DNA of 64,000 nucleotides from positions 620,001 to 684,000 of the forward strand of contig NZ_CP053941.1 in assembly GCF_013267195.1 (NCBI RefSeq), given 5' to 3'. Numbering within the stretch: position 1 is the stretch's first letter; each line of letters starts with the position of its first letter. The notes under the pieces are model-generated. The model worked only from the letters and a program-made list of their open reading frames with translations. It had not been told where the DNA came from and searched no databases. Made by a program: the position numbers and the translations under genes. Below are positions 1 through 64,000 of this stretch, one piece after another. Source of the stretch: Halorubrum salinarum (lineage in GTDB: Archaea; Halobacteriota; Halobacteria; Halobacteriales; Haloferacaceae).

Positions 1-1
1 C

Positions 2-739
2 CTCGGCGGCGGCTTCTGGCTCGGCGGGTTCCTGATGAACACCGTCACGGTCCGGGACCCCGCCCAGGAGATCCTCGACGACCTCGACGTGGACTACGAC
101 GCCGTCGAGGACGTGGACGGCCTCTACACCGCCGCGGGCCCGGAGGCCTGCTCCGGGCTGATCAAGGCCGCCTGCGACGCCGGCGCGCGCGTCCAGAACA
201 TGACCGAGTTCACCGACCTCGTCGTCCGCGACGACCACCGCGTCGGCGGCATCGTGATGAACTGGACGCCGGTCCACGCGCTCCCCCGCGAGATAACCTG
301 CGTCGACCCCATCGCGGTCGAGTCCGACCTCGTCATCGACGCGACCGGCCACGACGCCGTCGCGATCAGCAAGCTCGACGAGCGCGGCGTCCTCTCGGCG
401 CCCGGCATCGAGCACGCCAAGGAGCACAACACCGGGATGGACCAGACCGGCGACGACCAGTACGGCGCCCCCGGCCACGACTCGCCCGGCCACGACTCGA
501 TGTGGGTCGGCGAGAGCGAGGACGCCGTCGTCGAGCACACCGGCGTCGTTCACGACGGCCTGATCGCCTCCGGCATGGCGGTCGCGACCGCGCACGGCCT
601 CCCGCGGATGGGTCCGACGTTCGGCGCGATGCTCGTCTCCGGGAAGCGCGCCGCGCAGGCCGCCCTCGACGAACTGGAGGTCGACGCGCCCGAAGTCACG
701 CTGTCGACCGGCGGCGCGCCTGCGCCCGCCGACGACTGA
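2..739 (+). CDS. thi4: Thi4-type thiazole synthase / ribulose-1,5-bisphosphate synthetase, 5' truncated by window
   Basis: Makes the thiazole half of thiamine from NAD+, glycine and sulfur. The frame is open from base 2, and the residues before the first Met ([12 protein letters not shown]) already fit the family, so the real start lies before the window. A Cys in ITCVDP (codon 299-301) aligns with the sulfur-donating Cys of yeast THI4, as in Haloferax Thi4; methanogen homologues have His here. The C-terminal stretch [20 protein letters not shown] is typical of the flavin-like fold that binds the product. A ThiR-type regulator lies 5 kb downstream. Identification is secure; the reaction details are family knowledge. 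Confidence 0.93.
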
Positions 740-1226
740 TACATCACCGCTGACGCTCCGGAAACGCGCCCCTCCAAAGCCTCAGGCGTCTACTCGTGAA
801 TCGCCTGTAGAGGATCCGTAGCGGACACCGCCAAAGCCCCAGCCGGGAGGGTTCGGTGCGCTCGCTGCGCTCCTCACTCGGTCGCTCCGCTCCCTCGTTC
901 CGGTGCTTGCGTCGCGCGCCTTCGCCCTCCCGGCTGCCCCTTTGCGTCCCGCCCCGCACCGCACAGCAGCCTCACACCTCCCCAGCCTCGCCGTTCGTTC
1001 CGGGCTCCCTACGGTCGCCCGTCACTCACGGCGTCCCTCGCGCGTGCCACCTCGCGGCCGCCGCTTCGCTCCGGCCGCTCGCAGGCACGCGCCGACCGCG
1101 TGGTGATGTATGAACGTCCGCAGCGCACCAAGCTCGAAATCCGCTACGCGCCCGTCCGTCACGAACGTTCACTCGGGAGCGACTCAACCGGGTGCCTTTT
1201 TCCGGCGCTACGTCGAACCCGGCGGT
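740..1226. other. 487-base intergenic region between thi4 and pyk
   Basis: No convincing gene is seen. The middle, about 826-1101, is a copy of the GC-rich dispersed repeat described separately. The last 100 bases carry a T-rich element (TGCCTTTTTCC, about 1191-1201), roughly 26-35 bases before the pyk start, that may act as its promoter. An open frame running upstream of pyk from 1110 has non-acidic, family-unlike residues and is not used. Confidence 0.6.
826..1101. repeat. Dispersed GC-rich intergenic repeat, copy 1 (degenerate)
   Basis: Shares blocks with 28763-28896: an AAAGCCCCAG/GAAGCCCCAG entry, the 24-base block at 967-990 beginning CAGCCTCACACC, and the exit block 1061-1094 (CGCTTCGCTCCGGCCGCTCG plus CAGGCACGCGCCG). 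The same order and orientation are kept, with different spacers. This copy also has a perfect 11-base inverted repeat, 841-851 against 925-935. No flanking direct repeat was found, so it looks older or rearranged. Confidence 0.7.
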
Positions 1227-2984
1227 ATGCGAAACGCCAAGATCGTCTGTACGATCGGTCCCGCCTCGGACGACCGGGACACGATCCGCGGCCTCGCCGA
1301 CGCGGGGATGTCCGTCGTCCGACTCAACGCCAGCCACGGGACCACCGACCACCGGGAGACGGTGATCGAGCGCGCCCGCGCCGTCGACGACGAGATCGAC
1401 GACCCGCTCGCGGTGATGGTCGACCTGAAGGGCCCCGAGGTCCGCACGGCCGAGATTGACGAGCCGATCGAACTCGCCAGCGACTCCGAGGTCACCTTCC
1501 TCGAAGCCGACGACGCCACCCCCGAGCGCGTCGGTCTCACCCACTCGATCGGGGCGGCCGAGCCGGGCGACACGATCCTCCTCGACGACGGCCGGATCGA
1601 GTGCCGCGTCGAGCGCGTCGACGGCGAGGCCGTCGTCGCCACGGTCGTCTCCGGCGGGAAGCTCGGCTCGCGCAAGGGCGTGAACCTCCCGGGCGTCGCC
1701 ATCGACGTGGACCTGATCACCCCGGAGGACGAGGCCGAACTGGACCTCGCCGCGCGCACCGACGCCGACTTCGTCGCGGCCTCGTTCGTGCGCGACGCCG
1801 ACGACGTCTACCGGATCGCCGACGAGCTGGAGGCCCGCGGCGGCGGCGACATCCCGATCGTCGCGAAGATCGAGCGCGCCGGCGCCGTCGAGAACTTGGA
1901 GGGGATCGTCGACGCCGCCGACGGCGTGATGGTCGCCCGCGGCGACCTCGGCGTCGAGTGCCCGCTGGAGGACGTGCCCGTGATCCAGAAGCGGATCATC
2001 CGGACCTGCGTCAACGAGGGCGTCCCCGTCATCACGGCGACGGAGATGCTCGACTCGATGGTCTCCTCGCGGCGCCCGACCCGCGCCGAGGCCTCCGACG
2101 TGGCCAACGCCGTCCTCGACGGCACCGACGCGGTCATGCTCTCGGGCGAGACCGCCGTCGGCGACGACCCCGTCAACGTCGTCGAGACGATGGACCGGAT
2201 CGTCCGGCAGGTCGAGGCCAGCGACGAGTACGCGGAGACGCGCGAGCAGCGCGTCCCGACCGCGGAGGAGGGCTCCCGCACGGAGGCGCTGGCGCGCTCG
2301 GCGCGCTACCTCGCGCGCGACATCGGCGCGTCGACGGTCGTCGCGGTCTCCGAGTCCGGCTTCACCGCGCGCAAGACCGCCATGTTCCGGCCGGGCGTCC
2401 CGGTCGTCGCCACGACGCCGGACGACCGCGTCCGCCGCCAGCTCGCGCTCTCGTGGGGGGTCCGTCCCGTGCTGACCGAGTACGCCCACGACATGGAGGG
2501 GATCCTCGACAACGCGGTCGACGCCGCGCTCGACCGCGGCGGCGCCGCGTCCGGCGACACCCTCGTGGTCCTCTCCGGCATGCTCACCGAGTTCGAGGGG
2601 ACGAACACGACGAACACGCTGAAGGTCCACGTCGCCGCTGAGACGCTCGTGACGGGGAAGGCGGTCGTCGCCGGCCGCGTCGCCGCCCCGGTCCACCGGA
2701 CCGCGGACGGCGACCTCGACGCGCTGCCGGCGGGCTCCGTCGTCGCGCTCGGCGCCGACTTCGACGGGGAGTTCTCCGGCGACCTCGACCGGATCGCCGG
2801 CATCATCGACGCCCGCGAGGGGATGACCGGCTACCCCGCCGTCGTCGCCCGCGAGCTCGGCGTCCCGATGGTCTCCGGGGCCGGTCTCCCCGACTCGGTC
2901 GCGGACGGAACGACCGTGACCGTCGACGGCGAGCGCGGCGTCGTCTACGACGGCGACGTGCTCCGGGCGGCCCGCGAGCGGTAG
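1227..2984 (+). CDS. pyk: Pyruvate kinase with extra C-terminal PEP-utilising-like domain
   Basis: Last step of glycolysis: phosphoenolpyruvate plus ADP to pyruvate plus ATP. The protein has 585 residues. Residues 1-470 are the kinase: substrate-loop residues R32, N34, S36 and H37, the lysine signature IVAKIERAG, and MVARGDLGVE. Residues about 475-585 form a mobile-domain-like extension that ends VVARELGVPMVSG. In phosphotransferring relatives this motif contains a catalytic His (TSHA); here it reads TGYPA (Tyr536-Pro537), so the extension is probably structural or regulatory. The ATG at 1227 is chosen because the family starts MRNAKIVCTIGP; the frame is open further upstream but without homology. 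Confidence 0.93.
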   Translation: MRNAKIVCTIGPASDDRDTIRGLADAGMSVVRLNASHGTTDHRETVIERARAVDDEIDDPLAVMVDLKGPEVRTAEIDEPIELASDSEVTFLEADDATPERVGLTHSIGAAEPGDTILLDDGRIECRVERVDGEAVVATVVSGGKLGSRKGVNLPGVAIDVDLITPEDEAELDLAARTDADFVAASFVRDADDVYRIADELEARGGGDIPIVAKIERAGAVENLEGIVDAADGVMVARGDLGVECPLEDVPVIQKRIIRTCVNEGVPVITATEMLDSMVSSRRPTRAEASDVANAVLDGTDAVMLSGETAVGDDPVNVVETMDRIVRQVEASDEYAETREQRVPTAEEGSRTEALARSARYLARDIGASTVVAVSESGFTARKTAMFRPGVPVVATTPDDRVRRQLALSWGVRPVLTEYAHDMEGILDNAVDAALDRGGAASGDTLVVLSGMLTEFEGTNTTNTLKVHVAAETLVTGKAVVAGRVAAPVHRTADGDLDALPAGSVVALGADFDGEFSGDLDRIAGIIDAREGMTGYPAVVARELGVPMVSGAGLPDSVADGTTVTVDGERGVVYDGDVLRAARER

Positions 2985-3132
2985 GCCGCGCCCGATCCCG
3001 CCGACACAGCGTCGCCCGACGCGCCGCCACCCAACACGCCCCCACCCGACGCGCTGCCATCGGCGTGACCGCCACGGCCCCGCGCCGCTCGCGCCCGCCA
3101 GCCATTTATTACGGAGTCGCGTAGGCCCGGCC

Positions 3133-3420
3133 ATGAGCGACGAATCCGGCGACGACGCCCGCGACGAGCGCGCGTCCGACACCGCGGAGTCGACGGAGTT
3201 CGGCGACCGCAGCCGGGCCAACGACGCCGGCGACGAGGAGCCGGACGACGGCGGCGAGTGGCGCTTCTCTGTCGACGACGTGGGGCCGAACGGCGTCACC
3301 GAGGACACCGCCACCCCGGCGGACGAGCCGATAGAGCCGGGCGACGTGGACCTCGAACACGCGGCCTTCGTCGTCCTCGGCGTCGCGCTCACCGTCGGGA
3401 CCCTGCTGGTCGGCTTCTGA
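3133..3420 (+). CDS. Small acidic protein with one C-terminal membrane segment (haloarchaeal, DUF7312-like)
   Basis: The protein has 95 residues. The first 75 are very acidic and probably disordered, followed by a WRFSVDDVG motif, and residues about 76-95 ([19 protein letters not shown]) form a single membrane helix ending at the stop. I recognise the WRFSVD plus terminal helix layout from a haloarchaeal family of unknown function. The DUF number is from memory. A TATA-like CATTTATTACG lies about 25 bases before the ATG, which supports a leaderless transcript. It could be anchored with its acidic part in the cytoplasm. No function is proposed. Confidence 0.8.
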
Positions 3421-3519
3421 ACGCGCGGTCGACGACCCGGACCGCCGAGGGCGCCGCCGACCGACGGCGCCGCGGCCGCGCGCACCACCACTTATCAGGC
3501 CGCGGCCGTAGGACCGACT

Positions 3520-4140
3520 ATGAACGCGCTCGCACAGTCCGGGCTCCTCTCCCCGGACACCCTCCCGCTCCTACTCCTGACCGCGGGGCTGCTGCTCTCG
3601 ATGGCGGAGGCGCTCGCGCCGGGGGCGAACTTCATCGTCGTCGGCATCGCGCTCATCGGCGCGGGGCTCGGCGGCCTGCTCCTGGCGTCGTTCGGCGTCG
3701 CCGGCGCGCTCCTCACGCTGCTCATGGCGCTCCTCACGCTCGCGTTCGGCGCCGCCGCCTTCTACGGCTACCACGAGTTCGACCTCTACGGCGGGAAAGG
3801 GCAACAACAGACCAGCGACAGCGACTCGCTGAAGGGGAAGACGGGGACGGTCACGGAACGGGTGACCCCCACGGGCGGCGAGGTGAAGCTCGCCGGCGGC
3901 GGCTTCAACCCCCACTACTCCGCCCGGTCGATGGAGGGAACGATCGACGAGGGCGAGGAGGTGATGGTGGTCGACCCGGGCGGCGGCAACGTCGTCACCG
4001 TCGAGTCGATGGGGTACGTCGAGGACGACATCGACCGCGAGCTGGCGGCCGACCGCGCCCGCAAGGCCGCCGCGAACGAGGCGGCGGAGGCGGACGACGC
4101 GGACGAGGTCGAGCGGGAGACCGAACTCGACCGGGAGTGA
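3520..4140 (+). CDS. NfeD-like membrane protein with C-terminal OB-fold
   Basis: The protein has 206 residues. Residues about 12-85 contain three to four hydrophobic helices ([22 protein letters not shown] is typical of the NfeD family). Residues about 100-160 form the beta-rich OB-fold ([19 protein letters not shown] to [13 protein letters not shown]), and the tail is acidic. NfeD proteins usually work with a stomatin or a membrane serine protease in membrane quality control. No stomatin gene is adjacent here, though an SppA-type peptidase is encoded at 12634. A TATA-like ACTTATCA lies about 30 bases before the ATG. Family assignment is good; the role is inferred. Confidence 0.85.
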
Positions 4141-4212
4141 CGCGGGCGGCCGGGCGCCGCCCCGGAGCTGTGAGCGGAAAAGCACTTGTCCGTCGGCGGG
4201 GACCACCCGACG

Positions 4213-4956
4213 ATGCCCTCCCCGCTCGCCGCCCTCGCGAGTCTGCCCGGCAGCCTCATCGACCGCGTCCGCGACGCCTTCGGCTCCCCCCGAGCCGGGA
4301 CCGTCGCGGTCGCGATGCTGGTCGTCGTCACGATCGGCACCAGTGTCGGAATCATCGCGCTCGGGGCCGTCTTCGACGCGACGGTCGACCAGCAGATCAC
4401 GGTCGACAACCCGGATCGCCCCTCGGAGTCGACCTGCGAGACGTTCGGCGACGACCCCGACTCCGTGATCGGCGAGCAGTGCGACGAGCCGAAGCGGATC
4501 GAGGTCGACGCGGGCGAGGAACTACGGGACGCCGCGGGCGGGTACATCCACTACGGCCTGCTGGGCGTGCCGCTCTGGTGGGTGGTGTTCGCGCTCGCGC
4601 TCCACGTCGGGGCGCTCGTCGCCGGCGGCTCCGGCTCCGTCGCCGACTCCTTCGTGATCGCCGGGTGGGCCCTCGGCGCGGAGCTGCTCCGGCTCGGCGC
4701 CGGGATCGTCGCGATCTGGTACACGCTCTCGAACGCGACGCCCGCGGGGTCGTCGTTCGAGGCGCTCACGACGGACCTCGTCGCCGCGATCACGAGCGCG
4801 ACGGGCCCGCTGCTGGTCGCGTCCGCGGTAGCGATCGCGGTCCAGTGGGTCGTGGTCGTCGGCGGGCTGGAGGCCGAACACGACCTCGGTCGCGGGGCGG
4901 CGGCGGGCGTGGCGACGTTCTTCGCCGCGATCGCGCTCGTGATCGCGGCGGTTTGA
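4213..4956 (+). CDS. Multi-pass membrane protein, Yip1-like
   Basis: The protein has 247 residues and about five hydrophobic segments: residues 30-55, 115-135, 140-160, 170-190 and 205-247. After the first segment comes an exported loop with two cysteines (STCETF and EQCDEP) that could form a disulfide. The layout suggests a Yip1/YIP-type haloarchaeal membrane protein of unknown role. The ATG at 4213 is preferred over an in-frame TTG at 4186, because the sequence before it is poor. The next gene (dcd) has its own promoter, so no operon is claimed. Confidence 0.7.
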
Positions 4957-5048
4957 GTCCCACCGGACCGGTCGGCCGCGCCAGCCGCGGGGACGCCGGC
5001 GACCGCGGATTCGGGAGTTTTTATGCCACCGGCGCTCCCCCTCTCGGT

Positions 5049-5708
5049 ATGATCCTGTCCGACGCCGACATCCTCGACCGGCTCGCTGAGGGCGACCTCG
5101 CGATCGAGCCGCTCGACGACGTCGACCAGCAGGTCCAGCCGGCGAGCGTGGACCTACGGCTCGGCGAGCGGTTCCTGGAGTTCCAGCGCACCAACATCCC
5201 CTGTATCCACCCGACCGACGCGGGCGAGGTGAGCGAGTACGTCACCGAGACGACCGTCGACGAGGGCGACGAGTTCATCCTCCACCCCGGTGACTTCGTC
5301 CTCGGGACGACCGCCGAGCGCGTCGCGATCCCGGACGACCTCGTCGCCCACGTCGAGGGGCGCTCGTCGCTCGGCCGGCTCGCGATCGTCGTCCACGCGA
5401 CCGCGGGGCTGTGCGACCCCGGCTACGAGGGGCAGATCACGCTCGAACTCTCGAACCTCGGCACCGCGCCCGTGGCGCTCTCGCCGGGCATGCGCGTGTC
5501 GCAGCTCACCTTCACGGAGCTGAAGCGGCCCGCAGAGCGACCGTACGGCGCCGAACGCGGCTCGAAGTACCAGGGACAGGACGGGCCGCAGGCGTCGCGG
5601 ATCGGCGACGACCCCGAGTTCGCGGGCGAGGCGGGCGACGGACGCGAGGGCGGCGACGGACCCGAGAGCGGCGGAGGAGGGACGCGTTCGGGAGGTGACA
5701 CCCGATGA
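5049..5708 (+). CDS. dcd: dCTP deaminase
   Basis: Deaminates dCTP to dUTP in the pathway to dTTP. The protein has 219 residues: residues 1-180 are the family fold (MILSDADIL start, [19 protein letters not shown] catalytic region, [14 protein letters not shown]), and the last 35 are an acidic Gly-rich tail that the enzyme does not need. A TATA-like TTTTTATG about 30 bases upstream supports this start. The stop overlaps the next ATG (ATGA at 5705-5708), so translation of the downstream regulator is probably coupled to it. Some archaeal homologues also hydrolyse dUTP; that cannot be decided here. Confidence 0.93.
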
Positions 5709-6619
5709 GGTTCATCGAGGAGGTCGTCGTCGACGAGTTCCTGCCGACCGTCCGCTCGATGCTCGCGGAGGACCTCCGCGACCGCGGGTTCACGCAGTCG
5801 GAGGTCGCGTCGGCGCTCGGCATCTCGCAGTCGGCCGTGTCGAAGTACGCTGCCGGCGACGTGGCGAGACACGAGCGGATCGTCGCCGACGAGCGCGTGC
5901 GCGACCTCGTCGAGCGGGTCGGCGAGGGGCTCGCGAGCGGCGACCTCACACCGGTGGCCGCGCTCGTGGAGATCGAGGTGCTGATCCGCCAGCTGGAGGA
6001 GGGGGACCTGCTCGCGGACCTCCACGAGGCGGCGATGCCCGCGCTCGCCGACGCCGACGTCGAGTTCTCCGTTCACGACCCCGACAGCGGGCTCCGGGAG
6101 CGCGAGCGGGTCCTCACCTCGGTCCGCCGCGGGCTCCGCACGCTGACGAACGCCTCGGGCTTCGCCGGGCTCATCCCGAACGTCGGGGCGAACGTGGCGG
6201 AGTGTGTCGACGACGCCCGAGCGATCGACGACGTGGCCGCGGTTCCCGGGCGCCTCGTCGACGTGAAGGGCCGGGCGATGGTCCCCGGCGAGCCCGAGTT
6301 CGGCGTGAGCGAACACGTCGCGACGGTGCTGCTCGCCGCCCGAGAGGGCGGGGCGACCGCCCGCGGCGCGGTGAACGTCCGGTACGACCCCGACACCGTC
6401 GAGGCGCTCGCCGAGTCGCACCCGACCGTCGAGTTCGACGCCGAACGCCCGACGCGCGAGGCGGTCGCGGACGCGGTCGCGGCCGCCGACTCCCCGGCGG
6501 ACGGGGACGGGGGAACCCTCGTCCTGTACCAGACCGGCGCGGTCGGCATCGAGCCGATCGTGTACGTGCTCGCTCCGACGGCCTCCGAGGCGGCCGCGAT
6601 CGTCCGCGACATCCTGTAG
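5705..6619 (+). CDS. thiR: ThiR-type thiamine regulator: HTH fused to ThiN (thiamine-phosphate synthase-like) domain
   Basis: The protein has 304 residues. Residues about 18-55 form a helix-turn-helix ([20 protein letters not shown]). Residues about 115-304 are a ThiN domain ([40 protein letters not shown]). In archaea, HTH-ThiN proteins without a ThiD kinase part are thiamine-phosphate-sensing repressors (ThiR) of thiamine genes. A target of that family, thi4, lies at the start of this window. The gene overlaps dcd by four bases, so it seems to be transcribed with it. The alternative, catalytic thiamine-phosphate synthase, is usually the ThiD-ThiN fusion, which this is not. Confidence 0.85.
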
Positions 6620-6706
6620 GCGGGCCGGTCGCCGGTGGCCTACGGCGGTCCACGCGGCGCGCGATCCATGAGAGGTATTCATTAACATACAGGGCCAAGG
6701 TCGCGC

Positions 6707-7159
6707 ATGACAGACGCGGACGCGGTTCGGATGGCGGACGACGAGCGCGACGAGTTCCTCGGCCGGTCGGGGACCGGCGTCCTCTCGCTGTCGACGGACG
6801 GCGACGAGCCCCCGCACTCGGTCCCGGTGTCGTACGGCTACGACCCGGTCGAGGAGACGTTCTACTTCCGGCTCGCCGTCGGGGCGGACAGCGGAAAGGC
6901 GAACGCCGCCGACCGCCGGGTCACGTTCGTCGCCTACGGGCGGGACGACGGGCGGTGGAAGAGCGTGGTGGCGAGCGGCCGGCTGGTGTCGACCAGCGAC
7001 GACGCCAGCGCGACCGAGTCGCTCGCCGGCCTCGAACGGACGGCGGAGATCCCCATCGTCGACGTCTTCGGCGAGCCGACGAGCGAGGTGGCGTTCGAGT
7101 ACTACCGGCTCGATCCGGAGCGGCTCACCGGTCGCGCCGAGGGGGCGATGGAGCCCTGA
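6707..7159 (+). CDS. Pyridoxamine 5'-phosphate oxidase family (flavin-binding split-barrel) protein
   Basis: The protein has 150 residues with the PPOX split-barrel pattern: LGRSGTGVLSLSTDGDEPPHSVPVSYGYD at the N-terminus, then FYFRLAVGADSGKA and VTFVAYG strands. Such proteins bind FMN or F420 and the substrate is usually unknown; the haloarchaeal members are generally not pyridoxine enzymes. A TATA-like TATTCATTAACAT lies about 25-30 bases before the ATG, so the message is probably leaderless. It stands alone between thiR and metG. A second, F420-type PPOX protein is encoded at 25610. Confidence 0.85.
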   Translation: MTDADAVRMADDERDEFLGRSGTGVLSLSTDGDEPPHSVPVSYGYDPVEETFYFRLAVGADSGKANAADRRVTFVAYGRDDGRWKSVVASGRLVSTSDDASATESLAGLERTAEIPIVDVFGEPTSEVAFEYYRLDPERLTGRAEGAMEP

Positions 7160-7488
7160 GAGGCTCCGACTGAGGCGGCCGTCGATCCTGGGCGACGCTT
7201 TTTAGACGGAACCGCTCGAAGCGTGGGGCGTGACACGGCGTCGACGGTTCGGGATGCGGATGCGCTCCTTCTAGCGGCGGGCGGACCCGTCGCGTCGCCG
7301 CCGGCCGGTAACGCGGTCGGCGCCGACGCGGCGGCGAATCCCGTCGCCTTCCCGCAGCGCCCGGACCGTCGACCGCCTCGCCGGCGCCGGCACCGACGAC
7401 CGCGCGAGCGCCGGTCCCGCCGCGGTCGACGGCCTCGAACCAGCGGGCTTTAGACCCGATCGACCGACACACGACACACACGCACCAC
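7160..7488. other. 329-base region between PPOX gene and metG
   Basis: A short open frame from 7223 to 7453 encodes an Arg- and Pro-rich peptide unlike haloarchaeal proteins, so I do not call a gene. CTTTTTAG near 7198-7205 could be a terminator or promoter element. CTTTAGAC near 7448-7455, about 35 bases before metG, may be its promoter. Otherwise nothing is recognised. Confidence 0.5.
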
Positions 7489-9648
7489 ATGAGCCACGAC
7501 GACTACCCCACCGACCGGCCCGCGGTGGTGACCTGTGGACTGCCGTACGCGAACGGCGACCTCCACATCGGCCACCTCCGCACCTACGTCGGCGGCGACG
7601 TGTACAGCCGCGCGCTCGACCGACTCGGCCAGGAGACCGCGTTCGTCTCCGGCTCGGACATGCACGGCACGCCCGTCGCGGTCAACGCCGAACAGGAGGG
7701 CGTCTCGCCCGAGGCGTTCGCGCTCGACTGGCACGAGCGCTACGCCGAGACGTTCCCGAAGTTCAACGTCGAGTTCGACAACTACGGCCACACCCACGAC
7801 GAGACGAACACGGCGCTGACCCAGGAGCTCGTCCGCGACCTCGACGAGGCGGGCCACCTCTACGAGAAGGAGATCATGGTCGCGTACGACCCCGTCGACG
7901 ACCAGTACCTCCCGGACCGCTACGTCGAGGGGACCTGCCCGTACTGCGGCGCCCACGCCCGCGGCGACGAGTGCGACGAGGGGTGCCAGCGCCACCTCGA
8001 ACCCGGCGAGGTCGAAGACCCCGAGTCGACAATCACCGGCAACCCCGCGGAGTACCGCGAGCGCACCCACCAGTTCTTCGCGGTCTCGGAGTTCGCCGAC
8101 TACCTCTCCGACTTCCTCGACCGCCTCGAAGGCACCTCGAACGCCCGGAACCAGCCCCGCGAGTGGATCGAGCAGGGGCTCCAGGACTGGTGTATCACCC
8201 GCGACATGGACTGGGGGATCGACCTGCCCGGCGAGAACCCGCAGGACCTCGTCTTGTACGTCTGGGTCGACGCCCCGATCGAGTACATCGCCTCGACGAA
8301 GCAGTACTCCGAGCGCGTCGGCGCCGACGCCTTCGACTGGGAGGCCGCCTGGAAGGAGGGAGCGAGCGACGAGCACCCGGAGGGCGGCGAGATCGTCCAC
8401 GTGATCGGCCGCGACATCATCCAGCACCACACGATCTTCTGGCCCGCAATGTTAGAGGCGACCGACCACGCCGAGCCGCGCGCGGTGATGGCGTCCGGCT
8501 TCGTCACCCTCGACGGCAAGGGGTTCTCCACGAGCCGCGACCGCGCCGTCTGGGCCGACGAGTACCTCGACGAGGGATTCCACCCCGACCCGCTGCGCTA
8601 CTACCTCGCGACCAACGGCGGGTTCCAGCAGGACGTGGACTTCTCGTGGGAGAAGTTCGCCGAGCGCGTCAACACCGAGCTGGTGGGGACGGTCGGCAAC
8701 TTCCTCTACCGCTCGCTCCTCTTCGCCCACCGCAACTACGAGGACGGCCCCGACGCCGACGCGCCGAGCGACGACGTGGCGGCGCGGATCGACGAGGCGG
8801 TCGACGAGTTCGCGGCCGCGGTCAACGACTACTCCGTCCGCGCGCTCGGCGACGCCGTCACCGACCTCGCGCGGTACGGCAACGAGTACATCCAGCGCAA
8901 CGAGCCCTGGAAGCTCGTCGACGAGGAGCCCGTGGAAGCGGAACAGGTCATCTACGACTGCGTCGCGCTCGCGAAGGCGATCGCCGTCCTCTTCGAGCCG
9001 CTGGCGCCCGAGAAGAGCGAGCGGCTCTGGGCCCAGCTCGGCGAGCCCGGCTCCGTCCACGAGGCGACCGTCGAGGCGGCTCGCGAGGGCCCCGCCGGAG
9101 ACCTGAGCGAGCCGACCGAGCTGTTCGAGCAGGTGGAAGACGAGCGCGTCGCGGACCTGAACGAGAAGCTCGAAGCGCGCGTCGCCGAAGCGGAAAGCGA
9201 CGACGCTGACGACGAGAGCGGCGCTGACGACGAGAGCGGCGCTGACGACGAGAGCGGCGCTGACGACGAGGGCGACGAACCTGACGCTACCGAGGACAAC
9301 GACATGAGCGACATCGAACCCATCAGCGACGACCGCATCGGCTTCGAACAGTTCCAGGAGCTGGACATCCGCGTCGGCCGCATCGAGGCGGCCGAGGGGA
9401 TCGAGGGCGCCGACGACCTCGTGGAGCTCACCGTCGACCTCGGCGCGGAGACCCGGACGATCGTCGCGGGGCTCAAGCAGCTCCACGAGGTCAACGAGCT
9501 GCCGGACACGAAGGTGATCGTGCTCGCGAACATGGAGAAGGCGGAGCTGTTCGGCGTCGAGTCCAACGGCATGGTGCTGGCGGCCGGCGAGGACGCCGAC
9601 CTCCTCACCACCTACGAGGACGCCGCGCCCGGCACGAAGGTGAAGTGA
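7489..9648 (+). CDS. metG: Methionyl-tRNA synthetase with C-terminal Trbp111-like tRNA-binding domain
   Basis: Charges tRNA-Met. The protein has 719 residues. The class I signature HIGH is at residues 26-29, and the KMSKS equivalent is FSTSR at about 346-350. A zinc knuckle starts at Cys150 (CPYC..CDEGC). The anticodon-binding helical part follows to about residue 560. A highly acidic linker (about 566-605) with near-perfect ESGADD repeats leads to an OB-fold domain at about 613-719 (FQELDIRVGRIEAAEG, SNGMVLAAG) of the EMAPII/Trbp111 type. In many organisms this domain is separate or absent. The ATG at 7489 fits the family start. Confidence 0.96.
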   Translation: MSHDDYPTDRPAVVTCGLPYANGDLHIGHLRTYVGGDVYSRALDRLGQETAFVSGSDMHGTPVAVNAEQEGVSPEAFALDWHERYAETFPKFNVEFDNYGHTHDETNTALTQELVRDLDEAGHLYEKEIMVAYDPVDDQYLPDRYVEGTCPYCGAHARGDECDEGCQRHLEPGEVEDPESTITGNPAEYRERTHQFFAVSEFADYLSDFLDRLEGTSNARNQPREWIEQGLQDWCITRDMDWGIDLPGENPQDLVLYVWVDAPIEYIASTKQYSERVGADAFDWEAAWKEGASDEHPEGGEIVHVIGRDIIQHHTIFWPAMLEATDHAEPRAVMASGFVTLDGKGFSTSRDRAVWADEYLDEGFHPDPLRYYLATNGGFQQDVDFSWEKFAERVNTELVGTVGNFLYRSLLFAHRNYEDGPDADAPSDDVAARIDEAVDEFAAAVNDYSVRALGDAVTDLARYGNEYIQRNEPWKLVDEEPVEAEQVIYDCVALAKAIAVLFEPLAPEKSERLWAQLGEPGSVHEATVEAAREGPAGDLSEPTELFEQVEDERVADLNEKLEARVAEAESDDADDESGADDESGADDESGADDEGDEPDATEDNDMSDIEPISDDRIGFEQFQELDIRVGRIEAAEGIEGADDLVELTVDLGAETRTIVAGLKQLHEVNELPDTKVIVLANMEKAELFGVESNGMVLAAGEDADLLTTYEDAAPGTKVK
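9205..9273 (+). repeat. 18-base tandem repeat inside metG linker
   Basis: The unit GCTGACGACGAGAGCGGC occurs three times perfectly (9205-9222, 9223-9240, 9241-9258), followed by a partial fourth. It encodes ADDESG in the acidic linker between the synthetase and its tRNA-binding domain. The perfect identity suggests recent slippage expansion. Confidence 0.95.
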
Positions 9649-9715
9649 GGCCGCGGCGCCCCGCGGACGGCGACGATTCTCGAAGTTTTATTTGACTGAC
9701 GTGCGACGGCGAGGT

Positions 9716-9922
9716 ATGGCCCTCCTCCGTCGGTTCGAAGCCATGTCGTTTTCCGCACAGCTGATCGCCGTCGCGGTCGTCTGCGACCCGATCGGGTTCG
9801 CCGCCGGCTACCTCCTCGCGCCCGAGTTCGGCGTCGAACCGATCCTCGGCGGCGTGTACGGACTCGTGGCCGCGAGCGTCCCGCTGTCGCTGCTCGTGCT
9901 CCGCGAGTCCATGTCTGGGTAA
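9716..9922 (+). CDS. Small two-helix membrane protein
   Basis: The protein has 68 residues and two hydrophobic helices: residues about 12-35 (AQLIAVAVVCDPIGFAAGYLL) and about 42-63 (ILGGVYGLVAASVPLSLLVL). A TATA-like TTTTATTT about 27 bases before the ATG at 9716 supports a leaderless message from this start rather than the upstream in-frame TTG. The function is unknown. It may be a small haloarchaeal membrane protein, and the composition is coding-like. Confidence 0.65.
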   Translation: MALLRRFEAMSFSAQLIAVAVVCDPIGFAAGYLLAPEFGVEPILGGVYGLVAASVPLSLLVLRESMSG

Positions 9923-9953
9923 GGCGGCGCACGGCCCGCGCGAGCGAGGCCCG

Positions 9954-10379
9954 TCAGGCGTCGAGCACCTCGATCAGGTTCCCCTCCGGGTCCCGGACGA
10001 ACAGGACGGTCGTCCCGCTCTCTGTCGTCCGCGGCGGGCTCAGCGTCTCCACGCCGTCGGCGAGCCCCGCGTGAAACGCCTCGACGTCGTCGACCGTGAG
10101 CCCGAGGTGAGTCGCGCCGGGGCGGTTCAGGTCGGGAGCGTCCCCGGGGGCCGCCTCGTCGGCCGGGTCGTATTCGACGAGTTCGACGATCGCGTCCCCG
10201 GCGTCGAGGTGCGCGAACGCGGCCGCGGCGCCCTCGACGGCGACCGCCTCGGCGAAGGCGTCGCCGCCGACGGCGAACTCGGCGACGACATCGAGGTCGA
10301 ACGTCTCGGCGTAGAACTCGACGGCGCGGTCGAGGTCGGCGACGGTGACGCCGACGTGGTGCGCGGTTGGGTCGGACAC
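9954..10379 (-). CDS. VOC superfamily (glyoxalase/bleomycin-resistance fold) protein
   Basis: The protein has 141 residues with two beta-alpha-beta-beta-beta units: HHVGVTVADLDRAVEFYAETF at the start and THLGLTVDDVEAFHAGL in the second half, ending FVRDPEGNLIEVLDA. Metal ligands of the fold appear as His in HHVGV and Glu in the terminal NLIEV strand. Such proteins isomerise or cleave small molecules, or serve as dioxygenases; the substrate is not visible. A 41-residue membrane peptide gene lies 39 bases upstream on the same strand and may be co-transcribed. Confidence 0.85.
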   Translation of the reverse strand: MSDPTAHHVGVTVADLDRAVEFYAETFDLDVVAEFAVGGDAFAEAVAVEGAAAAFAHLDAGDAIVELVEYDPADEAAPGDAPDLNRPGATHLGLTVDDVEAFHAGLADGVETLSPPRTTESGTTVLFVRDPEGNLIEVLDA

Positions 10380-10418
10380 GGCCGGTCGGACGGTCCCCGC
10401 CGGGGAAACCGTGTCGGG

Positions 10419-10544
10419 TCAGAGCCCGAACAGGCGGGCGGCGAGCCCGGCGAGCACGACCAGCGCGCCGAGGATGAACGTGCCCGGGACCGGGAGGAGG
10501 AACAGGGCGACGCCGATCAGGACCACGATCGTCGAGGTTCTCAT
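10419..10544 (-). CDS. 41-residue hydrophobic membrane peptide
   Basis: The reading frame starts at ATG 10544 and encodes MRTSTIVVLIGVALFLLPVP followed by GTFILGALVVLAGLAARLFGL. Two hydrophobic stretches are separated by a Pro-Gly turn (PVPGTF). This is a typical helical hairpin, and I recognise this layout as a recurrent small haloarchaeal membrane protein. It lies upstream of the VOC gene on the same strand. The function is unknown. The amphipathic composition and clean start and stop argue that it is real despite its length. Confidence 0.7.
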   Translation of the reverse strand: MRTSTIVVLIGVALFLLPVPGTFILGALVVLAGLAARLFGL

Positions 10545-10663
10545 GACGCGCTCGCTTCGGTCCGGCGCCGGATACGCTTTGGGTCGGAGCGACCGCCGCG
10601 GTCGGAGGTGGCTGCGGCCGCCCCGACCGAAACGACCATTCCGCGTCCGGCCGACCGTCGCGT

Positions 10664-11341
10664 ATGTACGTGGTCGTCAACGCGGCCCAGAGCGTCGACG
10701 GGAAGCTCGCCACCCGCCGCCGGGAGCAGCTCCGCATCTCCGGCCCCGAGGACTTCGACCGGGTCGACCGCGTCAGGGCGGCCGCGGACGCGGTGCTCGT
10801 CGGGGTCGGGACCGTCCTCGCGGACGACCCGCACCTCACGCTCGACGAGGAGGACCGCCGCGTCGAGCGCCTCCGGAACGGGCGGCCCGGCGACCCGGCC
10901 CGCGTCGTGATCGACTCGACCGGGCGGACGCCGACCGACGCACGGATCTTAGACGACGCAGCCGCGACGTACCTGCTCGTCTCGGCCGCGACCGACCGGG
11001 AGCGCCGCGAGGCGCTCGCCGACGCGGGCGCCGAGGTGATCGTGGCCGGCGAGGAGCGCGTCGACGTCGCCGAGGGGGTCGATCGGCTCGCCGAGCGGGG
11101 GATCGACCGCCTGATGGTGGAGGGCGGCGGCGAGGTGATCTTCTCGTGTTTCGAGGCCGGCGTCGTCGACGAGCTACACGTCTACGTCGGGTCGCTCGTA
11201 ATCGGCGGCCGCGACGCGCCCACCCTCGCGGACGGCGCGGGCTTCACCGAGGGGTTCCCCGACCTGACGCTGACGGGCACGGAGCGGTTCGACGACGGGA
11301 TCGTCCTCTCGTACGCGGTGGAGGAGGACGGCGAGTCGTAG
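10664..11341 (+). CDS. 2,5-diamino-6-ribosylamino-4(3H)-pyrimidinone 5'-phosphate reductase
   Basis: Second step of archaeal riboflavin synthesis: NAD(P)H-dependent reduction of the ribosyl side chain. The protein has 225 residues and matches the RibD C-terminal (DHFR-like) domain alone: VVNAAQSVDGKLATR at the start, DAVLVGVGTVLADDPHLT, PARVVIDSTGRTP, and VEGGGEVIFSCFEAGVVDEL. No deaminase domain is attached, as is normal in archaea. It stands alone with a short upstream gap. The call is firm at family level. Confidence 0.9.
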   Translation: MYVVVNAAQSVDGKLATRRREQLRISGPEDFDRVDRVRAAADAVLVGVGTVLADDPHLTLDEEDRRVERLRNGRPGDPARVVIDSTGRTPTDARILDDAAATYLLVSAATDRERREALADAGAEVIVAGEERVDVAEGVDRLAERGIDRLMVEGGGEVIFSCFEAGVVDELHVYVGSLVIGGRDAPTLADGAGFTEGFPDLTLTGTERFDDGIVLSYAVEEDGES

Positions 11342-11418
11342 GCGAGTCGTGTGAACGGTAACCACGGAAATCGCGGGGTACACGCTCCGTGGCACCGGTA
11401 CGCACGAAAATCACCGAA

Positions 11419-11571
11419 GTATTTATGTATCGCCCGGGGGTAGTTGCGGGTACCAGAACGCCTCTGGCGCTGGTGGAATCGCACGCTGAAATGAACGGGA
11501 GTTCTTGCAGACGGCCCGACGCACCACAGCGAGCGTCCGCTATCGCCGGAGCGGTGATGGAGAGATAACAA
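11419..11571 (+). promoter_or_regulatory. TATA-like element and long leader before coiled-coil gene
   Basis: GTATTTATGTAT at 11419-11430 is a good TATA box, but the only gene start downstream is 142 bases away. The leader therefore seems about 120 bases long, and GGAGAG just before the ATG could pair with 16S rRNA. Most neighbouring genes look leaderless. Confidence 0.5.
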
Positions 11572-12495
11572 ATGGTAACGAAAGAAGAAGTCATCGAGCA
11601 GTACGACGTGGAAGCGATGGACGAGGCGGACAACGTGGACCTTTCTGAGGACGACCTGGAGAACGGCTCCAAGGGTCAGCTCATCAAACGCGCCGGCCAG
11701 CTGCGAGACCGACGCAACGAGCTGAACCAGATGGCGTCCGAGCGCGCCTCCAAGCGCGACGACCTCAACGCGAAGACGCGCGAGAAGGTCGACGAGGCCC
11801 AGGAACACCGCGAGAAGCGCGACGAGCTCAACGAGCAGGTCCAGGAGCACAAGGACAAGCGCAACGAGCTCAACGCCGAGGCCAACGAGCTGTTCGACGA
11901 GGTCGAGGAGCTCAAACAGGACCTCGAACTCGGCTCCGGCAAGTCCATCGAGGAGCTCGAAGAGGAGATCGAGGACCTCGAGTTCCGCCAGCAGACTGAG
12001 GTGCTCGACGCGGAAGACGAGCGCGAGCTCATCGAGAAGATCGACGACAAACGCGAGAAGCTCGCCGAGAAGAAGGAGAAGGTCGACGACACGAGCGAGC
12101 TCGACGAGCTCGTCGAGGAGGCCGAGGAGGTCCGCTCCGAGGCGTCCCAGCACCACCAGAAGGTGACGGAGCTCGCCGACAAGGCCCAGGAGCACCACAA
12201 CCAGATGATCGAGGCCTACCGCGAGGCGGACGACATCCGCGACGAGGCCGACGAGATGCACGAGCTGTTCGTCGAGGCCCAGGAGGCGGCCGACCGCCAC
12301 CACGAGGACTTCGTCCGCGTCCAGAAGCGCCTGCGCGAGCTCGACAAGAAGGAGGAGGAAGAGCGGCAGGACGAGCGCGCCGAGAAGCGCGAAGAGGAGA
12401 AGGAAGAGGCCGAGGAGATCTATCAGAAGTTCAAGGAGGGCGAGACGCTCGACACCGAGGACCTGATGAAGCTCCAGAAGACCGGCCTCCTGTAA
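11572..12495 (+). CDS. COG1340-type archaeal coiled-coil protein
   Basis: The protein has 307 residues and is almost entirely coiled coil from about residue 30 to 290, with heptads rich in Glu, Lys, Arg, Leu and Ala (for example RDRRNELNQMASERASKRDD and KLAEKKEKVDD). It has no membrane segment and no ATPase motif. The family is conserved in euryarchaea and its function is not established; a structural or chromosome-associated role is sometimes guessed. It has an unusually long leader with an SD-like GGAGAG, unlike most genes here. The ending DTEDLMKLQKTGLL is characteristic of the family. Confidence 0.85.
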   Translation: MVTKEEVIEQYDVEAMDEADNVDLSEDDLENGSKGQLIKRAGQLRDRRNELNQMASERASKRDDLNAKTREKVDEAQEHREKRDELNEQVQEHKDKRNELNAEANELFDEVEELKQDLELGSGKSIEELEEEIEDLEFRQQTEVLDAEDERELIEKIDDKREKLAEKKEKVDDTSELDELVEEAEEVRSEASQHHQKVTELADKAQEHHNQMIEAYREADDIRDEADEMHELFVEAQEAADRHHEDFVRVQKRLRELDKKEEEERQDERAEKREEEKEEAEEIYQKFKEGETLDTEDLMKLQKTGLL

Positions 12496-12633
12496 GCCGG
12501 GCGAGACGCGGTCCGCGTTTTCTGCGGTTTTCCACGGTCGACAGCGTCGCGTCCGTCGAGCGCGGACGGCCGGTCCCCGGCGACCGACGGCGCCCACGAC
12601 AGCATATAAACGGGAGCGCCGCCAACCGTCGGT

Positions 12634-13569
12634 ATGGACGACGCGCCGGCGAACGGACGGAAGGGGTTGCTCGCGGCCGCCGCGGTCGGCGCGGCGACGA
12701 CGATCGCGGGCCGCGCGGTCCTCGCGCGGCTCACGGGCGGGCGATTCGGTGACGCGGACGAGTACAACGTCGCGAAGGTGACGGTCTCGGGACCGATCCG
12801 TCGGAACCAGGGGCGGCCGTCGCCGCTTTCCGGCCCCGGCGGGACGACCGCGGACGACGTGGTCGAGCAGATCGAGGCGGCCGACGAGGACGACGACGCC
12901 GAGGCGCTACTCGTCGAGCTCAACACGCCCGGCGGCGAGGTCGTGCCGAGCGACGACATCCGGCGGGCCGCCGCCGACTTCGACGGGCCGACGGTCGCGT
13001 ACGCGACCGACACCTGCGCCTCCGGCGGGTACTGGATCGCGAGCGGCTGCGACGAGCTGTGGGCGCGCGAGGCGAGCCTCGTCGGCTCCATCGGCGTCGT
13101 CGGCTCGCGGCCGAACGCGAAGGGGCTCGCCGACAAGCTCGGCATCTCCTACGAGCAGTTCACCGCCGGCGAGTACAAGGACGCCGGCGTCCCGCTGAAG
13201 GAGATCGAGGAGGACGAACGGGAGTACCTCCAGGGGATCATCGACGGCTACTACGAGCAGTTCGTCGAGACCGTGAGCGAGGGCCGCGACATGGACCCCG
13301 AAGCGATCCGGGAGACCGAGGCGCGGGTGTACCTCGGGGACGACGCCGCCGAGCTCGGCCTAGTCGACGAGCTGGGCACCGAGGACGACGTGGAAGACCG
13401 GCTCGCCGACCTGATCGGGGCCGAGCCCGAGGTCCGCGAGTTCACCCCGGAGCGCGGGCTCGCGGAGCGGCTCGGCATCGGCGCCGAGCGCGTCGCGTTC
13501 GCCGCCGGGAGCGGGGTCGCGGGCGTGTTCGCCGACGACGGCGGCGACATCGACGTGGAGTTCCGGTAG
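12634..13569 (+). CDS. sppA: Signal peptide peptidase SppA (S49 serine protease)
   Basis: Membrane-bound protease that degrades leftover signal peptides. The protein has 311 residues. A single hydrophobic segment near residues 10-27 could anchor it. The catalytic serine is S130 in TCASGGYWIASGCDEL, and the general base lysine is K182 in AGEYKDAGVPLKE. The segment VELNTPGGEVVPSDDI precedes them as in the family. This is the short, single-domain archaeal form. It ends 84 bases before the DUF373 gene on the same strand, which has its own T-rich promoter. Confidence 0.93.
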   Translation: MDDAPANGRKGLLAAAAVGAATTIAGRAVLARLTGGRFGDADEYNVAKVTVSGPIRRNQGRPSPLSGPGGTTADDVVEQIEAADEDDDAEALLVELNTPGGEVVPSDDIRRAAADFDGPTVAYATDTCASGGYWIASGCDELWAREASLVGSIGVVGSRPNAKGLADKLGISYEQFTAGEYKDAGVPLKEIEEDEREYLQGIIDGYYEQFVETVSEGRDMDPEAIRETEARVYLGDDAAELGLVDELGTEDDVEDRLADLIGAEPEVREFTPERGLAERLGIGAERVAFAAGSGVAGVFADDGGDIDVEFR

Positions 13570-13653
13570 CGGCGGGCGGACTGCCGCCGAGACGAAGGGG
13601 CGGCCGGCGACCGACGGGGAGGATTTTTGTCCGGCCGCGGTGTGAGACGACAC

Positions 13654-14790
13654 GTGACGACGCTGGTCATCTGCGTCGACCGCTCGGGGGCGATCGGTCG
13701 CGCCACCAACGTCCCGATGCCGGTCGCCGGCTGGGAGGCCGTCCGGTCGCTGGTCACGGACGCCGGGCTGGACGACCCCGAGGACGCCAGCGTGAACTGC
13801 CTGCTGGAGTCGCTGCGCGTCGCGCGCGACCTCAGAGACGAACGCGAGGAGTCGGTGGTGGCGGTCGTCTCCGCCGAGAGCGACACGGCGGTCGGTGCCG
13901 ACCGCTCCATCGCCTCCCAGCTCGACGACCTCGTGGAGCGGTACGACCCGCGGGCCGCCATCGTCGTCGTCGACTCCGCGGAGGACGAGCGCGTCCTCCC
14001 GGTCGTCGAGTCGCGGATCCCGGTCGACTCCGTCGACCGCGTCGTCGTCCGGCAGGCCCGCGACATCGAGTCCACCTACTACCTCCTCAAGCAGTTCCTC
14101 GCCGACGAGCAGCTACGGTCGACGGTCCTCGTGCCGTTCGGCGTCGCGCTGCTCTTGGTCCCCGCGCTGTTCTACTGGTTCTCCGCCGGCGAGGCGGTCG
14201 CCGGCGTCGCCGGGCTGCTCGGCGCCGCGCTGCTGTACAAGGGGCTCGCGGTCGACCGGCTCGTGGCCGGGCTGCCGGAGCGCGTCCGCGAGGCGCTGTA
14301 CGCCGGCCAGGTGTCCGTCGTGACGTACGTCGTCGCCGGCGGGCTCGCCCTCGTCGGCGGGTTCTTCGGCTTCCTCGCCGCCTCGAACCTGACCCCCGGA
14401 TCGGCGCGGCTCGTCGAGGTCGTGGAGTTCACCTACGCCGCGGTCCCGTGGTTCGCGGTCGCGGGCGTGACCGCGGCCGTGGGGCGGCTGCTCGACGAGC
14501 TGATCCGCGACGAGGGGATCCGGACCCCGTACCTCAACCTCCCGTTCGTCATCGCCGCGGTCGCCCTCGTCGTCCGCGGGTTCGCCGGCTACTTCCTCGC
14601 GCAGGAGGCGATCCACGAGCCGCTGTCGGCGTACGGGATGACGCTGACGCCGGTCCAACAGCTCGCGGCGTTCATCGTCGGGGGCATCGTGGTGTCGCTC
14701 GTCGGCGTCAAGGTCGCCAGCGACGTCGGCACCGAGACCCTCGAAGACGTCATCGACGCGGAGCGGGACGCCGACGGCCGGCGGGAGTGA
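13654..14790 (+). CDS. DUF373 family multi-pass membrane protein
   Basis: The protein has 378 residues. The cytoplasmic N-terminal 145 residues have an alternating beta/alpha pattern starting TTLVICVDRSGAIG, with NCLLESLRVARDLRD and VDSVDRVVVRQARDIESTY. About six membrane helices follow (residues 150-350) and a charged tail. This is the archaeal DUF373 family of unknown function. The GTG at 13654 is used because the family begins TTLV right after the start. An in-frame GTG at 13642 is the alternative. GATTTTTGTC about 30 bases upstream may be the promoter. Confidence 0.87.
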   Translation: MTTLVICVDRSGAIGRATNVPMPVAGWEAVRSLVTDAGLDDPEDASVNCLLESLRVARDLRDEREESVVAVVSAESDTAVGADRSIASQLDDLVERYDPRAAIVVVDSAEDERVLPVVESRIPVDSVDRVVVRQARDIESTYYLLKQFLADEQLRSTVLVPFGVALLLVPALFYWFSAGEAVAGVAGLLGAALLYKGLAVDRLVAGLPERVREALYAGQVSVVTYVVAGGLALVGGFFGFLAASNLTPGSARLVEVVEFTYAAVPWFAVAGVTAAVGRLLDELIRDEGIRTPYLNLPFVIAAVALVVRGFAGYFLAQEAIHEPLSAYGMTLTPVQQLAAFIVGGIVVSLVGVKVASDVGTETLEDVIDAERDADGRRE

Positions 14791-14860
14791 GAGGGGCGAG
14801 GCCGGCGGGAGCGACCCGACGACCGACCCGCTTTTGTCGGTCGCGGCCGCGTGAGCGGGC

Positions 14861-15685
14861 ATGGACGTGTACGGACTGATCGGGAACCCGGTCGGCCACT
14901 CGCTGTCGCCGCCGATGCACGAGGCGGGCTACGAGGCGCGCGGCCTCGACGCGCGCTACGTCACCTTCGAGCCGGACGCCGGCGCCGCGGCCGCGGCGAT
15001 AGCGGGCGCGGCCGACCTCGGCGTCGCGGGGCTCAACGTGACGGTCCCGTTCAAGCGGGACGTTCTCGACGCGGTCGACGCCGCCCCGCTCGCCGAGCGC
15101 ATCGGCGCGGTCAACACGGTCGACTACGGCCCGGTTCGGGCGGGCGAGGCCGAGCAACCGCGCGGCCACAACACCGACGCCGCCGGGGTGACGCGGGCGC
15201 TCGAACACCACGACGTGACGGTCGACGGCCGCGACGCGCTCGTCGTGGGCGCGGGCGGCGCGGGGCGGGCGGCCGCGTTCGCGCTGGCGGACGCCGGCGC
15301 GTCGGTCCACGTCGCGAACCGCACCGCGGAGCGCGCGGTCGAACTCGCCGAGGGGGTTCCGGGCGCGACCGGCGGCGGCCTCGACGACCTCGCTACCCGC
15401 GTCGCGGCCGCCGACCTGCTCGTCAACGCGACGAGCGTGGGGATGGAGGCGCCCGACGAGACCCCGGTGCCCGCCGAGCACCTCCACGGCGACCTCGCCG
15501 TCCTCGACGCGGTGTACGCGCCGATCGAGACCCGGCTGCTGCGGGAGGCCGCGGCCGCGGGCGCGACGACGGTCGACGGCGCGTGGATGCTGCTGTACCA
15601 GGGCGTCGAGGCGTTCGAGATCTGGACCGGCGAGGACGCCCCGGTCGACGCGATGAACGCGGCGCTGCGGGCGGAACTGGAGTGA
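14861..15685 (+). CDS. aroE: Shikimate dehydrogenase
   Basis: Reduces 3-dehydroshikimate with NADPH in the pathway to aromatic amino acids and chorismate. The protein has 274 residues. The substrate-binding start [20 protein letters not shown] is complete. The catalytic pair is K65 (NVTVPFKRD) and D106 (GHNTDAAG). The NADP-binding loop is [14 protein letters not shown] at about 128-141, and the end [18 protein letters not shown] is typical. The chorismate-using pab genes lie about 1.2 kb downstream, with two unrelated genes between. Confidence 0.96.
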
Positions 15686-15709
15686 ACGGCCGGAGGACTC
15701 GGCGGCCGC

Positions 15710-16168
15710 TCAGAAGAGCGCCGGGCTCGCGAGCAGCCCGGCGGTGACGATCAGACCGAGGGAGACGGCGGACGCGCCGTAGAGGAACGGCTTGGCCTCG
15801 CGGGCGGGCTCGCGGAGCTTGTCGGCGTCGAGCCCGTCGGCCAGCTTCGAGCCGGCGACCTCGACGAGCCCGGTACCGACGAACCACAGCCCGAGCATCG
15901 TCAACACGAGGTGGCCGCGGGGCGTGCCCGTCAGCGCCTCGAACGTGTACAGCGTCCCGGCCATGTGGCCGCCGGAGAGGACGAACGCGACCGCGCTGAT
16001 CCGGGTGATCCAGCGCAGGCGACCGACGACCGAGCCGAGCGCGGTCGTCCCGATCTCGCCGCGGAGCGCAGGCGGGAGGACCGCGAGGGTGACGAACAGC
16101 ACGCTGCCGACCCAGAGGACGGCGAAGCCGACGTGGACCGACCACATGACCGGGTTGATGACGTTCAT
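15710..16168 (-). CDS. CopD-like four-helix membrane protein
   Basis: The protein has 152 residues and four hydrophobic helices (about 8-32, 50-75, 85-105, 130-152). Conserved-looking His and Met residues sit in or next to helices (SVHVGFAVLWVGS, LSGGHMAGTLY), as in CopD / DUF2269-type heme or copper membrane proteins. The ATG at 16168 is preferred because a TATA-like TTTATAAGT lies 22-30 bases upstream on its strand; the frame extends a little further without homology. The gene is divergent from the HhH gene at 16273. The metal or heme role is a family-based guess. Confidence 0.7.
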   Translation of the reverse strand: MNVINPVMWSVHVGFAVLWVGSVLFVTLAVLPPALRGEIGTTALGSVVGRLRWITRISAVAFVLSGGHMAGTLYTFEALTGTPRGHLVLTMLGLWFVGTGLVEVAGSKLADGLDADKLREPAREAKPFLYGASAVSLGLIVTAGLLASPALF

Positions 16169-16272
16169 ACGACCGCGACGGCCCGGCGTCACTTATAAAC
16201 AGGCGTGACGGAGCCGGCGGTCGATTGCGGCGGAGAGGGTTTTTAAATATCTCGCACGTGTAGCCGCCGGCA

Positions 16273-16827
16273 ATGGCTCTACTCCAGAAGCTCAAAGAGA
16301 AGCTCGGATTCGGGAGCGGTTCGGGCGAGCGCGAGTCCGGCGAGACGGAAGTGACGGTAGAGCGGGAATCGGAGCCGGCGGCCGAGCCGCCCGCGGCCGA
16401 CGAGCCCGCGGCCGGCGATTCGGTCGAGCCGGACGACGCGGAACCGGCGGAAAGCGAGTCGAGCGACGCGGAACCGGCGGAGAGCGAGGCGGACGACGTC
16501 GACGAGGAGGCGGTCGCCGCGGAGACAGAGGCGGCCGCCTCGACGGAGTCGCTCGTCGACGACGAGGGCGCGGGGGCGGACGAGGCGGCCGAGCAGGCGG
16601 AGGCCGCGGCGGGCGAGGCGGACGACGTCGCGGTCGACGACGACGACCGCGGCCCGAGCGTCGAGGAGATCAAGGGGATCGGCCCGGCGTACGCCGAGCG
16701 GCTCGCCGAGATCGGGATCGAGACGGTGGCCGACCTCGCGGACGCGGACGCCGCCGAGGTGGCGGAGGGCACGAGCGTCGGCGAGAAGCGCGCCGCGACG
16801 TGGATCGACCGCGCGAGCGAGTTCTGA
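16273..16827 (+). CDS. Acidic protein with C-terminal helix-hairpin-helix domain
   Basis: The protein has 184 residues. It starts with a short basic helix ([13 protein letters not shown]), then about 110 residues of low-complexity Glu, Asp and Ala with imperfect SDAEPAESE repeats. Residues about 130-184 form a helix-hairpin-helix pair ([20 protein letters not shown], then [15 protein letters not shown]), which usually binds DNA or proteins without sequence specificity. TTTTTAAATAT about 30 bases before the ATG is a good promoter. Only 53 bases separate it from pabB, so co-transcription is possible but a functional link is not evident. Confidence 0.8.
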
Positions 16828-16880
16828 CGGGCCGGTCGGGCGACCGCAACTGTTTCCTCGCGCCCGCCGAACGGAGTCCC

Positions 16881-18560
16881 ATGAGGCGAACGGTACACAC
16901 CGACCGGGAGCGGTTCCGCGCGGTCGCGGCCGCGGCGCCGGACGGCGCGCGGGTCCCGGTCGAGATCCGGGTCGCCGTCGACGACCCCTTCGACGCCTAC
17001 CGCCGGGCGCGGGACGGCCCCGGCGGCGTCTTCTACGAGACGACGGGCGGCCAGTCCGGGTGGGGGTACTTCGGCGTCGACCCGATCGAGCGGCTGACCG
17101 TCGCCGCCGAGGCGGTCGTCGCCGGCGCGGGCGGCGCGGACGGAGCGGAGCGCGGCGAAGGGGCGAACGGAGCGGGCGACTACCGGCGCCCGTCGGCCTC
17201 GCTTTCGGCTTTGGAGGGCGTCCTCGACGGCGAGACGCTGGCGCGTGGCGACTGCGAGGTGCCGTACCCGTGCGGCGCGTTCGGCTGGCTCTCCTACGAC
17301 GTGGCGCGCGAGTTGGAGGCGTTCCCGCCGGCGCCGCCCGCGGGCCCCGGCGCGGTCGACGACCGCGGGCTCCCGCGGCTCCAGGCCGCGCTCTTCGACC
17401 GGATCGCGGCCTGGGAGTGTCCGGTGGATGCCGAGGACGGCGACGACGACGGCGGGACCGTCACGCTCCGCGTGACCGCCTGTCCCCGTGTGCCGGCGGG
17501 GCTCGACGACACCGAGGCCGACCGCGAGGCGCTCGACGCGCTGTTCGACGAGGGGCGGGCGCGGGCCGCCGACCTGATAACCCGGATCGAGACCGGGGAC
17601 GCGGCCTCTGGGGCGCCGCCCGACCCGGCCGCGGAGAGCGCGACCTTCGAGAGCGACGTGGGCCGCGAGGGGTACGCCGACGCGGTCCGGCGGGTCAAGG
17701 CGTCCGTCCGCGACGGCGACACGTTCCAGGCGAACGTCTCGCAGCGGCTGACCGCGCCGGCCGCGGTCCATCCCGTCGAGGCGTACGACGCGCTCCGCGA
17801 GGTGAACCCGGCGCCGTACTCCGGGCTGATCGAGTTCGGCGACCGCCCGACCGGCGGCGACCTCGTGAGCGCGAGCCCGGAGCTCCTCCTGGCGCGCGAG
17901 CCGACCGACGACCCCGACCGCGGCGCGCGCCTCGTCACGGAGCCGATAGCGGGGACGCGGCCCCGGGGGGACACGGAGTCGGCCGACGCCGGGCTGGAGG
18001 CCGAGCTGACCGGCGACGAGAAGGAGCGCGCCGAGCACGCGATGTTGGTCGATCTGGAGCGCAACGACCTCGGGAAGGTGTCGCGGTTCGGCACGGTCGA
18101 GGTGAGCGAGTACCGACGGGTGGACCGCTACAGCGAGGTGATGCACCTCGTGAGCCTGATCGAGGGCGAGGCCTGCCCGGACGTGGGGCTCGCGGACGCG
18201 GTCGCGGCCTGCTTCCCCGGCGGGACCATCACGGGCGCGCCGAAGCCGCGGACGATGGAAATCATCGACGAGCTGGAGCCGACGCGCCGCGGGCCCTACA
18301 CCGGGTCGATGTTCGCGGCCGGGTTCGACGGCCGCGCGACGCTGAACATCGTCATCCGGACCCTCGTGCGCCACGCCGCCGAGTACCACCTCCGGGTCGG
18401 CGCGGGGATCGTCCACGACTCGGACCCGGACGCGGAGTACGAGGAGACGCTCGCGAAGGCGCGCGCGCTGGTGAGCGCGGTCGACGAGGCGCTCGCCGCC
18501 GGCGACATGGCGGTCGAGCCGGAGGACGGGCCCGCGCCGGAGGAGGTGACCGAGCGATGA
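16881..18560 (+). CDS. pabB: Chorismate-binding synthase component I (aminodeoxychorismate synthase PabB, or TrpE-like)
   Basis: Converts chorismate with ammonia from the partner amidotransferase. The protein has 559 residues. The catalytic C-terminal half contains [12 protein letters not shown], the PIAGT motif at 355-359, [33 protein letters not shown] and [23 protein letters not shown] also occurs in anthranilate synthases, whereas E. coli PabB has PIKGT, so sequence alone does not settle PabB versus TrpE. The downstream class IV aminotransferase, the partner in p-aminobenzoate synthesis, favours PabB. The stop overlaps the pabA ATG (ATGA). Confidence 0.82.
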
Positions 18561-19258
18561 CGGGCGACATCGACGGCGGCGGCGTCGACGCGGCGGCCGA
18601 CGGCGGGAGTAGCGACGCGGCGACCGCGGCGGCCAACGTCAACGCGCGGGGCGGCTGGCGCCCCGGCGCGGGAGACGCCGACGCCCGGGTCCTCGTGGTC
18701 GACAACTACGACTCGTTCGCGTACAACCTCGTCCAGTACGTCGGCGAGGTCGCCGGCGCGGTGACGGTCCGGCGGAACGACGCGGTCGACCTCGCCGGGA
18801 TCCGCGCGCTCGACCCGGACGGCGTCGTTGTCTCGCCCGGCCCGGGGACGCCGGCGGAGGCGGGCGTCTCGACCGCGGTCTTCGAGCTCGACCGGCCCGT
18901 GTTCGGCGTCTGCCTCGGCCACCAGGCGCTGTGCGCGAGCGGCGGGAGCCGCGTCGGCCACGCGCCGGAGGTCGTCCACGGGAAGCCGTCGACGATCACC
19001 CACGACGGCGAGGGCGTCTTCGCCGGGCTCCCCGACCGCCTTCGGGTCGGACGGTACCACTCGCTGTGCGTCGAGCGCGAGGACCTCCCCGACGAACTCG
19101 TCGAGACCGCCCGCACCGACGAGGAGCGCGAGGTCGTGATGGGCGTGCGCCACCACGAGAAGCCGCACGTCGGCGTCCAGTTCCACCCGGAGAGCATCCT
19201 GACGCCTCGCGGGAAGCGCATGGTCCGGAACTTCGTGGAGGTGTGTGAGGATGCGTGA
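18557..19258 (+). CDS. pabA: Glutamine amidotransferase component II (PabA/TrpG type)
   Basis: Supplies ammonia from glutamine to component I. The protein has 233 residues with a Gly/Ala-rich N-terminal extension of about 42 residues that the family does not need. The class I amidotransferase follows: [27 protein letters not shown], nucleophile C119 in GVCLGHQAL, and H210/E212 in VQFHPESIL. It overlaps pabB by four bases and pabC by eight, so the three are one operon. A shorter start inside the extension is possible, but no suitable codon is evident close to the domain. Confidence 0.87.
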
Positions 19259-20171
19259 CGCAGACGAGGACGCGGAGCGACTGTACCACGTCGACGGCGA
19301 CCTCGTCCCCACCCCGGAGGCGACCGTCTCGGTGGAGGACCGCGGGTTCGCCTACGGCGACGCCGCCTTCGAGACGATGCGCGCGTACGGGGGCGCCGTC
19401 TTCCGGTGGGACGCGCACGCGGACCGGCTCCGGGACACCTGCGAGACGCTCGGGCTCGACCACGGGCTCGCCGACGCGGACCTGAAACGCCGGGTCGACG
19501 AGACCCTCGCCGCGAACGACCTCGCGGACGCGTACGTGAAGCTCTCGGTCACTCGCGGGGTCCAGCCGGGGACGCTCGACCCGAAGCCGGCGGTCGACCC
19601 GACTGTCGTCGTGATCGCGAAGCCGCTCGCGCGCGGCGGCGTCGGGAGCGACCCGGTCCACGACGGCCCGGCCGCGCTCCAGACGACGAAGACGCGCAAG
19701 CCCGCCGACCGCGCGATCCCGGCCGCGGCCAAGACCCACAACTACCTCAACGGAATCTTGGCTCGACTCGAACTGCGGGTCACGGGCGCCGACGAGGCCA
19801 TGCTGCTCGACCCGGACGGCAACGTCGCGGAGGGCGCGACCGCGAACCTCTTCTTCGCCGACGGGACGGCCCTGAAGACGCCGTCGCTCGACGGCCCGAT
19901 CCTCCCCGGCGTCACCAGGGCGACCGTGATCGAGGTCGCGGAGGAGGAGGGGATCCCGGTGGAGGAGGGGACGTACGCACCCGACGCGGTGCGCGAGGCC
20001 GACGAGGTGTTCCTCACGAACTCCACCTGGGAGGTCCGGCCCGTGGCGACCGTCGACGGCATCGCGGTCGACGGCGACGGCGAGGGGGTCGCCGGCCCGC
20101 TCACGACCCTCATCTCCCGGCTGTTCGACCGGCGGATCGAGGAAGCTCACTACGACGGCGAGCGGCTCTGA
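19251..20171 (+). CDS. pabC: Class IV PLP aminotransferase: aminodeoxychorismate lyase (PabC)-like
   Basis: The protein has 306 residues of fold type IV: VSVEDRGFAYGDAAFETMRAYGG, PLP lysine K161 in AKTHNYLNGILARLE, GNVAEGATANLFF, and EVFLTNSTWEVRPV. Branched-chain aminotransferases share this fold. Its position, overlapping pabA by eight bases behind pabB, supports the lyase that releases p-aminobenzoate and pyruvate. The ATG at 19251 follows an in-frame GTG at 19245 by two codons; either could start. Haloarchaea use folate-type cofactors, so a pab operon is expected. Confidence 0.83.
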   Translation: MRDADEDAERLYHVDGDLVPTPEATVSVEDRGFAYGDAAFETMRAYGGAVFRWDAHADRLRDTCETLGLDHGLADADLKRRVDETLAANDLADAYVKLSVTRGVQPGTLDPKPAVDPTVVVIAKPLARGGVGSDPVHDGPAALQTTKTRKPADRAIPAAAKTHNYLNGILARLELRVTGADEAMLLDPDGNVAEGATANLFFADGTALKTPSLDGPILPGVTRATVIEVAEEEGIPVEEGTYAPDAVREADEVFLTNSTWEVRPVATVDGIAVDGDGEGVAGPLTTLISRLFDRRIEEAHYDGERL

Positions 20172-20221
20172 GGTCGGCGGGGGACCACAGCGTTCAAATC
20201 GGCCCCATCCCACCGGACAAT

Positions 20222-20692
20222 ATGGACGAGAGCCGCCGGATCGCCGGCGTCGAGGAGGTCCCGGAGGAGAGCACGCTGCTCGCGACACTGCGCCCGGTCG
20301 ACCCCGAGTCGGTCGACGAGGGAGAGGGCGACCTCGGCGAGGGCGAGGACGGCGGGCCCGAGGTCGAGGCGATCCTCACGCGGGCCGCCGGGGAGGTCCG
20401 CGCGTTCCGGAACTACTGTCAACACTGGACCGACGTGCGCCTCGACAAGGACGACGGGGCGTTCGTGCGCAACGGCGAGGTGTTCTGTCAGACGCACGGC
20501 GCCACCTTCGAGGCCGACGGCGGCTACTGTAACTTCGGTCCCTGCGAGGGCGCCGTCCTCGAATCGGTCGGCGTGACGGTCGCGGACGACGCGGTGTACC
20601 TCGACGACGACGCCTACGAGTTCGTCCGGCTCGGCCCCTCCGCGGGGAAGGGCGACGGCGGCGGCTCGCGGATCGACTTCACCGGGAACTGA
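20222..20692 (+). CDS. Rieske-type [2Fe-2S] protein
   Basis: The protein has 156 residues. The two Rieske boxes are complete: C66-x-H68 in NYCQHWTDV and C89-x-x-H92 in FCQTHGATF, followed by CNFGPCEGA, whose two cysteines may form the stabilising disulfide. No membrane helix or signal is seen, so it is a soluble ferredoxin-like Rieske protein. Upstream oxygenase-type components are not present. The acidic insertion at about residues 30-48 is typical of halophilic versions. It lies 50 bases after pabC on the same strand, and a short spacer leaves co-transcription open. Confidence 0.9.
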   Translation: MDESRRIAGVEEVPEESTLLATLRPVDPESVDEGEGDLGEGEDGGPEVEAILTRAAGEVRAFRNYCQHWTDVRLDKDDGAFVRNGEVFCQTHGATFEADGGYCNFGPCEGAVLESVGVTVADDAVYLDDDAYEFVRLGPSAGKGDGGGSRIDFTGN

Positions 20693-20730
20693 GCGCGGCC
20701 GGGGGCCGCGACCGCGCCCCTCGCCGGCGG

Positions 20731-21177
20731 TCAGAACCGCGTGCGACCGCTCCCGCCGCCGGCGTCCTCGCGGCCGAGCGCCTTCTTCAGGAAGTTCATC
20801 CAGCGCTTCTGGTCGGCGGCCTCCTGGCGCTTGGCCTCGGTCTCCGGGTCGGGCGCGTCGAGCCCCTCCAGCGCCTCCAGCGCGCGGTCGATGCCGATGA
20901 TCGACGCCGCCAGCCGCTCGCCCTCCTCGTAGCTCACCTCGTTGTCCTCGATCGGCGCCAGGCGGTCGAGCCGCTCGCGGCGGAGGTTCCGCTTGGCGCG
21001 CTCGACGCGGTCGCGCTCGCCGGGCGGGACCGAGTCGCGCCGCTTGATCTCGAAGACGAACGACCGGAGGTCGATCGCCTCCCCCTGGATCTCGATCGAC
21101 TCCGGGATGTCGACGCCGATCGTCGACGACTCCCGTTCGACCCGCTCCAGGAGCTGTTTTCGCTCGAACTCCTTCAC
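20731..21177 (-). CDS. DUF5788 family haloarchaeal protein
   Basis: The protein has 148 residues, is highly charged and mostly helical. It starts MKEFERKQLLERVERESSTIGVDIPESIEI and contains FVFEIKRRDSVPPGERDRVERAKRNLRRER, a pattern I recognise as the haloarchaeal DUF5788 family. No catalytic motif or membrane segment is seen. It is transcribed convergently with the Rieske gene and lies 48 bases from the kinase gene's stop; the kinase is upstream on the same strand. The function is unknown. Confidence 0.8.
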   Translation of the reverse strand: MKEFERKQLLERVERESSTIGVDIPESIEIQGEAIDLRSFVFEIKRRDSVPPGERDRVERAKRNLRRERLDRLAPIEDNEVSYEEGERLAASIIGIDRALEALEGLDAPDPETEAKRQEAADQKRWMNFLKKALGREDAGGGSGRTRF

Positions 21178-21225
21178 GCTCGATCGGTAGGTCGCGGGCG
21201 CACTTCGCTCCTTCGCCGGGCGCCG

Positions 21226-22335
21226 TCAGGCCGACGGCGCCGGCCGCTCCCTCGCCGGGAGGTAGAGCCGGACGACGTTGCCGCGGGGGTCCCGCCGCTC
21301 GAACTCGAGTTCTCCCCCGAGCGACTCGATACACCACTTCATGACGAAGAGGCCGACGCCCGTCCCGTGGCGGGTGTTCGTCACCTCGCCGAACGCGTCG
21401 AGGGCGTCGACCTCGGCCTCCGGAATGTGCGGGTTCGCGTCGACGACGCGGATCTCCACGCGCCCGGTGTTCGGCGACGGGCGGACGGTCACCTCGACGG
21501 TCGGGTCCGGCTCGTCAGCGTGCCGGACCGCGTTCTCGACCGCGTGGCGAAGCGCGTGGTCGAACGCGGCGTCGACGTGGATCCACATGGGTCGGCGCTC
21601 CTCGACGACGAACTCGGCGTCGGGGTATGACGGTTCGAGCGCGGCGACGACGTCGCGCGCGGCGGCGGCGGCCCGTCGGTGCGAACGCGGCGGCTCCGAC
21701 CGACAGACGGCCTGCTGGATCTCCTTGACCGAGGTCGCGACGCCGCCAAGCCCCACCGCGGCCTCGCGCGCATCCGCGGCAGCCTCGCGAACGCCGTCGT
21801 CGTCGGTCGCCCGAAGGATCTCGCCGGTGTACCCGATGATCTTGTTCGCCTCGTTCCGGAGGTTATGTCGGAGCACGCGCCAGAACAGTGCCTCGCGCCG
21901 GCTCGCAGCGTAGTGCTCGCTGATGTCGCGCACCTCGGCGAGGACTCGTCTCGTGCCCGTCCCGCGCTCGCCGTCGCCGTCGGTTCGTCGGTCGGCGTCG
22001 CCCTCCGGCCCCCGGTCGCCGGACCACGGGGAGAGCGAGACGCGGACCCAGACCAACTCCCCGTCACGCCGCTTGATCCGCCACGTGAACTCGGGCGAGC
22101 CGCCGGCGGCGGCCTCGCGGAGGCGCTCGGCGAACTCCGACTCGGAGAAGCGGTACGTGTTGGCGGTGTATCGACCGACTGACAGCCCGCGGAGCTCCGC
22201 GGTCGAGTACCCGACGAGCGACTCCAAGCGGTCGTTCGCGCTCTCTACAGTACCGTCGGCGACGTCGAACAGCGCGATACCGACCCGGAGGGAGTCGTAC
22301 GCCGGTGGCAGTCGCGCGTGCGGCTTCGCGGCCAT
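21226..22335 (-). CDS. PAS-domain sensor histidine kinase
   Basis: The protein has 369 residues and no membrane segment. Residues about 10-125 form a PAS domain (VGIALFDVADGTVESANDRLESLVGYS, FTWRIKRRDGELVWVRVSLSP). The H-box is FWRVLRHNLRNEANKIIGYTGEIL (about residue 165), the N-box HAVENAVRHADEP, and the G2 region HGTGVGLFVMKWCIESLGG. The G1 motif is unusual: VVDANPHIPEAE replaces DNGPGIP. The ATG at 22335 is chosen because upstream residues do not fit. A TATATATC element at 22380-22390 could serve this gene or the divergent one. No response regulator is adjacent, which is common in haloarchaea. Confidence 0.9.
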   Translation of the reverse strand: MAAKPHARLPPAYDSLRVGIALFDVADGTVESANDRLESLVGYSTAELRGLSVGRYTANTYRFSESEFAERLREAAAGGSPEFTWRIKRRDGELVWVRVSLSPWSGDRGPEGDADRRTDGDGERGTGTRRVLAEVRDISEHYAASRREALFWRVLRHNLRNEANKIIGYTGEILRATDDDGVREAAADAREAAVGLGGVATSVKEIQQAVCRSEPPRSHRRAAAAARDVVAALEPSYPDAEFVVEERRPMWIHVDAAFDHALRHAVENAVRHADEPDPTVEVTVRPSPNTGRVEIRVVDANPHIPEAEVDALDAFGEVTNTRHGTGVGLFVMKWCIESLGGELEFERRDPRGNVVRLYLPARERPAPSA

Positions 22336-22447
22336 ACGTGTTGACTCGTCTCCTGCCCGGTCATGGGGCTTGCTAAGAGGGATATATATCGCTCCGGTTC
22401 GCTCGGGACCGTCGGGGTTTTTCGCGCGCGTCACGGAAGGGTAACAC

Positions 22448-23236
22448 ATGAAGTCGCTCGAAGCCGAACTCAACGCCGCCCGCGACCTCGCGGTCGCGGA
22501 CCTGGCGGACGCCATCGAGTCCATCGGGTTCGAGTGTACGCGCTGCGGCGGCTGCTGTACCGGCTACGCCCCCGACGAGCCGGGGGGCGCGCCCGCGGGA
22601 GAGGGGGCAGACGAGGGGGGCTCAGACGGCGACGGCGATACCCCCGACTGCCACGACGGCGACGACGCCGACCGCGAGCCGCACACCGCGACCGTCTTCC
22701 CGGACGAGGTCCGGCGCGTCGCCGCCGCCGCCGAGGACGAATCCGGCGAGGCGTACGACTGGCGCGACGTGGCGCGGCCGATGCCGTTCGGCCTCGACGC
22801 CGACGGGGACGGCGACCCGGTCGGCGAGACGTTCGAGTGGGCGCTCGCGACCGACGGCTGCGGCGACTGTACCTTCTACGAGGAATCGGGCGGGGAGGGC
22901 GCCTGTACCGTCCACGACGCGCGACCCCTCATCTGCCGGACCTACCCGTTCAGCGTCGCCCTGGAGGGAACGAGCCAGCCGATGGGCGAGGCGGTCGACG
23001 AGGCGGGGGTCGTCCGCGCCCACGAGTGCGAGGGGCTCGGCCGCGACATCTCCCGCGAGGACGCCGAGGAACTGGCCGCGGCGCTGAAGGAGCGCGCGGT
23101 TCGCGAGCTCGAAGAGGCCATCGGCGTGCGCGACGGCTACGACCCGACTGCGCGCGAGCGGGCCGACGGGGACGTCGTCGTCTTCGACTCCGAGGGCCCG
23201 AAGGAGGCCGACGGGACCCCGATCGGCGGGGAGTAA
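22448..23236 (+). CDS. YkgJ-type cysteine-cluster protein
   Basis: The protein has 262 residues. The N-terminal cluster FECTRCGGCCTGY (about residues 29-41) and later CGDCTFY, CTVHDARPLICRTYPF and HECEGLG are the hallmark cysteines of the YkgJ/CxxCxxCC family, thought to bind Zn or an Fe-S cluster. An acidic insertion of about 40 residues separates the first cluster from HTATVFPDEV. The target is unknown. It is divergent from the histidine kinase with 112 bases between, including the A+T-rich TATATATC element. Confidence 0.88.
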   Translation: MKSLEAELNAARDLAVADLADAIESIGFECTRCGGCCTGYAPDEPGGAPAGEGADEGGSDGDGDTPDCHDGDDADREPHTATVFPDEVRRVAAAAEDESGEAYDWRDVARPMPFGLDADGDGDPVGETFEWALATDGCGDCTFYEESGGEGACTVHDARPLICRTYPFSVALEGTSQPMGEAVDEAGVVRAHECEGLGRDISREDAEELAAALKERAVRELEEAIGVRDGYDPTARERADGDVVVFDSEGPKEADGTPIGGE

Positions 23237-23269
23237 CGGGAGCGGAGACGGGTCTCGGTCGGGGCGTTC

Positions 23270-24190
23270 TCAGACCACGTCCAGCGCCGCGTCCACGTCG
23301 TCGCGGATCGCCTCGCGGGCGGCCTCGTCCGGGAGCGTTAGCGGCGGGCGCACCGCCGGGTCGGGGATGAAGCCGCGGTGCGCCGCCGCCACCTTCGTCG
23401 CCGGCGCGAAGCCGTGGTCGGCGCAGCGGGCGAAAAGCGGCGCGACCGCGCGGCGGTGGAGCGCCAGTGCCCGCTCGTCGTCGCCGTCGCGGATCGCCTC
23501 GCCGAGCGCGTCGAAGACCTCCGGGATCGCCTGCGAGAGCGCGTGGATCCCGCCGTCGACGCCGAGGCTCGCGCTCGGGTACAGCTGGGCGTCGACGCCC
23601 TGGAAGACGGCGAAGTCCTCGGGCGTGCCGCCGATTTTCGCCTCCAGGCCGGTGAGGTCGCCGGTCGTGTCCTTCATTCCGATCACCGACTCGCGGGCCG
23701 CCGCGTCGGCGAGCGCGTCGAGGTCGATGCCCTCGCCGACCGTCGCCGGGATGTCGTACAGCAGGATCGGGAGGGGAGCGTCGTCGGCGACGGCCTCCAG
23801 GAACGCTCGCTGCCCGTCCGGGTCCGTCGACGTGTGGTAGTAGGGAAGCGTGACGAGCCCCGCGTCGGCTCCGGCCGCCGCGGCGGCCGACAGGTGGTCT
23901 CGGACCCGCGAGACGGCGGTGTCGGCCGTGCCGGCGATGACCGGGACTCGCCCGTCGGCCGCGTCGACGACGGTCTCGATCACGGTCCGCCGCTCGCCGT
24001 CGTCGAGGCTCGCGAACTCGCCGGTCGTCCCGCAGGGGACAACCCCGTCGATCCCGGCCTCGACGAGCGCGTCGACGTGGCTCGCAAGGGCGTCGGCGTC
24101 GACCTCGCCGCCGGGGGCGTCGCCGTCGGCGGCGAACGGCGTCACTATCGGCGGCGAGACGGCTGCGTCCGGCAGATCGAAGATTGGCAT
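23270..24190 (-). CDS. Dihydrodipicolinate synthase / KDG-aldolase family protein
   Basis: TIM-barrel class I aldolase of 306 residues. It contains GTTGEFASL (the pyruvate carboxylate-binding GTTGE), LPYYH with the conserved Tyr, and the Schiff-base lysine in IGMKDTTGDL. In haloarchaea this family includes both lysine-pathway DapA and 2-keto-3-deoxygluconate aldolase. Nothing next to it (YkgJ on one side, TRAM on the other) decides the substrate, so no symbol is given. The ATG at 24190 gives the family-like start MPIFDLPDAAVSPPIVTPF; an upstream extension of nine residues is poor. Confidence 0.87.
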   Translation of the reverse strand: MPIFDLPDAAVSPPIVTPFAADGDAPGGEVDADALASHVDALVEAGIDGVVPCGTTGEFASLDDGERRTVIETVVDAADGRVPVIAGTADTAVSRVRDHLSAAAAAGADAGLVTLPYYHTSTDPDGQRAFLEAVADDAPLPILLYDIPATVGEGIDLDALADAAARESVIGMKDTTGDLTGLEAKIGGTPEDFAVFQGVDAQLYPSASLGVDGGIHALSQAIPEVFDALGEAIRDGDDERALALHRRAVAPLFARCADHGFAPATKVAAAHRGFIPDPAVRPPLTLPDEAAREAIRDDVDAALDVV

Positions 24191-24314
24191 GGACGGCCCT
24201 TCGACCGGTGCCGACAAAGTCGTTGGTACCCGCCGAACGCTTGCCGCCCGGCTCCCTAACAGTGTCGGCGGTACAACTATACTGGCCCGCTTCTAGTCTT
24301 CGATGGAGTCTACT

Positions 24315-24725
24315 ATGGAAATCTCCGAGAAGCTCCTCTGTCTGTTCAGCGCGGAAGTTCGCGAGGCCGACGACGGCGAGTACGTCGTCGACGTGCCCAA
24401 CCGAGAGATCGAGACCGGGTCGCTGGAGCCGGGCGAGACGTACCGCGTCGCGCTCGTCGCGCGCGACGGGGCCGCGGCGTCGACGGACGACGCCGACAGC
24501 GCCCCCTCCCGGAACAACGACGGACCGCAGCCGCCGGTCGAGCCCGGCGAGATGCGGTACGTCGAGATCGAGGACCTCGGCAAGCAGGGCGACGGGATCG
24601 CCCGCGTCGAGCGCGGCTACGTGATCATCGTCCCCGACACCGAGGTCGGCGAGCGCGTGAAGATCGAAGTGACCGAAGTGAAGTCCAACTTCGCCGTCGG
24701 CGAAGTCGTCGAAGAGGCGGGCTGA
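24315..24725 (+). CDS. TRAM-domain RNA-binding protein
   Basis: The protein has 136 residues. Residues about 1-50 are a short beta-rich part (MEISEKLLCLFSAEV, YVVDVPNREIETGSLEPGETYRVAL), followed by an acidic linker. Residues about 75-135 are the TRAM domain (RYVEIEDLGKQGDGIARVERGYVIIVPDTEVGERVKIEVTEV), which binds RNA. Stand-alone archaeal TRAM proteins act as RNA chaperones. The start is ambiguous: ATG 24303 adds four residues, and a TATA-like ACAACTATAC at 24273-24282 suits either. Confidence 0.88.
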   Translation: MEISEKLLCLFSAEVREADDGEYVVDVPNREIETGSLEPGETYRVALVARDGAAASTDDADSAPSRNNDGPQPPVEPGEMRYVEIEDLGKQGDGIARVERGYVIIVPDTEVGERVKIEVTEVKSNFAVGEVVEEAG

Positions 24726-24789
24726 AGCGACGGCGAAGCGCGGCGGCGGTTTCTGACGGCGGGACAGGCGACGAGCGGCGGCGCGCCGC

Positions 24790-25509
24790 TCACTTCCCGT
24801 CCGGTACCCTGGCGTCCCAGTACGACACCGAGGCGACGTAGTCGCCGGGGATCGTGTCGCCCGCGAGCTCGTCGAGCGCCCGGAACGGCCGCGCGACCGC
24901 GCCCGGCAGCTCGCGGTAGAAGCCGTACGGCAACACGAAGTCGTGCTCCTCGTTCGCGAGTGTGAGCCCCGCGTCGCCGAGCATGGCGGCGACCTGGCGC
25001 TCCGAGTAGAGCCGCGATCCCATCGGGAGCAGCCAGGTGTACAGCGTCCGCAGGCTGCGGCTGTTGAACGTGTCGAAGAACACCTGGTCGCGGCTGACCC
25101 GACGGAGCTCCTTCGCGAACGGGACCGGGTCGTCCATCAGGTGGAAGAATCGCATCGCGACGACCGTGTCGAAGTGGTCATCCGGGAACGGGAGCCGCGA
25201 GGCGTCGCCGCGGAGGAACTCGACGGCGTCGGCGTGCCCGGCGGCGGCGACCTTCTCGCGGGCCTGTTCGAGCATCTCGCGGGAGACGTCGAGCCCGACG
25301 ACGTCCGCGCCCTGATCGGCGAGCATCGTCGTGAACCGTCCGGTGCCGCAGGCGACCTCCAGCACGCGGTGACCGGGATCGATGGGCCCCAACGCGGCGA
25401 GGACGGCCTCCTTCTCCCGGCGGTCGATGAGCTGTCCGCCGCCGGAGAAGCGGACGTCGTCGTACTCCTCGGCGACCTCGTCGGCCTGGTACCAGTCCTG
25501 TCCCTTCAC
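24790..25509 (-). CDS. Class I SAM-dependent methyltransferase
   Basis: The protein has 239 residues. Motif I is HRVLEVACGTGRFTTMLA (about residue 48), motif II ADVVGLDVSREML, then FLRGDASRLPFPDDHFDTVVAMRFFHLM, typical of the Methyltransf_11/UbiE-like group. The substrate is unknown; the group methylates quinones, lipids or small molecules. It stands 100 bases downstream of the PPOX gene on the same strand and converges with the TRAM gene. No membrane segment is seen. Confidence 0.88.
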   Translation of the reverse strand: MKGQDWYQADEVAEEYDDVRFSGGGQLIDRREKEAVLAALGPIDPGHRVLEVACGTGRFTTMLADQGADVVGLDVSREMLEQAREKVAAAGHADAVEFLRGDASRLPFPDDHFDTVVAMRFFHLMDDPVPFAKELRRVSRDQVFFDTFNSRSLRTLYTWLLPMGSRLYSERQVAAMLGDAGLTLANEEHDFVLPYGFYRELPGAVARPFRALDELAGDTIPGDYVASVSYWDARVPDGK

Positions 25510-25609
25510 GTTGTCCGTGGTGGACGCCCGACCGACAAAACCGTACTGGAAGCGGTCCGACGGGGACCTCGGTTCGGGCGGTCCGAGCCGTTCCGACGGC
25601 GGTCGTCGG

Positions 25610-26002
25610 TCACCCGCTCGTGGCGACGTTCTCGGCGGGGATCTTCACGATCACGCGGGCGCCCTCCTCCTCGTCGTGGTGCGGATACTCGTCGACGCCG
25701 AAGTACCGGCGGGCGAGCTCGTCGATGTGGTCGCGCGCCCCCTCCTCCGTCAGTTCGGCCTCGCCGCGGACGGAGACGTAGCGGTACGGGTCGTCGGGGT
25801 CGAGCACGCTGACGCCGACCTTCGGGTTGTGGCGGACGTTCCGCTCCTTGCGTCGCCCGCGGGCGGTGTTCACGAGGACGTACTCGCGGTCCTCGTGGTC
25901 GACCCACACCGGCGTGACGTGGGGGAGGCCGTCGGGCCCGACGGTCGCGAAGTGCGCGTACGACTCGGCTTCGAGGATGTCGACGTGGGACTCGGGGATC
26001 AC
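25610..26002 (-). CDS. PPOX-class (F420-type) flavin/deazaflavin-binding protein
   Basis: The protein has 130 residues with a split barrel: SYAHFATVGPDGLPHVTPVWVDHEDREYVLVNTARGRRKERNVRHNPKVGVSV is the usual pattern of the F420-dependent PPOX group (K/R-rich phosphate-binding loop RGRRKERN). The second half contains VSVRGEAELTEEGARDHIDELARRYFG. Members reduce or oxidise small substrates with F420H2 or FMN. Haloarchaea make F420, so that cofactor is plausible. The specific reaction is unknown. Confidence 0.87.
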   Translation of the reverse strand: MIPESHVDILEAESYAHFATVGPDGLPHVTPVWVDHEDREYVLVNTARGRRKERNVRHNPKVGVSVLDPDDPYRYVSVRGEAELTEEGARDHIDELARRYFGVDEYPHHDEEEGARVIVKIPAENVATSG

Positions 26003-26153
26003 GAGCCGGCGTACGGGCCGCCGCCGGAAAACACGCCTGATCGATCGTGTATGAGAGCGAGCCGAAGAGTGATATTAACACATTATATTATCACAGGCGG
26101 ATTCCCCTATATGTAGCCAACCTTTACCACTACCCACGGGATTCGTGTGAGAC

Positions 26154-26426
26154 ATGAGTACCAGTCCCGCGGAGACCGCTGACCAGGACCGCCTGTCGGA
26201 GAGCGAGTATCGCGACCGCCTGCGCGAGCTTCCCCCGAGCGCGAAGCTCGTCGCGAAGGTACTGGAGGGGGACGCGCCCCTCTCGCAGGGCGGCCTCGCC
26301 GAGGAGTCGCTGCTGCCCGACCGCACCGTCCGCTACGCGCTCAACCGCCTCGAGGAGGAGGGCCTCGTCGACTCGCGGTACAGCTTCAAGGACGCGCGCA
26401 AGCAGGTGTACTACCTGACGATCTGA
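26154..26426 (+). CDS. Small winged-helix (MarR-like) transcription regulator
   Basis: The protein has 90 residues. A winged helix-turn-helix spans about residues 28-90: LPPSAKLVAKVLEGDAPLSQGGLAEESLLPDRTVRYALNRLEEEGLVDSRYSFKDARKQVYYLTI. It has only the DNA-binding domain, so any signal would be sensed by a partner or by amount. A TATA-like CCTATATGTA at 26108-26117 lies about 40 bases upstream, in a 150-base A+T-rich gap that also contains GATATTAACACATTATATTATC. Haloarchaeal genomes carry several close relatives. The target is unknown. Confidence 0.83.
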   Translation: MSTSPAETADQDRLSESEYRDRLRELPPSAKLVAKVLEGDAPLSQGGLAEESLLPDRTVRYALNRLEEEGLVDSRYSFKDARKQVYYLTI

Positions 26427-26532
26427 GCGGCCCTCGGACCGTTATCGCCGGCCGCAGTCGGCGCGGCGTCGGTTCGGGCCGATCGAACGCACACGTTGCC
26501 CTTTTTACCTCCTCGCCCCGATAGCGGGTCGT

Positions 26533-27549
26533 ATGGACCTCTCGGTCGTCGTCCCGACGCTCAACGGTCGGGACCGGTTGGCCGCCTGCCTCGACGCGCT
26601 GGCGGCTAACGCCCCCGACGCCGAGGTCATCGTGGTCAACGGCCCCTCGGCCGACGGCACGACCGGCATGGTTCGCGACCGCGACGACGTCGACGTGCTA
26701 GTCGAAATCTCCGACCGGACGGTGAACGTCGCCCGCAACGCCGGCATCGAGGTGGCGACGGGCGACGCGGTCGCGCTGGTCGACTACGACAACCGCATCG
26801 AGCCGGGGTGGCGCGACGCGGTCGCGGACGGCCTCGACGCGGCCCCCGTGGTCTCGGGCCCGGTGACCCCGATCCCGCCGAGCGAGGCGGACGGGGACGC
26901 GGACCGCGCGGCCGACGCGGCGGCCGACGATCCGAGCGAACCGGAGCGCAACCGGATCGCCGGCCGGGACGTCACCTACTTCGAGGGCGGGAACGTCGCG
27001 TTCCGGCCCGAGGCCCTCCGCGACCTCGACGGCTTCGACGAGTACCTCCGGGTCGGCGGCGCGCGCGACGCGGCCCACCGACTGGCGCGCATGGACCGCG
27101 AGGTGGCGTGGCGGCCGGAGATGACCGCGCGGAAGGAACTGCCGACCCCGACCGCCGCGGACGGCGGACGCAGCGCCCACGAGTGGGGCTGGAAGTACCG
27201 CGGGCTCGCCTATCGCCTTCTGAAGAACTACGGCGTGCGGCCGACCGTCCTCTTCCGGACGGGGTCGCACGCGATCGGCGACGCCGTCGGCGCGGCGCGG
27301 GACGTCGTCCGCGGTGAGTCGACCCCCTCGCGCTGGGCCGCGACGGGTCGCGACGTGATCGTCGGGCTCACCGGGGGCGCCTCCGACGGGATCGTCGCGC
27401 GGCGGCGGGACCGGAGCCCGGCAAAGAACCCGAACGGCGTCTCGACGCGCGCGGACCGCGCCGTCGCGAAGTACGACCGACGAGGGGAGGCGGGCCGCGA
27501 CGAGGACGCGGCGGCTGACGAAGCGGCCGGCGCGACCGACGCCGAGTGA
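26533..27549 (+). CDS. Family 2 glycosyltransferase
   Basis: The protein has 338 residues. The N-terminal GT-A fold starts DLSVVVPTLNGRDRLAACLDAL, with VIVVNGPSADGTTGMVRD, NVARNAGIEVATGDAVALVDYDNRIEPGW (the DxD equivalent is DYD) and YFEGGNVAFRPEALRDLDGFDEYLRVGG. The C-terminal 120 residues are basic and family-specific. No membrane segment is seen. Acceptor and sugar are unknown, and there is no glycosylation cluster next to it. A CTTTTTACC element about 25 bases before the ATG is a likely promoter. Confidence 0.87.
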   Translation: MDLSVVVPTLNGRDRLAACLDALAANAPDAEVIVVNGPSADGTTGMVRDRDDVDVLVEISDRTVNVARNAGIEVATGDAVALVDYDNRIEPGWRDAVADGLDAAPVVSGPVTPIPPSEADGDADRAADAAADDPSEPERNRIAGRDVTYFEGGNVAFRPEALRDLDGFDEYLRVGGARDAAHRLARMDREVAWRPEMTARKELPTPTAADGGRSAHEWGWKYRGLAYRLLKNYGVRPTVLFRTGSHAIGDAVGAARDVVRGESTPSRWAATGRDVIVGLTGGASDGIVARRRDRSPAKNPNGVSTRADRAVAKYDRRGEAGRDEDAAADEAAGATDAE

Positions 27550-27595
27550 GCCCCGCGCCTTTTAACCGACGGCGCGGTCTACGCTTCGCCAACGA

Positions 27596-28414
27596 ATGGG
27601 ACTCACGAAGCGCATCATCCCCTGTATCGACGTCGACCTCGACGACGACGGCGACGCCGCGGTGTACACCGGCGTCAACTTCGAGAACCTGGAGTACACG
27701 GGCGACCCCGTCGAGCTGGCGAAGAAGTACAACGAGGCGGGCGCCGACGAGTTCGTCTTCCTCGACATCACCGCCAGCGCCGAGGGGCGGGAGACGATGC
27801 TGGACGTGGTGAACGCGGTCGCCGACGAGTGTTTCATCCCCCTGACGGTCGGCGGCGGCATCCGCACCAAGGCCGACATCAAGGAGACGCTCCGCGCCGG
27901 CGCGGACAAGGTGTCGATCACGACCGGCGCCTTAGAACGCCCCGAGCTCATCGAGGAGGGCGCGGCCGCGTTCGGCAGCCAGTGCATCGTCATCTCCGTC
28001 GACGCCCGCCGCCGGTACGACGACGAGGGCGACCACTTCTACGAGGACGAGGACGGCGAGACGGTGTGGTTCGAGTGTACGAAGAAGGGCGGCCGCGAGG
28101 GCACCGGCATCGACGCCGTCTCGTGGGCGAAGGAGGCGGAGGAGCGCGGCGCGGGCGAGCTGTTCGTCAACTCCATCGACAAGGACGGCACGAAGGACGG
28201 CTACGACGTGCCTCTGATGAAAGCGGTCGGCGAGGCCGTCTCCACCCCGCTCATCGCCTCCTCCGGCTGCGGGGGCCCCGAGGACATGTACGAGGTGTTC
28301 ACGGAGGCGAACGCCGACGCCGGGCTCGCGGCCTCCATCTTCCACTTCGGCGACTACTCCATCGAGGAGACGAAGGCGTACCTCGACGAGCGCGGCGTGC
28401 CGGTGCGGCGCTGA
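27596..28414 (+). CDS. hisF: Imidazole glycerol phosphate synthase, cyclase subunit
   Basis: Cyclises PRFAR with ammonia from HisH in histidine synthesis. The protein is a 272-residue (beta/alpha)8 barrel: [15 protein letters not shown] with the first catalytic Asp, [36 protein letters not shown] with the second Asp region, [23 protein letters not shown], and [21 protein letters not shown] about 30 bases upstream is the likely promoter. It stands alone; no other his gene is nearby, as is usual in haloarchaea. Confidence 0.97.
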
Positions 28415-28509
28415 GCGCGGCCCGGCGCGGGAGTAACTACGCCCGTAGTTTCTATTTTTGCGCGACTGAAACCAACAGTTATTATCCGACCGAGCGCGAA
28501 TCATGACGT

Positions 28510-28695
28510 ATGTCCACGTCCACGTCATCCGCGCGTGTTCGCGACGGGTCGCCCGAACTCGTCTGTAAACGGACGGACGGCGACGGCGGCGGCGAGGTGA
28601 CGTTCTTCGAGCGGGACGTCGACCCGGACGAGCGGACCACCCGGTGGATCACGGTCCGCGAGTCCGACTGCGTGCCCCGCGACGAGTGGCGATAA
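28510..28695 (+). CDS. Small haloarchaeal protein, DUF7511-like
   Basis: The protein has 61 residues. The pattern PELVCKRTDGDGGGEVTFFERDVDPDERTTRWITVRESDCVPRDEWR is like the haloarchaeal DUF7511 family of about 60-70 residues, whose members end with a W-I-T/S-x-E block and an acidic-basic tail. The DUF number is from memory. A TATA-like AGTTATTATC at 28476-28485 lies about 27 bases before the ATG, which supports a leaderless message. The function is unknown. Confidence 0.75.
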   Translation: MSTSTSSARVRDGSPELVCKRTDGDGGGEVTFFERDVDPDERTTRWITVRESDCVPRDEWR

Positions 28696-28725
28696 GAGCG
28701 GTTTTGTCGTGGTTTTGGGGTTTAT

Positions 28726-28919
28726 TTATAAATCGTCGTGAGCGGAGCGGCGGCGAACACCTCCGAAGCCCCAGTCCCGGCCCGGACAGCACCGCAGCCT
28801 CACACCTCCCCAGCCTCGTCGGGCGCCGTCGCTTCGCTCGGCGCCCGACTCCCTCGCGGCCTCCGCTTCGCTCCGGCCGCTCGCAGGCACGCGCCGCCCG
28901 CAGCTAATTACTTATAAAT
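28726..28919. repeat. MITE-like intergenic element, copy 2, with 8-base flanking direct repeat
   Basis: The core 28763-28896 shares ordered blocks with the region at 826-1101. It is bounded by TTATAAAT at 28726-28733 and again at 28912-28919. Inside is a 9-base perfect inverted repeat, 28820-28828 against 28839-28847, with a 10-base loop. It holds no open frame of note and lies between convergent genes. The flanking direct repeat resembles a target-site duplication. Confidence 0.7.
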
Positions 28920-28935
28920 AGCCGTCCGAGGTCGG

Positions 28936-31053
28936 TCAGTCGTCGTCCGCGGCGGCGCGGTCGGCGAACTGCGGCAGTTCGTCGTCGAGCAGCGCGACCG
29001 TCGCCAGCCGGATCGCGTGCGGCCAGCCGAGCGGGGTCGCGCTGTCGGGCGTCCCGTCGTCGAAGAACTGCTCGGGGAGGTACGTCGTCGGCTCGCACAG
29101 CGAGCCGCCCGGCGAGACGTGCGCGAGCAGGTCGCGGGCCCGGGCCGTCATCTCGGCGGCGCGCGGATCGTCGTGCGCCGCGAGCAGGGCCGCGAGCTCC
29201 GCGCAGGCGTTCGCGCCCCACGCGGTCGAGACGGTCCACACCTTCTCCGAGAGCTGGTCCGCCCGGCGCCAGCCGTCGCCCTCGTAGCGGATCAGGCCGG
29301 CGATGTCGTCGGTCTCGTGAGAGAGGCCGTCGACGACGGTCTCCACGTGCGAGACCAGTCGGTCGAGGCGCTCCTCGTCGACCGCGCCGCCCTCGCCGTC
29401 CGCCGCGCCGAGCGCGTCGAACGAGCGGTGCGCGGCCGCGAGCGCCAGCGTCGCGGAGTCGAGCCGGTCGTCGATGCCGCCGTCGAGCGTCTCGCGGACG
29501 GCGTAGCAGCCGCGCTCGGGCACCCACAGGTCGTCGAGCGCCGCGTACACCTCGCGGGCCCGATCGCGGGCGTGCGCGGCGAGGTCGTCCGGCAGCGACG
29601 CGGCGCCGGGCACAGCGTCGGGGTCGTCGAGCGCGTCGACGCTGAGCCCCTCGCCGTGCCGCGCGAGCTCGCTGTACGCCTCCAGGAACGTCGCGGCGGT
29701 ATGCGCGAACCGGCCGGCCGAGTCCTCCCACGCGTTCTGACAGACGACGGGGCGGCCGTCGGGTTCGAGCGTCCGGTCGAGGCCCGCGAGCGCGGCGACC
29801 AGCGTGGCGTCGAGACCGTCCACGTCGACGCCCGCCGCCCGCGCTCGGGCGAGGTACGCGACGACGCTGCCGGTCTGGTCGGCCTGGTAGTCCACGTCCG
29901 GGCCGTCCTCGATGCGGGCGTTCGCCCAGCCGGGCGCGAGCGCGCCGTTCCGCGGCCACACCCGGTGGGGCCAGGAGCCGTCCGGGCGCTGCGTGTCGAC
30001 GTACATGCGGGCGGAGCGGGCGTGCCAGTCGTCGAGGTCGAGGCCGACCGCGTCGGCGGCGCCGAGCAGGAACCCGGATATCTCCGCGTCGTCGCGGAAC
30101 CACGTGTAGCCGTAGCCGCCGGAGTGCTCGTAGTAGGGGTCGAAGTCCGGCCCCGCGATCCGGAGCCCGGACGGCGCGGAGAGCAGCGAGAGGACGCGTA
30201 AGTCCGCGACGACCGACTCGCGGGCGGGCGCCGAATCCGGCACCGACGGGAGCGCGTCGGCGGCCGCCTCGGCGAGCGCGTCGACGCCGTCGAGGTCGGC
30301 GAAGAGGTCGTCGAGGCGCTCGCGGGCCGCCTCGCGGTCGGTCTCGGCGCGGTCGGTCAGGAGCGTGGCGACGGTCGCGACCCCGTCGTCGAACGGCACG
30401 TCGGCGATGACCTCGCCGGAGAGGCGCTCCTCCTCGTAGCGGTCGCCGTCGCGGTCGCGCGGGAGCTCGGTTGGGTCGTCGTCGAGCAGTTCGGGGAACG
30501 TCGCCGGGAGCTGGCCCCGGAGGTCGGCGAAGCCGGTCGCGCTCGCGAGGAAGTCGTGCTCGTCGGCGTGGTACACCTCGACGGCGTCGTCGTAGCGGAG
30601 CTGGCCGACGCGGTCGTCGCGGCCGTCGGGCGCGAAGCGGGCGTAGACGACGAGCGAGGCGTCCGCCGGGTCGACGTCGCCGTCCGCGAACTCGACCGAC
30701 GCCCGGGTGAGGTGCGCGTCGCCGAGCGTGAGGTCGTGGCGGGTCACCGTCGCGCGCGGCGTCTCGTGGACCGTCTCGACCAGCGCGGTGTCGCCGACGT
30801 ACCGCTGGCTCGTCTCGGCCTCGTCGAGCCAGGCCACCTCGTCGCCGACGGCGAGGCCGATCCGGGACCGGACGAGCCCGGTCCGGCCGGTGAGCGGGTA
30901 GCCGAAGTCGCGGAGTTCGCCGTCGTCGCCGACGTGGACGAGCCGGCCGTTTCCGCCCGAGAACCGGCCGGAGACGGTGCGCCGCTCGCCGGGGAAGCGC
31001 GTCCCGTCGCCGGCGTGGCGCTTGTAGTCGTCGAGGGCGTCGCGGAGCTGCAT
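28936..31053 (-). CDS. GH15 family glucoamylase-like glycoside hydrolase
   Basis: The protein has 705 residues without a signal peptide, so it is cytoplasmic. The N-terminal 260 residues form a beta-sandwich-like region (VSGRFSGGNGRLVHVGDDGELRDFGYPLTG). The (alpha/alpha)6 catalytic part follows, with GGYGYTWFRDDAEISGFLLGAADAVG, RPDGSWPHRVWPRNG and QTGSVVAYLA, typical of archaeal GH15 enzymes that release glucose from alpha-glucans. The ATG at 31053 is supported by a TATA-like TTCATACC about 27 bases upstream. It is divergent from the GH13 gene, 104 bases apart, which suggests a shared control region and pathway. Confidence 0.88.
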   Translation of the reverse strand: MQLRDALDDYKRHAGDGTRFPGERRTVSGRFSGGNGRLVHVGDDGELRDFGYPLTGRTGLVRSRIGLAVGDEVAWLDEAETSQRYVGDTALVETVHETPRATVTRHDLTLGDAHLTRASVEFADGDVDPADASLVVYARFAPDGRDDRVGQLRYDDAVEVYHADEHDFLASATGFADLRGQLPATFPELLDDDPTELPRDRDGDRYEEERLSGEVIADVPFDDGVATVATLLTDRAETDREAARERLDDLFADLDGVDALAEAAADALPSVPDSAPARESVVADLRVLSLLSAPSGLRIAGPDFDPYYEHSGGYGYTWFRDDAEISGFLLGAADAVGLDLDDWHARSARMYVDTQRPDGSWPHRVWPRNGALAPGWANARIEDGPDVDYQADQTGSVVAYLARARAAGVDVDGLDATLVAALAGLDRTLEPDGRPVVCQNAWEDSAGRFAHTAATFLEAYSELARHGEGLSVDALDDPDAVPGAASLPDDLAAHARDRAREVYAALDDLWVPERGCYAVRETLDGGIDDRLDSATLALAAAHRSFDALGAADGEGGAVDEERLDRLVSHVETVVDGLSHETDDIAGLIRYEGDGWRRADQLSEKVWTVSTAWGANACAELAALLAAHDDPRAAEMTARARDLLAHVSPGGSLCEPTTYLPEQFFDDGTPDSATPLGWPHAIRLATVALLDDELPQFADRAAADDD

Positions 31054-31157
31054 TACGCGAACACACGCCACCGCCCGGTATGAACCTTTGGTGTAATTAT
31101 TGTTCATTCGTTTGGGAAACGGAAACCCTCAAACCGCGGCGCGACGAGAGGCGGAGC

Positions 31158-33476
31158 GTGCACGAACCCGGCCCCCCGCGAACGACGAGCGTCGGCGAGC
31201 CAGTCGAGCTGGCGCCGCGGTCGCCCGACCCCGACGGCAGCTACCGCTGGACCGTCCGCGACGCGCCCGCCGACAGCGACCTCTCCCCCGGCGACGGCCC
31301 CGACCCGACAGCGACCGGCCCGCCGAGTTCGGCGACGACGGTCGACCCCGACGGCGAAGGGGAGTCCGCGACCGGGACCGACGGGCCGACGGCGGTGCTG
31401 CGGGCCGGCGAGACGGGCCGCGACGACGACCCGGTCGTCCACCTCGCGCCCGACGCCCCCGGCACCTACATCCTCGCGCTCGACGCGCCCGACGGGACCC
31501 ACCGGCAGCGCGTCCGCGCCTTCCCCGACGAGCGCCGCGAGGCGGAGATCCGCGTCCCGGCCGACGACCTGGGCGTCGAGGACGGCGCGGTCGACCGCGT
31601 CTCCCTGCTGTGGCCGCACAACGAGAACCGGCTCGCGCTCGACCGCGCCGCGCGCGACGGCGACGAGTGGGTCGCCTCGGTCCGCGTCCCGCCGGGGCGA
31701 CACGGGTTCGGCTTCGTCCCGGACGGCGACCGCTCGGCGGCGTACCACGGGGAGTGCGAGGTGCCCGGTCCCGGTCGGCCGCGGCTCTCGCTCGACGCGT
31801 CGGTCGTCGAGGCCGACGACCCGGCGGCGAGCGACCGGCTCCGCCTGACCGCCGCGGTCGAGCCCGCGCCCGCGGTCGACGGCGTCGAGCGCGGCGGCGA
31901 CCCGGACGCGCTCGACGCGACGTTCCTCGTCGACGACCGCGACGCCGACCCCGAGACGGTCGCGGCGATCGAGTCGCGCGCGGACGGGCGGACGCTCTCG
32001 GTCCCGCTCGACGACCTCCCGGGTTCGGTCCGGATCCACGCGGTCCCGCACGGCGAGCGGTACGGGGCCGCGGAGACGGTTCGGATCGAGCGGGAGGGCG
32101 CGGAGTCCGGCGGCGACGGACCGGTCGCGGTGCGCGACCCGAACCCGGCGCCGGAGTGGGCCGAATCGCCGACGATCTACGAGGTCTTCGTCCGCTCGTT
32201 CGCGGGCGACACGCTCCCGACGACGTTCGCGGAGATCGAGCGCCGAGTCGAGTACCTCGACCACCTCGGCGTCGACGCGCTGTGGCTCACCCCCGTCCTC
32301 GCGTCGCCGACCGAGCACGGCTACCACGTCACCGACTACTACGACACCGCCGCGGACCTCGGCTCCCGCGAGGCGTTCGAGTCCCTGGTCGAGGCGTGCC
32401 ACGACGTCGGGATCCGCGTGATCTTCGACCTCGTGATCAACCACACCTCCCGCGACCACCCCGCGTTCCAGCTCCACTCGGCCGGCATCGACGCGTACGC
32501 CGACCACTACCGCCGGACCGACGCGGCCGCCGACGTGACCGGGATCGACTGGGCAGAACTCGGCGACGGGGACGCCCCGGACTACTACTTCGAGTGGGGC
32601 CGCATCCCGAACCTCAACTACGACAGCCCGGCGGTCCGCGAGTGGCTGCTCGACGTGGTCGACGAGTGGGCCGGCGTCGTCGACGGCTTCCGCGCGGACG
32701 TGGCGTGGGGGGTCCCGCACGGCTTCTGGAAGGAGGTCGCCGACCGCGTCCCCGACGACACCCTCCTGCTCGACGAGACGCTCCCGCACGACCCGTTCTA
32801 CGGCGAGGGGGAGTTCCACCGCCACTACGACACGTCGCTGTACGAGACGCTCCGCGCCGTCGGCGCGGGCGACGAGCCGGCGGACGCGGTCGAGACCGCC
32901 CTCGCCCGCGGCGAGTGGCTCGGCTTCGACGACCCCGCCGCGCAGATGCGCTACGTCGAGAACCACGACGAGGACCGGTACCTCGCGGAGCACGGCCGCG
33001 AGGCGCTCCGCGCGGCCGCGGCCGTGACGTTCACGCTGCCCGGCGCGCCGATGATCTACGCGGGCCAGGAGCGGGGCAACGAGACGTACCGCGGCCCGAT
33101 CCGGTGGCACGACGGCGACAACGACCTCACCGACTTCCACCGCGAACTGGCCGCGCTGCGCGACGCCGAACCGCTCCTGCGCCGCGGCGGGGTGTCGTTC
33201 GACGGCCGTGCGGCCGACGCCCGCGTCGTCGACGGCGACGCCGAGCGCGTGGTCGCCTACGAGCGGACGCCGCCGACGGGCGCGGGAGTCGGTGACGCCG
33301 CAGCGAGCGGCGACGCCGACCCCCTGCTCGTCGTCGTCAACTTCGCCGCGGAGCCGGCGACCGTCGCCGTCCCCGGACCGGTCGAGGCGGACCTGTTCGG
33401 CGACGGGAGTACGGTCGAGGGCGACGGCGAAGGCGAGGTCCGAGTCGCGGTCGACGCCGTCGCCGTGCTCCGATAG
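31158..33476 (+). CDS. Alpha-amylase family (GH13) glycoside hydrolase
   Basis: The protein has 772 residues and no signal peptide. About 330 residues of beta-rich N-terminal domains precede the barrel, which starts at PTIYEVFVRSFAGDTLPTTFAEIE. Catalytic residues are the Asp of GFRADVAWGVP, the Glu of LLLDETLPHD and the Asp of VENHDEDR. LVINHTSRDHPAFQ is conserved region I. It probably acts on intracellular maltodextrins, as a cyclomaltodextrinase-like or amylase enzyme. The GTG at 31158 is chosen because the family starts close to HEPGPPR, and upstream residues in this frame are unlike it. A weak SD-like GAGGCGG precedes it. Confidence 0.88.
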   Translation: MHEPGPPRTTSVGEPVELAPRSPDPDGSYRWTVRDAPADSDLSPGDGPDPTATGPPSSATTVDPDGEGESATGTDGPTAVLRAGETGRDDDPVVHLAPDAPGTYILALDAPDGTHRQRVRAFPDERREAEIRVPADDLGVEDGAVDRVSLLWPHNENRLALDRAARDGDEWVASVRVPPGRHGFGFVPDGDRSAAYHGECEVPGPGRPRLSLDASVVEADDPAASDRLRLTAAVEPAPAVDGVERGGDPDALDATFLVDDRDADPETVAAIESRADGRTLSVPLDDLPGSVRIHAVPHGERYGAAETVRIEREGAESGGDGPVAVRDPNPAPEWAESPTIYEVFVRSFAGDTLPTTFAEIERRVEYLDHLGVDALWLTPVLASPTEHGYHVTDYYDTAADLGSREAFESLVEACHDVGIRVIFDLVINHTSRDHPAFQLHSAGIDAYADHYRRTDAAADVTGIDWAELGDGDAPDYYFEWGRIPNLNYDSPAVREWLLDVVDEWAGVVDGFRADVAWGVPHGFWKEVADRVPDDTLLLDETLPHDPFYGEGEFHRHYDTSLYETLRAVGAGDEPADAVETALARGEWLGFDDPAAQMRYVENHDEDRYLAEHGREALRAAAAVTFTLPGAPMIYAGQERGNETYRGPIRWHDGDNDLTDFHRELAALRDAEPLLRRGGVSFDGRAADARVVDGDAERVVAYERTPPTGAGVGDAAASGDADPLLVVVNFAAEPATVAVPGPVEADLFGDGSTVEGDGEGEVRVAVDAVAVLR

Positions 33477-33586
33477 CGGTCGACGCCGTCGCCACGCTTC
33501 GGAGAGGGTCCGGCGTCGCCGACCGGCGGCGCGGCGAGGTCGCCCGGTACCGACCCTTATAAGTGTCGCTCGGAAGAGGCGTTCGT

Positions 33587-34648
33587 ATGGACGACCGGAC
33601 GCTGACCGACCTCCTCCGTCGCTTCGGGCTCTCGGACAAGGAGGTCGACACCTATCTCAGTCTGCTGGAACACGGCGAGGCGAAGGCGAGCACCGTCGCC
33701 GACGCGGCGGGCGTCTCGAAGCGGTACGTCTACAGCGTGAGCGAGTCGCTGGCGGAGCGCGGCTTCGTCGAGGTGAACGACCACGTCGTGCCGACGACGA
33801 TCCGCGCCAACCCGCCGGACGAGGTCATCGACCGGCTCCGGTCCGACGTGGACGCGATGCGGCCCGGACTGGCGGAGCGGTACTCCCGCGTCGAGCGCCA
33901 GGCCGAGCAGTTCGAGGTGATCAAGTCGCGGGCCACCGTCATCAAGCGGATCCGCTCGCTGCTCGCGGACGCCGAGAGCGAGGTGGCGCTGTCGATCACC
34001 GCGAAGCAGCTCCCGGAGGTGAAGGAGGCGCTCGTCGAGGCGGTGGACCGCGGCGTGCTCGTCCTGCTCGTCGTCTCCGACGCGGCCGCGGACCTCGACG
34101 CCGACGACCCCGGGCTGGCGGGCGTCGCGAACGTCGTCCGGACCTGGAGCGAGGCGATGCCGACCCTGCTCACCGTCGACTCCGCGGCCGGGGTCGTCTC
34201 CCCGCCGGAGCTGCTCCGCCGGTCGACCACCGACCGGCAGGCCATCGCGTTCGCGCAGGAGCAGCTCGCGCCGGTGATCGTCGGCTCCTTCCTCGGGAAC
34301 TACTGGCCCGCCGCGACCGAGCTGGCCGTCGCCGACCCGGCGCCGCTCCCCGCCGAGTACACCGACTTCCGGCACACCGTCCTCCAGGCGACCCTGCGGC
34401 TCCGCGCCGGCGACCCGCCGCGGGTGACCGTCGGCGGGCGGTGGACCGACGACGACGAGCCCGCCGAGGTCGTCGGGCGCGTCGTCGAGACGAAACAGGG
34501 GATGGTGGAGCCGACGAACAACGAGTTCCCCGTCGAGCACTCGCTCGTCGTCGCGACCGACGACGGCGAGGTCACCGTCGGGGGACAGGGCGCGTTCGTC
34601 GAGGACGTCGAGGCCGACCTGGTGCGGATCGAGCCGGACGAGGAGTAG
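33587..34648 (+). CDS. TrmB-family sugar-responsive transcription regulator
   Basis: The protein has 353 residues. Residues about 5-75 are the winged helix (LLRRFGLSDKEVDTYLSLLEHGEAKASTVADAAGVSKRYVYSVSESLAERGFVE). A short coiled coil and the TrmB effector-binding domain follow (about 105-250: SRATVIKRIRSLLADAESEVALSIT, then ELLRRSTTDRQAIAFAQEQLAPVIVGSFLGNYW). The C-terminal beta domain is present. A TATA-like CCTTATAAG at 33555-33563 gives a leaderless start at 33587. TrmB proteins control sugar uptake and glucan use, and the GH13/GH15 pair just upstream is the obvious candidate target. Confidence 0.9.
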   Translation: MDDRTLTDLLRRFGLSDKEVDTYLSLLEHGEAKASTVADAAGVSKRYVYSVSESLAERGFVEVNDHVVPTTIRANPPDEVIDRLRSDVDAMRPGLAERYSRVERQAEQFEVIKSRATVIKRIRSLLADAESEVALSITAKQLPEVKEALVEAVDRGVLVLLVVSDAAADLDADDPGLAGVANVVRTWSEAMPTLLTVDSAAGVVSPPELLRRSTTDRQAIAFAQEQLAPVIVGSFLGNYWPAATELAVADPAPLPAEYTDFRHTVLQATLRLRAGDPPRVTVGGRWTDDDEPAEVVGRVVETKQGMVEPTNNEFPVEHSLVVATDDGEVTVGGQGAFVEDVEADLVRIEPDEE

Positions 34649-34678
34649 GGCGGCGACGCTGGCGTCGAGACGCGGCGG

Positions 34679-35716
34679 TCAGTCCGCCGACGGGACCGAC
34701 GCGGTCGACGGGCCGCCGTCGAGGGCGGGCGCGTCCGGGTCGACCCGGACCCACCAGTCGGAGCCGGTCGCGTCGCTCCCGGCCGCGCCGAGGAGGGCGA
34801 TGCCGGCGGTCCGGCCGCGCGAGTCCCGGCGGCACAGCTCCAGCGCGGCCGGGAGCGTCGCGACCCGTCCGTCGGCGGGCGACAGCGCGTACCCGGAGAC
34901 CCGGACCGTCGCGTCGGCGGTCGGAGCCCCGTATCCCGCGGCCGATTCCGCCTCGTCGACGCGCTCGTACCCCTCGACGAGACCGACGGCCGCGAGGCGG
35001 TCGAAGGCCGCGTCGACCGGGTCGGCGGCGGCCGGCTCCGACGGTTCGGGGAGGCGCTCGGCGGCGTCGGCCAGCACCGACGCCTGCGCGCCCGGGTCGA
35101 GGTGCCGGTCGAGCGCCGTCGCCATCGCTTCGAGCAGGCAGAGACAGAGGTCGTCGGGGTCGGCGACGCGCTCGGCGAGCGAGAAGTACGCGTTCATTAC
35201 GGCCGACTCGGCACGGTCGTGCCCGCCGGCGGAGAGCGCCTCGAACGTCGCCGCGGCCGCCGCGTGGCAGAACTCGACGCGGTCGCGGGCCCGGCCGCGC
35301 CCCCCGGCCTGGTCCGCGCGTCGGCGGTCCGTCGGTGCGTCGTCCCCGCCGGGACCCCGGTGAACGGTGCCGTCCACGATCCGGTCCGCCAGCTCCGCGG
35401 GCGGCGACCCGCCGTCGCCGGGGGCGAACGTCGGTCCGTCGTCGTCCCGCCCCGTCGACTCCGACGGCGGCTCCGCGAACTCCTGTCTGACGACCACGTC
35501 GTAGAAGGGGAGTTCGGGGTCGTACCGCCGGAGGGTGTCGCGGTACTGCTCGGTCGCCCGGGCCGCCGCGCGGGCGGTCTCGCGGCTCTCGAAGCGCAGC
35601 CCCGCGGCCGGCACGGGCCGGTCGCCGTACCGCGCGCAGACGAGCGAGAACTCGCCGTCGTCGGCCGCGAGCGATTCGATGTGGTCCGCGATGTCGAGTA
35701 GGGTGGTTCCGATCAC
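34679..35716 (-). CDS. Haloarchaeal protein of unknown function (DUF7551-like) at the end of an iron operon
   Basis: The protein has 345 residues. The N-terminal domain (about 1-80) reads MIGTTLLDIADHIESLAADDGEFSLVCARYGDRPVPAAGLRF with RETARAAARATEQYRDTLRRYDPELPFYDVVV. I recognise this as a recurrent haloarchaeal domain of unknown role; the DUF number is from memory. A low-complexity Arg/Asp linker (about 95-145) separates it from a helical C-terminal part. It begins 25 bases after the flavoprotein stop at 35742 on the same strand, so it is probably the last gene of the siderophore-binding operon starting at 38157. Confidence 0.7.
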   Translation of the reverse strand: MIGTTLLDIADHIESLAADDGEFSLVCARYGDRPVPAAGLRFESRETARAAARATEQYRDTLRRYDPELPFYDVVVRQEFAEPPSESTGRDDDGPTFAPGDGGSPPAELADRIVDGTVHRGPGGDDAPTDRRRADQAGGRGRARDRVEFCHAAAAATFEALSAGGHDRAESAVMNAYFSLAERVADPDDLCLCLLEAMATALDRHLDPGAQASVLADAAERLPEPSEPAAADPVDAAFDRLAAVGLVEGYERVDEAESAAGYGAPTADATVRVSGYALSPADGRVATLPAALELCRRDSRGRTAGIALLGAAGSDATGSDWWVRVDPDAPALDGGPSTASVPSAD

Positions 35717-35741
35717 GTGTCGCTCCTGGTCGCTGGGTCGG

Positions 35742-36566
35742 TCACTCCTCTAGGCTCGGGTGCGTCTCCTGCGGGTCGGGGTGCGGCTCGGCGAACCGGT
35801 CGCGGGCCGCGTCGAGCGCGGCCGCCTCGCGCGCCTCGCGCTCCGCGGCGTCGATCTCCTCGCAGCCCGGCGGCACCTCGCGGTCGCGGTCGGTGAAGTA
35901 CCCCTCGGGCGCGACCCAGTCGTGGTAGAACGGCACGTCCGCCGCCTCCAGCAGCGTCACGGCGACCTCCGCGCCGTGGCCCGCGCACACCGCCGCCTGG
36001 TGGGGCTTGCGGGCGAGCCGCCCGGCCGCGTACAGCCCGTCGACGCCGGTCCGGCCGCGCTCGTCGGCGTCGACGTACGCCTTCCCGCGGTCGACGATGT
36101 CGACGCCGTCGAGGTCCTCTAAGTACCCGACCTCGTTTTTCGTCGCCGCGACGACGTGCCGCGCCCCGATCCGGTCCCCGTCGTCGGTGGTCACGGCGAA
36201 TCGGGCGGCCGCGTCCTCGCCGTCCCCGCCTGCGGCGTCGGGTTCCCCGTCGGCGAGCGCGACCTGCGTGACGCGGGCGTCGAGGCGGTCCGCGCCGGCG
36301 GTCTCCGCCTGCTCGCCGAGCAGGTCCAGCAGCCGGCGCGCGTCGACGCCGAGCGGGAAGCCGGGGAAGTTCTCCAAGCGCGCGTTCCGGCGGAGGATCG
36401 AGCCGCCGGGGTCGACGACGAGCGTGTCGAGCCCCTGCCGGGCGGTGTAGACGGCCGCCGAGAGCCCGGCGACGCCGCCGCCGACCACGACCACGTCGCG
36501 CTCGGCCGCGTGCGCTCCGGCCGGGGCGTCCGACCCCTCGGCCGGGCCGGTCGCGTCCGTCGTCAT
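35742..36566 (-). CDS. Thioredoxin-reductase-like FAD oxidoreductase without CxxC, in iron operon
   Basis: The protein has 274 residues. The FAD-binding start is VVVVGGGVAGLSAAVYTARQGLDTLVVD (about residues 24-50), then LRRNARLENFPGFPLGVDARRLL as in the paralogue at 46463, and TGVDGLYAAGRLARKP for the second FAD contact. The redox CxxC of thioredoxin reductases is absent, and the NAD(P) domain is short. It overlaps the upstream 61-residue frame by four bases (ATGA) in an operon led by a siderophore-binding protein. I infer a ferric-siderophore reductase or siderophore-modifying flavoenzyme; this is not proven. Confidence 0.82.
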   Translation of the reverse strand: MTTDATGPAEGSDAPAGAHAAERDVVVVGGGVAGLSAAVYTARQGLDTLVVDPGGSILRRNARLENFPGFPLGVDARRLLDLLGEQAETAGADRLDARVTQVALADGEPDAAGGDGEDAAARFAVTTDDGDRIGARHVVAATKNEVGYLEDLDGVDIVDRGKAYVDADERGRTGVDGLYAAGRLARKPHQAAVCAGHGAEVAVTLLEAADVPFYHDWVAPEGYFTDRDREVPPGCEEIDAAEREAREAAALDAARDRFAEPHPDPQETHPSLEE

Positions 36567-36748
36567 CGCTCGATCACCCGTCTCCGCTGGGATGCGGCGG
36601 TCCGGTTGCGATTGGAGTCCATACCGGTCGACGCGGCCGCGACGAGATACGGGCTTCGGTCGCGGGTCGCGATACGGGCGCGCGCCGAGCGGTCGTCGCC
36701 GTCGGAGGGGTCCGAACGGCCGGAGCGCTCGGTGAAGTCACCGGTCAT
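36563..36748 (-). CDS. Possible 61-residue coupled gene in iron operon
   Basis: The frame opens at ATG 36748 and closes at 36563. Both ends overlap neighbouring genes by four bases (ATGA), which is the main support. The product is Arg-, Ser- and Asp-rich with no hydrophobic core (MTGDFTERSGRSDPSDGDDR at the start) and resembles no family known to me. Spacing makes it a plausible translational link between the 58-residue gene and the flavoprotein. It could also be a non-functional filler that keeps ribosomes running. Confidence 0.45.
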   Translation of the reverse strand: MTGDFTERSGRSDPSDGDDRSARARIATRDRSPYLVAAASTGMDSNRNRTAASQRRRVIER

Positions 36749-36921
36749 CGGCGGACTCTGACCGGTCGTTCGGCGGCGATGAAGGGCTCGTCGCGGTCGG
36801 TCGCGGCGAACGCGATCCCGTCGGTCTCGCCGCGCTCGACGCGCCACGTCGGCAGTTCCGGGATGCCGTGCGCCGTCGGGTCGTCGTTGATCGCCGCGAC
36901 GGTCCACTCGCGGGCGCGCAT
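36745..36921 (-). CDS. 58-residue protein in iron operon
   Basis: The ATG at 36921 directly abuts the stop of the siderophore-binding gene (TAG then ATG), and its stop overlaps the next ATG by four bases. The product, MRAREWTVAAINDDPTAHGI then PELPTWRVERGETDGIAFAATDRDEPFIAAERPVRVRR, has a balanced, protein-like composition with Trp and hydrophobic positions. No family is recognised. The tight packing strongly suggests that it is translated. A role in handling imported iron or the siderophore is only a guess from context. Confidence 0.65.
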   Translation of the reverse strand: MRAREWTVAAINDDPTAHGIPELPTWRVERGETDGIAFAATDRDEPFIAAERPVRVRR

Positions 36922-38157
36922 CTACAGGTCCCCGTTGATCGCGTCCGCGACCCGCTGCCGGTCGAAGAGCCGCTCCGCCTCTGGGATTTCCGGGTACGGG
37001 CCCTCCTCGTAGCGGGGCCACTCGCCGAACGCCTCGGGGTACAGCTGCTTCGCGGTCATCTCCAGCTGGAACAGGTTGAGGATCGGCCCCTGGTACCGGG
37101 CGCCCTGCGGGTGGACTCGGTCGTTCCTGACCGCCGTGACCTCGGAGCCGACCGGGTCGTCCTCGAAGGCGGCCCGCCGGCCGGCCATGTCGGTCCCGGG
37201 CTCGAAGCCGCCGAGGTAGAGGATCACGTCGGGGTCGGCCTCCAGGATGGTCTCGAAGTCGACGACCGTGCCGGACTCGACGCTCCCCTCGAAGGCGTCG
37301 CGCGGCCCGAGCGGGCGCGTGTGCGACGTGAGGAAGCCGGGGTTGCTCAGCGTGTACGCGTATATCTCCTCGACGTCCGCGGCGGCGATCATGATCGCGG
37401 TCGGGCGCTCCGACTCCGGCGGGAGCCCCGCCTCGATCGTCGCGAGGAGGTCCTCCCGGACGCCCGCGAGCGCCTCGTAGCGCTCGCGCTCCCGGAACGC
37501 GTCGGCGACGATCTCGAACTGCTCCCAGAGGCCGTAGTACTGGTAGCCCTCGGCCCACTCCGCGGGCGGCTCCTGGTGCCGGTCCGAGAGCGAGTTGCCG
37601 AACCACGGCGAGACGCGCTCGCCGATCTCGTCGATGTCGTCCCGGCTCCACGCGTCCTGTCGCGTGATCCACGCCGGGTCCGCGAGGTGGACGTCGCTGT
37701 TCAGTTCGTACAGCTTCTCCTTGTCCGGCTGCCACGAGGAATAGAGCCCGGACCAGTCGAGCGAAACGCCGGGGAGGCGCTCGACGAACTGGTTCCAGAG
37801 GCCGTCGTAGTAGTCCGGAGCGTGGAGGGCGGTGACGTCGTTCCCGCGGCCGAGCGCGAACGCCATGCCGGCGTGGTGCGTGAGCCGGGTGAACACCGTC
37901 TCCGGCGGCGACTCGAACGTCACCTCCCCCGTCGGCGAGATGGACGCGGTGTAGCTCCCGTCGTCCGCGGAGGAGTCGCCCGATCCGTCCGAGCCGCCGT
38001 CCCCCGAGCCGGCCTCGTTCCCGCCGTCGTCGGTCGAGTTCGGGCCCTCCGGCGGCTCGCTTCCGGCGCAGCCTGCGAGCGCTCCCACGCCGGCGACGCC
38101 GCAGTACCTGATCGCGTCGCGTCGGGTCGCCCCGGACCGCTCTGCGTCTGAGTCCAT
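36922..38157 (-). CDS. Iron-siderophore ABC transporter substrate-binding lipoprotein (paralogue 6)
   Basis: The protein has 411 residues. The signal has a twin arginine (R12-R13 in GATRRDAIRY) and a lipobox LAGC with C30, then an acidic Gly/Ser linker, so it is exported folded and anchored outside the membrane. The mature part is a FhuD/BtuF-like bilobal protein: YELNSDVHLADPAW, then YQGPILNLFQLEMTAKQLYPEAFGEWPRY and the C-terminal LFDRQRVADAINGD shared with the five other paralogues in the window. Two TTTAGG-N4-CCTAAA-type palindromes and a TATA box lie just upstream. It heads the 58-residue / flavoprotein / DUF operon; no permease is in this unit. Confidence 0.88.
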   Translation of the reverse strand: MDSDAERSGATRRDAIRYCGVAGVGALAGCAGSEPPEGPNSTDDGGNEAGSGDGGSDGSGDSSADDGSYTASISPTGEVTFESPPETVFTRLTHHAGMAFALGRGNDVTALHAPDYYDGLWNQFVERLPGVSLDWSGLYSSWQPDKEKLYELNSDVHLADPAWITRQDAWSRDDIDEIGERVSPWFGNSLSDRHQEPPAEWAEGYQYYGLWEQFEIVADAFRERERYEALAGVREDLLATIEAGLPPESERPTAIMIAAADVEEIYAYTLSNPGFLTSHTRPLGPRDAFEGSVESGTVVDFETILEADPDVILYLGGFEPGTDMAGRRAAFEDDPVGSEVTAVRNDRVHPQGARYQGPILNLFQLEMTAKQLYPEAFGEWPRYEEGPYPEIPEAERLFDRQRVADAINGDL

Positions 38158-38161
38158 GTGG

Positions 38162-38177
38162 TTTAGGCCACCCTAAA
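38162..38177. promoter_or_regulatory. Iron box A (DtxR-type palindrome), proximal
   Basis: TTTAGGCCACCCTAAA, perfect 6-base arms around 4 bases, lies 5-20 bases before the start codon of the gene at 38157. It would cover the predicted transcription start, with the TATA-like TTTATTTC just beyond it. Confidence 0.85.
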
Positions 38178-38197
38178 GAAATAAATCGGTTTCGAAT

Positions 38198-38213
38198 CTT
38201 AGGCGGGCCTAAA
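38198..38213. promoter_or_regulatory. Iron box B (DtxR-type palindrome), distal
   Basis: CTTAGGCGGGCCTAAA matches the palindrome at 5 of 6 arm pairs. It lies 41-56 bases before the start codon at 38157, upstream of the TATA box, so boxes A and B bracket the core promoter. Confidence 0.8.
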
Positions 38214-38350
38214 GAGTTCGGCGAGTCGGGGGAAACCGCGCCCGAACCGGCCGGTCGAGGCGGTGGTCGAGCGCGGTCACGGGGACCGGTCGGGGTCCGT
38301 GGTTCGAGCGCTCTCCCCGAAGGCGGGGACGGACTCGTCCGGTTCCCCGG

Positions 38351-38677
38351 TCAGAACGGCGGGCTGTAGTCCTCGTACTCGTCCATCTCGTCCATCTCGT
38401 CGGTCTTCGACGGCATCACCGCGGCTCGCGGACCGCCGGACCGCACGACTTCCACGTCTTCGAGGCCGTCGACGCTCTCCGGCAGGCGGCGCTCGATGGC
38501 CTTCATCGTCATCGGGGCGATACCACAGCCCGAACACGCGCCGCCGATGGCGACGGTCGCCGTTCCCGCCTCCTCGTCGACGTCGCGTATCTCGAAGCTG
38601 CCGCCGTGCTGCTGGATCTGCGGGACTTCGTTGCTCAGGTAACTCCGCGTCTGCCGTTCGAGTCCTTCTGCGCTCAT
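38351..38677 (-). CDS. NifU C-terminal-domain (Nfu-type) Fe-S scaffold/carrier protein
   Basis: The protein has 108 residues. The Nfu domain spans about residues 1-75 (LERQTRSYLSNEVPQIQQHGGSFEIRDV, TATVAIGGACSGCGIAPMTMKAIERRL) with the cluster-binding C-x-x-C in ACSGCG. The Met/Asp/Glu-rich tail DEMDEMDEYEDY is extra. It delivers or stores Fe-S clusters. The ATG at 38677 fits a TATA-like TTTATGATAC about 27 bases upstream. An iron box (38719-38734) lies 42-57 bases upstream, the same position as the distal boxes of the transport genes, so Fe-S assembly seems to be in the same regulon. Confidence 0.9.
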   Translation of the reverse strand: MSAEGLERQTRSYLSNEVPQIQQHGGSFEIRDVDEEAGTATVAIGGACSGCGIAPMTMKAIERRLPESVDGLEDVEVVRSGGPRAAVMPSKTDEMDEMDEYEDYSPPF

Positions 38678-38718
38678 TGCGTTCTCACGTTCGACGCATA
38701 GTATCATAAAACTGTGGT

Positions 38719-38734
38719 ATTAGGGTACCCTAAA
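38719..38734. promoter_or_regulatory. Iron box C upstream of Nfu gene
   Basis: ATTAGGGTACCCTAAA has a palindromic core TTAGGGTACCCTAA and lies 42-57 bases before the Nfu start codon, beyond its TATA box, in the distal position seen at the transporter promoters. Confidence 0.8.
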
Positions 38735-38884
38735 AACACGCGATAGAGGCTATATATAGGATATATACCGATATTCCGCTGATAAGTAATTACGTTCTGT
38801 TATTTTTCGCACCGCCTAAAACGGGACGGCGGTCGGTACCGGTCTGCCGGATTCGGCCGGGGCGAGGGCGCGTCCGGGCCTGGG
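38735..38884. other. A+T-rich spacer between Nfu promoter and regulator gene
   Basis: Contains two close TATATA stretches (TATATATAGGATATATACC) and GTTATTTTTCG. No gene is seen. It may hold the end of the regulator transcript and extra upstream sequence for Nfu. No second palindrome is evident. Confidence 0.4.
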
Positions 38885-39304
38885 TCAAGACCGCTCGTCG
38901 TCGGTCGTCGCCGACGCGTCGTCCGCGTCGGTTCCCGTGCCATCGCCCGTCTCGACGGGGAGTGTCTCCGCGAGGCGTTCGGCGACGATCGGACTGACGA
39001 GCCCCGCCACCCGCATCGCCTGACCCTCCGAGTCGTCGAGGTCCAAGACGCTCCGGAAGAACCACGAGACGGTCACGTAGGTCTCGTGTAGCTCCGCGGC
39101 CCGCTCGCGTCCCGCGTCCGTCAGCGTCGCGCCCTCGTACGGTCGGTACTCGACGAGGCCGTCGTCGTCGAGCCGCTGGAACGTCTCGGTGACCGTGGCC
39201 GGCGACCGGTCGAGCGCCTCGGCCACCGCGCCCGTCCCGATCGGCTCCCCGTTCCGATGCCCGAGGATGTACACCGCCAAGAGGTACTGCGGGGCGCCGG
39301 TCAT
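38885..39304 (-). CDS. DtxR-fold regulator with degenerate metal site, in iron region
   Basis: The protein has 139 residues. The winged helix is at about 1-65 (PQYLLAVYILGHRNGEPIGTGAVAEALDRSPATVTETFQRLDDDGLVEYRPYEGATLTDAGRERA), then a dimerisation region with the DtxR-like spacing of LDLD and AERL. Aligned by eye to Corynebacterium DtxR, the metal ligands are changed: H79 to Tyr, E83 to Ser, C102 to Met, E105 to Ala, H106 to Gly. It has no SH3-like domain. It overlaps the upstream 55-residue gene (ATGA), whose operon begins at an iron box. It is a candidate binder of these boxes, perhaps as a heterodimer. Confidence 0.83.
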   Translation of the reverse strand: MTGAPQYLLAVYILGHRNGEPIGTGAVAEALDRSPATVTETFQRLDDDGLVEYRPYEGATLTDAGRERAAELHETYVTVSWFFRSVLDLDDSEGQAMRVAGLVSPIVAERLAETLPVETGDGTGTDADDASATTDDERS

Positions 39305-39468
39305 CGCTCGCCCCCTCGCGTCTCGCCGTCGGCCCCGGTCGACGACGGTCCGTCGGCGTCGTCGGCGCCGTCCCCTTCCTCACGCCCGTCACCGGGACCG
39401 AAAGTCGCGAGGAACGTCCAGGCCCACGCCTGAGCGCGCCGACCTCGCGGTCCGCTTCCCACGGTCAT
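39301..39468 (-). CDS. 55-residue protein coupled to the DtxR-like gene
   Basis: The ATG at 39468 overlaps the stop of the 263-residue gene by four bases, and its stop overlaps the regulator ATG by four bases. The product begins MTVGSGPRGRRAQAWAWTFL then ATFGPGDGREEGDGADD, so a short basic stretch and an aromatic segment are followed by an acidic Gly-rich tail. It is too short for a full membrane protein, though AWAWTFLATFG could touch a membrane. No family is known to me. The overlaps at both ends are the evidence for translation. Confidence 0.6.
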   Translation of the reverse strand: MTVGSGPRGRRAQAWAWTFLATFGPGDGREEGDGADDADGPSSTGADGETRGGER

Positions 39469-40256
39469 ACCCTCCGAACGAGGTGTCTCCGCACCGCCCG
39501 CTGGCAGTCGTCACACGTCGCGTCGAGCGTCGCGACCGTCGACAGGACGGGGTGATCGACGGGGAAGTCGCGGTAGAGGTACGGCGGGAGCCGCCGGTGA
39601 GCGACGGCGGCCTCGGCCCCGTTGCTCGTCGTGCCGTTCAGAAACTCCTGTCGGCGCCGCGCCAAGTCCGCACACCGCGATCGGAGCTCGTCGAGCGTCT
39701 CGTGTCGCGTCTCGAGCGCCCCGAAACCGAGCGCCGTGAGCGGCGTCTCGTCGAGGGCCGCGAGGCGCTCGACGACGGCGTCGACGGCGTCGGCGGCGTC
39801 GGACAGGTGCGCCGCCTCGCGGGCGAGCGCCCCCTCGAGCGCCTTGACCTCGTTCCGACGGGCGGCCGTCTCGGCGACGACCGTTCGCTTCAGCTGCGGA
39901 CTGAACGAGGCGTCGGTCGCCGGCGAGAGCGCCAGCGCGATCGACTCGGTGAGCTCCGAGCGGACCGTCTCCAGCAGCGACTCGTCGCCGGATCCCTCGA
40001 CGTCGTCGAGGCTGTGTGGCCGGACCGTCTCTTCGAACGCCCGACGGACGTCTCGGCAGCGGGCGTCGCCCGCCGATCTCACGCGGTGTTCCGTTCCGGT
40101 GACGGCGGCGCCCGTCGACGCGACCGGCGTCGGATCGGTCGATATCGACCGAACGCGGCGGTCGAACCGCTCGAACGCCGTCCGTTTCGCCTCGAGGGCC
40201 TCCCGCTCCGTCCGAACGCGGGTCCGAGCGCGTTCGACGTACGTGTCGACGCTCAT
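39465..40256 (-). CDS. DUF7260-like haloarchaeal helical protein, iron-box operon
   Basis: The protein has 263 residues and is mostly helical without membrane segments: SVDTYVERARTRVRTEREALEAKRTAFERFDRRV, FEETVRPHSLDDVEGSGDESLLETVRSEL, and a C-terminal part with a single C-x-x-C (DATCDDCQRAVRRHL). It resembles the haloarchaeal DUF7260 family (number from memory), whose function is unknown. It is followed by the 55-residue gene and the DtxR-like gene, each with ATGA overlaps. The only promoter seen is an iron box with TATA at about 40455-40481, almost 200 bases upstream, so the operon is probably iron-controlled. Confidence 0.72.
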   Translation of the reverse strand: MSVDTYVERARTRVRTEREALEAKRTAFERFDRRVRSISTDPTPVASTGAAVTGTEHRVRSAGDARCRDVRRAFEETVRPHSLDDVEGSGDESLLETVRSELTESIALALSPATDASFSPQLKRTVVAETAARRNEVKALEGALAREAAHLSDAADAVDAVVERLAALDETPLTALGFGALETRHETLDELRSRCADLARRRQEFLNGTTSNGAEAAVAHRRLPPYLYRDFPVDHPVLSTVATLDATCDDCQRAVRRHLVRRV

Positions 40257-40336
40257 CCCAGGGCCTCTCCGTCGACGACGGCGACCGCGATCCGTGTGGC
40301 CGCGCTCGTCCGTCCGACAATGTCGGTCCGTACCAT
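40253..40336 (-). CDS. Possible 27-residue leader peptide
   Basis: ATG 40336 opens a short frame (MVRTDIVGRTSAATRIAVAV then VDGEALG) whose stop overlaps the ATG of the 263-residue gene by four bases. It lies in the 194-base leader implied by the iron-box promoter. It could couple translation to the next gene. Length alone makes it uncertain. Confidence 0.3.
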   Translation of the reverse strand: MVRTDIVGRTSAATRIAVAVVDGEALG

Positions 40337-40339
40337 GGT

Positions 40340-40450
40340 TCAGGCGTTGTTCGGACGGCCGGCCTCGGTCCGCCGACCGGGCGACGTGCTCGCGCGGGTC
40401 CGAACGGTTCTCCGAGTCGATCCGGTGTCGGTGCGGTTCCCTCCGAGCAT
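40340..40450 (-). CDS. Possible 36-residue first ORF of iron-box transcript
   Basis: ATG 40450 lies exactly 5 bases from iron box D and about 27 bases from a TATA-like TTGTATTTTT, the same geometry as the leaderless starts at 38157 and 50031. The product (MLGGNRTDTGSTRRTVRTRA then STSPGRRTEAGRPNNA) is not family-like. It may be a leader peptide or simply the 5' end of the message. Confidence 0.3.
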   Translation of the reverse strand: MLGGNRTDTGSTRRTVRTRASTSPGRRTEAGRPNNA

Positions 40451-40454
40451 ATGT

Positions 40455-40470
40455 TTTAGGCCAGCCTAAA
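40455..40470. promoter_or_regulatory. Iron box D (DtxR-type palindrome)
   Basis: TTTAGGCCAGCCTAAA has perfect 6-base arms. It is followed upstream (on the minus strand) by a TATA-like TTGTATTTTT. It faces the operon of the DUF7260-like protein, the 55-residue protein and the DtxR-like regulator, which suggests autoregulation. Confidence 0.85.
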
Positions 40471-40610
40471 AATACAAGAAAGTACCGGTCAGTACGCCCC
40501 CGAAACGGGACGCGTCGTCACGGTCCGCTCCACACGGAGTCCGCGCTCGCGGCCCGGCCGCGGGCCGGTCCCCCCGGGTGTGACCGCGGCGCGGAAACGT
40601 CCGCCCGCGG
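40471..40610. other. Spacer behind the last tandem binding-protein gene
   Basis: Contains a GC-rich hairpin, CGGCCCG at 40550-40556 pairing with CGGGCCG at 40561-40567, just past the end of the binding-protein operon; it may help end that transcript. No gene is seen. Confidence 0.35.
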
Positions 40611-41819
40611 TCAGGCGTCGCCGGTGACAATGGCGCTCACCGCGTCGCGGTCGAACAGTTCGCCGCTGTACGTGTCGGGGTACAGAAGCGTCGCGAACCG
40701 CTCCGTCAGGAACAGGTTCTGGATCGGTCCCTGATATATCGGGCCGCCGCGGTACACCGCGCCGCTCTCGACGGCGGTCAGTTCGCTTGCGACGCTGTGT
40801 TCCTTCATGAACGCCAAGACGGTGTCCTCGAACTCGGCGCGGGTCTTGGTCTCGTGGCCGCGGACGAACAGCGCGTCGGGATCGACCTCCAGCATCGTCT
40901 CGTAGTCGATCTGTCCGCGGTCGTCCGTCGAGAGGCCCTCGACGCCCGTCCCGGAAAGCGCGTCCGAGACGCCCAGGTCGCGGAAGTGCTTCTTGTTAGT
41001 CCCCTTGTCGGTGAGGCGGTACGGCGAGAACTTCTCGGGCGCATCGGACCCGGCGAAACACAGCAGCCCCGCGGGCCGGGCGTTGGCCGCCGGGAGGTCC
41101 GCCTGGACCCGCGCGAGGAGGTCGTCGTGGAGAGACGCGAAGGCCCGGAAGCGGTCGCCCTGCCGGAATATCTCCGCGACCTTCTCGAAGGCCTCGTACA
41201 TCGTGTAGTACCGGTAGTCGTGCCACGGGTCGGTCCGACGGAAGTTCGCGTTGCCGACGAACGGCGCGACGTTCTCCGTCAACTCCGTCACGTCGCCCTC
41301 GTCGAGTCCGAAGAAGGAGTTGTTGAGCAGCCACTGCGGGTCGGTGAGGTGGACGTCGCTGTCGAGCTCGTAGTACAGCTCCTTGTCGATCCCCTCGTCG
41401 TACAGCTGCGTGACCTCGCCTTTGTCGACCGAGACGCCGTCGAGCTCGTCGTAGTACGACGTGTGGTACCGCGACTTGACGCCGACCGCGGCGAGGCCGT
41501 CGGCCTGTCCGAGCGCGACGCCCATGTCGGCGTAGCCCGGGAAGTACGACTCCCACGTCTCCGGGACGCCGTCGAATGCGACCTCGCCGACCGGCGCCAT
41601 CTCGACGCTGTACTCGGTGGTGTCGGTCGTCTCGTCGGTGCCGTCAGAGTCCGCGGTCTCGTTCGTCGCACCGCCCGTCTCGTTGGCCGGGGGCGTCGCG
41701 TCGTCGTCGGAGCCGCCGGTACAGCCGGCGAGCAGCCCGCCGCCGACGACCGCGCCGCCGAACTTCACGTAGTCCCGCCGGGTCGATTCTCCGGTCGTGG
41801 TGATGTCGTCGTCGCTCAT
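40611..41819 (-). CDS. Iron-siderophore ABC transporter substrate-binding lipoprotein (paralogue 5)
   Basis: The protein has 402 residues. Tat signal with R14-R15 (STRRDYVKFGG) and lipobox C33 (LLAGC), then an acidic Asn/Thr-rich tether. The binding part has YELDSDVHLTDPQW, DYRYYTMYEAFEKVAEIF and IYQGPIQNLFLTERFATLLYPDTY. The C-terminal motif is diverged (LFDRDAVSAIVTGD, where the others have VADIVNGD). It is third in a tandem of three, one base after the stop of paralogue 4, and is transcribed from the iron box at 44318. Paralogues this different in the binding lobes probably take different ferric siderophores. Confidence 0.88.
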   Translation of the reverse strand: MSDDDITTTGESTRRDYVKFGGAVVGGGLLAGCTGGSDDDATPPANETGGATNETADSDGTDETTDTTEYSVEMAPVGEVAFDGVPETWESYFPGYADMGVALGQADGLAAVGVKSRYHTSYYDELDGVSVDKGEVTQLYDEGIDKELYYELDSDVHLTDPQWLLNNSFFGLDEGDVTELTENVAPFVGNANFRRTDPWHDYRYYTMYEAFEKVAEIFRQGDRFRAFASLHDDLLARVQADLPAANARPAGLLCFAGSDAPEKFSPYRLTDKGTNKKHFRDLGVSDALSGTGVEGLSTDDRGQIDYETMLEVDPDALFVRGHETKTRAEFEDTVLAFMKEHSVASELTAVESGAVYRGGPIYQGPIQNLFLTERFATLLYPDTYSGELFDRDAVSAIVTGDA

Positions 41820-41820
41820 G

Positions 41821-43080
41821 TCAGGCGTCTCCGTTGATGATGTCCGCAACGCGCTGTCGGTCGAACAGCCGCTCGCCGTCGGGGATCGCGGGGTAGGCGT
41901 CGCCGTGGTCGTAGCCGGGCCACTCGCCGAACCGCTCCGGGTACAGCTGCTTCGCGGTCATCTCCAGCTGGAACAGGTTCATGATCGGGCCCTGAACCGG
42001 GTTCCCGGACGGGTAGAACCGGTCGTTCTCGACCGCGGCGAGTTCGCTCGCGACGGGGTGGTCCGCCAGCTCCTCGCGGACCGCGCCCACGTCGTAGTAG
42101 GAGGCGATCCCGAACTGGTGGAGGACCACGTCGGGGTCGACCTCCAGCAGCGCCTCGTGGTCGTACGTCGTCTCGTAGGTGACCTCGTCGCCGGCGAAGG
42201 CGTCGGGGGCGCCGAGCGGTCGGACGTGCGCGTTCGCGAACCCGGGGCCGTCGGTCCGCGAGGGGTAGTAGGTCCCGTCCATGTAGATGAGCGTCGCGAC
42301 CGTTGGCCGGTCCTCGGCCGGCGGGAGGTCGCTCCGGACCGTCTCGAGCAGGTCCTCGCGGACCGCGTCGAGCGCGGCGAACCGCTCCTCCTCCCGGAAG
42401 ACGGCGGCGACGCGCTCGCCGATGTCCGGGAGCGCGTAGTACTCGTACCGGTCCCGACACGGCTCCGGCGGCTGCGAGCGCCGCCGGCTGTAGATGTTCC
42501 CGAACCACGGCCCGACGTTGTCGCGGATCTCGGCGACGTCGTCCTCGGTCCACCCGTCGAAGGAGACGAACAGGCAGGGATCCGCGAGGTGGAGGTCGCT
42601 GTCGAGCTCGTAGAGCAACTCGCGGTCGACGGAGATGCCGCCGCCGGAGCCCGTGTTGAGCTGCGCGAGCCCGTCGCGGTCGAAGGAGACGCCGTCGAGG
42701 TCGGCGTAGTAGGCGTCCAGCGTGTTCCCGCCGGCGTCGGCGTCGAAGCCGAGCGAGTTGACCGCGTCACCGTGGCCGAGCGCGACGGCCAGGTCGGCGT
42801 ACAGGAGGCTGTAGACCATGATGTCCTCCGGGACCGCGTCGAACGCGACTTCGCCGGCCGGAGCCATGGTCGCCGTGTAGCCGGGGTCGGCCGTCGAGCC
42901 GTTCGAGTCTCCCGTCGCGTCGGACCCTTCCGTCGCGTTCGACCCGCCGGTCGTCTCGTCGTCGGTCGCGTTCGACCCGGGGCCCTCGGAGCCGCCGGTA
43001 CAGCCGGCGAGCAGGCCCCCGCCGACGACCGCGCCGCCGTACGTCAGGTAGTCGCGTCGGGTCGGAGCGTCGTCGCGCAT
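41821..43080 (-). CDS. Iron-siderophore ABC transporter substrate-binding lipoprotein (paralogue 4)
   Basis: The protein has 419 residues. A very short n-region holds R8-R9 (APTRRDYLTYGG), with lipobox C27. The binding domain contains YELDSDLHLADPCLF, VGPWFGNIYSRRRSQ, VQGPIMNLFQLEMTAKQLYPERFGEWPGYDHG and the C-terminal LFDRQRVADIINGD. It is the middle gene of the tandem, with single-base spacers on both sides. It resembles paralogue 6 in the LNLFQLEMTAKQLYP segment more than it resembles its immediate neighbours, which hints at shuffling among copies. The substrate is inferred to be a ferric siderophore. Confidence 0.88.
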   Translation of the reverse strand: MRDDAPTRRDYLTYGGAVVGGGLLAGCTGGSEGPGSNATDDETTGGSNATEGSDATGDSNGSTADPGYTATMAPAGEVAFDAVPEDIMVYSLLYADLAVALGHGDAVNSLGFDADAGGNTLDAYYADLDGVSFDRDGLAQLNTGSGGGISVDRELLYELDSDLHLADPCLFVSFDGWTEDDVAEIRDNVGPWFGNIYSRRRSQPPEPCRDRYEYYALPDIGERVAAVFREEERFAALDAVREDLLETVRSDLPPAEDRPTVATLIYMDGTYYPSRTDGPGFANAHVRPLGAPDAFAGDEVTYETTYDHEALLEVDPDVVLHQFGIASYYDVGAVREELADHPVASELAAVENDRFYPSGNPVQGPIMNLFQLEMTAKQLYPERFGEWPGYDHGDAYPAIPDGERLFDRQRVADIINGDA

Positions 43081-43081
43081 C

Positions 43082-44314
43082 TCAGTAGTCCCCGTTGACG
43101 ATGTCCGCGACGCGCCGGTAGTCGAACAGCCGGGCCTCGGGGTCGGAGAGGGTCTCGATCCCGTTCCACTCGCCGAAGGCGTCGGGGTAGAACTGCTTTG
43201 CGGCCGCCTCTGTCTGGAAGAGGTTGATGAGCGGCCCCTGATACGACGTGCCGCCGCGGTAGAGGCGGTCGTTCTGGACCGCGGTCAGCTGCTTGCCGAC
43301 CGGGTCCTCGCGCATCGCGTCCATGCGCCGCTCGAACTCCTCGGCCGAGACGTGCGAGAAGCCGTACTGGAACAGCAGGGCGTCGGGGTCGACCTCGAGG
43401 ATCTGCTCGTAGTCCCACTCGGCGTAGCCCCCCTCGATGGCGTCGTCGAAGGCCCCGCGCATCTCCACGTCCCGGTACTGCTTGTGACCGTTGCCGTCGT
43501 TGACCGGGTACGCGTAGAAGGTACCGTTCTCGAAGTCGGAGTTGACCGAGAGGAGCCCGACGGTCGGCCGCTCGGCCTGGTCGGGGAGTCGCGACTCGAT
43601 GTCCGCGATCAGCCCGTCGTGGACCGACTTGAGCGCCTCGTAGCGCTCGCGCTCTTGGAACACGTCGGCGACGACCTCGAAGGCCTCGTACAGCGAGTAG
43701 TACCGGTAGTCGTGCCAGTCCTCGCCGCGGCGACGGATGGAGTTGCCGACGATCGGACCCACGTTCGTCGCCACCTCCTCGTAGTCGGCGTCCGTCCACG
43801 TGTCGTCGAGGAGGCTGATGAAGTTCGGGTCCATCAGGTGGACGTCGGCGTCCAGCTCGTAGAACGACTCCTTGTCGATCCCGCCGTCGCCCATGAGCTG
43901 GGCGACGCCGTCGAAGGAGACGTCGACGTCGGGGAGGTGGTCGAAGAACCCGAGCGGCCAGTTCTCGGTGAAGATCAGCCCCTGAAGCCCGTCGAGCTGA
44001 CCGAGCGCGATGCCCATGTCGCCGTACGTGCTGAAGTACGCCATCCAGCGCTCGGGCACCGCGTCGAACGCGACCTCGCCCATCGGGGCCATCTCGACGG
44101 TGTAGCCCGCGTCGGCCGTCGACTCGGCCGCGGCGTCGTCGTCCGAGCCCGCGGTCCCGTTCGTCGCGTCGGACGTCTCGTTGCCCTCGGGCGCCGAGCT
44201 GTCGTCCGAGGTGCCCGCGCAGCCGGCGAGCACTCCCGCGCCGACGACCGCGCCGCCGTACTTCACGTAGTCTCGCCGGGTCGGCGCCCGACGCTGGCTT
44301 CGTTCGTCTGCCAT
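43082..44314 (-). CDS. Iron-siderophore ABC transporter substrate-binding lipoprotein (paralogue 3)
   Basis: The protein has 410 residues. Tat motif R13-R14 (APTRRDYVKYGG), lipobox C32, acidic tether. The binding domain includes YELDADVHLMDPNF, WHDYRYYSLYEAFEVVADVFQERERYEAL, YQGPLINLFQTEAAAKQFYPDAFGEW and LFDYRRVADIVNGDY. It is the first gene of the three-gene tandem. A perfect iron box begins four bases from its ATG and a TATA-like AATTTTTAG overlaps it. It is separate from the ATPase gene (stop 44416) by about 100 bases, so it has its own promoter. Confidence 0.88.
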   Translation of the reverse strand: MADERSQRRAPTRRDYVKYGGAVVGAGVLAGCAGTSDDSSAPEGNETSDATNGTAGSDDDAAAESTADAGYTVEMAPMGEVAFDAVPERWMAYFSTYGDMGIALGQLDGLQGLIFTENWPLGFFDHLPDVDVSFDGVAQLMGDGGIDKESFYELDADVHLMDPNFISLLDDTWTDADYEEVATNVGPIVGNSIRRRGEDWHDYRYYSLYEAFEVVADVFQERERYEALKSVHDGLIADIESRLPDQAERPTVGLLSVNSDFENGTFYAYPVNDGNGHKQYRDVEMRGAFDDAIEGGYAEWDYEQILEVDPDALLFQYGFSHVSAEEFERRMDAMREDPVGKQLTAVQNDRLYRGGTSYQGPLINLFQTEAAAKQFYPDAFGEWNGIETLSDPEARLFDYRRVADIVNGDY

Positions 44315-44317
44315 ATT

Positions 44318-44333
44318 TTTAGGTCGACCTAAA
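44318..44333. promoter_or_regulatory. Iron box E (DtxR-type palindrome)
   Basis: TTTAGGTCGACCTAAA is a perfect 16-base palindrome lying 4-19 bases before the start codon at 44314, so it would cover the predicted transcription start of the three-gene binding-protein tandem. Confidence 0.88.
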
Positions 44334-44415
44334 AATTGAAAAGGATTCTGATCCGTCGATCCCCGACGGAGCGCCGTGCGCCACCGATCCGGGATCGACC
44401 GCGCCGGTCGCGAGC

Positions 44416-45336
44416 CTACTCGTCGCCGCCGTCGGCCCGCGCGACGCGCTCGCTCGGGCGCTCGCGGTCGTCGTCGTGCCGGGCGCGGAGCGGTTCGATC
44501 CGGGGCCCTCGCGGCGTCCGGTCGACCGCGGCGTCGATCTCGAACACCTCGGCGAGCAGGTCCTCGGTGACGACCTCCTCCGGCGTGCCGCGGGCGCGGA
44601 TCGCGCCGTCCTTGAGCGCGACCACGCGGTCGGCGACCCGCGCCGCCTGCTCGATGTCGTGGAGGACGACGACCACGGTGACCTCGCTCTCGTCTCGGAG
44701 CGTCTCGATGATCTCCATCACCTCCATCTGGTGGTGGAGGTCGAGGAACGTCGTCGGCTCGTCCAAGAGGAGCACGTCCGTGTCCTGCGCGAGCGCCATC
44801 GCGATCCACGCGAGCTGTTTCTGCCCCCCGCTCAGGCTGCCGACCTCGCGGTCCCTGAGGTGACCGCAGCCCGCCAGCTCGATGGCGCGGTCGACGGCCG
44901 CCTCGTCCTCGTCGGTCGTCGTCTCGAAGAACCCGCGGTGCGGGTAACGTCCGTGGTACACCAGGTCCTCGACGGTGATGCTGTTCGGCGAGGTGCTCTC
45001 CTGCGAGAGCAGCCCCATCGTCCGTGCGAGCTCCTTCTTGTCGAACGAGCCGATCTCTCGGCCGTCGACGAGCACCGAGCCGGCGTCGGGCGCGAGCTGG
45101 TCGGCGAGCCCCTTCAGCAGCGTGCTCTTGCCGGACCCGTTCGGACCCACGAGCGCCGTCACCGCCCCGCTCGGGGCCGTGATCGACTCGCCGTCGACGA
45201 CGGGCCCGTCGCTCGCGGGGTACGAGAGGACGAGGTCCTCCCCGTCGAGGCGACCGCCGGCCTCGGCGTCCCGACCCGCGTCGGCCTCGGTCTCGGTCGG
45301 GCGCTTCGACTCGCCCGCGGTCGGTTCGAGCGCCAT
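44416..45336 (-). CDS. Iron-siderophore ABC transporter ATP-binding protein (FecE/FhuC type)
   Basis: The protein has 306 residues. Walker A is GPNGSGKST at 64-72, the signature LSGGQ at 168-172, and Walker B VLLLDEP at 188-194, with TMGLLSQESTSPNSITVEDLVYHGRYPH typical of iron-chelate importers. The N-terminal 30 residues and the C-terminal 45 are acidic or charged halophile additions. It overlaps the permease stop by one base (ATGA), so both are co-translated. It is the only ATPase for six binding proteins in this window. Confidence 0.93.
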   Translation of the reverse strand: MALEPTAGESKRPTETEADAGRDAEAGGRLDGEDLVLSYPASDGPVVDGESITAPSGAVTALVGPNGSGKSTLLKGLADQLAPDAGSVLVDGREIGSFDKKELARTMGLLSQESTSPNSITVEDLVYHGRYPHRGFFETTTDEDEAAVDRAIELAGCGHLRDREVGSLSGGQKQLAWIAMALAQDTDVLLLDEPTTFLDLHHQMEVMEIIETLRDESEVTVVVVLHDIEQAARVADRVVALKDGAIRARGTPEEVVTEDLLAEVFEIDAAVDRTPRGPRIEPLRARHDDDRERPSERVARADGGDE

Positions 45337-46460
45337 CAGATCTCACCCATCCGTTCCTGTCTGCGCATCAGGTAGAGGAAGTACGGTCCGCCGACGAGCC
45401 CGGTCACGATGCCGACCGGGATCTGCGCGTCGGAGCCGACGAGCACCGCCATGCCGAGGCGCGCGCCCACGTCGGCGGCGACCAGCAGCGCCGGGCCGGC
45501 GAACAGGCAGCCGATCACCAGCTTCCGGTAGTCGCTCCCGACGATGTTGCGCACCATGTGCGGGACGATCAGCCCGACGAAGCCGACGATTCCCGCCACG
45601 GCGATGCTCGCGGACGCCGCGAGCACCGCGACGCCCGAGAGGGCGAACCGGACCTTCTCGACGCTCATCCCGAGCGAACTGGCCGTGCGCTCGCCGAGCA
45701 GCAGGACGTTCAGCTGCCGGGAGCTGACCAAGGCGAGCAGCATCGCGACGGCGGTCCACGGCAGGGCCATCCGGACCTGCTCCCAGTCGGTGCCCGTCAG
45801 CGACCCGGTGGTCCAGGAGATGGCCGACTGGACGACGCCGATGTCGTCGGCGAAGAAGAACAGCGCCGTCTGGAGGCTGCTGAACACCGTCCCGACGATG
45901 ACCCCCGCGAGCACGAGCCGGACGGGCGAGGTGCCGTTCTTCCACGCGATGGCGTAGACGACGAGGAACGCGACCGCGCCGCCGACCGAGGCGATGAGCG
46001 GGAGGAACGCCGCCAGCCCCGAGAACACGACGAGCGTCAGCAGGATCATCAGGCCCGCGCCGGAGGAGACGCCGAGGATGAACGGGCTCGCCAGCTCGTT
46101 GCGCGTGACGGCCTGGAAGATGGCGCCGGAGACGGCGAGGTTCATCCCCACGAGCATCGCGACGAACACCCGCGGCAGCCGGATGTTCCAGACGATGAGG
46201 CTCTGTTTCCCCATCTCCGGGAGCTCGGCCCCGAGGAGGAACGCTCGCCACGCCTGCGCGTCGAAGACGACGCGGGGGTCGAACACCGCCTGCCACGCGT
46301 CGACGATCGTCATCGAGAACGCGCCGAAGCTCACCTGAGCGAGCCCGCCGAGGACGACGACCGCGAGGCTCGCCGCACACAGCGTGAACAGCGAGCCGTC
46401 GAACCAGCCGAACCACTGCTCGCGCCAGCCGGCCGCCCCGGCGGAGGTGCCCGTCGCCAC
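45336..46460 (-). CDS. Iron-siderophore ABC transporter permease (FecCD family)
   Basis: The protein has 374 residues and about nine to ten membrane helices after a short N-terminal tail. Family landmarks are IRLPRVFVAMLVGMNLAVSGAIFQAVTRNELASPFILGVSSGAGL and GIVGFVGLIVPHMVRNIVGSDYR with the coupling helix. The GTG at 46460 lies two bases after the flavoprotein stop, with a GGGGGG stretch before it that may act as SD; no ATG fits. One permease gene usually means a homodimer. It is co-transcribed with the flavoprotein and binding proteins 1 and 2 upstream. Confidence 0.92.
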   Translation of the reverse strand: MATGTSAGAAGWREQWFGWFDGSLFTLCAASLAVVVLGGLAQVSFGAFSMTIVDAWQAVFDPRVVFDAQAWRAFLLGAELPEMGKQSLIVWNIRLPRVFVAMLVGMNLAVSGAIFQAVTRNELASPFILGVSSGAGLMILLTLVVFSGLAAFLPLIASVGGAVAFLVVYAIAWKNGTSPVRLVLAGVIVGTVFSSLQTALFFFADDIGVVQSAISWTTGSLTGTDWEQVRMALPWTAVAMLLALVSSRQLNVLLLGERTASSLGMSVEKVRFALSGVAVLAASASIAVAGIVGFVGLIVPHMVRNIVGSDYRKLVIGCLFAGPALLVAADVGARLGMAVLVGSDAQIPVGIVTGLVGGPYFLYLMRRQERMGEI

Positions 46461-46462
46461 GG

Positions 46463-47494
46463 TCAGGATCCCCCCAGCGTCGCGCCGAGTTCGGCGGCGC
46501 GGTCCCGAACGCTGTCCTCGTCGACCGCGTCGAGCAGCGTCTCGTCGTCGACGCCGTCGAGTAGCGTTTCGGTGTCGACGGCGTCCAGCAGCGTTTCGGC
46601 GTCGAGGGCCCCGGCCACTCGGTCCGCGTCGAGGTGCGACGCGAGCGCGGCCTGCCCCTCGGCGGCGCGCTCCTCGATCTCGTCCGGCTCGACGTACGAC
46701 GAGAGCGACTCGTCGATGGCCGCGGCGCGGACGCGCCGGTAGCGGTCGGAGTCGGTGTCGACGGGCGCGTCGTCGCCGTAGTGGTCGTCGAACCACTCGG
46801 TCCACCGGTCGCGGTCGTTCCACTCGTCGTCGAGTTCGGCCTCTCGGCGCACCCAGTCGACGCCGTCCGCGACCGCTTCCCACCAGCCGTCGTCGATCCG
46901 GGCGTCGGCGATGACGCGGTGGGCGACGCGGGCGCCGCGGCCGGCGGCCATGATCGCCTGGGTGTCTGTTTCGTCCGAGGGCGAGGCGACGTAGAGCCCG
47001 TCGACGGGCGTCGTCCCGTCACGGTCGGGGTACTCGCGGTCGAACCAGTCGTGCTCCTCGTCGCCCTCCTCGTACGTCTCGAACATCGCCGCGTCGTCGT
47101 CGAGTCCGCGCAGGTACGAGCCGTCGTAGCGCGTCGCCGCGATCACGCGGCGAGCGGTGACCGGGTCGCCCTCCTGCGGAGTGACGACGAAGCCCTCGCC
47201 GTCGTCGGCGCGGGCGACCGACTCGACGAGGTCGGAGTCGATCTCGCAGCCGGCGGTCTCGGCGTGGTCGTGGATCAGCCCGTACAGCGTCTCGATGTCG
47301 ATCCCGGCCGGGAAGCCGAGGTAGTTTTCGAGGTGCGCGCAGCGCTTGAGCGACGACCGGCCGCGGTCGAAGACGACCGTGTCGAGCCCCTCGCGGGCGC
47401 AGAACACGGCCGCGGAGCAGCCGGCCGGGCCGCCGCCGACGACGGCCACGTCGCGGTCGCAGTCGTGTGTCGCTTCGGGGTCGGTGGTGCTCAT
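46463..47494 (-). CDS. Thioredoxin-reductase-like FAD oxidoreductase with repeat tail, in siderophore operon
   Basis: The protein has 343 residues. The FAD-binding start is VAVVGGGPAGCSAAVFCAREGLDTVVFD, then LKRCAHLENYLGFPAGIDIETLYGLI, matching the paralogue at 35742. The second FAD contact is PVDGLYVASPSDETDTQAIMAAGRGARVAHR. There is no CxxC. The C-terminal 70 residues carry near-repeats of D-x-ETLLDAVD (residues about 295-330) not seen in the paralogue. It sits between binding protein 2 (three bases) and the permease (two bases). I infer a role in reducing or modifying the imported ferric siderophore. Confidence 0.83.
   Translation of the reverse strand: MSTTDPEATHDCDRDVAVVGGGPAGCSAAVFCAREGLDTVVFDRGRSSLKRCAHLENYLGFPAGIDIETLYGLIHDHAETAGCEIDSDLVESVARADDGEGFVVTPQEGDPVTARRVIAATRYDGSYLRGLDDDAAMFETYEEGDEEHDWFDREYPDRDGTTPVDGLYVASPSDETDTQAIMAAGRGARVAHRVIADARIDDGWWEAVADGVDWVRREAELDDEWNDRDRWTEWFDDHYGDDAPVDTDSDRYRRVRAAAIDESLSSYVEPDEIEERAAEGQAALASHLDADRVAGALDAETLLDAVDTETLLDGVDDETLLDAVDEDSVRDRAAELGATLGGS
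46520..46607 (-). repeat. Imperfect tandem repeats in flavoprotein gene tail
   Basis: Roughly 30-base units encode DAETLLDAVD, DTETLLDGVD and DETLLDAVDED one after another. The amino acids are kept more strictly than the third bases, so the repeats are not brand new. Confidence 0.75.
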
Positions 47495-47497
47495 CGG

Positions 47498-48781
47498 TCA
47501 GATGTCACCGTTGACGATGTCTCGGACGCGCTGGCGGTCGAACAGCCGTTCGCCCTCGGGCACGTCGAGTGGCGCCTCCGTGTCGACTTCGCCGAACTCC
47601 TCGGGGTAGAACAGCCGGGCCGTGAGCTCCGTCTGGAAGGCGTTGACCAGCGGGCCCTGCTCGGCGGTCGGACCGGGCACGACGCGCCCCTCTTCGACCG
47701 CAGTGAGTTGGCTCCCGACCTCGTCGTTTTCCATCGGCGCGACGAACTTCTCACGGAACCGCTCGGCGTCGAACGCCCCGTCACCGCCGAAGGTGACCGA
47801 CCCCGTGGTGACGCCCCAGTGGACGACGATGACATCCGGGTCCACTTCGAGCAGCGTCTCGTAGTCCGTCTTGCCGTACTGGCCGGTCTCGACGCCGGCG
47901 AAGGCGTCAGCGTCGACGAGTCCGAGGTCTCGGTAGGGCTTCATCTCGTAGCCGTTGTCCTCCAGATACAGCGCGTAGAACTCGCCGTTCTCGGGCGAGG
48001 AGCCGGAGTTTATCAGGCCGATGGACGGTGTCTCGCCGTCGTCGGGGAGCCGCGATTCGACCTCGGACTGGAGGTCCTCGTGGAGGTCGAGCCACGCCTC
48101 GGTCCGGGCCCGTTCGTCGAGCACAGTTCCGACCTTCTCGAACGCCTCCAACATCGACGGGGCCCGTTCGGGGTAGCCCATCTCCTGTTGCCAGTCGCTT
48201 CTGATGCGACGGTTGTGGCAGCCGAAGAACGGCCCGACGTTCGATTCGATCTCCTCGACGTCGGAGTCGTCCCAGTTGTCGTCCCAGGCCTGGATCAGGT
48301 TGGGGTCGATGAGGAACGCGTCTGGGTCGTGTTCGTAGAGTACCTCCTTGGGGATCCCGCCGTCCTGCCACAGCGGTGGCCAGTCGTTGTCGTAGTCGAT
48401 GTCGAGCCGGTCGTAGAAGAGCGTGGGCGCGCTCAGTCGGTTTGTCTGGAGTTTGTCCGCCTGACCGAGCGAGACCACCATATCGGCCCACCCCATGTTG
48501 TACGTCGTGACCGCCTCCGGGACCGACTCGAACTCCACCTCGCCGACGGGGAACATCTCGACCGAGTACGAGCCGTCCTCGGCCGTGTCCGCCGACCCGT
48601 CGTCGGTCGAGGACCCCGTCTCGTTCGTCGAGCCCGTCTCGGTGCCGTTCGAGTCCGGCGTCGAACCGGACTTGGATCGGCCCGCGCAGCCGGCGAGCAG
48701 GCCGCCGCCGACCACCGCGCCGCCGTACTTGACGTAGTCGCGTCGGCTCGGTGCCGTCGTGTCGGTGTCGTCGTCGCTCAT
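47498..48781 (-). CDS. Iron-siderophore ABC transporter substrate-binding lipoprotein (paralogue 2)
   Basis: The protein has 427 residues. Tat motif R13-R14 (APSRRDYVKYGG), lipobox C32 (LLAGC), then a Ser/Thr/Asp tether. The binding domain is the most diverged of the six: YEHDPDAFLIDPNLIQAW, YPERAPSMLEAFEKVGTV, AEQGPLVNAFQTELTARLFYPEEFGEV, and the conserved end LFDRQRVRDIVNGDI. It lies two bases after paralogue 1 and three before the flavoprotein, clearly one operon with the permease and ATPase. It may serve a chemically different siderophore from the others. Confidence 0.88.
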   Translation of the reverse strand: MSDDDTDTTAPSRRDYVKYGGAVVGGGLLAGCAGRSKSGSTPDSNGTETGSTNETGSSTDDGSADTAEDGSYSVEMFPVGEVEFESVPEAVTTYNMGWADMVVSLGQADKLQTNRLSAPTLFYDRLDIDYDNDWPPLWQDGGIPKEVLYEHDPDAFLIDPNLIQAWDDNWDDSDVEEIESNVGPFFGCHNRRIRSDWQQEMGYPERAPSMLEAFEKVGTVLDERARTEAWLDLHEDLQSEVESRLPDDGETPSIGLINSGSSPENGEFYALYLEDNGYEMKPYRDLGLVDADAFAGVETGQYGKTDYETLLEVDPDVIVVHWGVTTGSVTFGGDGAFDAERFREKFVAPMENDEVGSQLTAVEEGRVVPGPTAEQGPLVNAFQTELTARLFYPEEFGEVDTEAPLDVPEGERLFDRQRVRDIVNGDI

Positions 48782-48783
48782 GG

Positions 48784-50031
48784 TTAGAACTCCCCGTTGA
48801 CGATGTCCGCGACGCGCTGCGGGTCGAACATCTCACCGAGTCCGCCGGTGTTTCCGGGTTCCGGCGGCTCGCCGAACAGGTCGGGGTAGATCTGTTTCGC
48901 GGTGAGTTCGATCTGGAAGATGTTGATGATCGGTCCCTGGAACGCGTCGCCGCTCGCGTAGAGGCGGTCGTTCTCGACCGCGGTGAGCTCCTTCCCGACC
49001 GGGTGCTCGTCGAGGGCGAAGAACGCCTCCGTCGCCTCGTCGGGGTTCTGCCAGTCCGAGAAGTGGAGGAGCACGTCGGGGTCGGCGTCGAGCATCGCTT
49101 CCATGTCGATGAGCGCGCTGTCGGACCAGCCGCTCCGGGGACCGCTGTCGAACTCGGAGAGCGCGTCGTTCGCCCGCAGCGGCCGGGTGTGCGCGTTCTG
49201 GAATCCCGGCTCGTTCAGGTGGTACACCCAGAAGGCTTCCTTCTTCTGATCGTACCAGACGACGCCGACCTCGGGCCGCTCCGACTGCGGCGGGAGGTCC
49301 GCTCGGATGTCCGCGACCATCTCGTCGCGGACGGCCTTCAGCTCTGCCCCGCGCTCCGGCACCTGATACGCCTGCGCGTACTTGTCGACCAGTTCCCAGA
49401 TGGTGTAGAACTGGTAGTCGGACGCGCTGTCGGGCGCGATGTTCGTCCGGCTGTGGTAGTTGGCGAAGAACGGGGCGATGTTGGACTCGATCTCGTCGAA
49501 GTCGGCGTCGTCAAACGAGGACCAGCCGCCCATCCACACCGGGTCAATGTGGTGGACGTCGCTGTCGAGCTCGTAGAACACCTCCTTGTCGACGCCGTCG
49601 TCGTAGAGCTTCGTCAGGTCGCCCGTGTCGAGGGAGACGCCCGGGAGCTCGTCGTAGTACTGCGCGCTGTAGTTCTCGGGGAAGCCCAGCGACGAGATGA
49701 CGTCGGACTGGCCGAGCGAGACGAGAATGTCGGCGTCGTGGTTGGAGTACACGGCCGCCGTCTCCGGGACCGCGTCGAACTCCACCGTACCGGCCGGCGA
49801 CATCGTCACCGAGTACCCGGTGTCCTCGGTCGACTCCTCGGCGCTCGTCGTCCCGCCGTCGTCCCCCTCCGTCGTCTCGTTTTCCGTCTCCGGGTCGTCG
49901 TCCGTCGGCCCCGACGAACTTCCGGCGTCGGACGTACAGCCGGCGAGCAGGCCGCCGACCCCGACGGCGGCGCCGTACTTGACGTAGTCCCGTCGAGACG
50001 ATTCCAGCCGGTCAGGCCGTTCATCTGCCAT
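48784..50031 (-). CDS. Iron-siderophore ABC transporter substrate-binding lipoprotein (paralogue 1), operon leader
   Basis: The protein has 415 residues. Tat motif R13-R14 (SSRRDYVKYGA), lipobox C32. The binding domain includes YELDSDVHHIDPVW, YQFYTIWELVDKYAQAY, FQGPIINIFQIELTAKQIYPDLFGEPP and the end MFDPQRVADIVNGEF. It is the first gene of the operon paralogue 1 - paralogue 2 - flavoprotein - permease - ATPase. Two iron boxes (50036-50051 and 50073-50088) with a TATA-like TTGAATAG between them lie directly upstream, in the same layout as at 38157. Confidence 0.88.
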   Translation of the reverse strand: MADERPDRLESSRRDYVKYGAAVGVGGLLAGCTSDAGSSSGPTDDDPETENETTEGDDGGTTSAEESTEDTGYSVTMSPAGTVEFDAVPETAAVYSNHDADILVSLGQSDVISSLGFPENYSAQYYDELPGVSLDTGDLTKLYDDGVDKEVFYELDSDVHHIDPVWMGGWSSFDDADFDEIESNIAPFFANYHSRTNIAPDSASDYQFYTIWELVDKYAQAYQVPERGAELKAVRDEMVADIRADLPPQSERPEVGVVWYDQKKEAFWVYHLNEPGFQNAHTRPLRANDALSEFDSGPRSGWSDSALIDMEAMLDADPDVLLHFSDWQNPDEATEAFFALDEHPVGKELTAVENDRLYASGDAFQGPIINIFQIELTAKQIYPDLFGEPPEPGNTGGLGEMFDPQRVADIVNGEF

Positions 50032-50035
50032 ACGT

Positions 50036-50051
50036 TTTAGGCTCGCCTAAC
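50036..50051. promoter_or_regulatory. Iron box F, proximal, main transporter operon
   Basis: TTTAGGCTCGCCTAAC matches the palindrome at 5 of 6 arm pairs. It is 5-20 bases before the start codon at 50031, exactly as box A relative to 38157. Confidence 0.85.
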
Positions 50052-50072
50052 TATTCAAAAGAGTTCCGAATC

Positions 50073-50088
50073 TTTAGGCCGGCCAAAA
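50073..50088. promoter_or_regulatory. Iron box G, distal, main transporter operon
   Basis: TTTAGGCCGGCCAAAA is a weaker match (right arm CCAAAA). It is 42-57 bases before the start codon at 50031, the same position as box B. It lies only four bases from the stop of the HEAT-repeat gene. Confidence 0.65.
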
Positions 50089-50091
50089 TTG

Positions 50092-51090
50092 TCAGCGAGG
50101 CGTCCCGCAGCGCGGGCACATCGGCGGGCCGCCGTCGGCGAAGTCGAGGCCGCAGTGCGGGCAGGCGCCGTCGTCGGGGGCCGTCATCGCCGCGACCGCG
50201 TCGGCCGTCCCCTCCCGGACCGACTCGACGGTGCCGACGCCGGACACGGGATCTGACGCCGGATCGGCCAGTCGGCGACGGTGGAACTCCGCGCGGTCGA
50301 GTAGGAAGGACGGCGCCGCGTCGGCGTCGACCTCGTCGAGCGCGTCGCCCGCGTCGACGCGCTCTCCCGGCGGCTCGGTTCCGGCGAGCAGGCCGAGCGC
50401 CTCGGCGGCGCGGCCCCTAACGTACGCGCTCTCGTCGCGGAGGCGCTCGCCGAGGGCGGCCTCGGCGGCCGTCAGCCGCTCGGGGTGTTCACAGCCTATC
50501 GCGACCAGCGCGGTACAGAGGTGGTAGCGCACGAGTTCGTCGTCGGCGTCGAGGTGCTCGGCGAGCGAGTCGACGTGGTGGCGGAGTCGACCGGGGTCAC
50601 CGAGCGCGACGTGCGCTAGCGCCTTCGCGAGCTTCTCTTTCACCTCCGGTTCGTCGAACTCCAGTCCGACGCGGAGGTCGGCCAGCGTCGCCGGGTCCGC
50701 GACCGCCTCGGGCGACTCGACGGCGACGTACCCGAGCGCCTCGGCGCAGCGGGCCCGGACGTAGTAGAACTCCGCGTCGTCCGCTAGCCGCGCCCCGAGC
50801 GAATCGACGGCGGGGGTCACGGCCTCCGGGGCCGTCCGCGCGAGCGCGACGAACAGCTTCGCGGCCGTCAGCCGAACCGCCCGGTCGTCGTCGGTCAGGA
50901 ACGACGTCAGCGGCTCGGCGGCCGCCTCACCGAGGCGGGTCCCGTCGTCGACCGCGTCTCTGACGGCGCGCAGCGCGCGCTTACGAGTCTCGGCGTCGAC
51001 TGCCTCGAGGCGCGCGACGGCCGCGACGACCGCCTCGGCGTCCCCCTCGGTAATCCGGGCGGCGAAGCGGTCGGGGTCCGAGTCCTCCAT
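50092..51090 (-). CDS. HEAT-repeat protein with C-terminal zinc ribbon
   Basis: The protein has 332 residues. Residues about 20-245 form helical HEAT-like repeats ([75 protein letters not shown]). Residues about 310-332 form a zinc ribbon with two C-x-x-C pairs, CPHCGLDFADGGPPMCPRCGTPR. Such proteins scaffold protein-protein contacts, and the partner is unknown. Its 3' end runs up to iron box G of the transporter operon on the same strand. Read-through into that operon is possible, but the strong promoter there argues for separate control. Confidence 0.82.
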   Translation of the reverse strand: MEDSDPDRFAARITEGDAEAVVAAVARLEAVDAETRKRALRAVRDAVDDGTRLGEAAAEPLTSFLTDDDRAVRLTAAKLFVALARTAPEAVTPAVDSLGARLADDAEFYYVRARCAEALGYVAVESPEAVADPATLADLRVGLEFDEPEVKEKLAKALAHVALGDPGRLRHHVDSLAEHLDADDELVRYHLCTALVAIGCEHPERLTAAEAALGERLRDESAYVRGRAAEALGLLAGTEPPGERVDAGDALDEVDADAAPSFLLDRAEFHRRRLADPASDPVSGVGTVESVREGTADAVAAMTAPDDGACPHCGLDFADGGPPMCPRCGTPR

Positions 51091-51197
51091 GAGCTATTCG
51101 GGAGTCTCGCGAGCGACCGGTTTCAACGCGGTGGTTCCGCGTCGGGCAGGACCGTCGTCGTACTGCCCGATAGGAATTGTATATCGCGCTATCTGAT

Positions 51198-52112
51198 TTA
51201 TCGGTCGTCGAACGCCCGAACGCTGTCGAACGAGCCGTCGGCGATAGCGGCGGCGATACCGTCGATATCGGCCTCTCGGGGCACTTCGTGGGGATACTTG
51301 CGAGCGAAGTACCGCGTGAGGTTCTCGACGTCGCGTTTCAGGAAGTCGCGCGCGTTCTCGTGGTCGACGGGCACGGCCTGGGGCCAGTCGAAGATGGTCA
51401 CGCCGCTCTCCGCGACGGCGACGTTGTGTTCGGAGGCGTCGGCGTGGACCCAGCCCAGGTCGTGTGCGGTCGCCAGCTCTCGGAGGATCAGATCGAGGAC
51501 CCCAACCGCCTGCTCCGGGTCGAGCTTCGCGCGCGACAGCTCCACGCCCGGGAACTTCTCCATCACGATGGCGTGCCGGTTGTGATCGACCGGCCGCGGG
51601 ACGCTCACGTCGGGGTACAGTTCCTCCATCGCCTCGTACTCGCGTTCGGCCGCCTTGCGTGCGGTGTAGAGCCACGAGACGTGGTCGCGGTCGGCGGTGT
51701 ACTCGCGCTCGCGGTTCACCTCGCGGAAGTTGGTGTACCCCTCGCGGTGGTACTTCAGGGCGAGCGGCCGGAACGACTGCGCCTCGTACACGTCGCCCTC
51801 CTTGCCGAGCCCCAGGGGCGACCCCACGCCGTCGATGGTCTCGCGCTCGGCGAACGTCCGGAGCGCCAGCGCGTCGTACCCCTCGAAGGTGAGCTGATAC
51901 CCCTCGTACTGGATCGTCTTCCGCTCGATCAGCTCCCGGTCGAGACACCGGTCGATCCGGTAGTCGACCTCCTCGCGCGTCAGGTCCGCGTAGTCGGGGA
52001 GCTTGTCGCGGCGCACCCACTCCGAGAAGCGCATCCCCTGCTCGACGCCCGAGAGGAGGTAGAAGTCCTCGGGGTCGAGCTCCGCCATGTCGCCGGCGAC
52101 GTTTCGCACCAT
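51198..52112 (-). CDS. rio2: Rio2-type serine/threonine protein kinase
   Basis: The protein has 304 residues. The N-terminal winged helix (about 1-85, MAELDPEDFYLLSGVEQGMRFSEWV) is diagnostic of Rio2. The kinase part has the flexible loop GLGKEGDVYEA, ATP lysine in LALKYHREG, catalytic GWVHADASEHNVAV and metal-binding IFDWPQAV. It acts in late maturation of the small ribosomal subunit. The ATG at 52112 matches the family start. It is the last clearly ordinary core gene before the A+T-richer island. Confidence 0.94.
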   Translation of the reverse strand: MVRNVAGDMAELDPEDFYLLSGVEQGMRFSEWVRRDKLPDYADLTREEVDYRIDRCLDRELIERKTIQYEGYQLTFEGYDALALRTFAERETIDGVGSPLGLGKEGDVYEAQSFRPLALKYHREGYTNFREVNREREYTADRDHVSWLYTARKAAEREYEAMEELYPDVSVPRPVDHNRHAIVMEKFPGVELSRAKLDPEQAVGVLDLILRELATAHDLGWVHADASEHNVAVAESGVTIFDWPQAVPVDHENARDFLKRDVENLTRYFARKYPHEVPREADIDGIAAAIADGSFDSVRAFDDR

Positions 52113-52399
52113 ACGCGCCCCTACTCCGGCGATTCCTAAAAGGGACGCGCGTTCGGGATCGGTGGCCGATAAATCTCATACTGCGATAGCAAATCTATAT
52201 CTCGCCGCTCCACAGTTTCGGAGGATAGGCCAGTTTCAGGTCGAATTAGCATCAAGTCGTGGTGATTCTCAGCGGTCGGAGATCGATTTTGAATCCTTAC
52301 TCTCGAACTACCGGACGAGCGTACGAAATTGCGTGAATTTTGGCGCTGCTGAATACGGTTGTCACTCTTGAGCGGCGGACCCAGCGAGAGCTCAGCCGA
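52113..52399. other. Junction region between rio2 and transposase
   Basis: This is 287 bases of lower GC. The first 80 bases hold the rio2 promoter area. Around 52330-52370, TGAATTTTGGCGCTGCTGAA leading to TACGGTTGTCAC resembles sequence found at ends of haloarchaeal insertion elements, but I could not match it to a clear inverted copy at the other end. An open frame from 52087 to 52371 overlaps rio2 and looks spurious. Confidence 0.45.
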
Positions 52400-53641
52400 T
52401 TAGTCGTGCGGGATCAACGCCGAGGCAACGAGCTCAACACACTCACCCGCAGTCAACACGGGTGCGTAGTCCATCTCTCCGTCGACACCTGCTTTCAGCA
52501 GGAAGTCGGTCAGCCGCCAGATATTGTACAAGAGGACCGCGAACACGAAGTAGAACAAGCGAACGCGGTAGTCTTTCGAGGAGGTCTTGGCGAGAAAGTC
52601 ACCTTTGATCGATTTGTACTCACTCTCGATCTGCCACCGGCGGCTGTAGCGCTGACAAAAGGTCTCGGCCTCCTCCGGACCGACTCGGAGACTCGTCGCG
52701 AAGACGGCCGTTCCCTCCCCACTCGTTGACGGCACGTACAGCAGCCGCATTGGATGCGATCCAGATTCCACATGGACAGAAGCCGACTCAACAGCCACCT
52801 CTTGGTCGTCTTCCCACATTTGTTTGAGTACATCCCGTTCAGAGCTGGAGACTCGCTTCGGAATGAGGTAGTTCACATCGAGGTTTGAGAGCGTCTGAAA
52901 CACGCGTATCGAATCGAACTCCCGATCACACAGCACTGTCTCGATTGGAACATGCTCTTTCGCTCGTCGAACGAGTCGCCGAACAGTACGATGGATCTGA
53001 TTCGACGGGTTCTCATCCCACTCAGAACTCTCTCGAACCGGCTCGACAGCTAAGACCAGCGGGATGTTCTGTCCGATGATCGAGAGGGTCGCAAATTTAA
53101 ACGCTCGACCGTCTCTGTCCTTCGTTCCACTGACCATCGGCATCCCTTCGACATCCCCGTAGTAGGGAATGGTCGTGATATCGATCGCGGCAGTGACTGG
53201 CCGGCGGAACGATGCTTCAGAAGCAATCACGGAAAGCAAGCGATCCGTTGTCTCGTTGAAGCCGTCGACGAGCTCGTCAGGATCGAACTGCTTGACGGTG
53301 CGAAGGTGGGTATCGCCATGCGAGCTGTAATCCTCGCCACGCCGGTACTGAAAGCGAGTAGCTCCCTGCGTGGCTCCGCACCGAACCATTCCCATGAATG
53401 TCTGTAACTCGAAAAATTGCGTGTCCTCGTACGAGGCGTTCGGCGCCCGATCAGAGTCGAAGTGTCCGAAGGCGTGATCACGCGCGAGGCGCGTTGTCTG
53501 AACAATCCCCTCCTGTGAGAAGGATTCGTCTTCTACTGAGTCTGTATCTTCTTGCTCATTGTCGACGATCTCTGCCTTAGACCGCACCTCCGGCGCTGAG
53601 ATGCTGCGATCATGGACTTCTTTGACAACGGATACGAACAT
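52400..53641 (-). CDS. DDE transposase (IS4-like catalytic domain)
   Basis: The protein has 413 residues from ATG 53641. Catalytic acids appear as D in AIDITTIPYYGD, D in VLCDREFDS and E in RRWQIESEYKSIKGDFL, where the R-E-K spacing is IS4-like. The N-terminal ISAPEVRSKAEIVDNEQ and QTTRLARDHAFGHF match a common haloarchaeal transposase group. The 5' end touches a truncated TFB gene on the other strand, and no TATA is seen upstream, so this copy may have lost its own promoter end. The exact IS name and inverted repeats could not be fixed. Confidence 0.87.
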   Translation of the reverse strand: MFVSVVKEVHDRSISAPEVRSKAEIVDNEQEDTDSVEDESFSQEGIVQTTRLARDHAFGHFDSDRAPNASYEDTQFFELQTFMGMVRCGATQGATRFQYRRGEDYSSHGDTHLRTVKQFDPDELVDGFNETTDRLLSVIASEASFRRPVTAAIDITTIPYYGDVEGMPMVSGTKDRDGRAFKFATLSIIGQNIPLVLAVEPVRESSEWDENPSNQIHRTVRRLVRRAKEHVPIETVLCDREFDSIRVFQTLSNLDVNYLIPKRVSSSERDVLKQMWEDDQEVAVESASVHVESGSHPMRLLYVPSTSGEGTAVFATSLRVGPEEAETFCQRYSRRWQIESEYKSIKGDFLAKTSSKDYRVRLFYFVFAVLLYNIWRLTDFLLKAGVDGEMDYAPVLTAGECVELVASALIPHD

Positions 53642-54422
53642 CAAACTGTACACGCCGAACGACACCGGCGATGAGGACTCCCGCGTCGGACCAGCAAGCA
53701 CGAACCTCTTACACGATAAGGGGTTGTCGACGATGATTGGGTGGCAAAACACAGATGCGAAGGGGAACGCGCTGTCAGGAGAACAGCGACAACAGATGCG
53801 TCGCCTCCGACGGTGGGATGAGCGCTTCCGACGGCGCTCATCTGCGGATAGGAATCTTATGTATGCACTCGGTGAGATCAACCGCATGGCTTCCGCGCTT
53901 GGTGCGCCGGACAGCACCCGAGAGACAGCAGGCGTCATCTATCGTCGCGCACTTACGGACGGACTCGTTACGGGTCGAGCCGTTGAAAGCGTCGCCACTG
54001 CGGCGCTATACGCGGCGAGTCGCATGGACGGTGTCCCGCGCTCTACCGACGAGGTCTCGGCAGTGAGCCGCGTCGAACAAATTCGCGTTGAGCGGGCATA
54101 TCGACACGTCTCACGTGAACTCGGGTTAGAAATCGCCCCGACAGACCCCCGTTCGTTCATCGGACGGATCGCGTCGGACGTGGAGTGTACGGACGCGACA
54201 GAGCGAGAGGCACGACGTCTCGCCGGAATAGCGGTTGAAAACGGCGTTCACAGCGGGAAACATCCGGTAGGCATCGCCGCTGGGGCATTGTACGCGGCCG
54301 CTAAGCGATGCGATGAGTCGCTCCGACAGACAGATATCGCTGATGCTACGGACGTGAGCGAGATGACGATACGGAACCGGTATCCTGAGATTTTGGCCGC
54401 AACAGATACCGAGGATGAGTAG
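53601..54422 (+). CDS. Transcription initiation factor B (TFB), N-terminally truncated, zinc ribbon missing
   Basis: TFB recruits RNA polymerase to the TBP-TATA complex. From about 53649 the product fits TFB: YTPNDTGDEDSRVGPASTNLLHDKGLSTMIGWQNTDAKGN (reader/linker region), then two cyclin folds (LMYALGEINRMASALG to VIYRRALTDGLVTGRAVESVATAALYAASR; GVHSGKHPVGIAAGALYAAAKR to EMTIRNRYPEIL). The upstream CxxC zinc ribbon is absent: the frame runs into the transposase region and its first 16 residues are unlike TFB. It is probably a pseudogene or an altered factor. The true start is unclear (TTG 53559 or ATG 53601). Confidence 0.8.
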   Translation: MLRSWTSLTTDTNIKLYTPNDTGDEDSRVGPASTNLLHDKGLSTMIGWQNTDAKGNALSGEQRQQMRRLRRWDERFRRRSSADRNLMYALGEINRMASALGAPDSTRETAGVIYRRALTDGLVTGRAVESVATAALYAASRMDGVPRSTDEVSAVSRVEQIRVERAYRHVSRELGLEIAPTDPRSFIGRIASDVECTDATEREARRLAGIAVENGVHSGKHPVGIAAGALYAAAKRCDESLRQTDIADATDVSEMTIRNRYPEILAATDTEDE

Positions 54423-54872
54423 ACACAGTGAATGACAACGCTGCCACCGAACTCAGAGGCGTATCTGGCTAACCCACATACAAGCTTGCTGCTGTATGGC
54501 GATTCAGCACAGCCTCTTACCCACAAATATCCGATTCTTTTGTTCGATGCCGGACTGTTCCGCCAAAGAAAATAACTTTTCTTCGACTGACTGAAACCTG
54601 TCGACCTCTAGACTAGGTTGACGCTATCGACGAAGTGGGGAATCTGTCAGAGGCAAAACGCGTGGCTCGAAGGGACCATCGAGTCACGCGGGTTTTCGCT
54701 CTAAGCCAGTCGATCTGTGACTGATTCGATAATCGCGGTTGTCTTATGAAGTGTACCAGCGGATGTCTGTCGAGAGTCGCGCACACGTACATATACAGTA
54801 TAGGCCATGAGAGGCGGAGTGGTCCGCGAGACGAAATATATTGATCCACTATTTATGTATATTGACAGACCT
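54423..54872. other. 450-base A+T-rich intergenic region with hairpin and TATA box
   Basis: Holds an imperfect 10-base-pair hairpin (54661-54670 with 54679-54688, one G-T pair) followed by GGGTTTTCGC, which may end a transcript or be part of a small RNA. A short frame 54617-54724 (VDAIDEVGNLSEAKRVARRD then HRVTRVFALSQSICD) could be a gene remnant. ACTATTTATGTATATTG at 54848-54864 is the likely promoter of the HalOD1 gene. Confidence 0.45.
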
Positions 54873-55418
54873 ATGAACTCGGACTCGTCAGTTACTCGGT
54901 TTGATCCGACGACTACTCGGTCAGCACTCGACGCTGTATTCACTGCTGTCTCCGAGTTTAAAAATACAGATGCCAAAAATCTCCGGCGTCTCGACAGATA
55001 TATCGACGCCGACACAATCAACCTCCTGTTTGGTGGTCCGGATAGTTCAACAACGCGTATTGAAGAGGGGACCCTTTCGTTTCGATACGACGATGTATTC
55101 GTGACTGTGACACATGACGGATGGATCGAGGTCGTCGACGCAGACGCGTTCCCCACACGGCCAGCACACCATAGACTGTCAGCCGACGCACGCGCACAGC
55201 AATCGACCGAAGCGGCTCTCGAAGCGGCGGCAGCGGCGTTTGCCGAGGCCGAAGAATACGTCTGGACCGCCGCTAGCAACGCTTCGGATACTGAACTCGG
55301 CGATCCGCTCTGGGCAGTGGTGGAGCAACTCTGGGCCATTCAGACATCGATTGACGACCTCACCGCGCAGTCGTCTTCGACTGAATCGCTGGCAACACAG
55401 ACAGATGACCAGTTGTGA
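54873..55418 (+). CDS. HalOD1-like output-domain protein
   Basis: The protein has 181 residues. Residues about 8-95 resemble the haloarchaeal output domain HalOD1 (ALDAVFTAVSEFKNTDAKNLRRLDRYIDADTINLLFGG, then GTLSFRYDDVFVTVTHDGWIEVVD). The rest is an Ala-rich helix. HalOD1 proteins are common next to haloarchaeal sensor kinases and are thought to act as signalling outputs; the biochemistry is unknown. A strong TATA-like element ends about 10 bases before the ATG region, which supports the start at 54873. The next gene, a large kinase, begins at or before its stop. Confidence 0.75.
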   Translation: MNSDSSVTRFDPTTTRSALDAVFTAVSEFKNTDAKNLRRLDRYIDADTINLLFGGPDSSTTRIEEGTLSFRYDDVFVTVTHDGWIEVVDADAFPTRPAHHRLSADARAQQSTEAALEAAAAAFAEAEEYVWTAASNASDTELGDPLWAVVEQLWAIQTSIDDLTAQSSSTESLATQTDDQL

Positions 55419-55422
55419 CGAG

Positions 55423-58400
55423 ATGACCGATGACGCACTGTTCAACCTCGGCATCGATCTCAACCGGGAAGAGACAGTAGGTGGCGCTATTGATCGGACA
55501 CTGACTGCGGTCCGTACCACACTGGGGGACACAGCGATTACCGTGTGGCGAAGCCGCAACGAGCATGGTAGCAACCTTGAGAATGGCCAATCGCCGGAAC
55601 AGCCGTCCCCACCGTTGTTCGGTTCCGAACGCCATACGGGTCGGTCGGATCGAATCCCTTCACCAGACGCGTCTCTAATCAAGCGATGTTTCACGGCTGA
55701 TGCGCCGGTTCGAACTGACGGGGTGGCCGGACCAATCGCACCGGATGATAACCGCTGGCTTCCGCGTCAGGAACTTTTCGTTCCGATCGATTCCGAGCGT
55801 GTGCTATCGGTTGGCTGGGATCACCACGATCTCGCGATCGCGTTGGACGAGGCCGCTGTCCGTGATGTTCTCGAGCGAGCAGCAGAGTTACTCGCCGCGG
55901 CACTCGACCGTATTAGCTCCCAGACCCGTGACCCGACAGGCGAGATCGCCTCGGACATTCGCCTCGGTGCGTTTCAACAGGCGATCGAGGACGCCGCCGA
56001 TGGCGTCGCCATCCTTGACGACGAGGCGTACGCCTATATCGACCAGACGCACGTCGATATGTACGGATTCGACAGCAAACAGGAGCTACTCGGTCGAAGT
56101 TGGCGGGAGCTATACGCTGCGGATGAAGCGGCACGGATCGAGAAGGAAGCTTTCGACGCGCTCGAACGCGATGGTCACTGGCAGGGGCGAGTAACGGGAA
56201 GTCGGCCAGATGGAACGACGTTCCCGGCGGAGCTGTCCCTGACGATGGTCACCCCATCCCGAATGGTCTGTACGGTGCGTGACGTGAGCGATCGTGAAGC
56301 ACGGGAACATGAACTCGCATTAAAAGAGCGGGCGCTGGACGAAGCAGGGACCAGCATCCAGATTACGGACCCGACCCAACCGGGGAACCCGTTGGTGTAC
56401 GTCAACGAGGAGTTTGTACAGCTAACCGGATACGAGCGGTCAGAGGCTCTCGGCCGAAACCCGAGATTCCTCCAGGGCCCCGGATTAGATTCGGAGACGA
56501 CAAAGCGCATCCGTACGGCGATCGAAACCGAGCGACCAATAACGACTAAGCTGAGAAACTACACCGCGGAGGGTGAACCGTACTGGGCGAAGCTCTCCGT
56601 GACGCCGGTTCGAGACGCAAACGGAATCGTGACAAACTACATCGGGGTTCAACACGATATCACCGAGCAACGACGGCGGATCAGAGAGCTCAGAGACCAG
56701 ACTGAGCGGCTGGAGCTCGTCCTCAGCGGGACGGAGACGGGCATCGGTGAGTGGGACTTCAGTACCAACACAGTCACGTTGGACGCCACTTTACGAGAGA
56801 CGGTCGGAGCGAGCCCGACGACGATAGACGAATGGCAAGCAATAGTTTATCCGGAGGACCACGAACGTGCCGCTGACGCCCTGCGGCGCCCGATCGAGAC
56901 CGGTGACCCGGCTGCTGAGACGATACGAATCGGGACGGATGACAGCGAAGTCACGTGGATAGATCTACACACCGTTGTGAGTGATGCGGGTGATGGCTCT
57001 GCCAGTGTGCTGGCGATGGGGCGAGACGCGACGAAGCGCTCCGAGCGTGTGAAATGGGCGTCGAAACTGTTTGATCAGGGCCCGCTGCTGTTCGTTCAAA
57101 CTCGGGCCGTTGGCGGCGAAGCAGTCATTGAGGCCTGTGACCGGTCGTTTTCCGACGCGCTGGGGTACGAGCGCGAAGCGGTGGTTGGACAGCCGCTCAG
57201 TGAGTTTTACGACGATACCTCGGCCAATTCGCTCCAAACAGACGGCTACGAACGCGCGCTTAGCGGCGATCTCACCGTTGCGGAACGCACGCTCGTGACG
57301 ACGGACGGCGACACGGTCCCGTGTCTGTTACGGGCGATCCCGCGCACCGTCAGCGACGAAGTCGTAGGTACCGATGTGCTGTTCATCGATATCTCTGAAC
57401 GCGAGAAGTACACTCGGCGACTGGAGGCAGTGTTTAACAGCCCGCACCAGTTTACCGCGTTAGTCCGCCCCAATAAAATCGTGACTGACGTGAACGATAC
57501 GCTGGTTACACGCATCGGTGTGGATCGGTCGACTATAGTTGATGAACCAATCGACAAATTCCCGTGGCTGAACCTTGATCCGAACCACAGACTCACGGTT
57601 TGTGAGGCGGTCAACCGCGCGGGTGACGGTGAACTCGTCCAGACCGAAGGAGAACTACAGGGTCCAGATGGTCTCGCACGCATCGACGTATCGTTCAAGC
57701 CGATTCGTAACGCCGCTGGTGAAATCACGCTGATCGCCGTTGAGGGGAAGGATATCACCGTGAAGACGCGACAGCGACAGCATTTACAGGTGTTCCAGCG
57801 GGTCGTCCGACACAACGTCCGCAACGATTTAAACAAGCTCGTGGGATGGACAACGATGCTCGCCGAGGAACCGGACGCTGACTGTCGTCAAGATCATCTC
57901 CGCCGACTGACGCGTATATTCGACGGATGGGAACGACTTACGAACAAAATGCAGGTGATCGATCGCGCGATACGGGAGATACCACACGACGAGTCGAGCG
58001 TTAACATCGCTGAGGTCACTGAAACGGCCGCAACGGCGGTACGAGATGACCACTCGGACGCAACGATCGCTGTCTCTGTCGACGCGACCGACGAGACAGT
58101 CTCACGATGGCTTACACACCCAGTTACCGAGGTGATAAAGAACGCGGTGGCCGCAGGAGACCGAGAAGACCCGTACGTCAACGTATCGGTGAGACAGGTC
58201 GACAACGGCTGGCTCCAGATCGTCGTGGCCGACGACGGGCCTGGCATGCCAGATATAGAGCGGGAGGTACTCGTCACCGGCGAAGAGACGCCGTTACAGC
58301 ACGGTTCTGAGCTCGGGATCTGGCTGATTCGGATGTTAGTCTCGGTACTCGGCGGGGAGATCGATGTCGACGTGACCGACACAGGTACCGAAGTTGTGCT

Positions 58401-58464
58401 TCGCGTTCCGACGTCGTCAGCAAACCGTAATCTGGGTTTAGCCGTACCCGGGCAGATGTCCTAG
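55423..58464 (+). CDS. Multi-PAS sensor histidine kinase with LOV-like domain lacking the photoactive cysteine
   Basis: The protein has 1013 residues with no membrane segment. In order: a GAF-like N-terminal part (about 1-175), PAS (about 185-300, DGVAILDDEAYAYIDQTHVDMYGFDS), LOV-like PAS (about 305-420, VYVNEEFVQLTGYERSEALGRNPRFLQG), then three further PAS-like domains. The H-box is VVRHNVRNDLNKLVGW (about 795), with N-box EVIKNAVAAG and G-box VVADDGPGMP. In photoactive LOV domains the signature is GRNCRFLQ; here Pro347 replaces the Cys. ATG 55405 overlaps the HalOD1 gene; ATG 55423 follows it by four bases. The two are one unit. Confidence 0.88.
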   Translation: MTDDALFNLGIDLNREETVGGAIDRTLTAVRTTLGDTAITVWRSRNEHGSNLENGQSPEQPSPPLFGSERHTGRSDRIPSPDASLIKRCFTADAPVRTDGVAGPIAPDDNRWLPRQELFVPIDSERVLSVGWDHHDLAIALDEAAVRDVLERAAELLAAALDRISSQTRDPTGEIASDIRLGAFQQAIEDAADGVAILDDEAYAYIDQTHVDMYGFDSKQELLGRSWRELYAADEAARIEKEAFDALERDGHWQGRVTGSRPDGTTFPAELSLTMVTPSRMVCTVRDVSDREAREHELALKERALDEAGTSIQITDPTQPGNPLVYVNEEFVQLTGYERSEALGRNPRFLQGPGLDSETTKRIRTAIETERPITTKLRNYTAEGEPYWAKLSVTPVRDANGIVTNYIGVQHDITEQRRRIRELRDQTERLELVLSGTETGIGEWDFSTNTVTLDATLRETVGASPTTIDEWQAIVYPEDHERAADALRRPIETGDPAAETIRIGTDDSEVTWIDLHTVVSDAGDGSASVLAMGRDATKRSERVKWASKLFDQGPLLFVQTRAVGGEAVIEACDRSFSDALGYEREAVVGQPLSEFYDDTSANSLQTDGYERALSGDLTVAERTLVTTDGDTVPCLLRAIPRTVSDEVVGTDVLFIDISEREKYTRRLEAVFNSPHQFTALVRPNKIVTDVNDTLVTRIGVDRSTIVDEPIDKFPWLNLDPNHRLTVCEAVNRAGDGELVQTEGELQGPDGLARIDVSFKPIRNAAGEITLIAVEGKDITVKTRQRQHLQVFQRVVRHNVRNDLNKLVGWTTMLAEEPDADCRQDHLRRLTRIFDGWERLTNKMQVIDRAIREIPHDESSVNIAEVTETAATAVRDDHSDATIAVSVDATDETVSRWLTHPVTEVIKNAVAAGDREDPYVNVSVRQVDNGWLQIVVADDGPGMPDIEREVLVTGEETPLQHGSELGIWLIRMLVSVLGGEIDVDVTDTGTEVVLRVPTSSANRNLGLAVPGQMS

Positions 58465-58597
58465 GGGGCATACCGTACAAACTGCGAGGCGTGTGGAAGG
58501 GTCGGCAAAGCCCCGTCTCACAACGAGGGGCAGCGATCCGAAACCCAGCAACCGAGGCCGGGTTGTGACACGGACTCGTCGGGTAACAGTACCGTAT

Positions 58598-59524
58598 TCA
58601 CTCCGGGATAGACTCGCCGCCGTCTTCATCGACTATTCCGGAAGGCTGTCGGTCCACTGCTTGGGCCGCCGCTTCACTATCCGAGCACGGCGACGAGCCA
58701 ACCACCTGCCATGTGGGGGCAACATCTCGCTTCCCACACACTCGCGCCTCAATCTGGCCGTCGTCGGTTCGCATCTCAATAACGTAATCGAAGTGTGCCG
58801 ACCCAAACCAGCTGGAACCGTCGATGTCCCTCGCTGGTGGCAGGTGGATGAGCCCGCCGACGCCCTGATTTCGCCACTGACCGACCAGTTCGTGGAGGAA
58901 CCTATCGAGTGCAGTCGAGTCATGATGCGCCAGCAGTTGGGTCAACGTCGCGATCGCGAATGTTCCCGTTCGATCACCTGTCGCGAGCTGCGTCGTCGCA
59001 CGTTCGGCGGCGACCCCAAGTGAAGTGAGGTCACCGCACCGAACCGGTCCGGCGTCGGTAGTCGCGACGTCAACACCGCCGTCGGTCTCGGCACCAGGGG
59101 TAGAATCGATGACGAGAGGGTCCATCGTCGAGAGCCGCGAGCGAACCTCATGGTGTGGGTACTTCGTCGTCAACACCGCGCCCGTCTCGGTCATCGCCGC
59201 GTACATGGCGTAAAACAGGTCATCGTACAACTGGGAGCTCGGCGCGGCGAATCCAACAATGTCGTCGTGTTGGACCGCAACATCGGCGATGAAAGCCGGT
59301 GCGATCGTCTCTGGAGACGGGTGTAGAACGGCTTCGAAGGCCTCACCGGGATGCCTTTCGGCTGCGAGAAGCCGGTCAACTAGCTTGTTCCCGTAGTCGT
59401 CGACGTAGACGGAAGAGTCGACCCATGACGAACGGTCTTCACTCGTCGCAGTCGCGGCGGGTTCAGTGGGCCGGTTCAGATACTCGTACACCATCATCGT
59501 CAACTCAGACGGCTGGGCACTCAC
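58598..59524 (-). CDS. Haloarchaeal DUF7504-like signalling protein
   Basis: The protein has 308 residues. The middle part has an alternating beta/alpha pattern like RecA-derived haloarchaeal signalling proteins (DIVGFAAPSSQLYDDLFYAMYAAMTETGAVLTTKYPHHEVRSRL, GTFAIATLTQLLAHHDSTALDRFLHELVGQW), but no Walker A motif remains. The C-terminal part (HFDYVIEMRTDDGQIEARVCGKRD) is a beta unit as in DUF7504; the number is from memory. GTG 59524 is chosen because a TATA-like CTCTATACCC lies about 27 bases upstream. ATG 59497 is the alternative. It lies between two sensory genes, which suggests signal output. Confidence 0.68.
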   Translation of the reverse strand: MSAQPSELTMMVYEYLNRPTEPAATATSEDRSSWVDSSVYVDDYGNKLVDRLLAAERHPGEAFEAVLHPSPETIAPAFIADVAVQHDDIVGFAAPSSQLYDDLFYAMYAAMTETGAVLTTKYPHHEVRSRLSTMDPLVIDSTPGAETDGGVDVATTDAGPVRCGDLTSLGVAAERATTQLATGDRTGTFAIATLTQLLAHHDSTALDRFLHELVGQWRNQGVGGLIHLPPARDIDGSSWFGSAHFDYVIEMRTDDGQIEARVCGKRDVAPTWQVVGSSPCSDSEAAAQAVDRQPSGIVDEDGGESIPE

Positions 59525-59714
59525 TCGGTCTCACCCGCTCGCGGCGGTATCGGGTATAGAGGACCCTCCATCGAGATTCGCGGCGCGTCATTCCATCCCG
59601 AACTCATGCGTTCTATTCTTTCAGTATCAATACTATTTCTACGCCCGAAGATATGTGGCAGGCAGAATAGATACCAAATATATCCGTGTCTTAGTAGTAG
59701 TCCACAACCGTTCG
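59525..59714. other. A+T-rich spacer between signalling genes
   Basis: Contains the likely promoter of the 58598-59524 gene near 59550. Several A+T stretches (AGTATCAATACTATTTCTA, CCAAATATATCCG) lie behind the end of the large Bat-type gene. No gene is seen. Confidence 0.4.
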
Positions 59715-62700
59715 TCACTCGAAGAAGCCGCGGATGATCTTCGACTCCGCGGCGCGCAGATGCTGGTGGAGCGTCGACGAGGACACGTCGAACCGGTCGG
59801 CGAGATCGGCACCGTTGATACCACGCGGATCATCATAGTATCCTTCTTGGAGCGCTGTCTCGGCGATCTCCCGCTGTCTTCTCGTCAACTCTGTACTCCC
59901 GGCCGACCCGTCGCGTCTACCGGATGACCCGGACAGATGGCGCTTCGAGACGAGCTGACACGAACCGGAGACGGTAGACAACTCCTCGCGGACCCGACCG
60001 ATCACCCCCGGGTCCCTGGTCCAGAACTCCAACACGTCAGCGTTCGGGCGGGAACGGACACTGCTCAGTTGTGTGTCTGTCCGCATGAGGACGTCGCGAA
60101 CCGAGCCCAGCGACCGGCCCGGTGTATCTCTCATCCGCACGGCAATCTCGTGGGCGTTGCTACCGATCGAGTCAATACTGTCGAGTTCGATACCCGGCGT
60201 CGCCGCGACGTAATCACGAAACGCGGTCTCGGTGTAGCCGTCGACGCGGCCGGTTAGGTGAAAGTTTTCTCTGCCCGTTAGCGCGACGTGTTCGACGACA
60301 ATCGTCCCGGACGTCGAGAGGCCCGGAAAGAGCGGCGACGGGTCCCGACACTCAAGATCGAAGGCGATCGGTGCGTTCGACGCGTTCGCAGACTCAAGCG
60401 TTGACAGTCGCATTCCGGCGGCGTCCGCAACCGCACCAACCGCTTGGCGTTCTGGTTCGGCGAAGCGCTCGGCGTCTGTACTGATGAACTCGGCGACGGC
60501 ATAGACGGTCCCGTAGTGGCTCACCGGAACCGCGAGCGATTCTCGGTAGCCGAAATGGAGCAGTCGATTAAGCCACTCGCCGTGACTTCCCCCAGTCTCT
60601 TGTCCATCGACGACACGCTGTGGTTCGTTTTGTGAGGCAGCGGTAATCGCGGGAAACGCCTGCCCGTCGTTTTCGTACAGCTTCGACGGTCCACCTGCCT
60701 CGGACACTTCGACCGGGTCAATTCGCTCTGTGACCGGATCATACGTGCCAACGAACGCGTACTCCGCCACACGATCGCCGAAGCCGACAACCGCCTCACG
60801 CACTGCCGCCGATGTCTCCGCAGTCACGATCGCTTCAACTGTGTCAACCATCCCCTCCCACAGGTTCTGGTAGCGGTCCGCTTGCCGCTGGGTCCTGGCG
60901 ACATCATTTGAGAGCCCCGCTATCGATGTCTCCTGGCGAAGTTGTGTGAGTGCTGCCGAGACCTGCTGGCTCACCGCCCGAATGAACGATTCCAACGTCT
61001 CGTCCCGTTTGTCGACGACTACGCTCAACAGACTCGTCTCACCGAGCTGTGTGACGAGTGCCTGCTTCTCGGCTGCGTCGTCCGCCTCGATAACGGCGTC
61101 GGCCGGGAGCCAGCACGTGTCGGACTCGGTGAACGCTCGCCAGAGGTCCGTCTCGCCCGGGTGAATTCGCTGTCGGCTACGTGATTCGGTGTTGTCTCCC
61201 GCAGTCGCAAGCCGCACCAACTCCCCTTTTGACGTATTGCGGTCGTATATCGCGAGTTCGTCAGCCGTCACCACTTCGGCAACCGCCTCGACGCACGCGT
61301 CAAACGCGTCTTCCGGATCCGTTGCTTTGAATACACGGTTGCTCACGGCGTAGAGGTTCGTCAACCGGCGCTGCCGGTCGAGTTCGTCACGCACATCGGT
61401 AAGATCGGTGATGTCGTTGGCAACGCCGAGTACCGCGTCCTCATCGCTGTCGGCCGGCTTGAATGGTATTTTCCACGTTTCTAAGATCCGCTCGTTGCCC
61501 GCGGCGTCGGTCAGCGTCTCCTCGGTGCGATGGAGCGGCTCGCCGGTCTCAATCACCCGTCTATCGTCGTCGGTGAATGCGTCCACCTCGTCGGGCTCGG
61601 CCGTGTAGTCGGCATCAGTCGAACCGATCATGTCCGAGACGGTGGTACCGTACGCGTCAGCGACCGCTTCGTTCGCGAGCAAGAATTCGCCGTCGGTGTT
61701 CTTCGCGAATATCAGCTGCGGGACTGTATTCATGACACGTTCGAGCTGATTGTGTTCTGACTCTATGCGGTCGCGCGCAGTACGTAGTTGACGTCGCTGC
61801 GCGACGAGTTCGATCGCCGTCTGGAGGTACTGTGTGACGATCAAAATGAGCTCGCGTTCGTCCTCGGCGAGATTGTCCGTTTCCGGCGACCCGACGAGAA
61901 ACACACCATCGTCGTCGATAGGGACAATAAATTCGGTACCGATTGGCGTCTCCCGGTTGTGAACGCCCACCTCCGCGGCGACATTCGGATAGTATGCCGG
62001 CGTCCCAGCATCGAACGCCTCCCACGCAAGCGATTCACCAGGGCGGAATTGCGGTACCTCCTCGACAAGCGACGCTCCGCTACTGGAGACAGACACCGGA
62101 ACGAGCACGTCGGTCGCGGTCTCCGCAGTTCCAGTCGGATTCGCTGTATCCGTTCCAGCAGGTTCGTGTGCCCAATACCCAGAGACCGGCCGATCAATAA
62201 TCTCCGTCACTCCCTCGATGGCAGTATCAATCACTTCCTCGTAATTGTCTGCAGTCATCAGCTCTTCGGCAAGCGAACGTGTCTCCTCAAGGCGACGGAG
62301 TCGGCGTTCTTGTTCGGTGAGATCGAGATTAACGCAGGTGATTCCCCCGTCGGGAAGCTGTGCGAGGGACACGCGCTGTGTAATCGGCGTGCCGTCCCGT
62401 TTGACGCCGACCAACTCTCCGTCCCACGACCCCGTCTCCTCGACGACCGGGAGAACCTCGGTTTCGATTCGCTCGATGACGTCGTCCGCGTATATCTGCC
62501 GCCAGGTCCCGCCGAGCAGCTCCTCGGCGTCGTCGTACCCGAACATCGTGACGTGGGCGTCGTTGAGGTACGTGTACTCACCGTCACCGTTTAATAACGC
62601 AATACCGGAGGTCGTCAGGTCCATCGCGGCCGCCTGCTGTTCGAGCCGAGCCAAGTCCTCTATGCGTTCGCTGGCGTCTTGGAAGATTCCGAGGACGTAC

Positions 62701-63116
62701 TCGGTGTCCGCGTGTGTAAACGTCGTTGACCTCACGTCGACGGGCACTGTCGACCCGTCGGCGCGCAGAATCGTTACCGGCTCCTCCGCGTCGGCGCGGA
62801 CGTGTTTCTCCCGCCCGTCTTGGACTGCCTGAAACCCTTCTTGATGGCGCGTCTCAGTCTCTGGAGGGTGAAGTTCGGTCTGGTGCATCCCGATAAGCGA
62901 AGAGCGGTTGCGACCGAACAGCTCGGTCGCAGCCTCGTTTACCGCCACGACGGTTCCGGTGGCGGCCTCTGCGGCGAGGATCGGTGCTGGACCTTCTATC
63001 GCCAGCCGCGCGAGGAACGCGTCGGCTCCGTAGTCGGGAGACGTGGGTTCCGGACTCATCTTGTTATATAATTCACTATTCTGGACCAATTTGAGAGTAT
63101 CGCCGTGATTGCCCAT
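59715..63116 (-). CDS. Bat-like PAS/GAF sensor-regulator with C-terminal HTH
   Basis: The protein has 1133 residues. In order: PAS (about 35-160, VVAVNEAATELFG), PAS (about 165-280, YTYLNDAHVTMFGYDDAEELLGG), GAF (about 290-455), PAS (about 470-585, FLLANEAVADAYGTTVSDMIG), GAF (about 595-745), GAF-like (about 780-930), the Bat intermediate domain (about 935-1050) and the HTH_10 domain at the end (LTRRQREIAETALQEGYYDD, ADLADRFDVSSSTLHQHLRAAESKII). The relative bacterio-opsin activator Bat controls bacteriorhodopsin genes by oxygen and light. Start 63116 lies downstream of a TATA-like GATATATTC; ATG 63059 is the alternative. The target genes are unknown. Confidence 0.9.
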   Translation of the reverse strand: MGNHGDTLKLVQNSELYNKMSPEPTSPDYGADAFLARLAIEGPAPILAAEAATGTVVAVNEAATELFGRNRSSLIGMHQTELHPPETETRHQEGFQAVQDGREKHVRADAEEPVTILRADGSTVPVDVRSTTFTHADTEYVLGIFQDASERIEDLARLEQQAAAMDLTTSGIALLNGDGEYTYLNDAHVTMFGYDDAEELLGGTWRQIYADDVIERIETEVLPVVEETGSWDGELVGVKRDGTPITQRVSLAQLPDGGITCVNLDLTEQERRLRRLEETRSLAEELMTADNYEEVIDTAIEGVTEIIDRPVSGYWAHEPAGTDTANPTGTAETATDVLVPVSVSSSGASLVEEVPQFRPGESLAWEAFDAGTPAYYPNVAAEVGVHNRETPIGTEFIVPIDDDGVFLVGSPETDNLAEDERELILIVTQYLQTAIELVAQRRQLRTARDRIESEHNQLERVMNTVPQLIFAKNTDGEFLLANEAVADAYGTTVSDMIGSTDADYTAEPDEVDAFTDDDRRVIETGEPLHRTEETLTDAAGNERILETWKIPFKPADSDEDAVLGVANDITDLTDVRDELDRQRRLTNLYAVSNRVFKATDPEDAFDACVEAVAEVVTADELAIYDRNTSKGELVRLATAGDNTESRSRQRIHPGETDLWRAFTESDTCWLPADAVIEADDAAEKQALVTQLGETSLLSVVVDKRDETLESFIRAVSQQVSAALTQLRQETSIAGLSNDVARTQRQADRYQNLWEGMVDTVEAIVTAETSAAVREAVVGFGDRVAEYAFVGTYDPVTERIDPVEVSEAGGPSKLYENDGQAFPAITAASQNEPQRVVDGQETGGSHGEWLNRLLHFGYRESLAVPVSHYGTVYAVAEFISTDAERFAEPERQAVGAVADAAGMRLSTLESANASNAPIAFDLECRDPSPLFPGLSTSGTIVVEHVALTGRENFHLTGRVDGYTETAFRDYVAATPGIELDSIDSIGSNAHEIAVRMRDTPGRSLGSVRDVLMRTDTQLSSVRSRPNADVLEFWTRDPGVIGRVREELSTVSGSCQLVSKRHLSGSSGRRDGSAGSTELTRRQREIAETALQEGYYDDPRGINGADLADRFDVSSSTLHQHLRAAESKIIRGFFE

Positions 63117-63361
63117 AACTGGATTTTACAGCCTAAGAGTGGGTTTCACAGGTAGTAGATTGATATATTCATTATTGACAAATGAATATCTATTAAAATC
63201 GTTAATAAATGAGTTGAGAACCAGTACTGACTCTTACTCCGGGTTTTGAACAGCACAACATCTGTTGAATAGAAGGCACACATCAAATATATCCTCCGAG
63301 GTTATGGCCGCTCGCGACGCCGAGCGCAACCGCTTTCGGAGCGGCGCCCCACGACAGCGAT
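63117..63361. other. A+T-rich divergent promoter region between Bat-like gene and lplA
   Basis: GATTGATATATTCATTATTG at 63158-63177 is a likely promoter for the leftward gene, and CAAATATATCC near 63285-63295 for the rightward one. Composition changes to high GC after about 63,300, marking the right edge of the island. No direct repeat or tRNA is seen here. Confidence 0.5.
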
Positions 63362-64000
63362 ATGACCGCGCCCGCCGTCGACTGGCGGCTGATCCGCGAG
63401 GAGGCCCGCCCCGGCCCGATGCAGATGGCGTTAGACGAGGTCGCCGCCGAGACCGCCGCGGCGGGCGGGCCCGCCACGCTCCGCGCCTACCGCTGGGAGC
63501 CGAGCTGTCTCACCCTCGGGCGCCACCAGGAGCCGGAGACGGTCGACTGGGGCTTCTGCGAGCGCGAGGGGATCGACGTGACCCGCCGGCAGACGGGCGG
63601 GGGCGGGATCTACCACGACGGCCGCGGGGACGTGGCGTACTCGATCGCGGTCCCCGCGGACGACGTGCCGGGCGAACTGCTCGACTGCTATCACCTGCTG
63701 TGCGAGCCCGTCCTCGACGCGTTCGACCGGCTCGGGATCGACGCCGACTACGTCGAGGATCCGCTGCCGGAGCTGTACCATCCGGCGTGTTACCTCCGCG
63801 AGCTTCACCCGGCCCACGACGTGGTGGCCGACGACGGCCGCGCCGGTCCGCGCAAGATCGCCGGCAACGCGCAGTACCGCAAGCGCGAGGCGGTGATACA
63901 GCACGGGTCGCTGACGTTCTCGGCGGAGGCGGACCGACACCTCGGCGTCTTCGACGACCCACCGGTGACACCCGAAGAGTTCCGGGAGCGCGTGGTCGGG
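63362..64000 (+). CDS. lplA: Lipoate-protein ligase A family protein, 3' truncated by window
   Basis: The frame is open from ATG 63362 to the window end (213 residues seen). It starts MTAPAVDWRLIREEARPGPM and continues QMALDEVAAETAAAG. It has the ligase motifs RRQTGGGGIYHDGRGDVAYSIAVP and KIAGNAQYRKREAVIQHGSLTF, whose lysine binds the lipoyl-AMP intermediate. It attaches lipoate to 2-oxoacid dehydrogenase or glycine-cleavage proteins. The GC content and codon use are again those of the core chromosome. Confidence 0.93.
   Translation, partial: MTAPAVDWRLIREEARPGPMQMALDEVAAETAAAGGPATLRAYRWEPSCLTLGRHQEPETVDWGFCEREGIDVTRRQTGGGGIYHDGRGDVAYSIAVPADDVPGELLDCYHLLCEPVLDAFDRLGIDADYVEDPLPELYHPACYLRELHPAHDVVADDGRAGPRKIAGNAQYRKREAVIQHGSLTFSAEADRHLGVFDDPPVTPEEFRERVVG

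What the first reader, a model, noticed from the sequence alone, without database searches (positions are those of the whole stretch)
38885..39304. DtxR-fold regulator that has lost the canonical metal ligands
By-eye alignment to DtxR places Tyr, Ser, Met, Ala and Gly where DtxR has H79, E83, C102, E105 and H106, while the winged helix is intact. A protein that sits in the iron region yet seems unable to bind Fe2+ in the usual way may sense iron differently or act as a partner of another DtxR-type protein (a two-protein Idr1/Idr2 regulator is known in Halobacterium).
Basis: partly seen in the sequence, partly recalled or inferred. Interest (0 to 1): 0.6.

Follow-up and report, generated by a model that had tools for sequence, protein, structure and literature searches.

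The report
Metal-blind relative of haloarchaeal regulator Idr
This gene encodes a small DNA-binding protein of the iron-repressor (DtxR) family that, with its whole clade of salt-loving archaeal relatives, has lost the residues that grip iron, and it very probably learns about iron indirectly, because its own gene is switched by iron-responsive DNA boxes read by other regulators.

Summary
Profile and structural comparison place Tyr76, Ser80, Met97, Ala100 and Gly101 where DtxR has H79, E83, C102, E105 and H106; H98 is Glu93, the Met10/Asp8 position is Gln, and the FeoA/SH3 domain is absent. This is no local decay: a single clade (100/100 support; at least 47 of 195 Halobacteriales genomes) shares the loss, and both domains are under purifying selection. 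Gene order (aconitase HVO_0541 - DUF6069 - DUF7260 - this gene - Dps) identifies it as the orthologue of Haloferax volcanii Idr (HVO_0538), a named iron-homeostasis regulator. 41 of 46 orthologues lie beside a 14-bp TTAGGNNNNCCTAA iron box, often a pair 36 bp apart enclosing BRE/TATA. Boxes also occur in genomes lacking the gene, so other regulators (TroR, SirR) read them. Best reading: Idr is a metal-blind second-tier regulator whose abundance, not metal occupancy, carries the iron signal; partnership with TroR is possible but untested. Unexpectedly, TroR (HVO_0863), the primary iron regulator, also lacks most DtxR ligands and instead carries four invariant cysteines.

The parts
38885..39304 (-). 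Idr-type metal-blind DtxR-fold regulator (139 aa): wHTH 1-62, dimerisation-domain helices 63-85, 92-99 and 105-114, disordered acidic tail 119-139
39465..40256 (-). DUF7260 protein (PF23921, 4.6e-73), upstream gene of the same operon; also directly upstream of idr in Haloferax (HVO_0539 equivalent)
40456..40469 (.). Iron box TTAGGCTGGCCTAA (minus strand) of the DUF7260-idr operon, after a TATA-like stretch and 5 nt before an ATG at 40450
38720..38733 (.). Iron box TTAGGGTACCCTAA (perfect palindrome) between idr and nfu, next to the nfu start codon
38351..38707 (-). NifU-domain (Nfu-like) Fe-S protein; found within 2.5 kb of idr in 11 of 46 loci
38163..38176 (.). Iron box (proximal of a 36-bp pair), 5 nt before the ATG of the substrate-binding protein gene 36922-38157
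38199..38212 (.). Iron box (distal of the pair); BRE/TATA-like CGAAACCGATTTATTTC lies between the two boxes
36922..38157 (-). Iron-siderophore-type substrate-binding lipoprotein (PF01497)
40611..41849 (-). Iron-siderophore-type substrate-binding lipoprotein (PF01497); one of several in 36.9-50.0 kb
44319..44332 (.). Iron box TTAGGTCGACCTAA
50037..50050 (.). Iron box TTAGGCTCGCCTAA (a one-mismatch copy lies at 50074-50087)

Best explanation
The protein is the orthologue of Haloferax volcanii Idr (HVO_0538): a two-domain DtxR-fold transcription regulator that has lost the DtxR metal sites and the FeoA/SH3 domain, and so most likely folds and dimerises without metal. Iron information reaches it through transcription: its operon has an iron box at the core promoter, read by an iron-responsive paralogue (most likely TroR, possibly SirR). 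When iron falls the box is released, Idr is made, and its intact recognition helix carries a second-tier signal to DNA, probably at iron-box-like TTAGG half-sites because it shares the S-P-A...E recognition pattern of TroR. Shown here: ligand loss, fold, clade, Idr gene order, iron-box linkage. Inferred: metal independence, homodimer, targets, direction of regulation.
For: Ligand loss clade-wide and under purifying selection; single clade 100/100; fold match to DtxR/MntR; no cysteine and no complete alternative set of conserved ligands; gene order acnA-DUF6069-DUF7260-this gene-Dps in Haloferax, with HVO_0541 = acnA (PMC3828320) and HVO_0538 = Idr (PMC11349517); iron box within 2.5 kb upstream or 1.5 kb downstream in 41 of 46 loci, against roughly 0.02 expected per locus from the genome-wide box density; the same 14-bp consensus TTAGGNNNNCCTAA is proposed for IdeR/DtxR (PMC8464063); paired boxes enclose BRE/TATA; IdeR without its SH3-like domain is a stable dimer without metal (PMC10317159).
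Against: No binding, expression or metal data were produced here. Three acidic positions stay conserved (E74, E93, E95), so a weak or new site cannot be excluded. The model is a monomer, so dimer geometry is unknown.
Confidence: 0.62

Rival explanations
1. Obligate partner: Idr works as a heterodimer (or subunit-exchange inhibitor) with TroR or SirR, contributing a DNA-binding half while the partner senses iron, as the first reader suggested from Idr1/Idr2 of Halobacterium.
For: TroR-type proteins are the nearest paralogues (about 35% identity) and share S34-P35-A36 and E40 in the recognition helix and VAERL in the last helix; both are present in the idr-bearing genomes examined in detail.
Against: The resemblance may be common ancestry only; TroR-type proteins are found in almost all Halobacteriales whether or not Idr is there, so TroR does not need Idr. 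No complex was modelled.
Confidence: 0.22
2. Alternative site: Idr binds a metal or another small ligand through new residues (for example E74, Y76, E93, E95) and is a direct sensor after all.
For: E93 is acidic in 51/51 members, E74 in 49/51, E95 in 49/51, and Y76 is invariant.
Against: The window protein itself has Q at 95; E95 is also invariant in TroR-type proteins, which like this clade keep Arg110, so a salt bridge is likelier; no His or Cys is invariant.
Confidence: 0.11
3. Ordinary metal-dependent DtxR/MntR repressor, as public annotation says ('metal-dependent transcriptional regulator').
For: Annotation of orthologues in Haloferax mediterranei and Halobaculum; family fold.
Against: All primary-site ligands and most ancillary-site ligands are lost across the clade.
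Confidence: 0.04

Closest known systems
Idr, HVO_0538 of Haloferax volcanii (named as an iron-homeostasis DtxR regulator; PMC11349517)
   Same: Same clade, same upstream DUF7260 gene, same kind of iron-box promoter; a Haloferax orthologue reads Y-S-E-M-V-G at the ligand positions
   Different: In Haloferax it lies between aconitase and Dps; here it lies inside a siderophore-uptake and nfu cluster. The locus tag is inferred from gene order
TroR, HVO_0863 (called the primary iron regulator in the title of Martinez Pastor 2024, cited in PMC11349517)
   Same: Nearest paralogue, short two-domain DtxR, also lacks H79, C102 and H106; own-genome copy L004/L036
   Different: TroR keeps E83 and E105 and has four invariant cysteines (YC, CPxC, C); Idr keeps neither
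Canonical DtxR with FeoA domain, SirR-type (three copies in this genome)
   Same: wHTH and dimerisation fold
   Different: Keeps H79, E83, H98, D102, E105, H106 and the C-terminal FeoA/SH3 domain
DtxR/IdeR and MntR of bacteria
   Same: Fold (Z 14-15); the regulon's operator equals the 14-bp TTAGGNNNNCCTAA proposed for IdeR/DtxR
   Different: Those need Fe2+ or Mn2+ at ligands that are absent here
Idr1/Idr2 of Halobacterium salinarum
   Same: DtxR-type regulators of iron homeostasis
   Different: Which of the two corresponds to this clade could not be tested: sequences and the primary papers were not available here

Membership tests
DtxR/MntR family | N-terminal winged helix-turn-helix (PF01325) | tested here: met
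   50.6 bits over a 26-bit cut-off; 17/17 aligned homologues match
DtxR/MntR family | C-terminal metal-binding and dimerisation domain (PF02742) | tested here: inconclusive
   Own protein 15.2 bits, below the 27-bit cut-off; 15/17 homologues match at E 0.01, Haloferax orthologue 28.5 bits; the fold superposes
DtxR/MntR family | Metal ligands (M10/D8, H79, E83, H98, C102/D/E, E105, H106) | tested here: not met
   Q, Y, S, E, M, A, G in the window protein; nearly the same pattern clade-wide
DtxR/IdeR subfamily | C-terminal SH3-like/FeoA domain | tested here: not met
   139 aa; residues after 118 are modelled with very low confidence
Idr (HVO_0538) orthologue group | Same clade, distinct from TroR and SirR | tested here: met
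   Clade 100/100, including Haloferax members
Idr (HVO_0538) orthologue group | Conserved gene order with acnA (HVO_0541) and DUF7260 | tested here: met
   Haloferax order acnA-DUF6069-DUF7260-orthologue-small ORF-Dps; DUF7260 precedes the gene in 15/46 loci, this window included
Iron-box regulon member | TTAGGNNNNCCTAA at its promoter | tested here: met
   40456-40469 here; 41/46 loci have a box near the gene
TroR family | Invariant YC + CPxC + C cysteines | tested here: not met
   No cysteine in the protein
Idr1/Idr2-type two-protein regulator | Joint (heteromeric or cooperative) DNA binding with a second DtxR protein | not testable with these tools
   Needs pull-down, native MS or ChIP

The most novel reading that the evidence does not exclude
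Haloarchaeal iron control has moved off the DtxR metal site altogether: TroR senses iron (or an Fe-S cluster or redox state) through a four-cysteine site, and Idr is a metal-blind relay or antagonist on the same iron boxes whose amount reports the iron state.
Probability: 0.25. Interest if true: 0.8.

Novelty: new variant of a known kind. Interest (0 to 1): 0.5.

Why it matters
Databases call these proteins 'metal-dependent transcriptional regulator', and the name Idr implies iron sensing; the conserved sequence says the protein cannot bind iron the DtxR way. If so, experiments that treat Idr as a sensor would misread the haloarchaeal iron network, and the network becomes a testable case of a sensor family that evolved a non-sensing relay. 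Genetically tractable Haloferax species carry the gene.

Tried and rejected
Pseudogene or decay: rejected (dN/dS about 0.03-0.4, conserved motif YVxxSWFF). The box being specific for Idr: rejected, genomes without Idr keep a median of 10 boxes against 19 with it. Using box absence to tell whether TroR or SirR reads the box: inconclusive (G101 has a TroR-type protein but 1 box; G058 shows no canonical hit but 11 boxes, possibly an assembly gap). Phage origin: no match in phage records. Primary papers on TroR/Idr (PMC10783522, PMC5737653, PMC3074139, PMC4285986) are not held, so their data could not be checked.

Full report
OBSERVATION. The ORF at 38885-39304 (-) encodes 139 residues. Its N-terminal half is a clear DtxR winged helix (PF01325, 50.6 bits, cut-off 26), while its second half scores only 15.2 bits for the metal-binding and dimerisation domain (cut-off 27). 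I anchored DtxR numbering with IdeR (PDB 1fx7), aligned residue by residue to a canonical DtxR of the same genome. A model built from 17 relatives (mean pLDDT 83) matches DtxR over residues 1-118 (Z about 15, rmsd 2.5) and MntR over 1-123, so the register is sound. There is no FeoA/SH3 domain.

IT IS A CLADE. Relatives with E below 1e-25 occur in 47 of 195 Halobacteriales genomes. In 51 collected members Tyr is 51/51, Ser 43, Met 42, Ala 42 and Gly 46 at the five positions. A maximum-likelihood tree of 101 DtxR-type proteins puts them in one clade, 100/100, on a long stem. Pairwise dN/dS is 0.03-0.17 within Haloarcula and its neighbour Halosimplex, and up to 0.4 for more distant pairs, in both the DNA-binding and the ligand-less domain; the distant values are rough because synonymous sites approach saturation. 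The protein is maintained, not decaying. The same genome keeps three canonical paralogues with all ligands.

WHICH KNOWN PROTEIN. A primer described as flanking HVO_0863 (PMC6801745) hits three Haloferax genomes, and the DtxR ORF lying inside the amplicon span is the short, near-universal haloarchaeal paralogue; so HVO_0863, TroR, belongs to that family. In the same genomes the present clade has a member. In the one of these loci that I annotated, the order is aconitase - DUF6069 - DUF7260 - orthologue - small ORF - Dps. HVO_0541 is acnA (PMC3828320), so three genes on is HVO_0538, which is Idr (PMC11349517). The distance from the canonical gene (about 290-320 kb) fits HVO_0819 to HVO_0538. 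This identification is by gene order, not by locus tag. From memory, and not checked because the paper is not held, the abstract of Martinez Pastor 2024 says that TroR represses Idr; that would agree with the promoter evidence below.

REGULON. TTAGGNNNNCCTAA occurs six times exactly in the window and 14 times in the genome, against none for the reversed control. This is the 14-bp consensus proposed for IdeR/DtxR (PMC8464063). Of 46 distinct orthologue loci, 37 have a box within 2.5 kb upstream and 41 have one upstream or within 1.5 kb downstream; from about 18 boxes in 3.7 Mb one expects about 0.02 per locus. In several species the gene stands alone behind its own box, or beside Dps, away from uptake genes, so the linkage is not mere hitch-hiking in a siderophore cluster. 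In 23 distinct promoters with two boxes 36 bp apart (24 rows, one promoter listed in both orientations) the 22-bp spacer mostly reads AAACCGAA...TTTATA (BRE and TATA), and in 22 an ATG follows box 2 by 4 or 5 nt; Haloarcula promoters keep this layout column by column. Boxes placed so should block TBP/TFB and the start site. In the window the DUF7260-idr operon has one box, 5 nt before an ATG. Genomes without the gene still carry boxes (median 10 against 19), so a near-universal regulator reads them.

MECHANISM. Most likely iron acts on TroR or SirR; these hold the idr operon off; on iron loss Idr appears and acts on DNA without metal. The recognition helix is strongly kept (S34, T39, E40, Q43, R44) and shares S-P-A...E with TroR, where IdeR uses Ser37, Pro39, Thr40 and Gln43 (PMC10317159), so Idr should still bind DNA and may use the same half-sites. 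IdeR without its SH3-like domain dimerises without metal (PMC10317159), a precedent for a metal-free dimer. Whether Idr represses, activates or competes is not known from these data.

RIVALS. A TroR-Idr heterodimer is not excluded. A new ligand site would have to use E74, Y76, E93 or E95; no His or Cys is invariant, and the window protein has Q95. Ordinary metal dependence, as in public annotation, is disfavoured by the sequence.

A SECOND SURPRISE. TroR itself lacks H79, C102 and H106 and instead has four invariant cysteines (YC, CPxC, C) in 27/27 sequences. I could not test what they bind.

LIMITS. No wet data, no multimer model, primary papers unavailable, organism unnamed.

Noticed in passing
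L004/L036 (own genome C1:1144471-1144839) and Haloferax loci L147-L149 at 2060-2509: TroR-type proteins (HVO_0863 family) have lost H79, H98, C102 and H106 but carry four invariant cysteines (TYC, CPxCF, C), 27/27 sequences: a possible Fe-S or zinc site in the primary haloarchaeal iron regulator.
   Followed up: partly
window 38163-38212; 23 promoters: Paired iron boxes exactly 36 bp apart enclose the BRE/TATA, with an ATG 4-5 nt after the second box; box pairs 36 bp apart also occur in genomes without the idr gene.
   Followed up: yes
window 40450-40340 (-); Haloarcula L046-L054: Between the iron box and the first recognisable gene of idr operons there is often a leaderless ATG opening a short reading frame (about 36 codons in the window).
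   Followed up: no
L142, L146, L137, L140, L134: Further short haloarchaeal DtxR-type proteins carry cysteine clusters (for example HPCxxxCSAP...C), suggesting a radiation of cysteine-based DtxR variants.
   Followed up: no
L044 (Salinivenus MAG contig): A bacterial MAG contig holds a 76% identical orthologue with two iron boxes; more likely a mis-binned haloarchaeal contig than gene transfer.
   Followed up: no
L084, L086, L087, L154: The idr gene lies convergent with a Dps/ferritin-like gene in these loci, a second iron-related context besides siderophore uptake.
   Followed up: partly
window 36922-50031 (-): Several tandem paralogous iron-siderophore-type binding lipoproteins surround a single FecCD/ATPase pair and two thioredoxin-reductase-like FAD proteins.
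   Followed up: no
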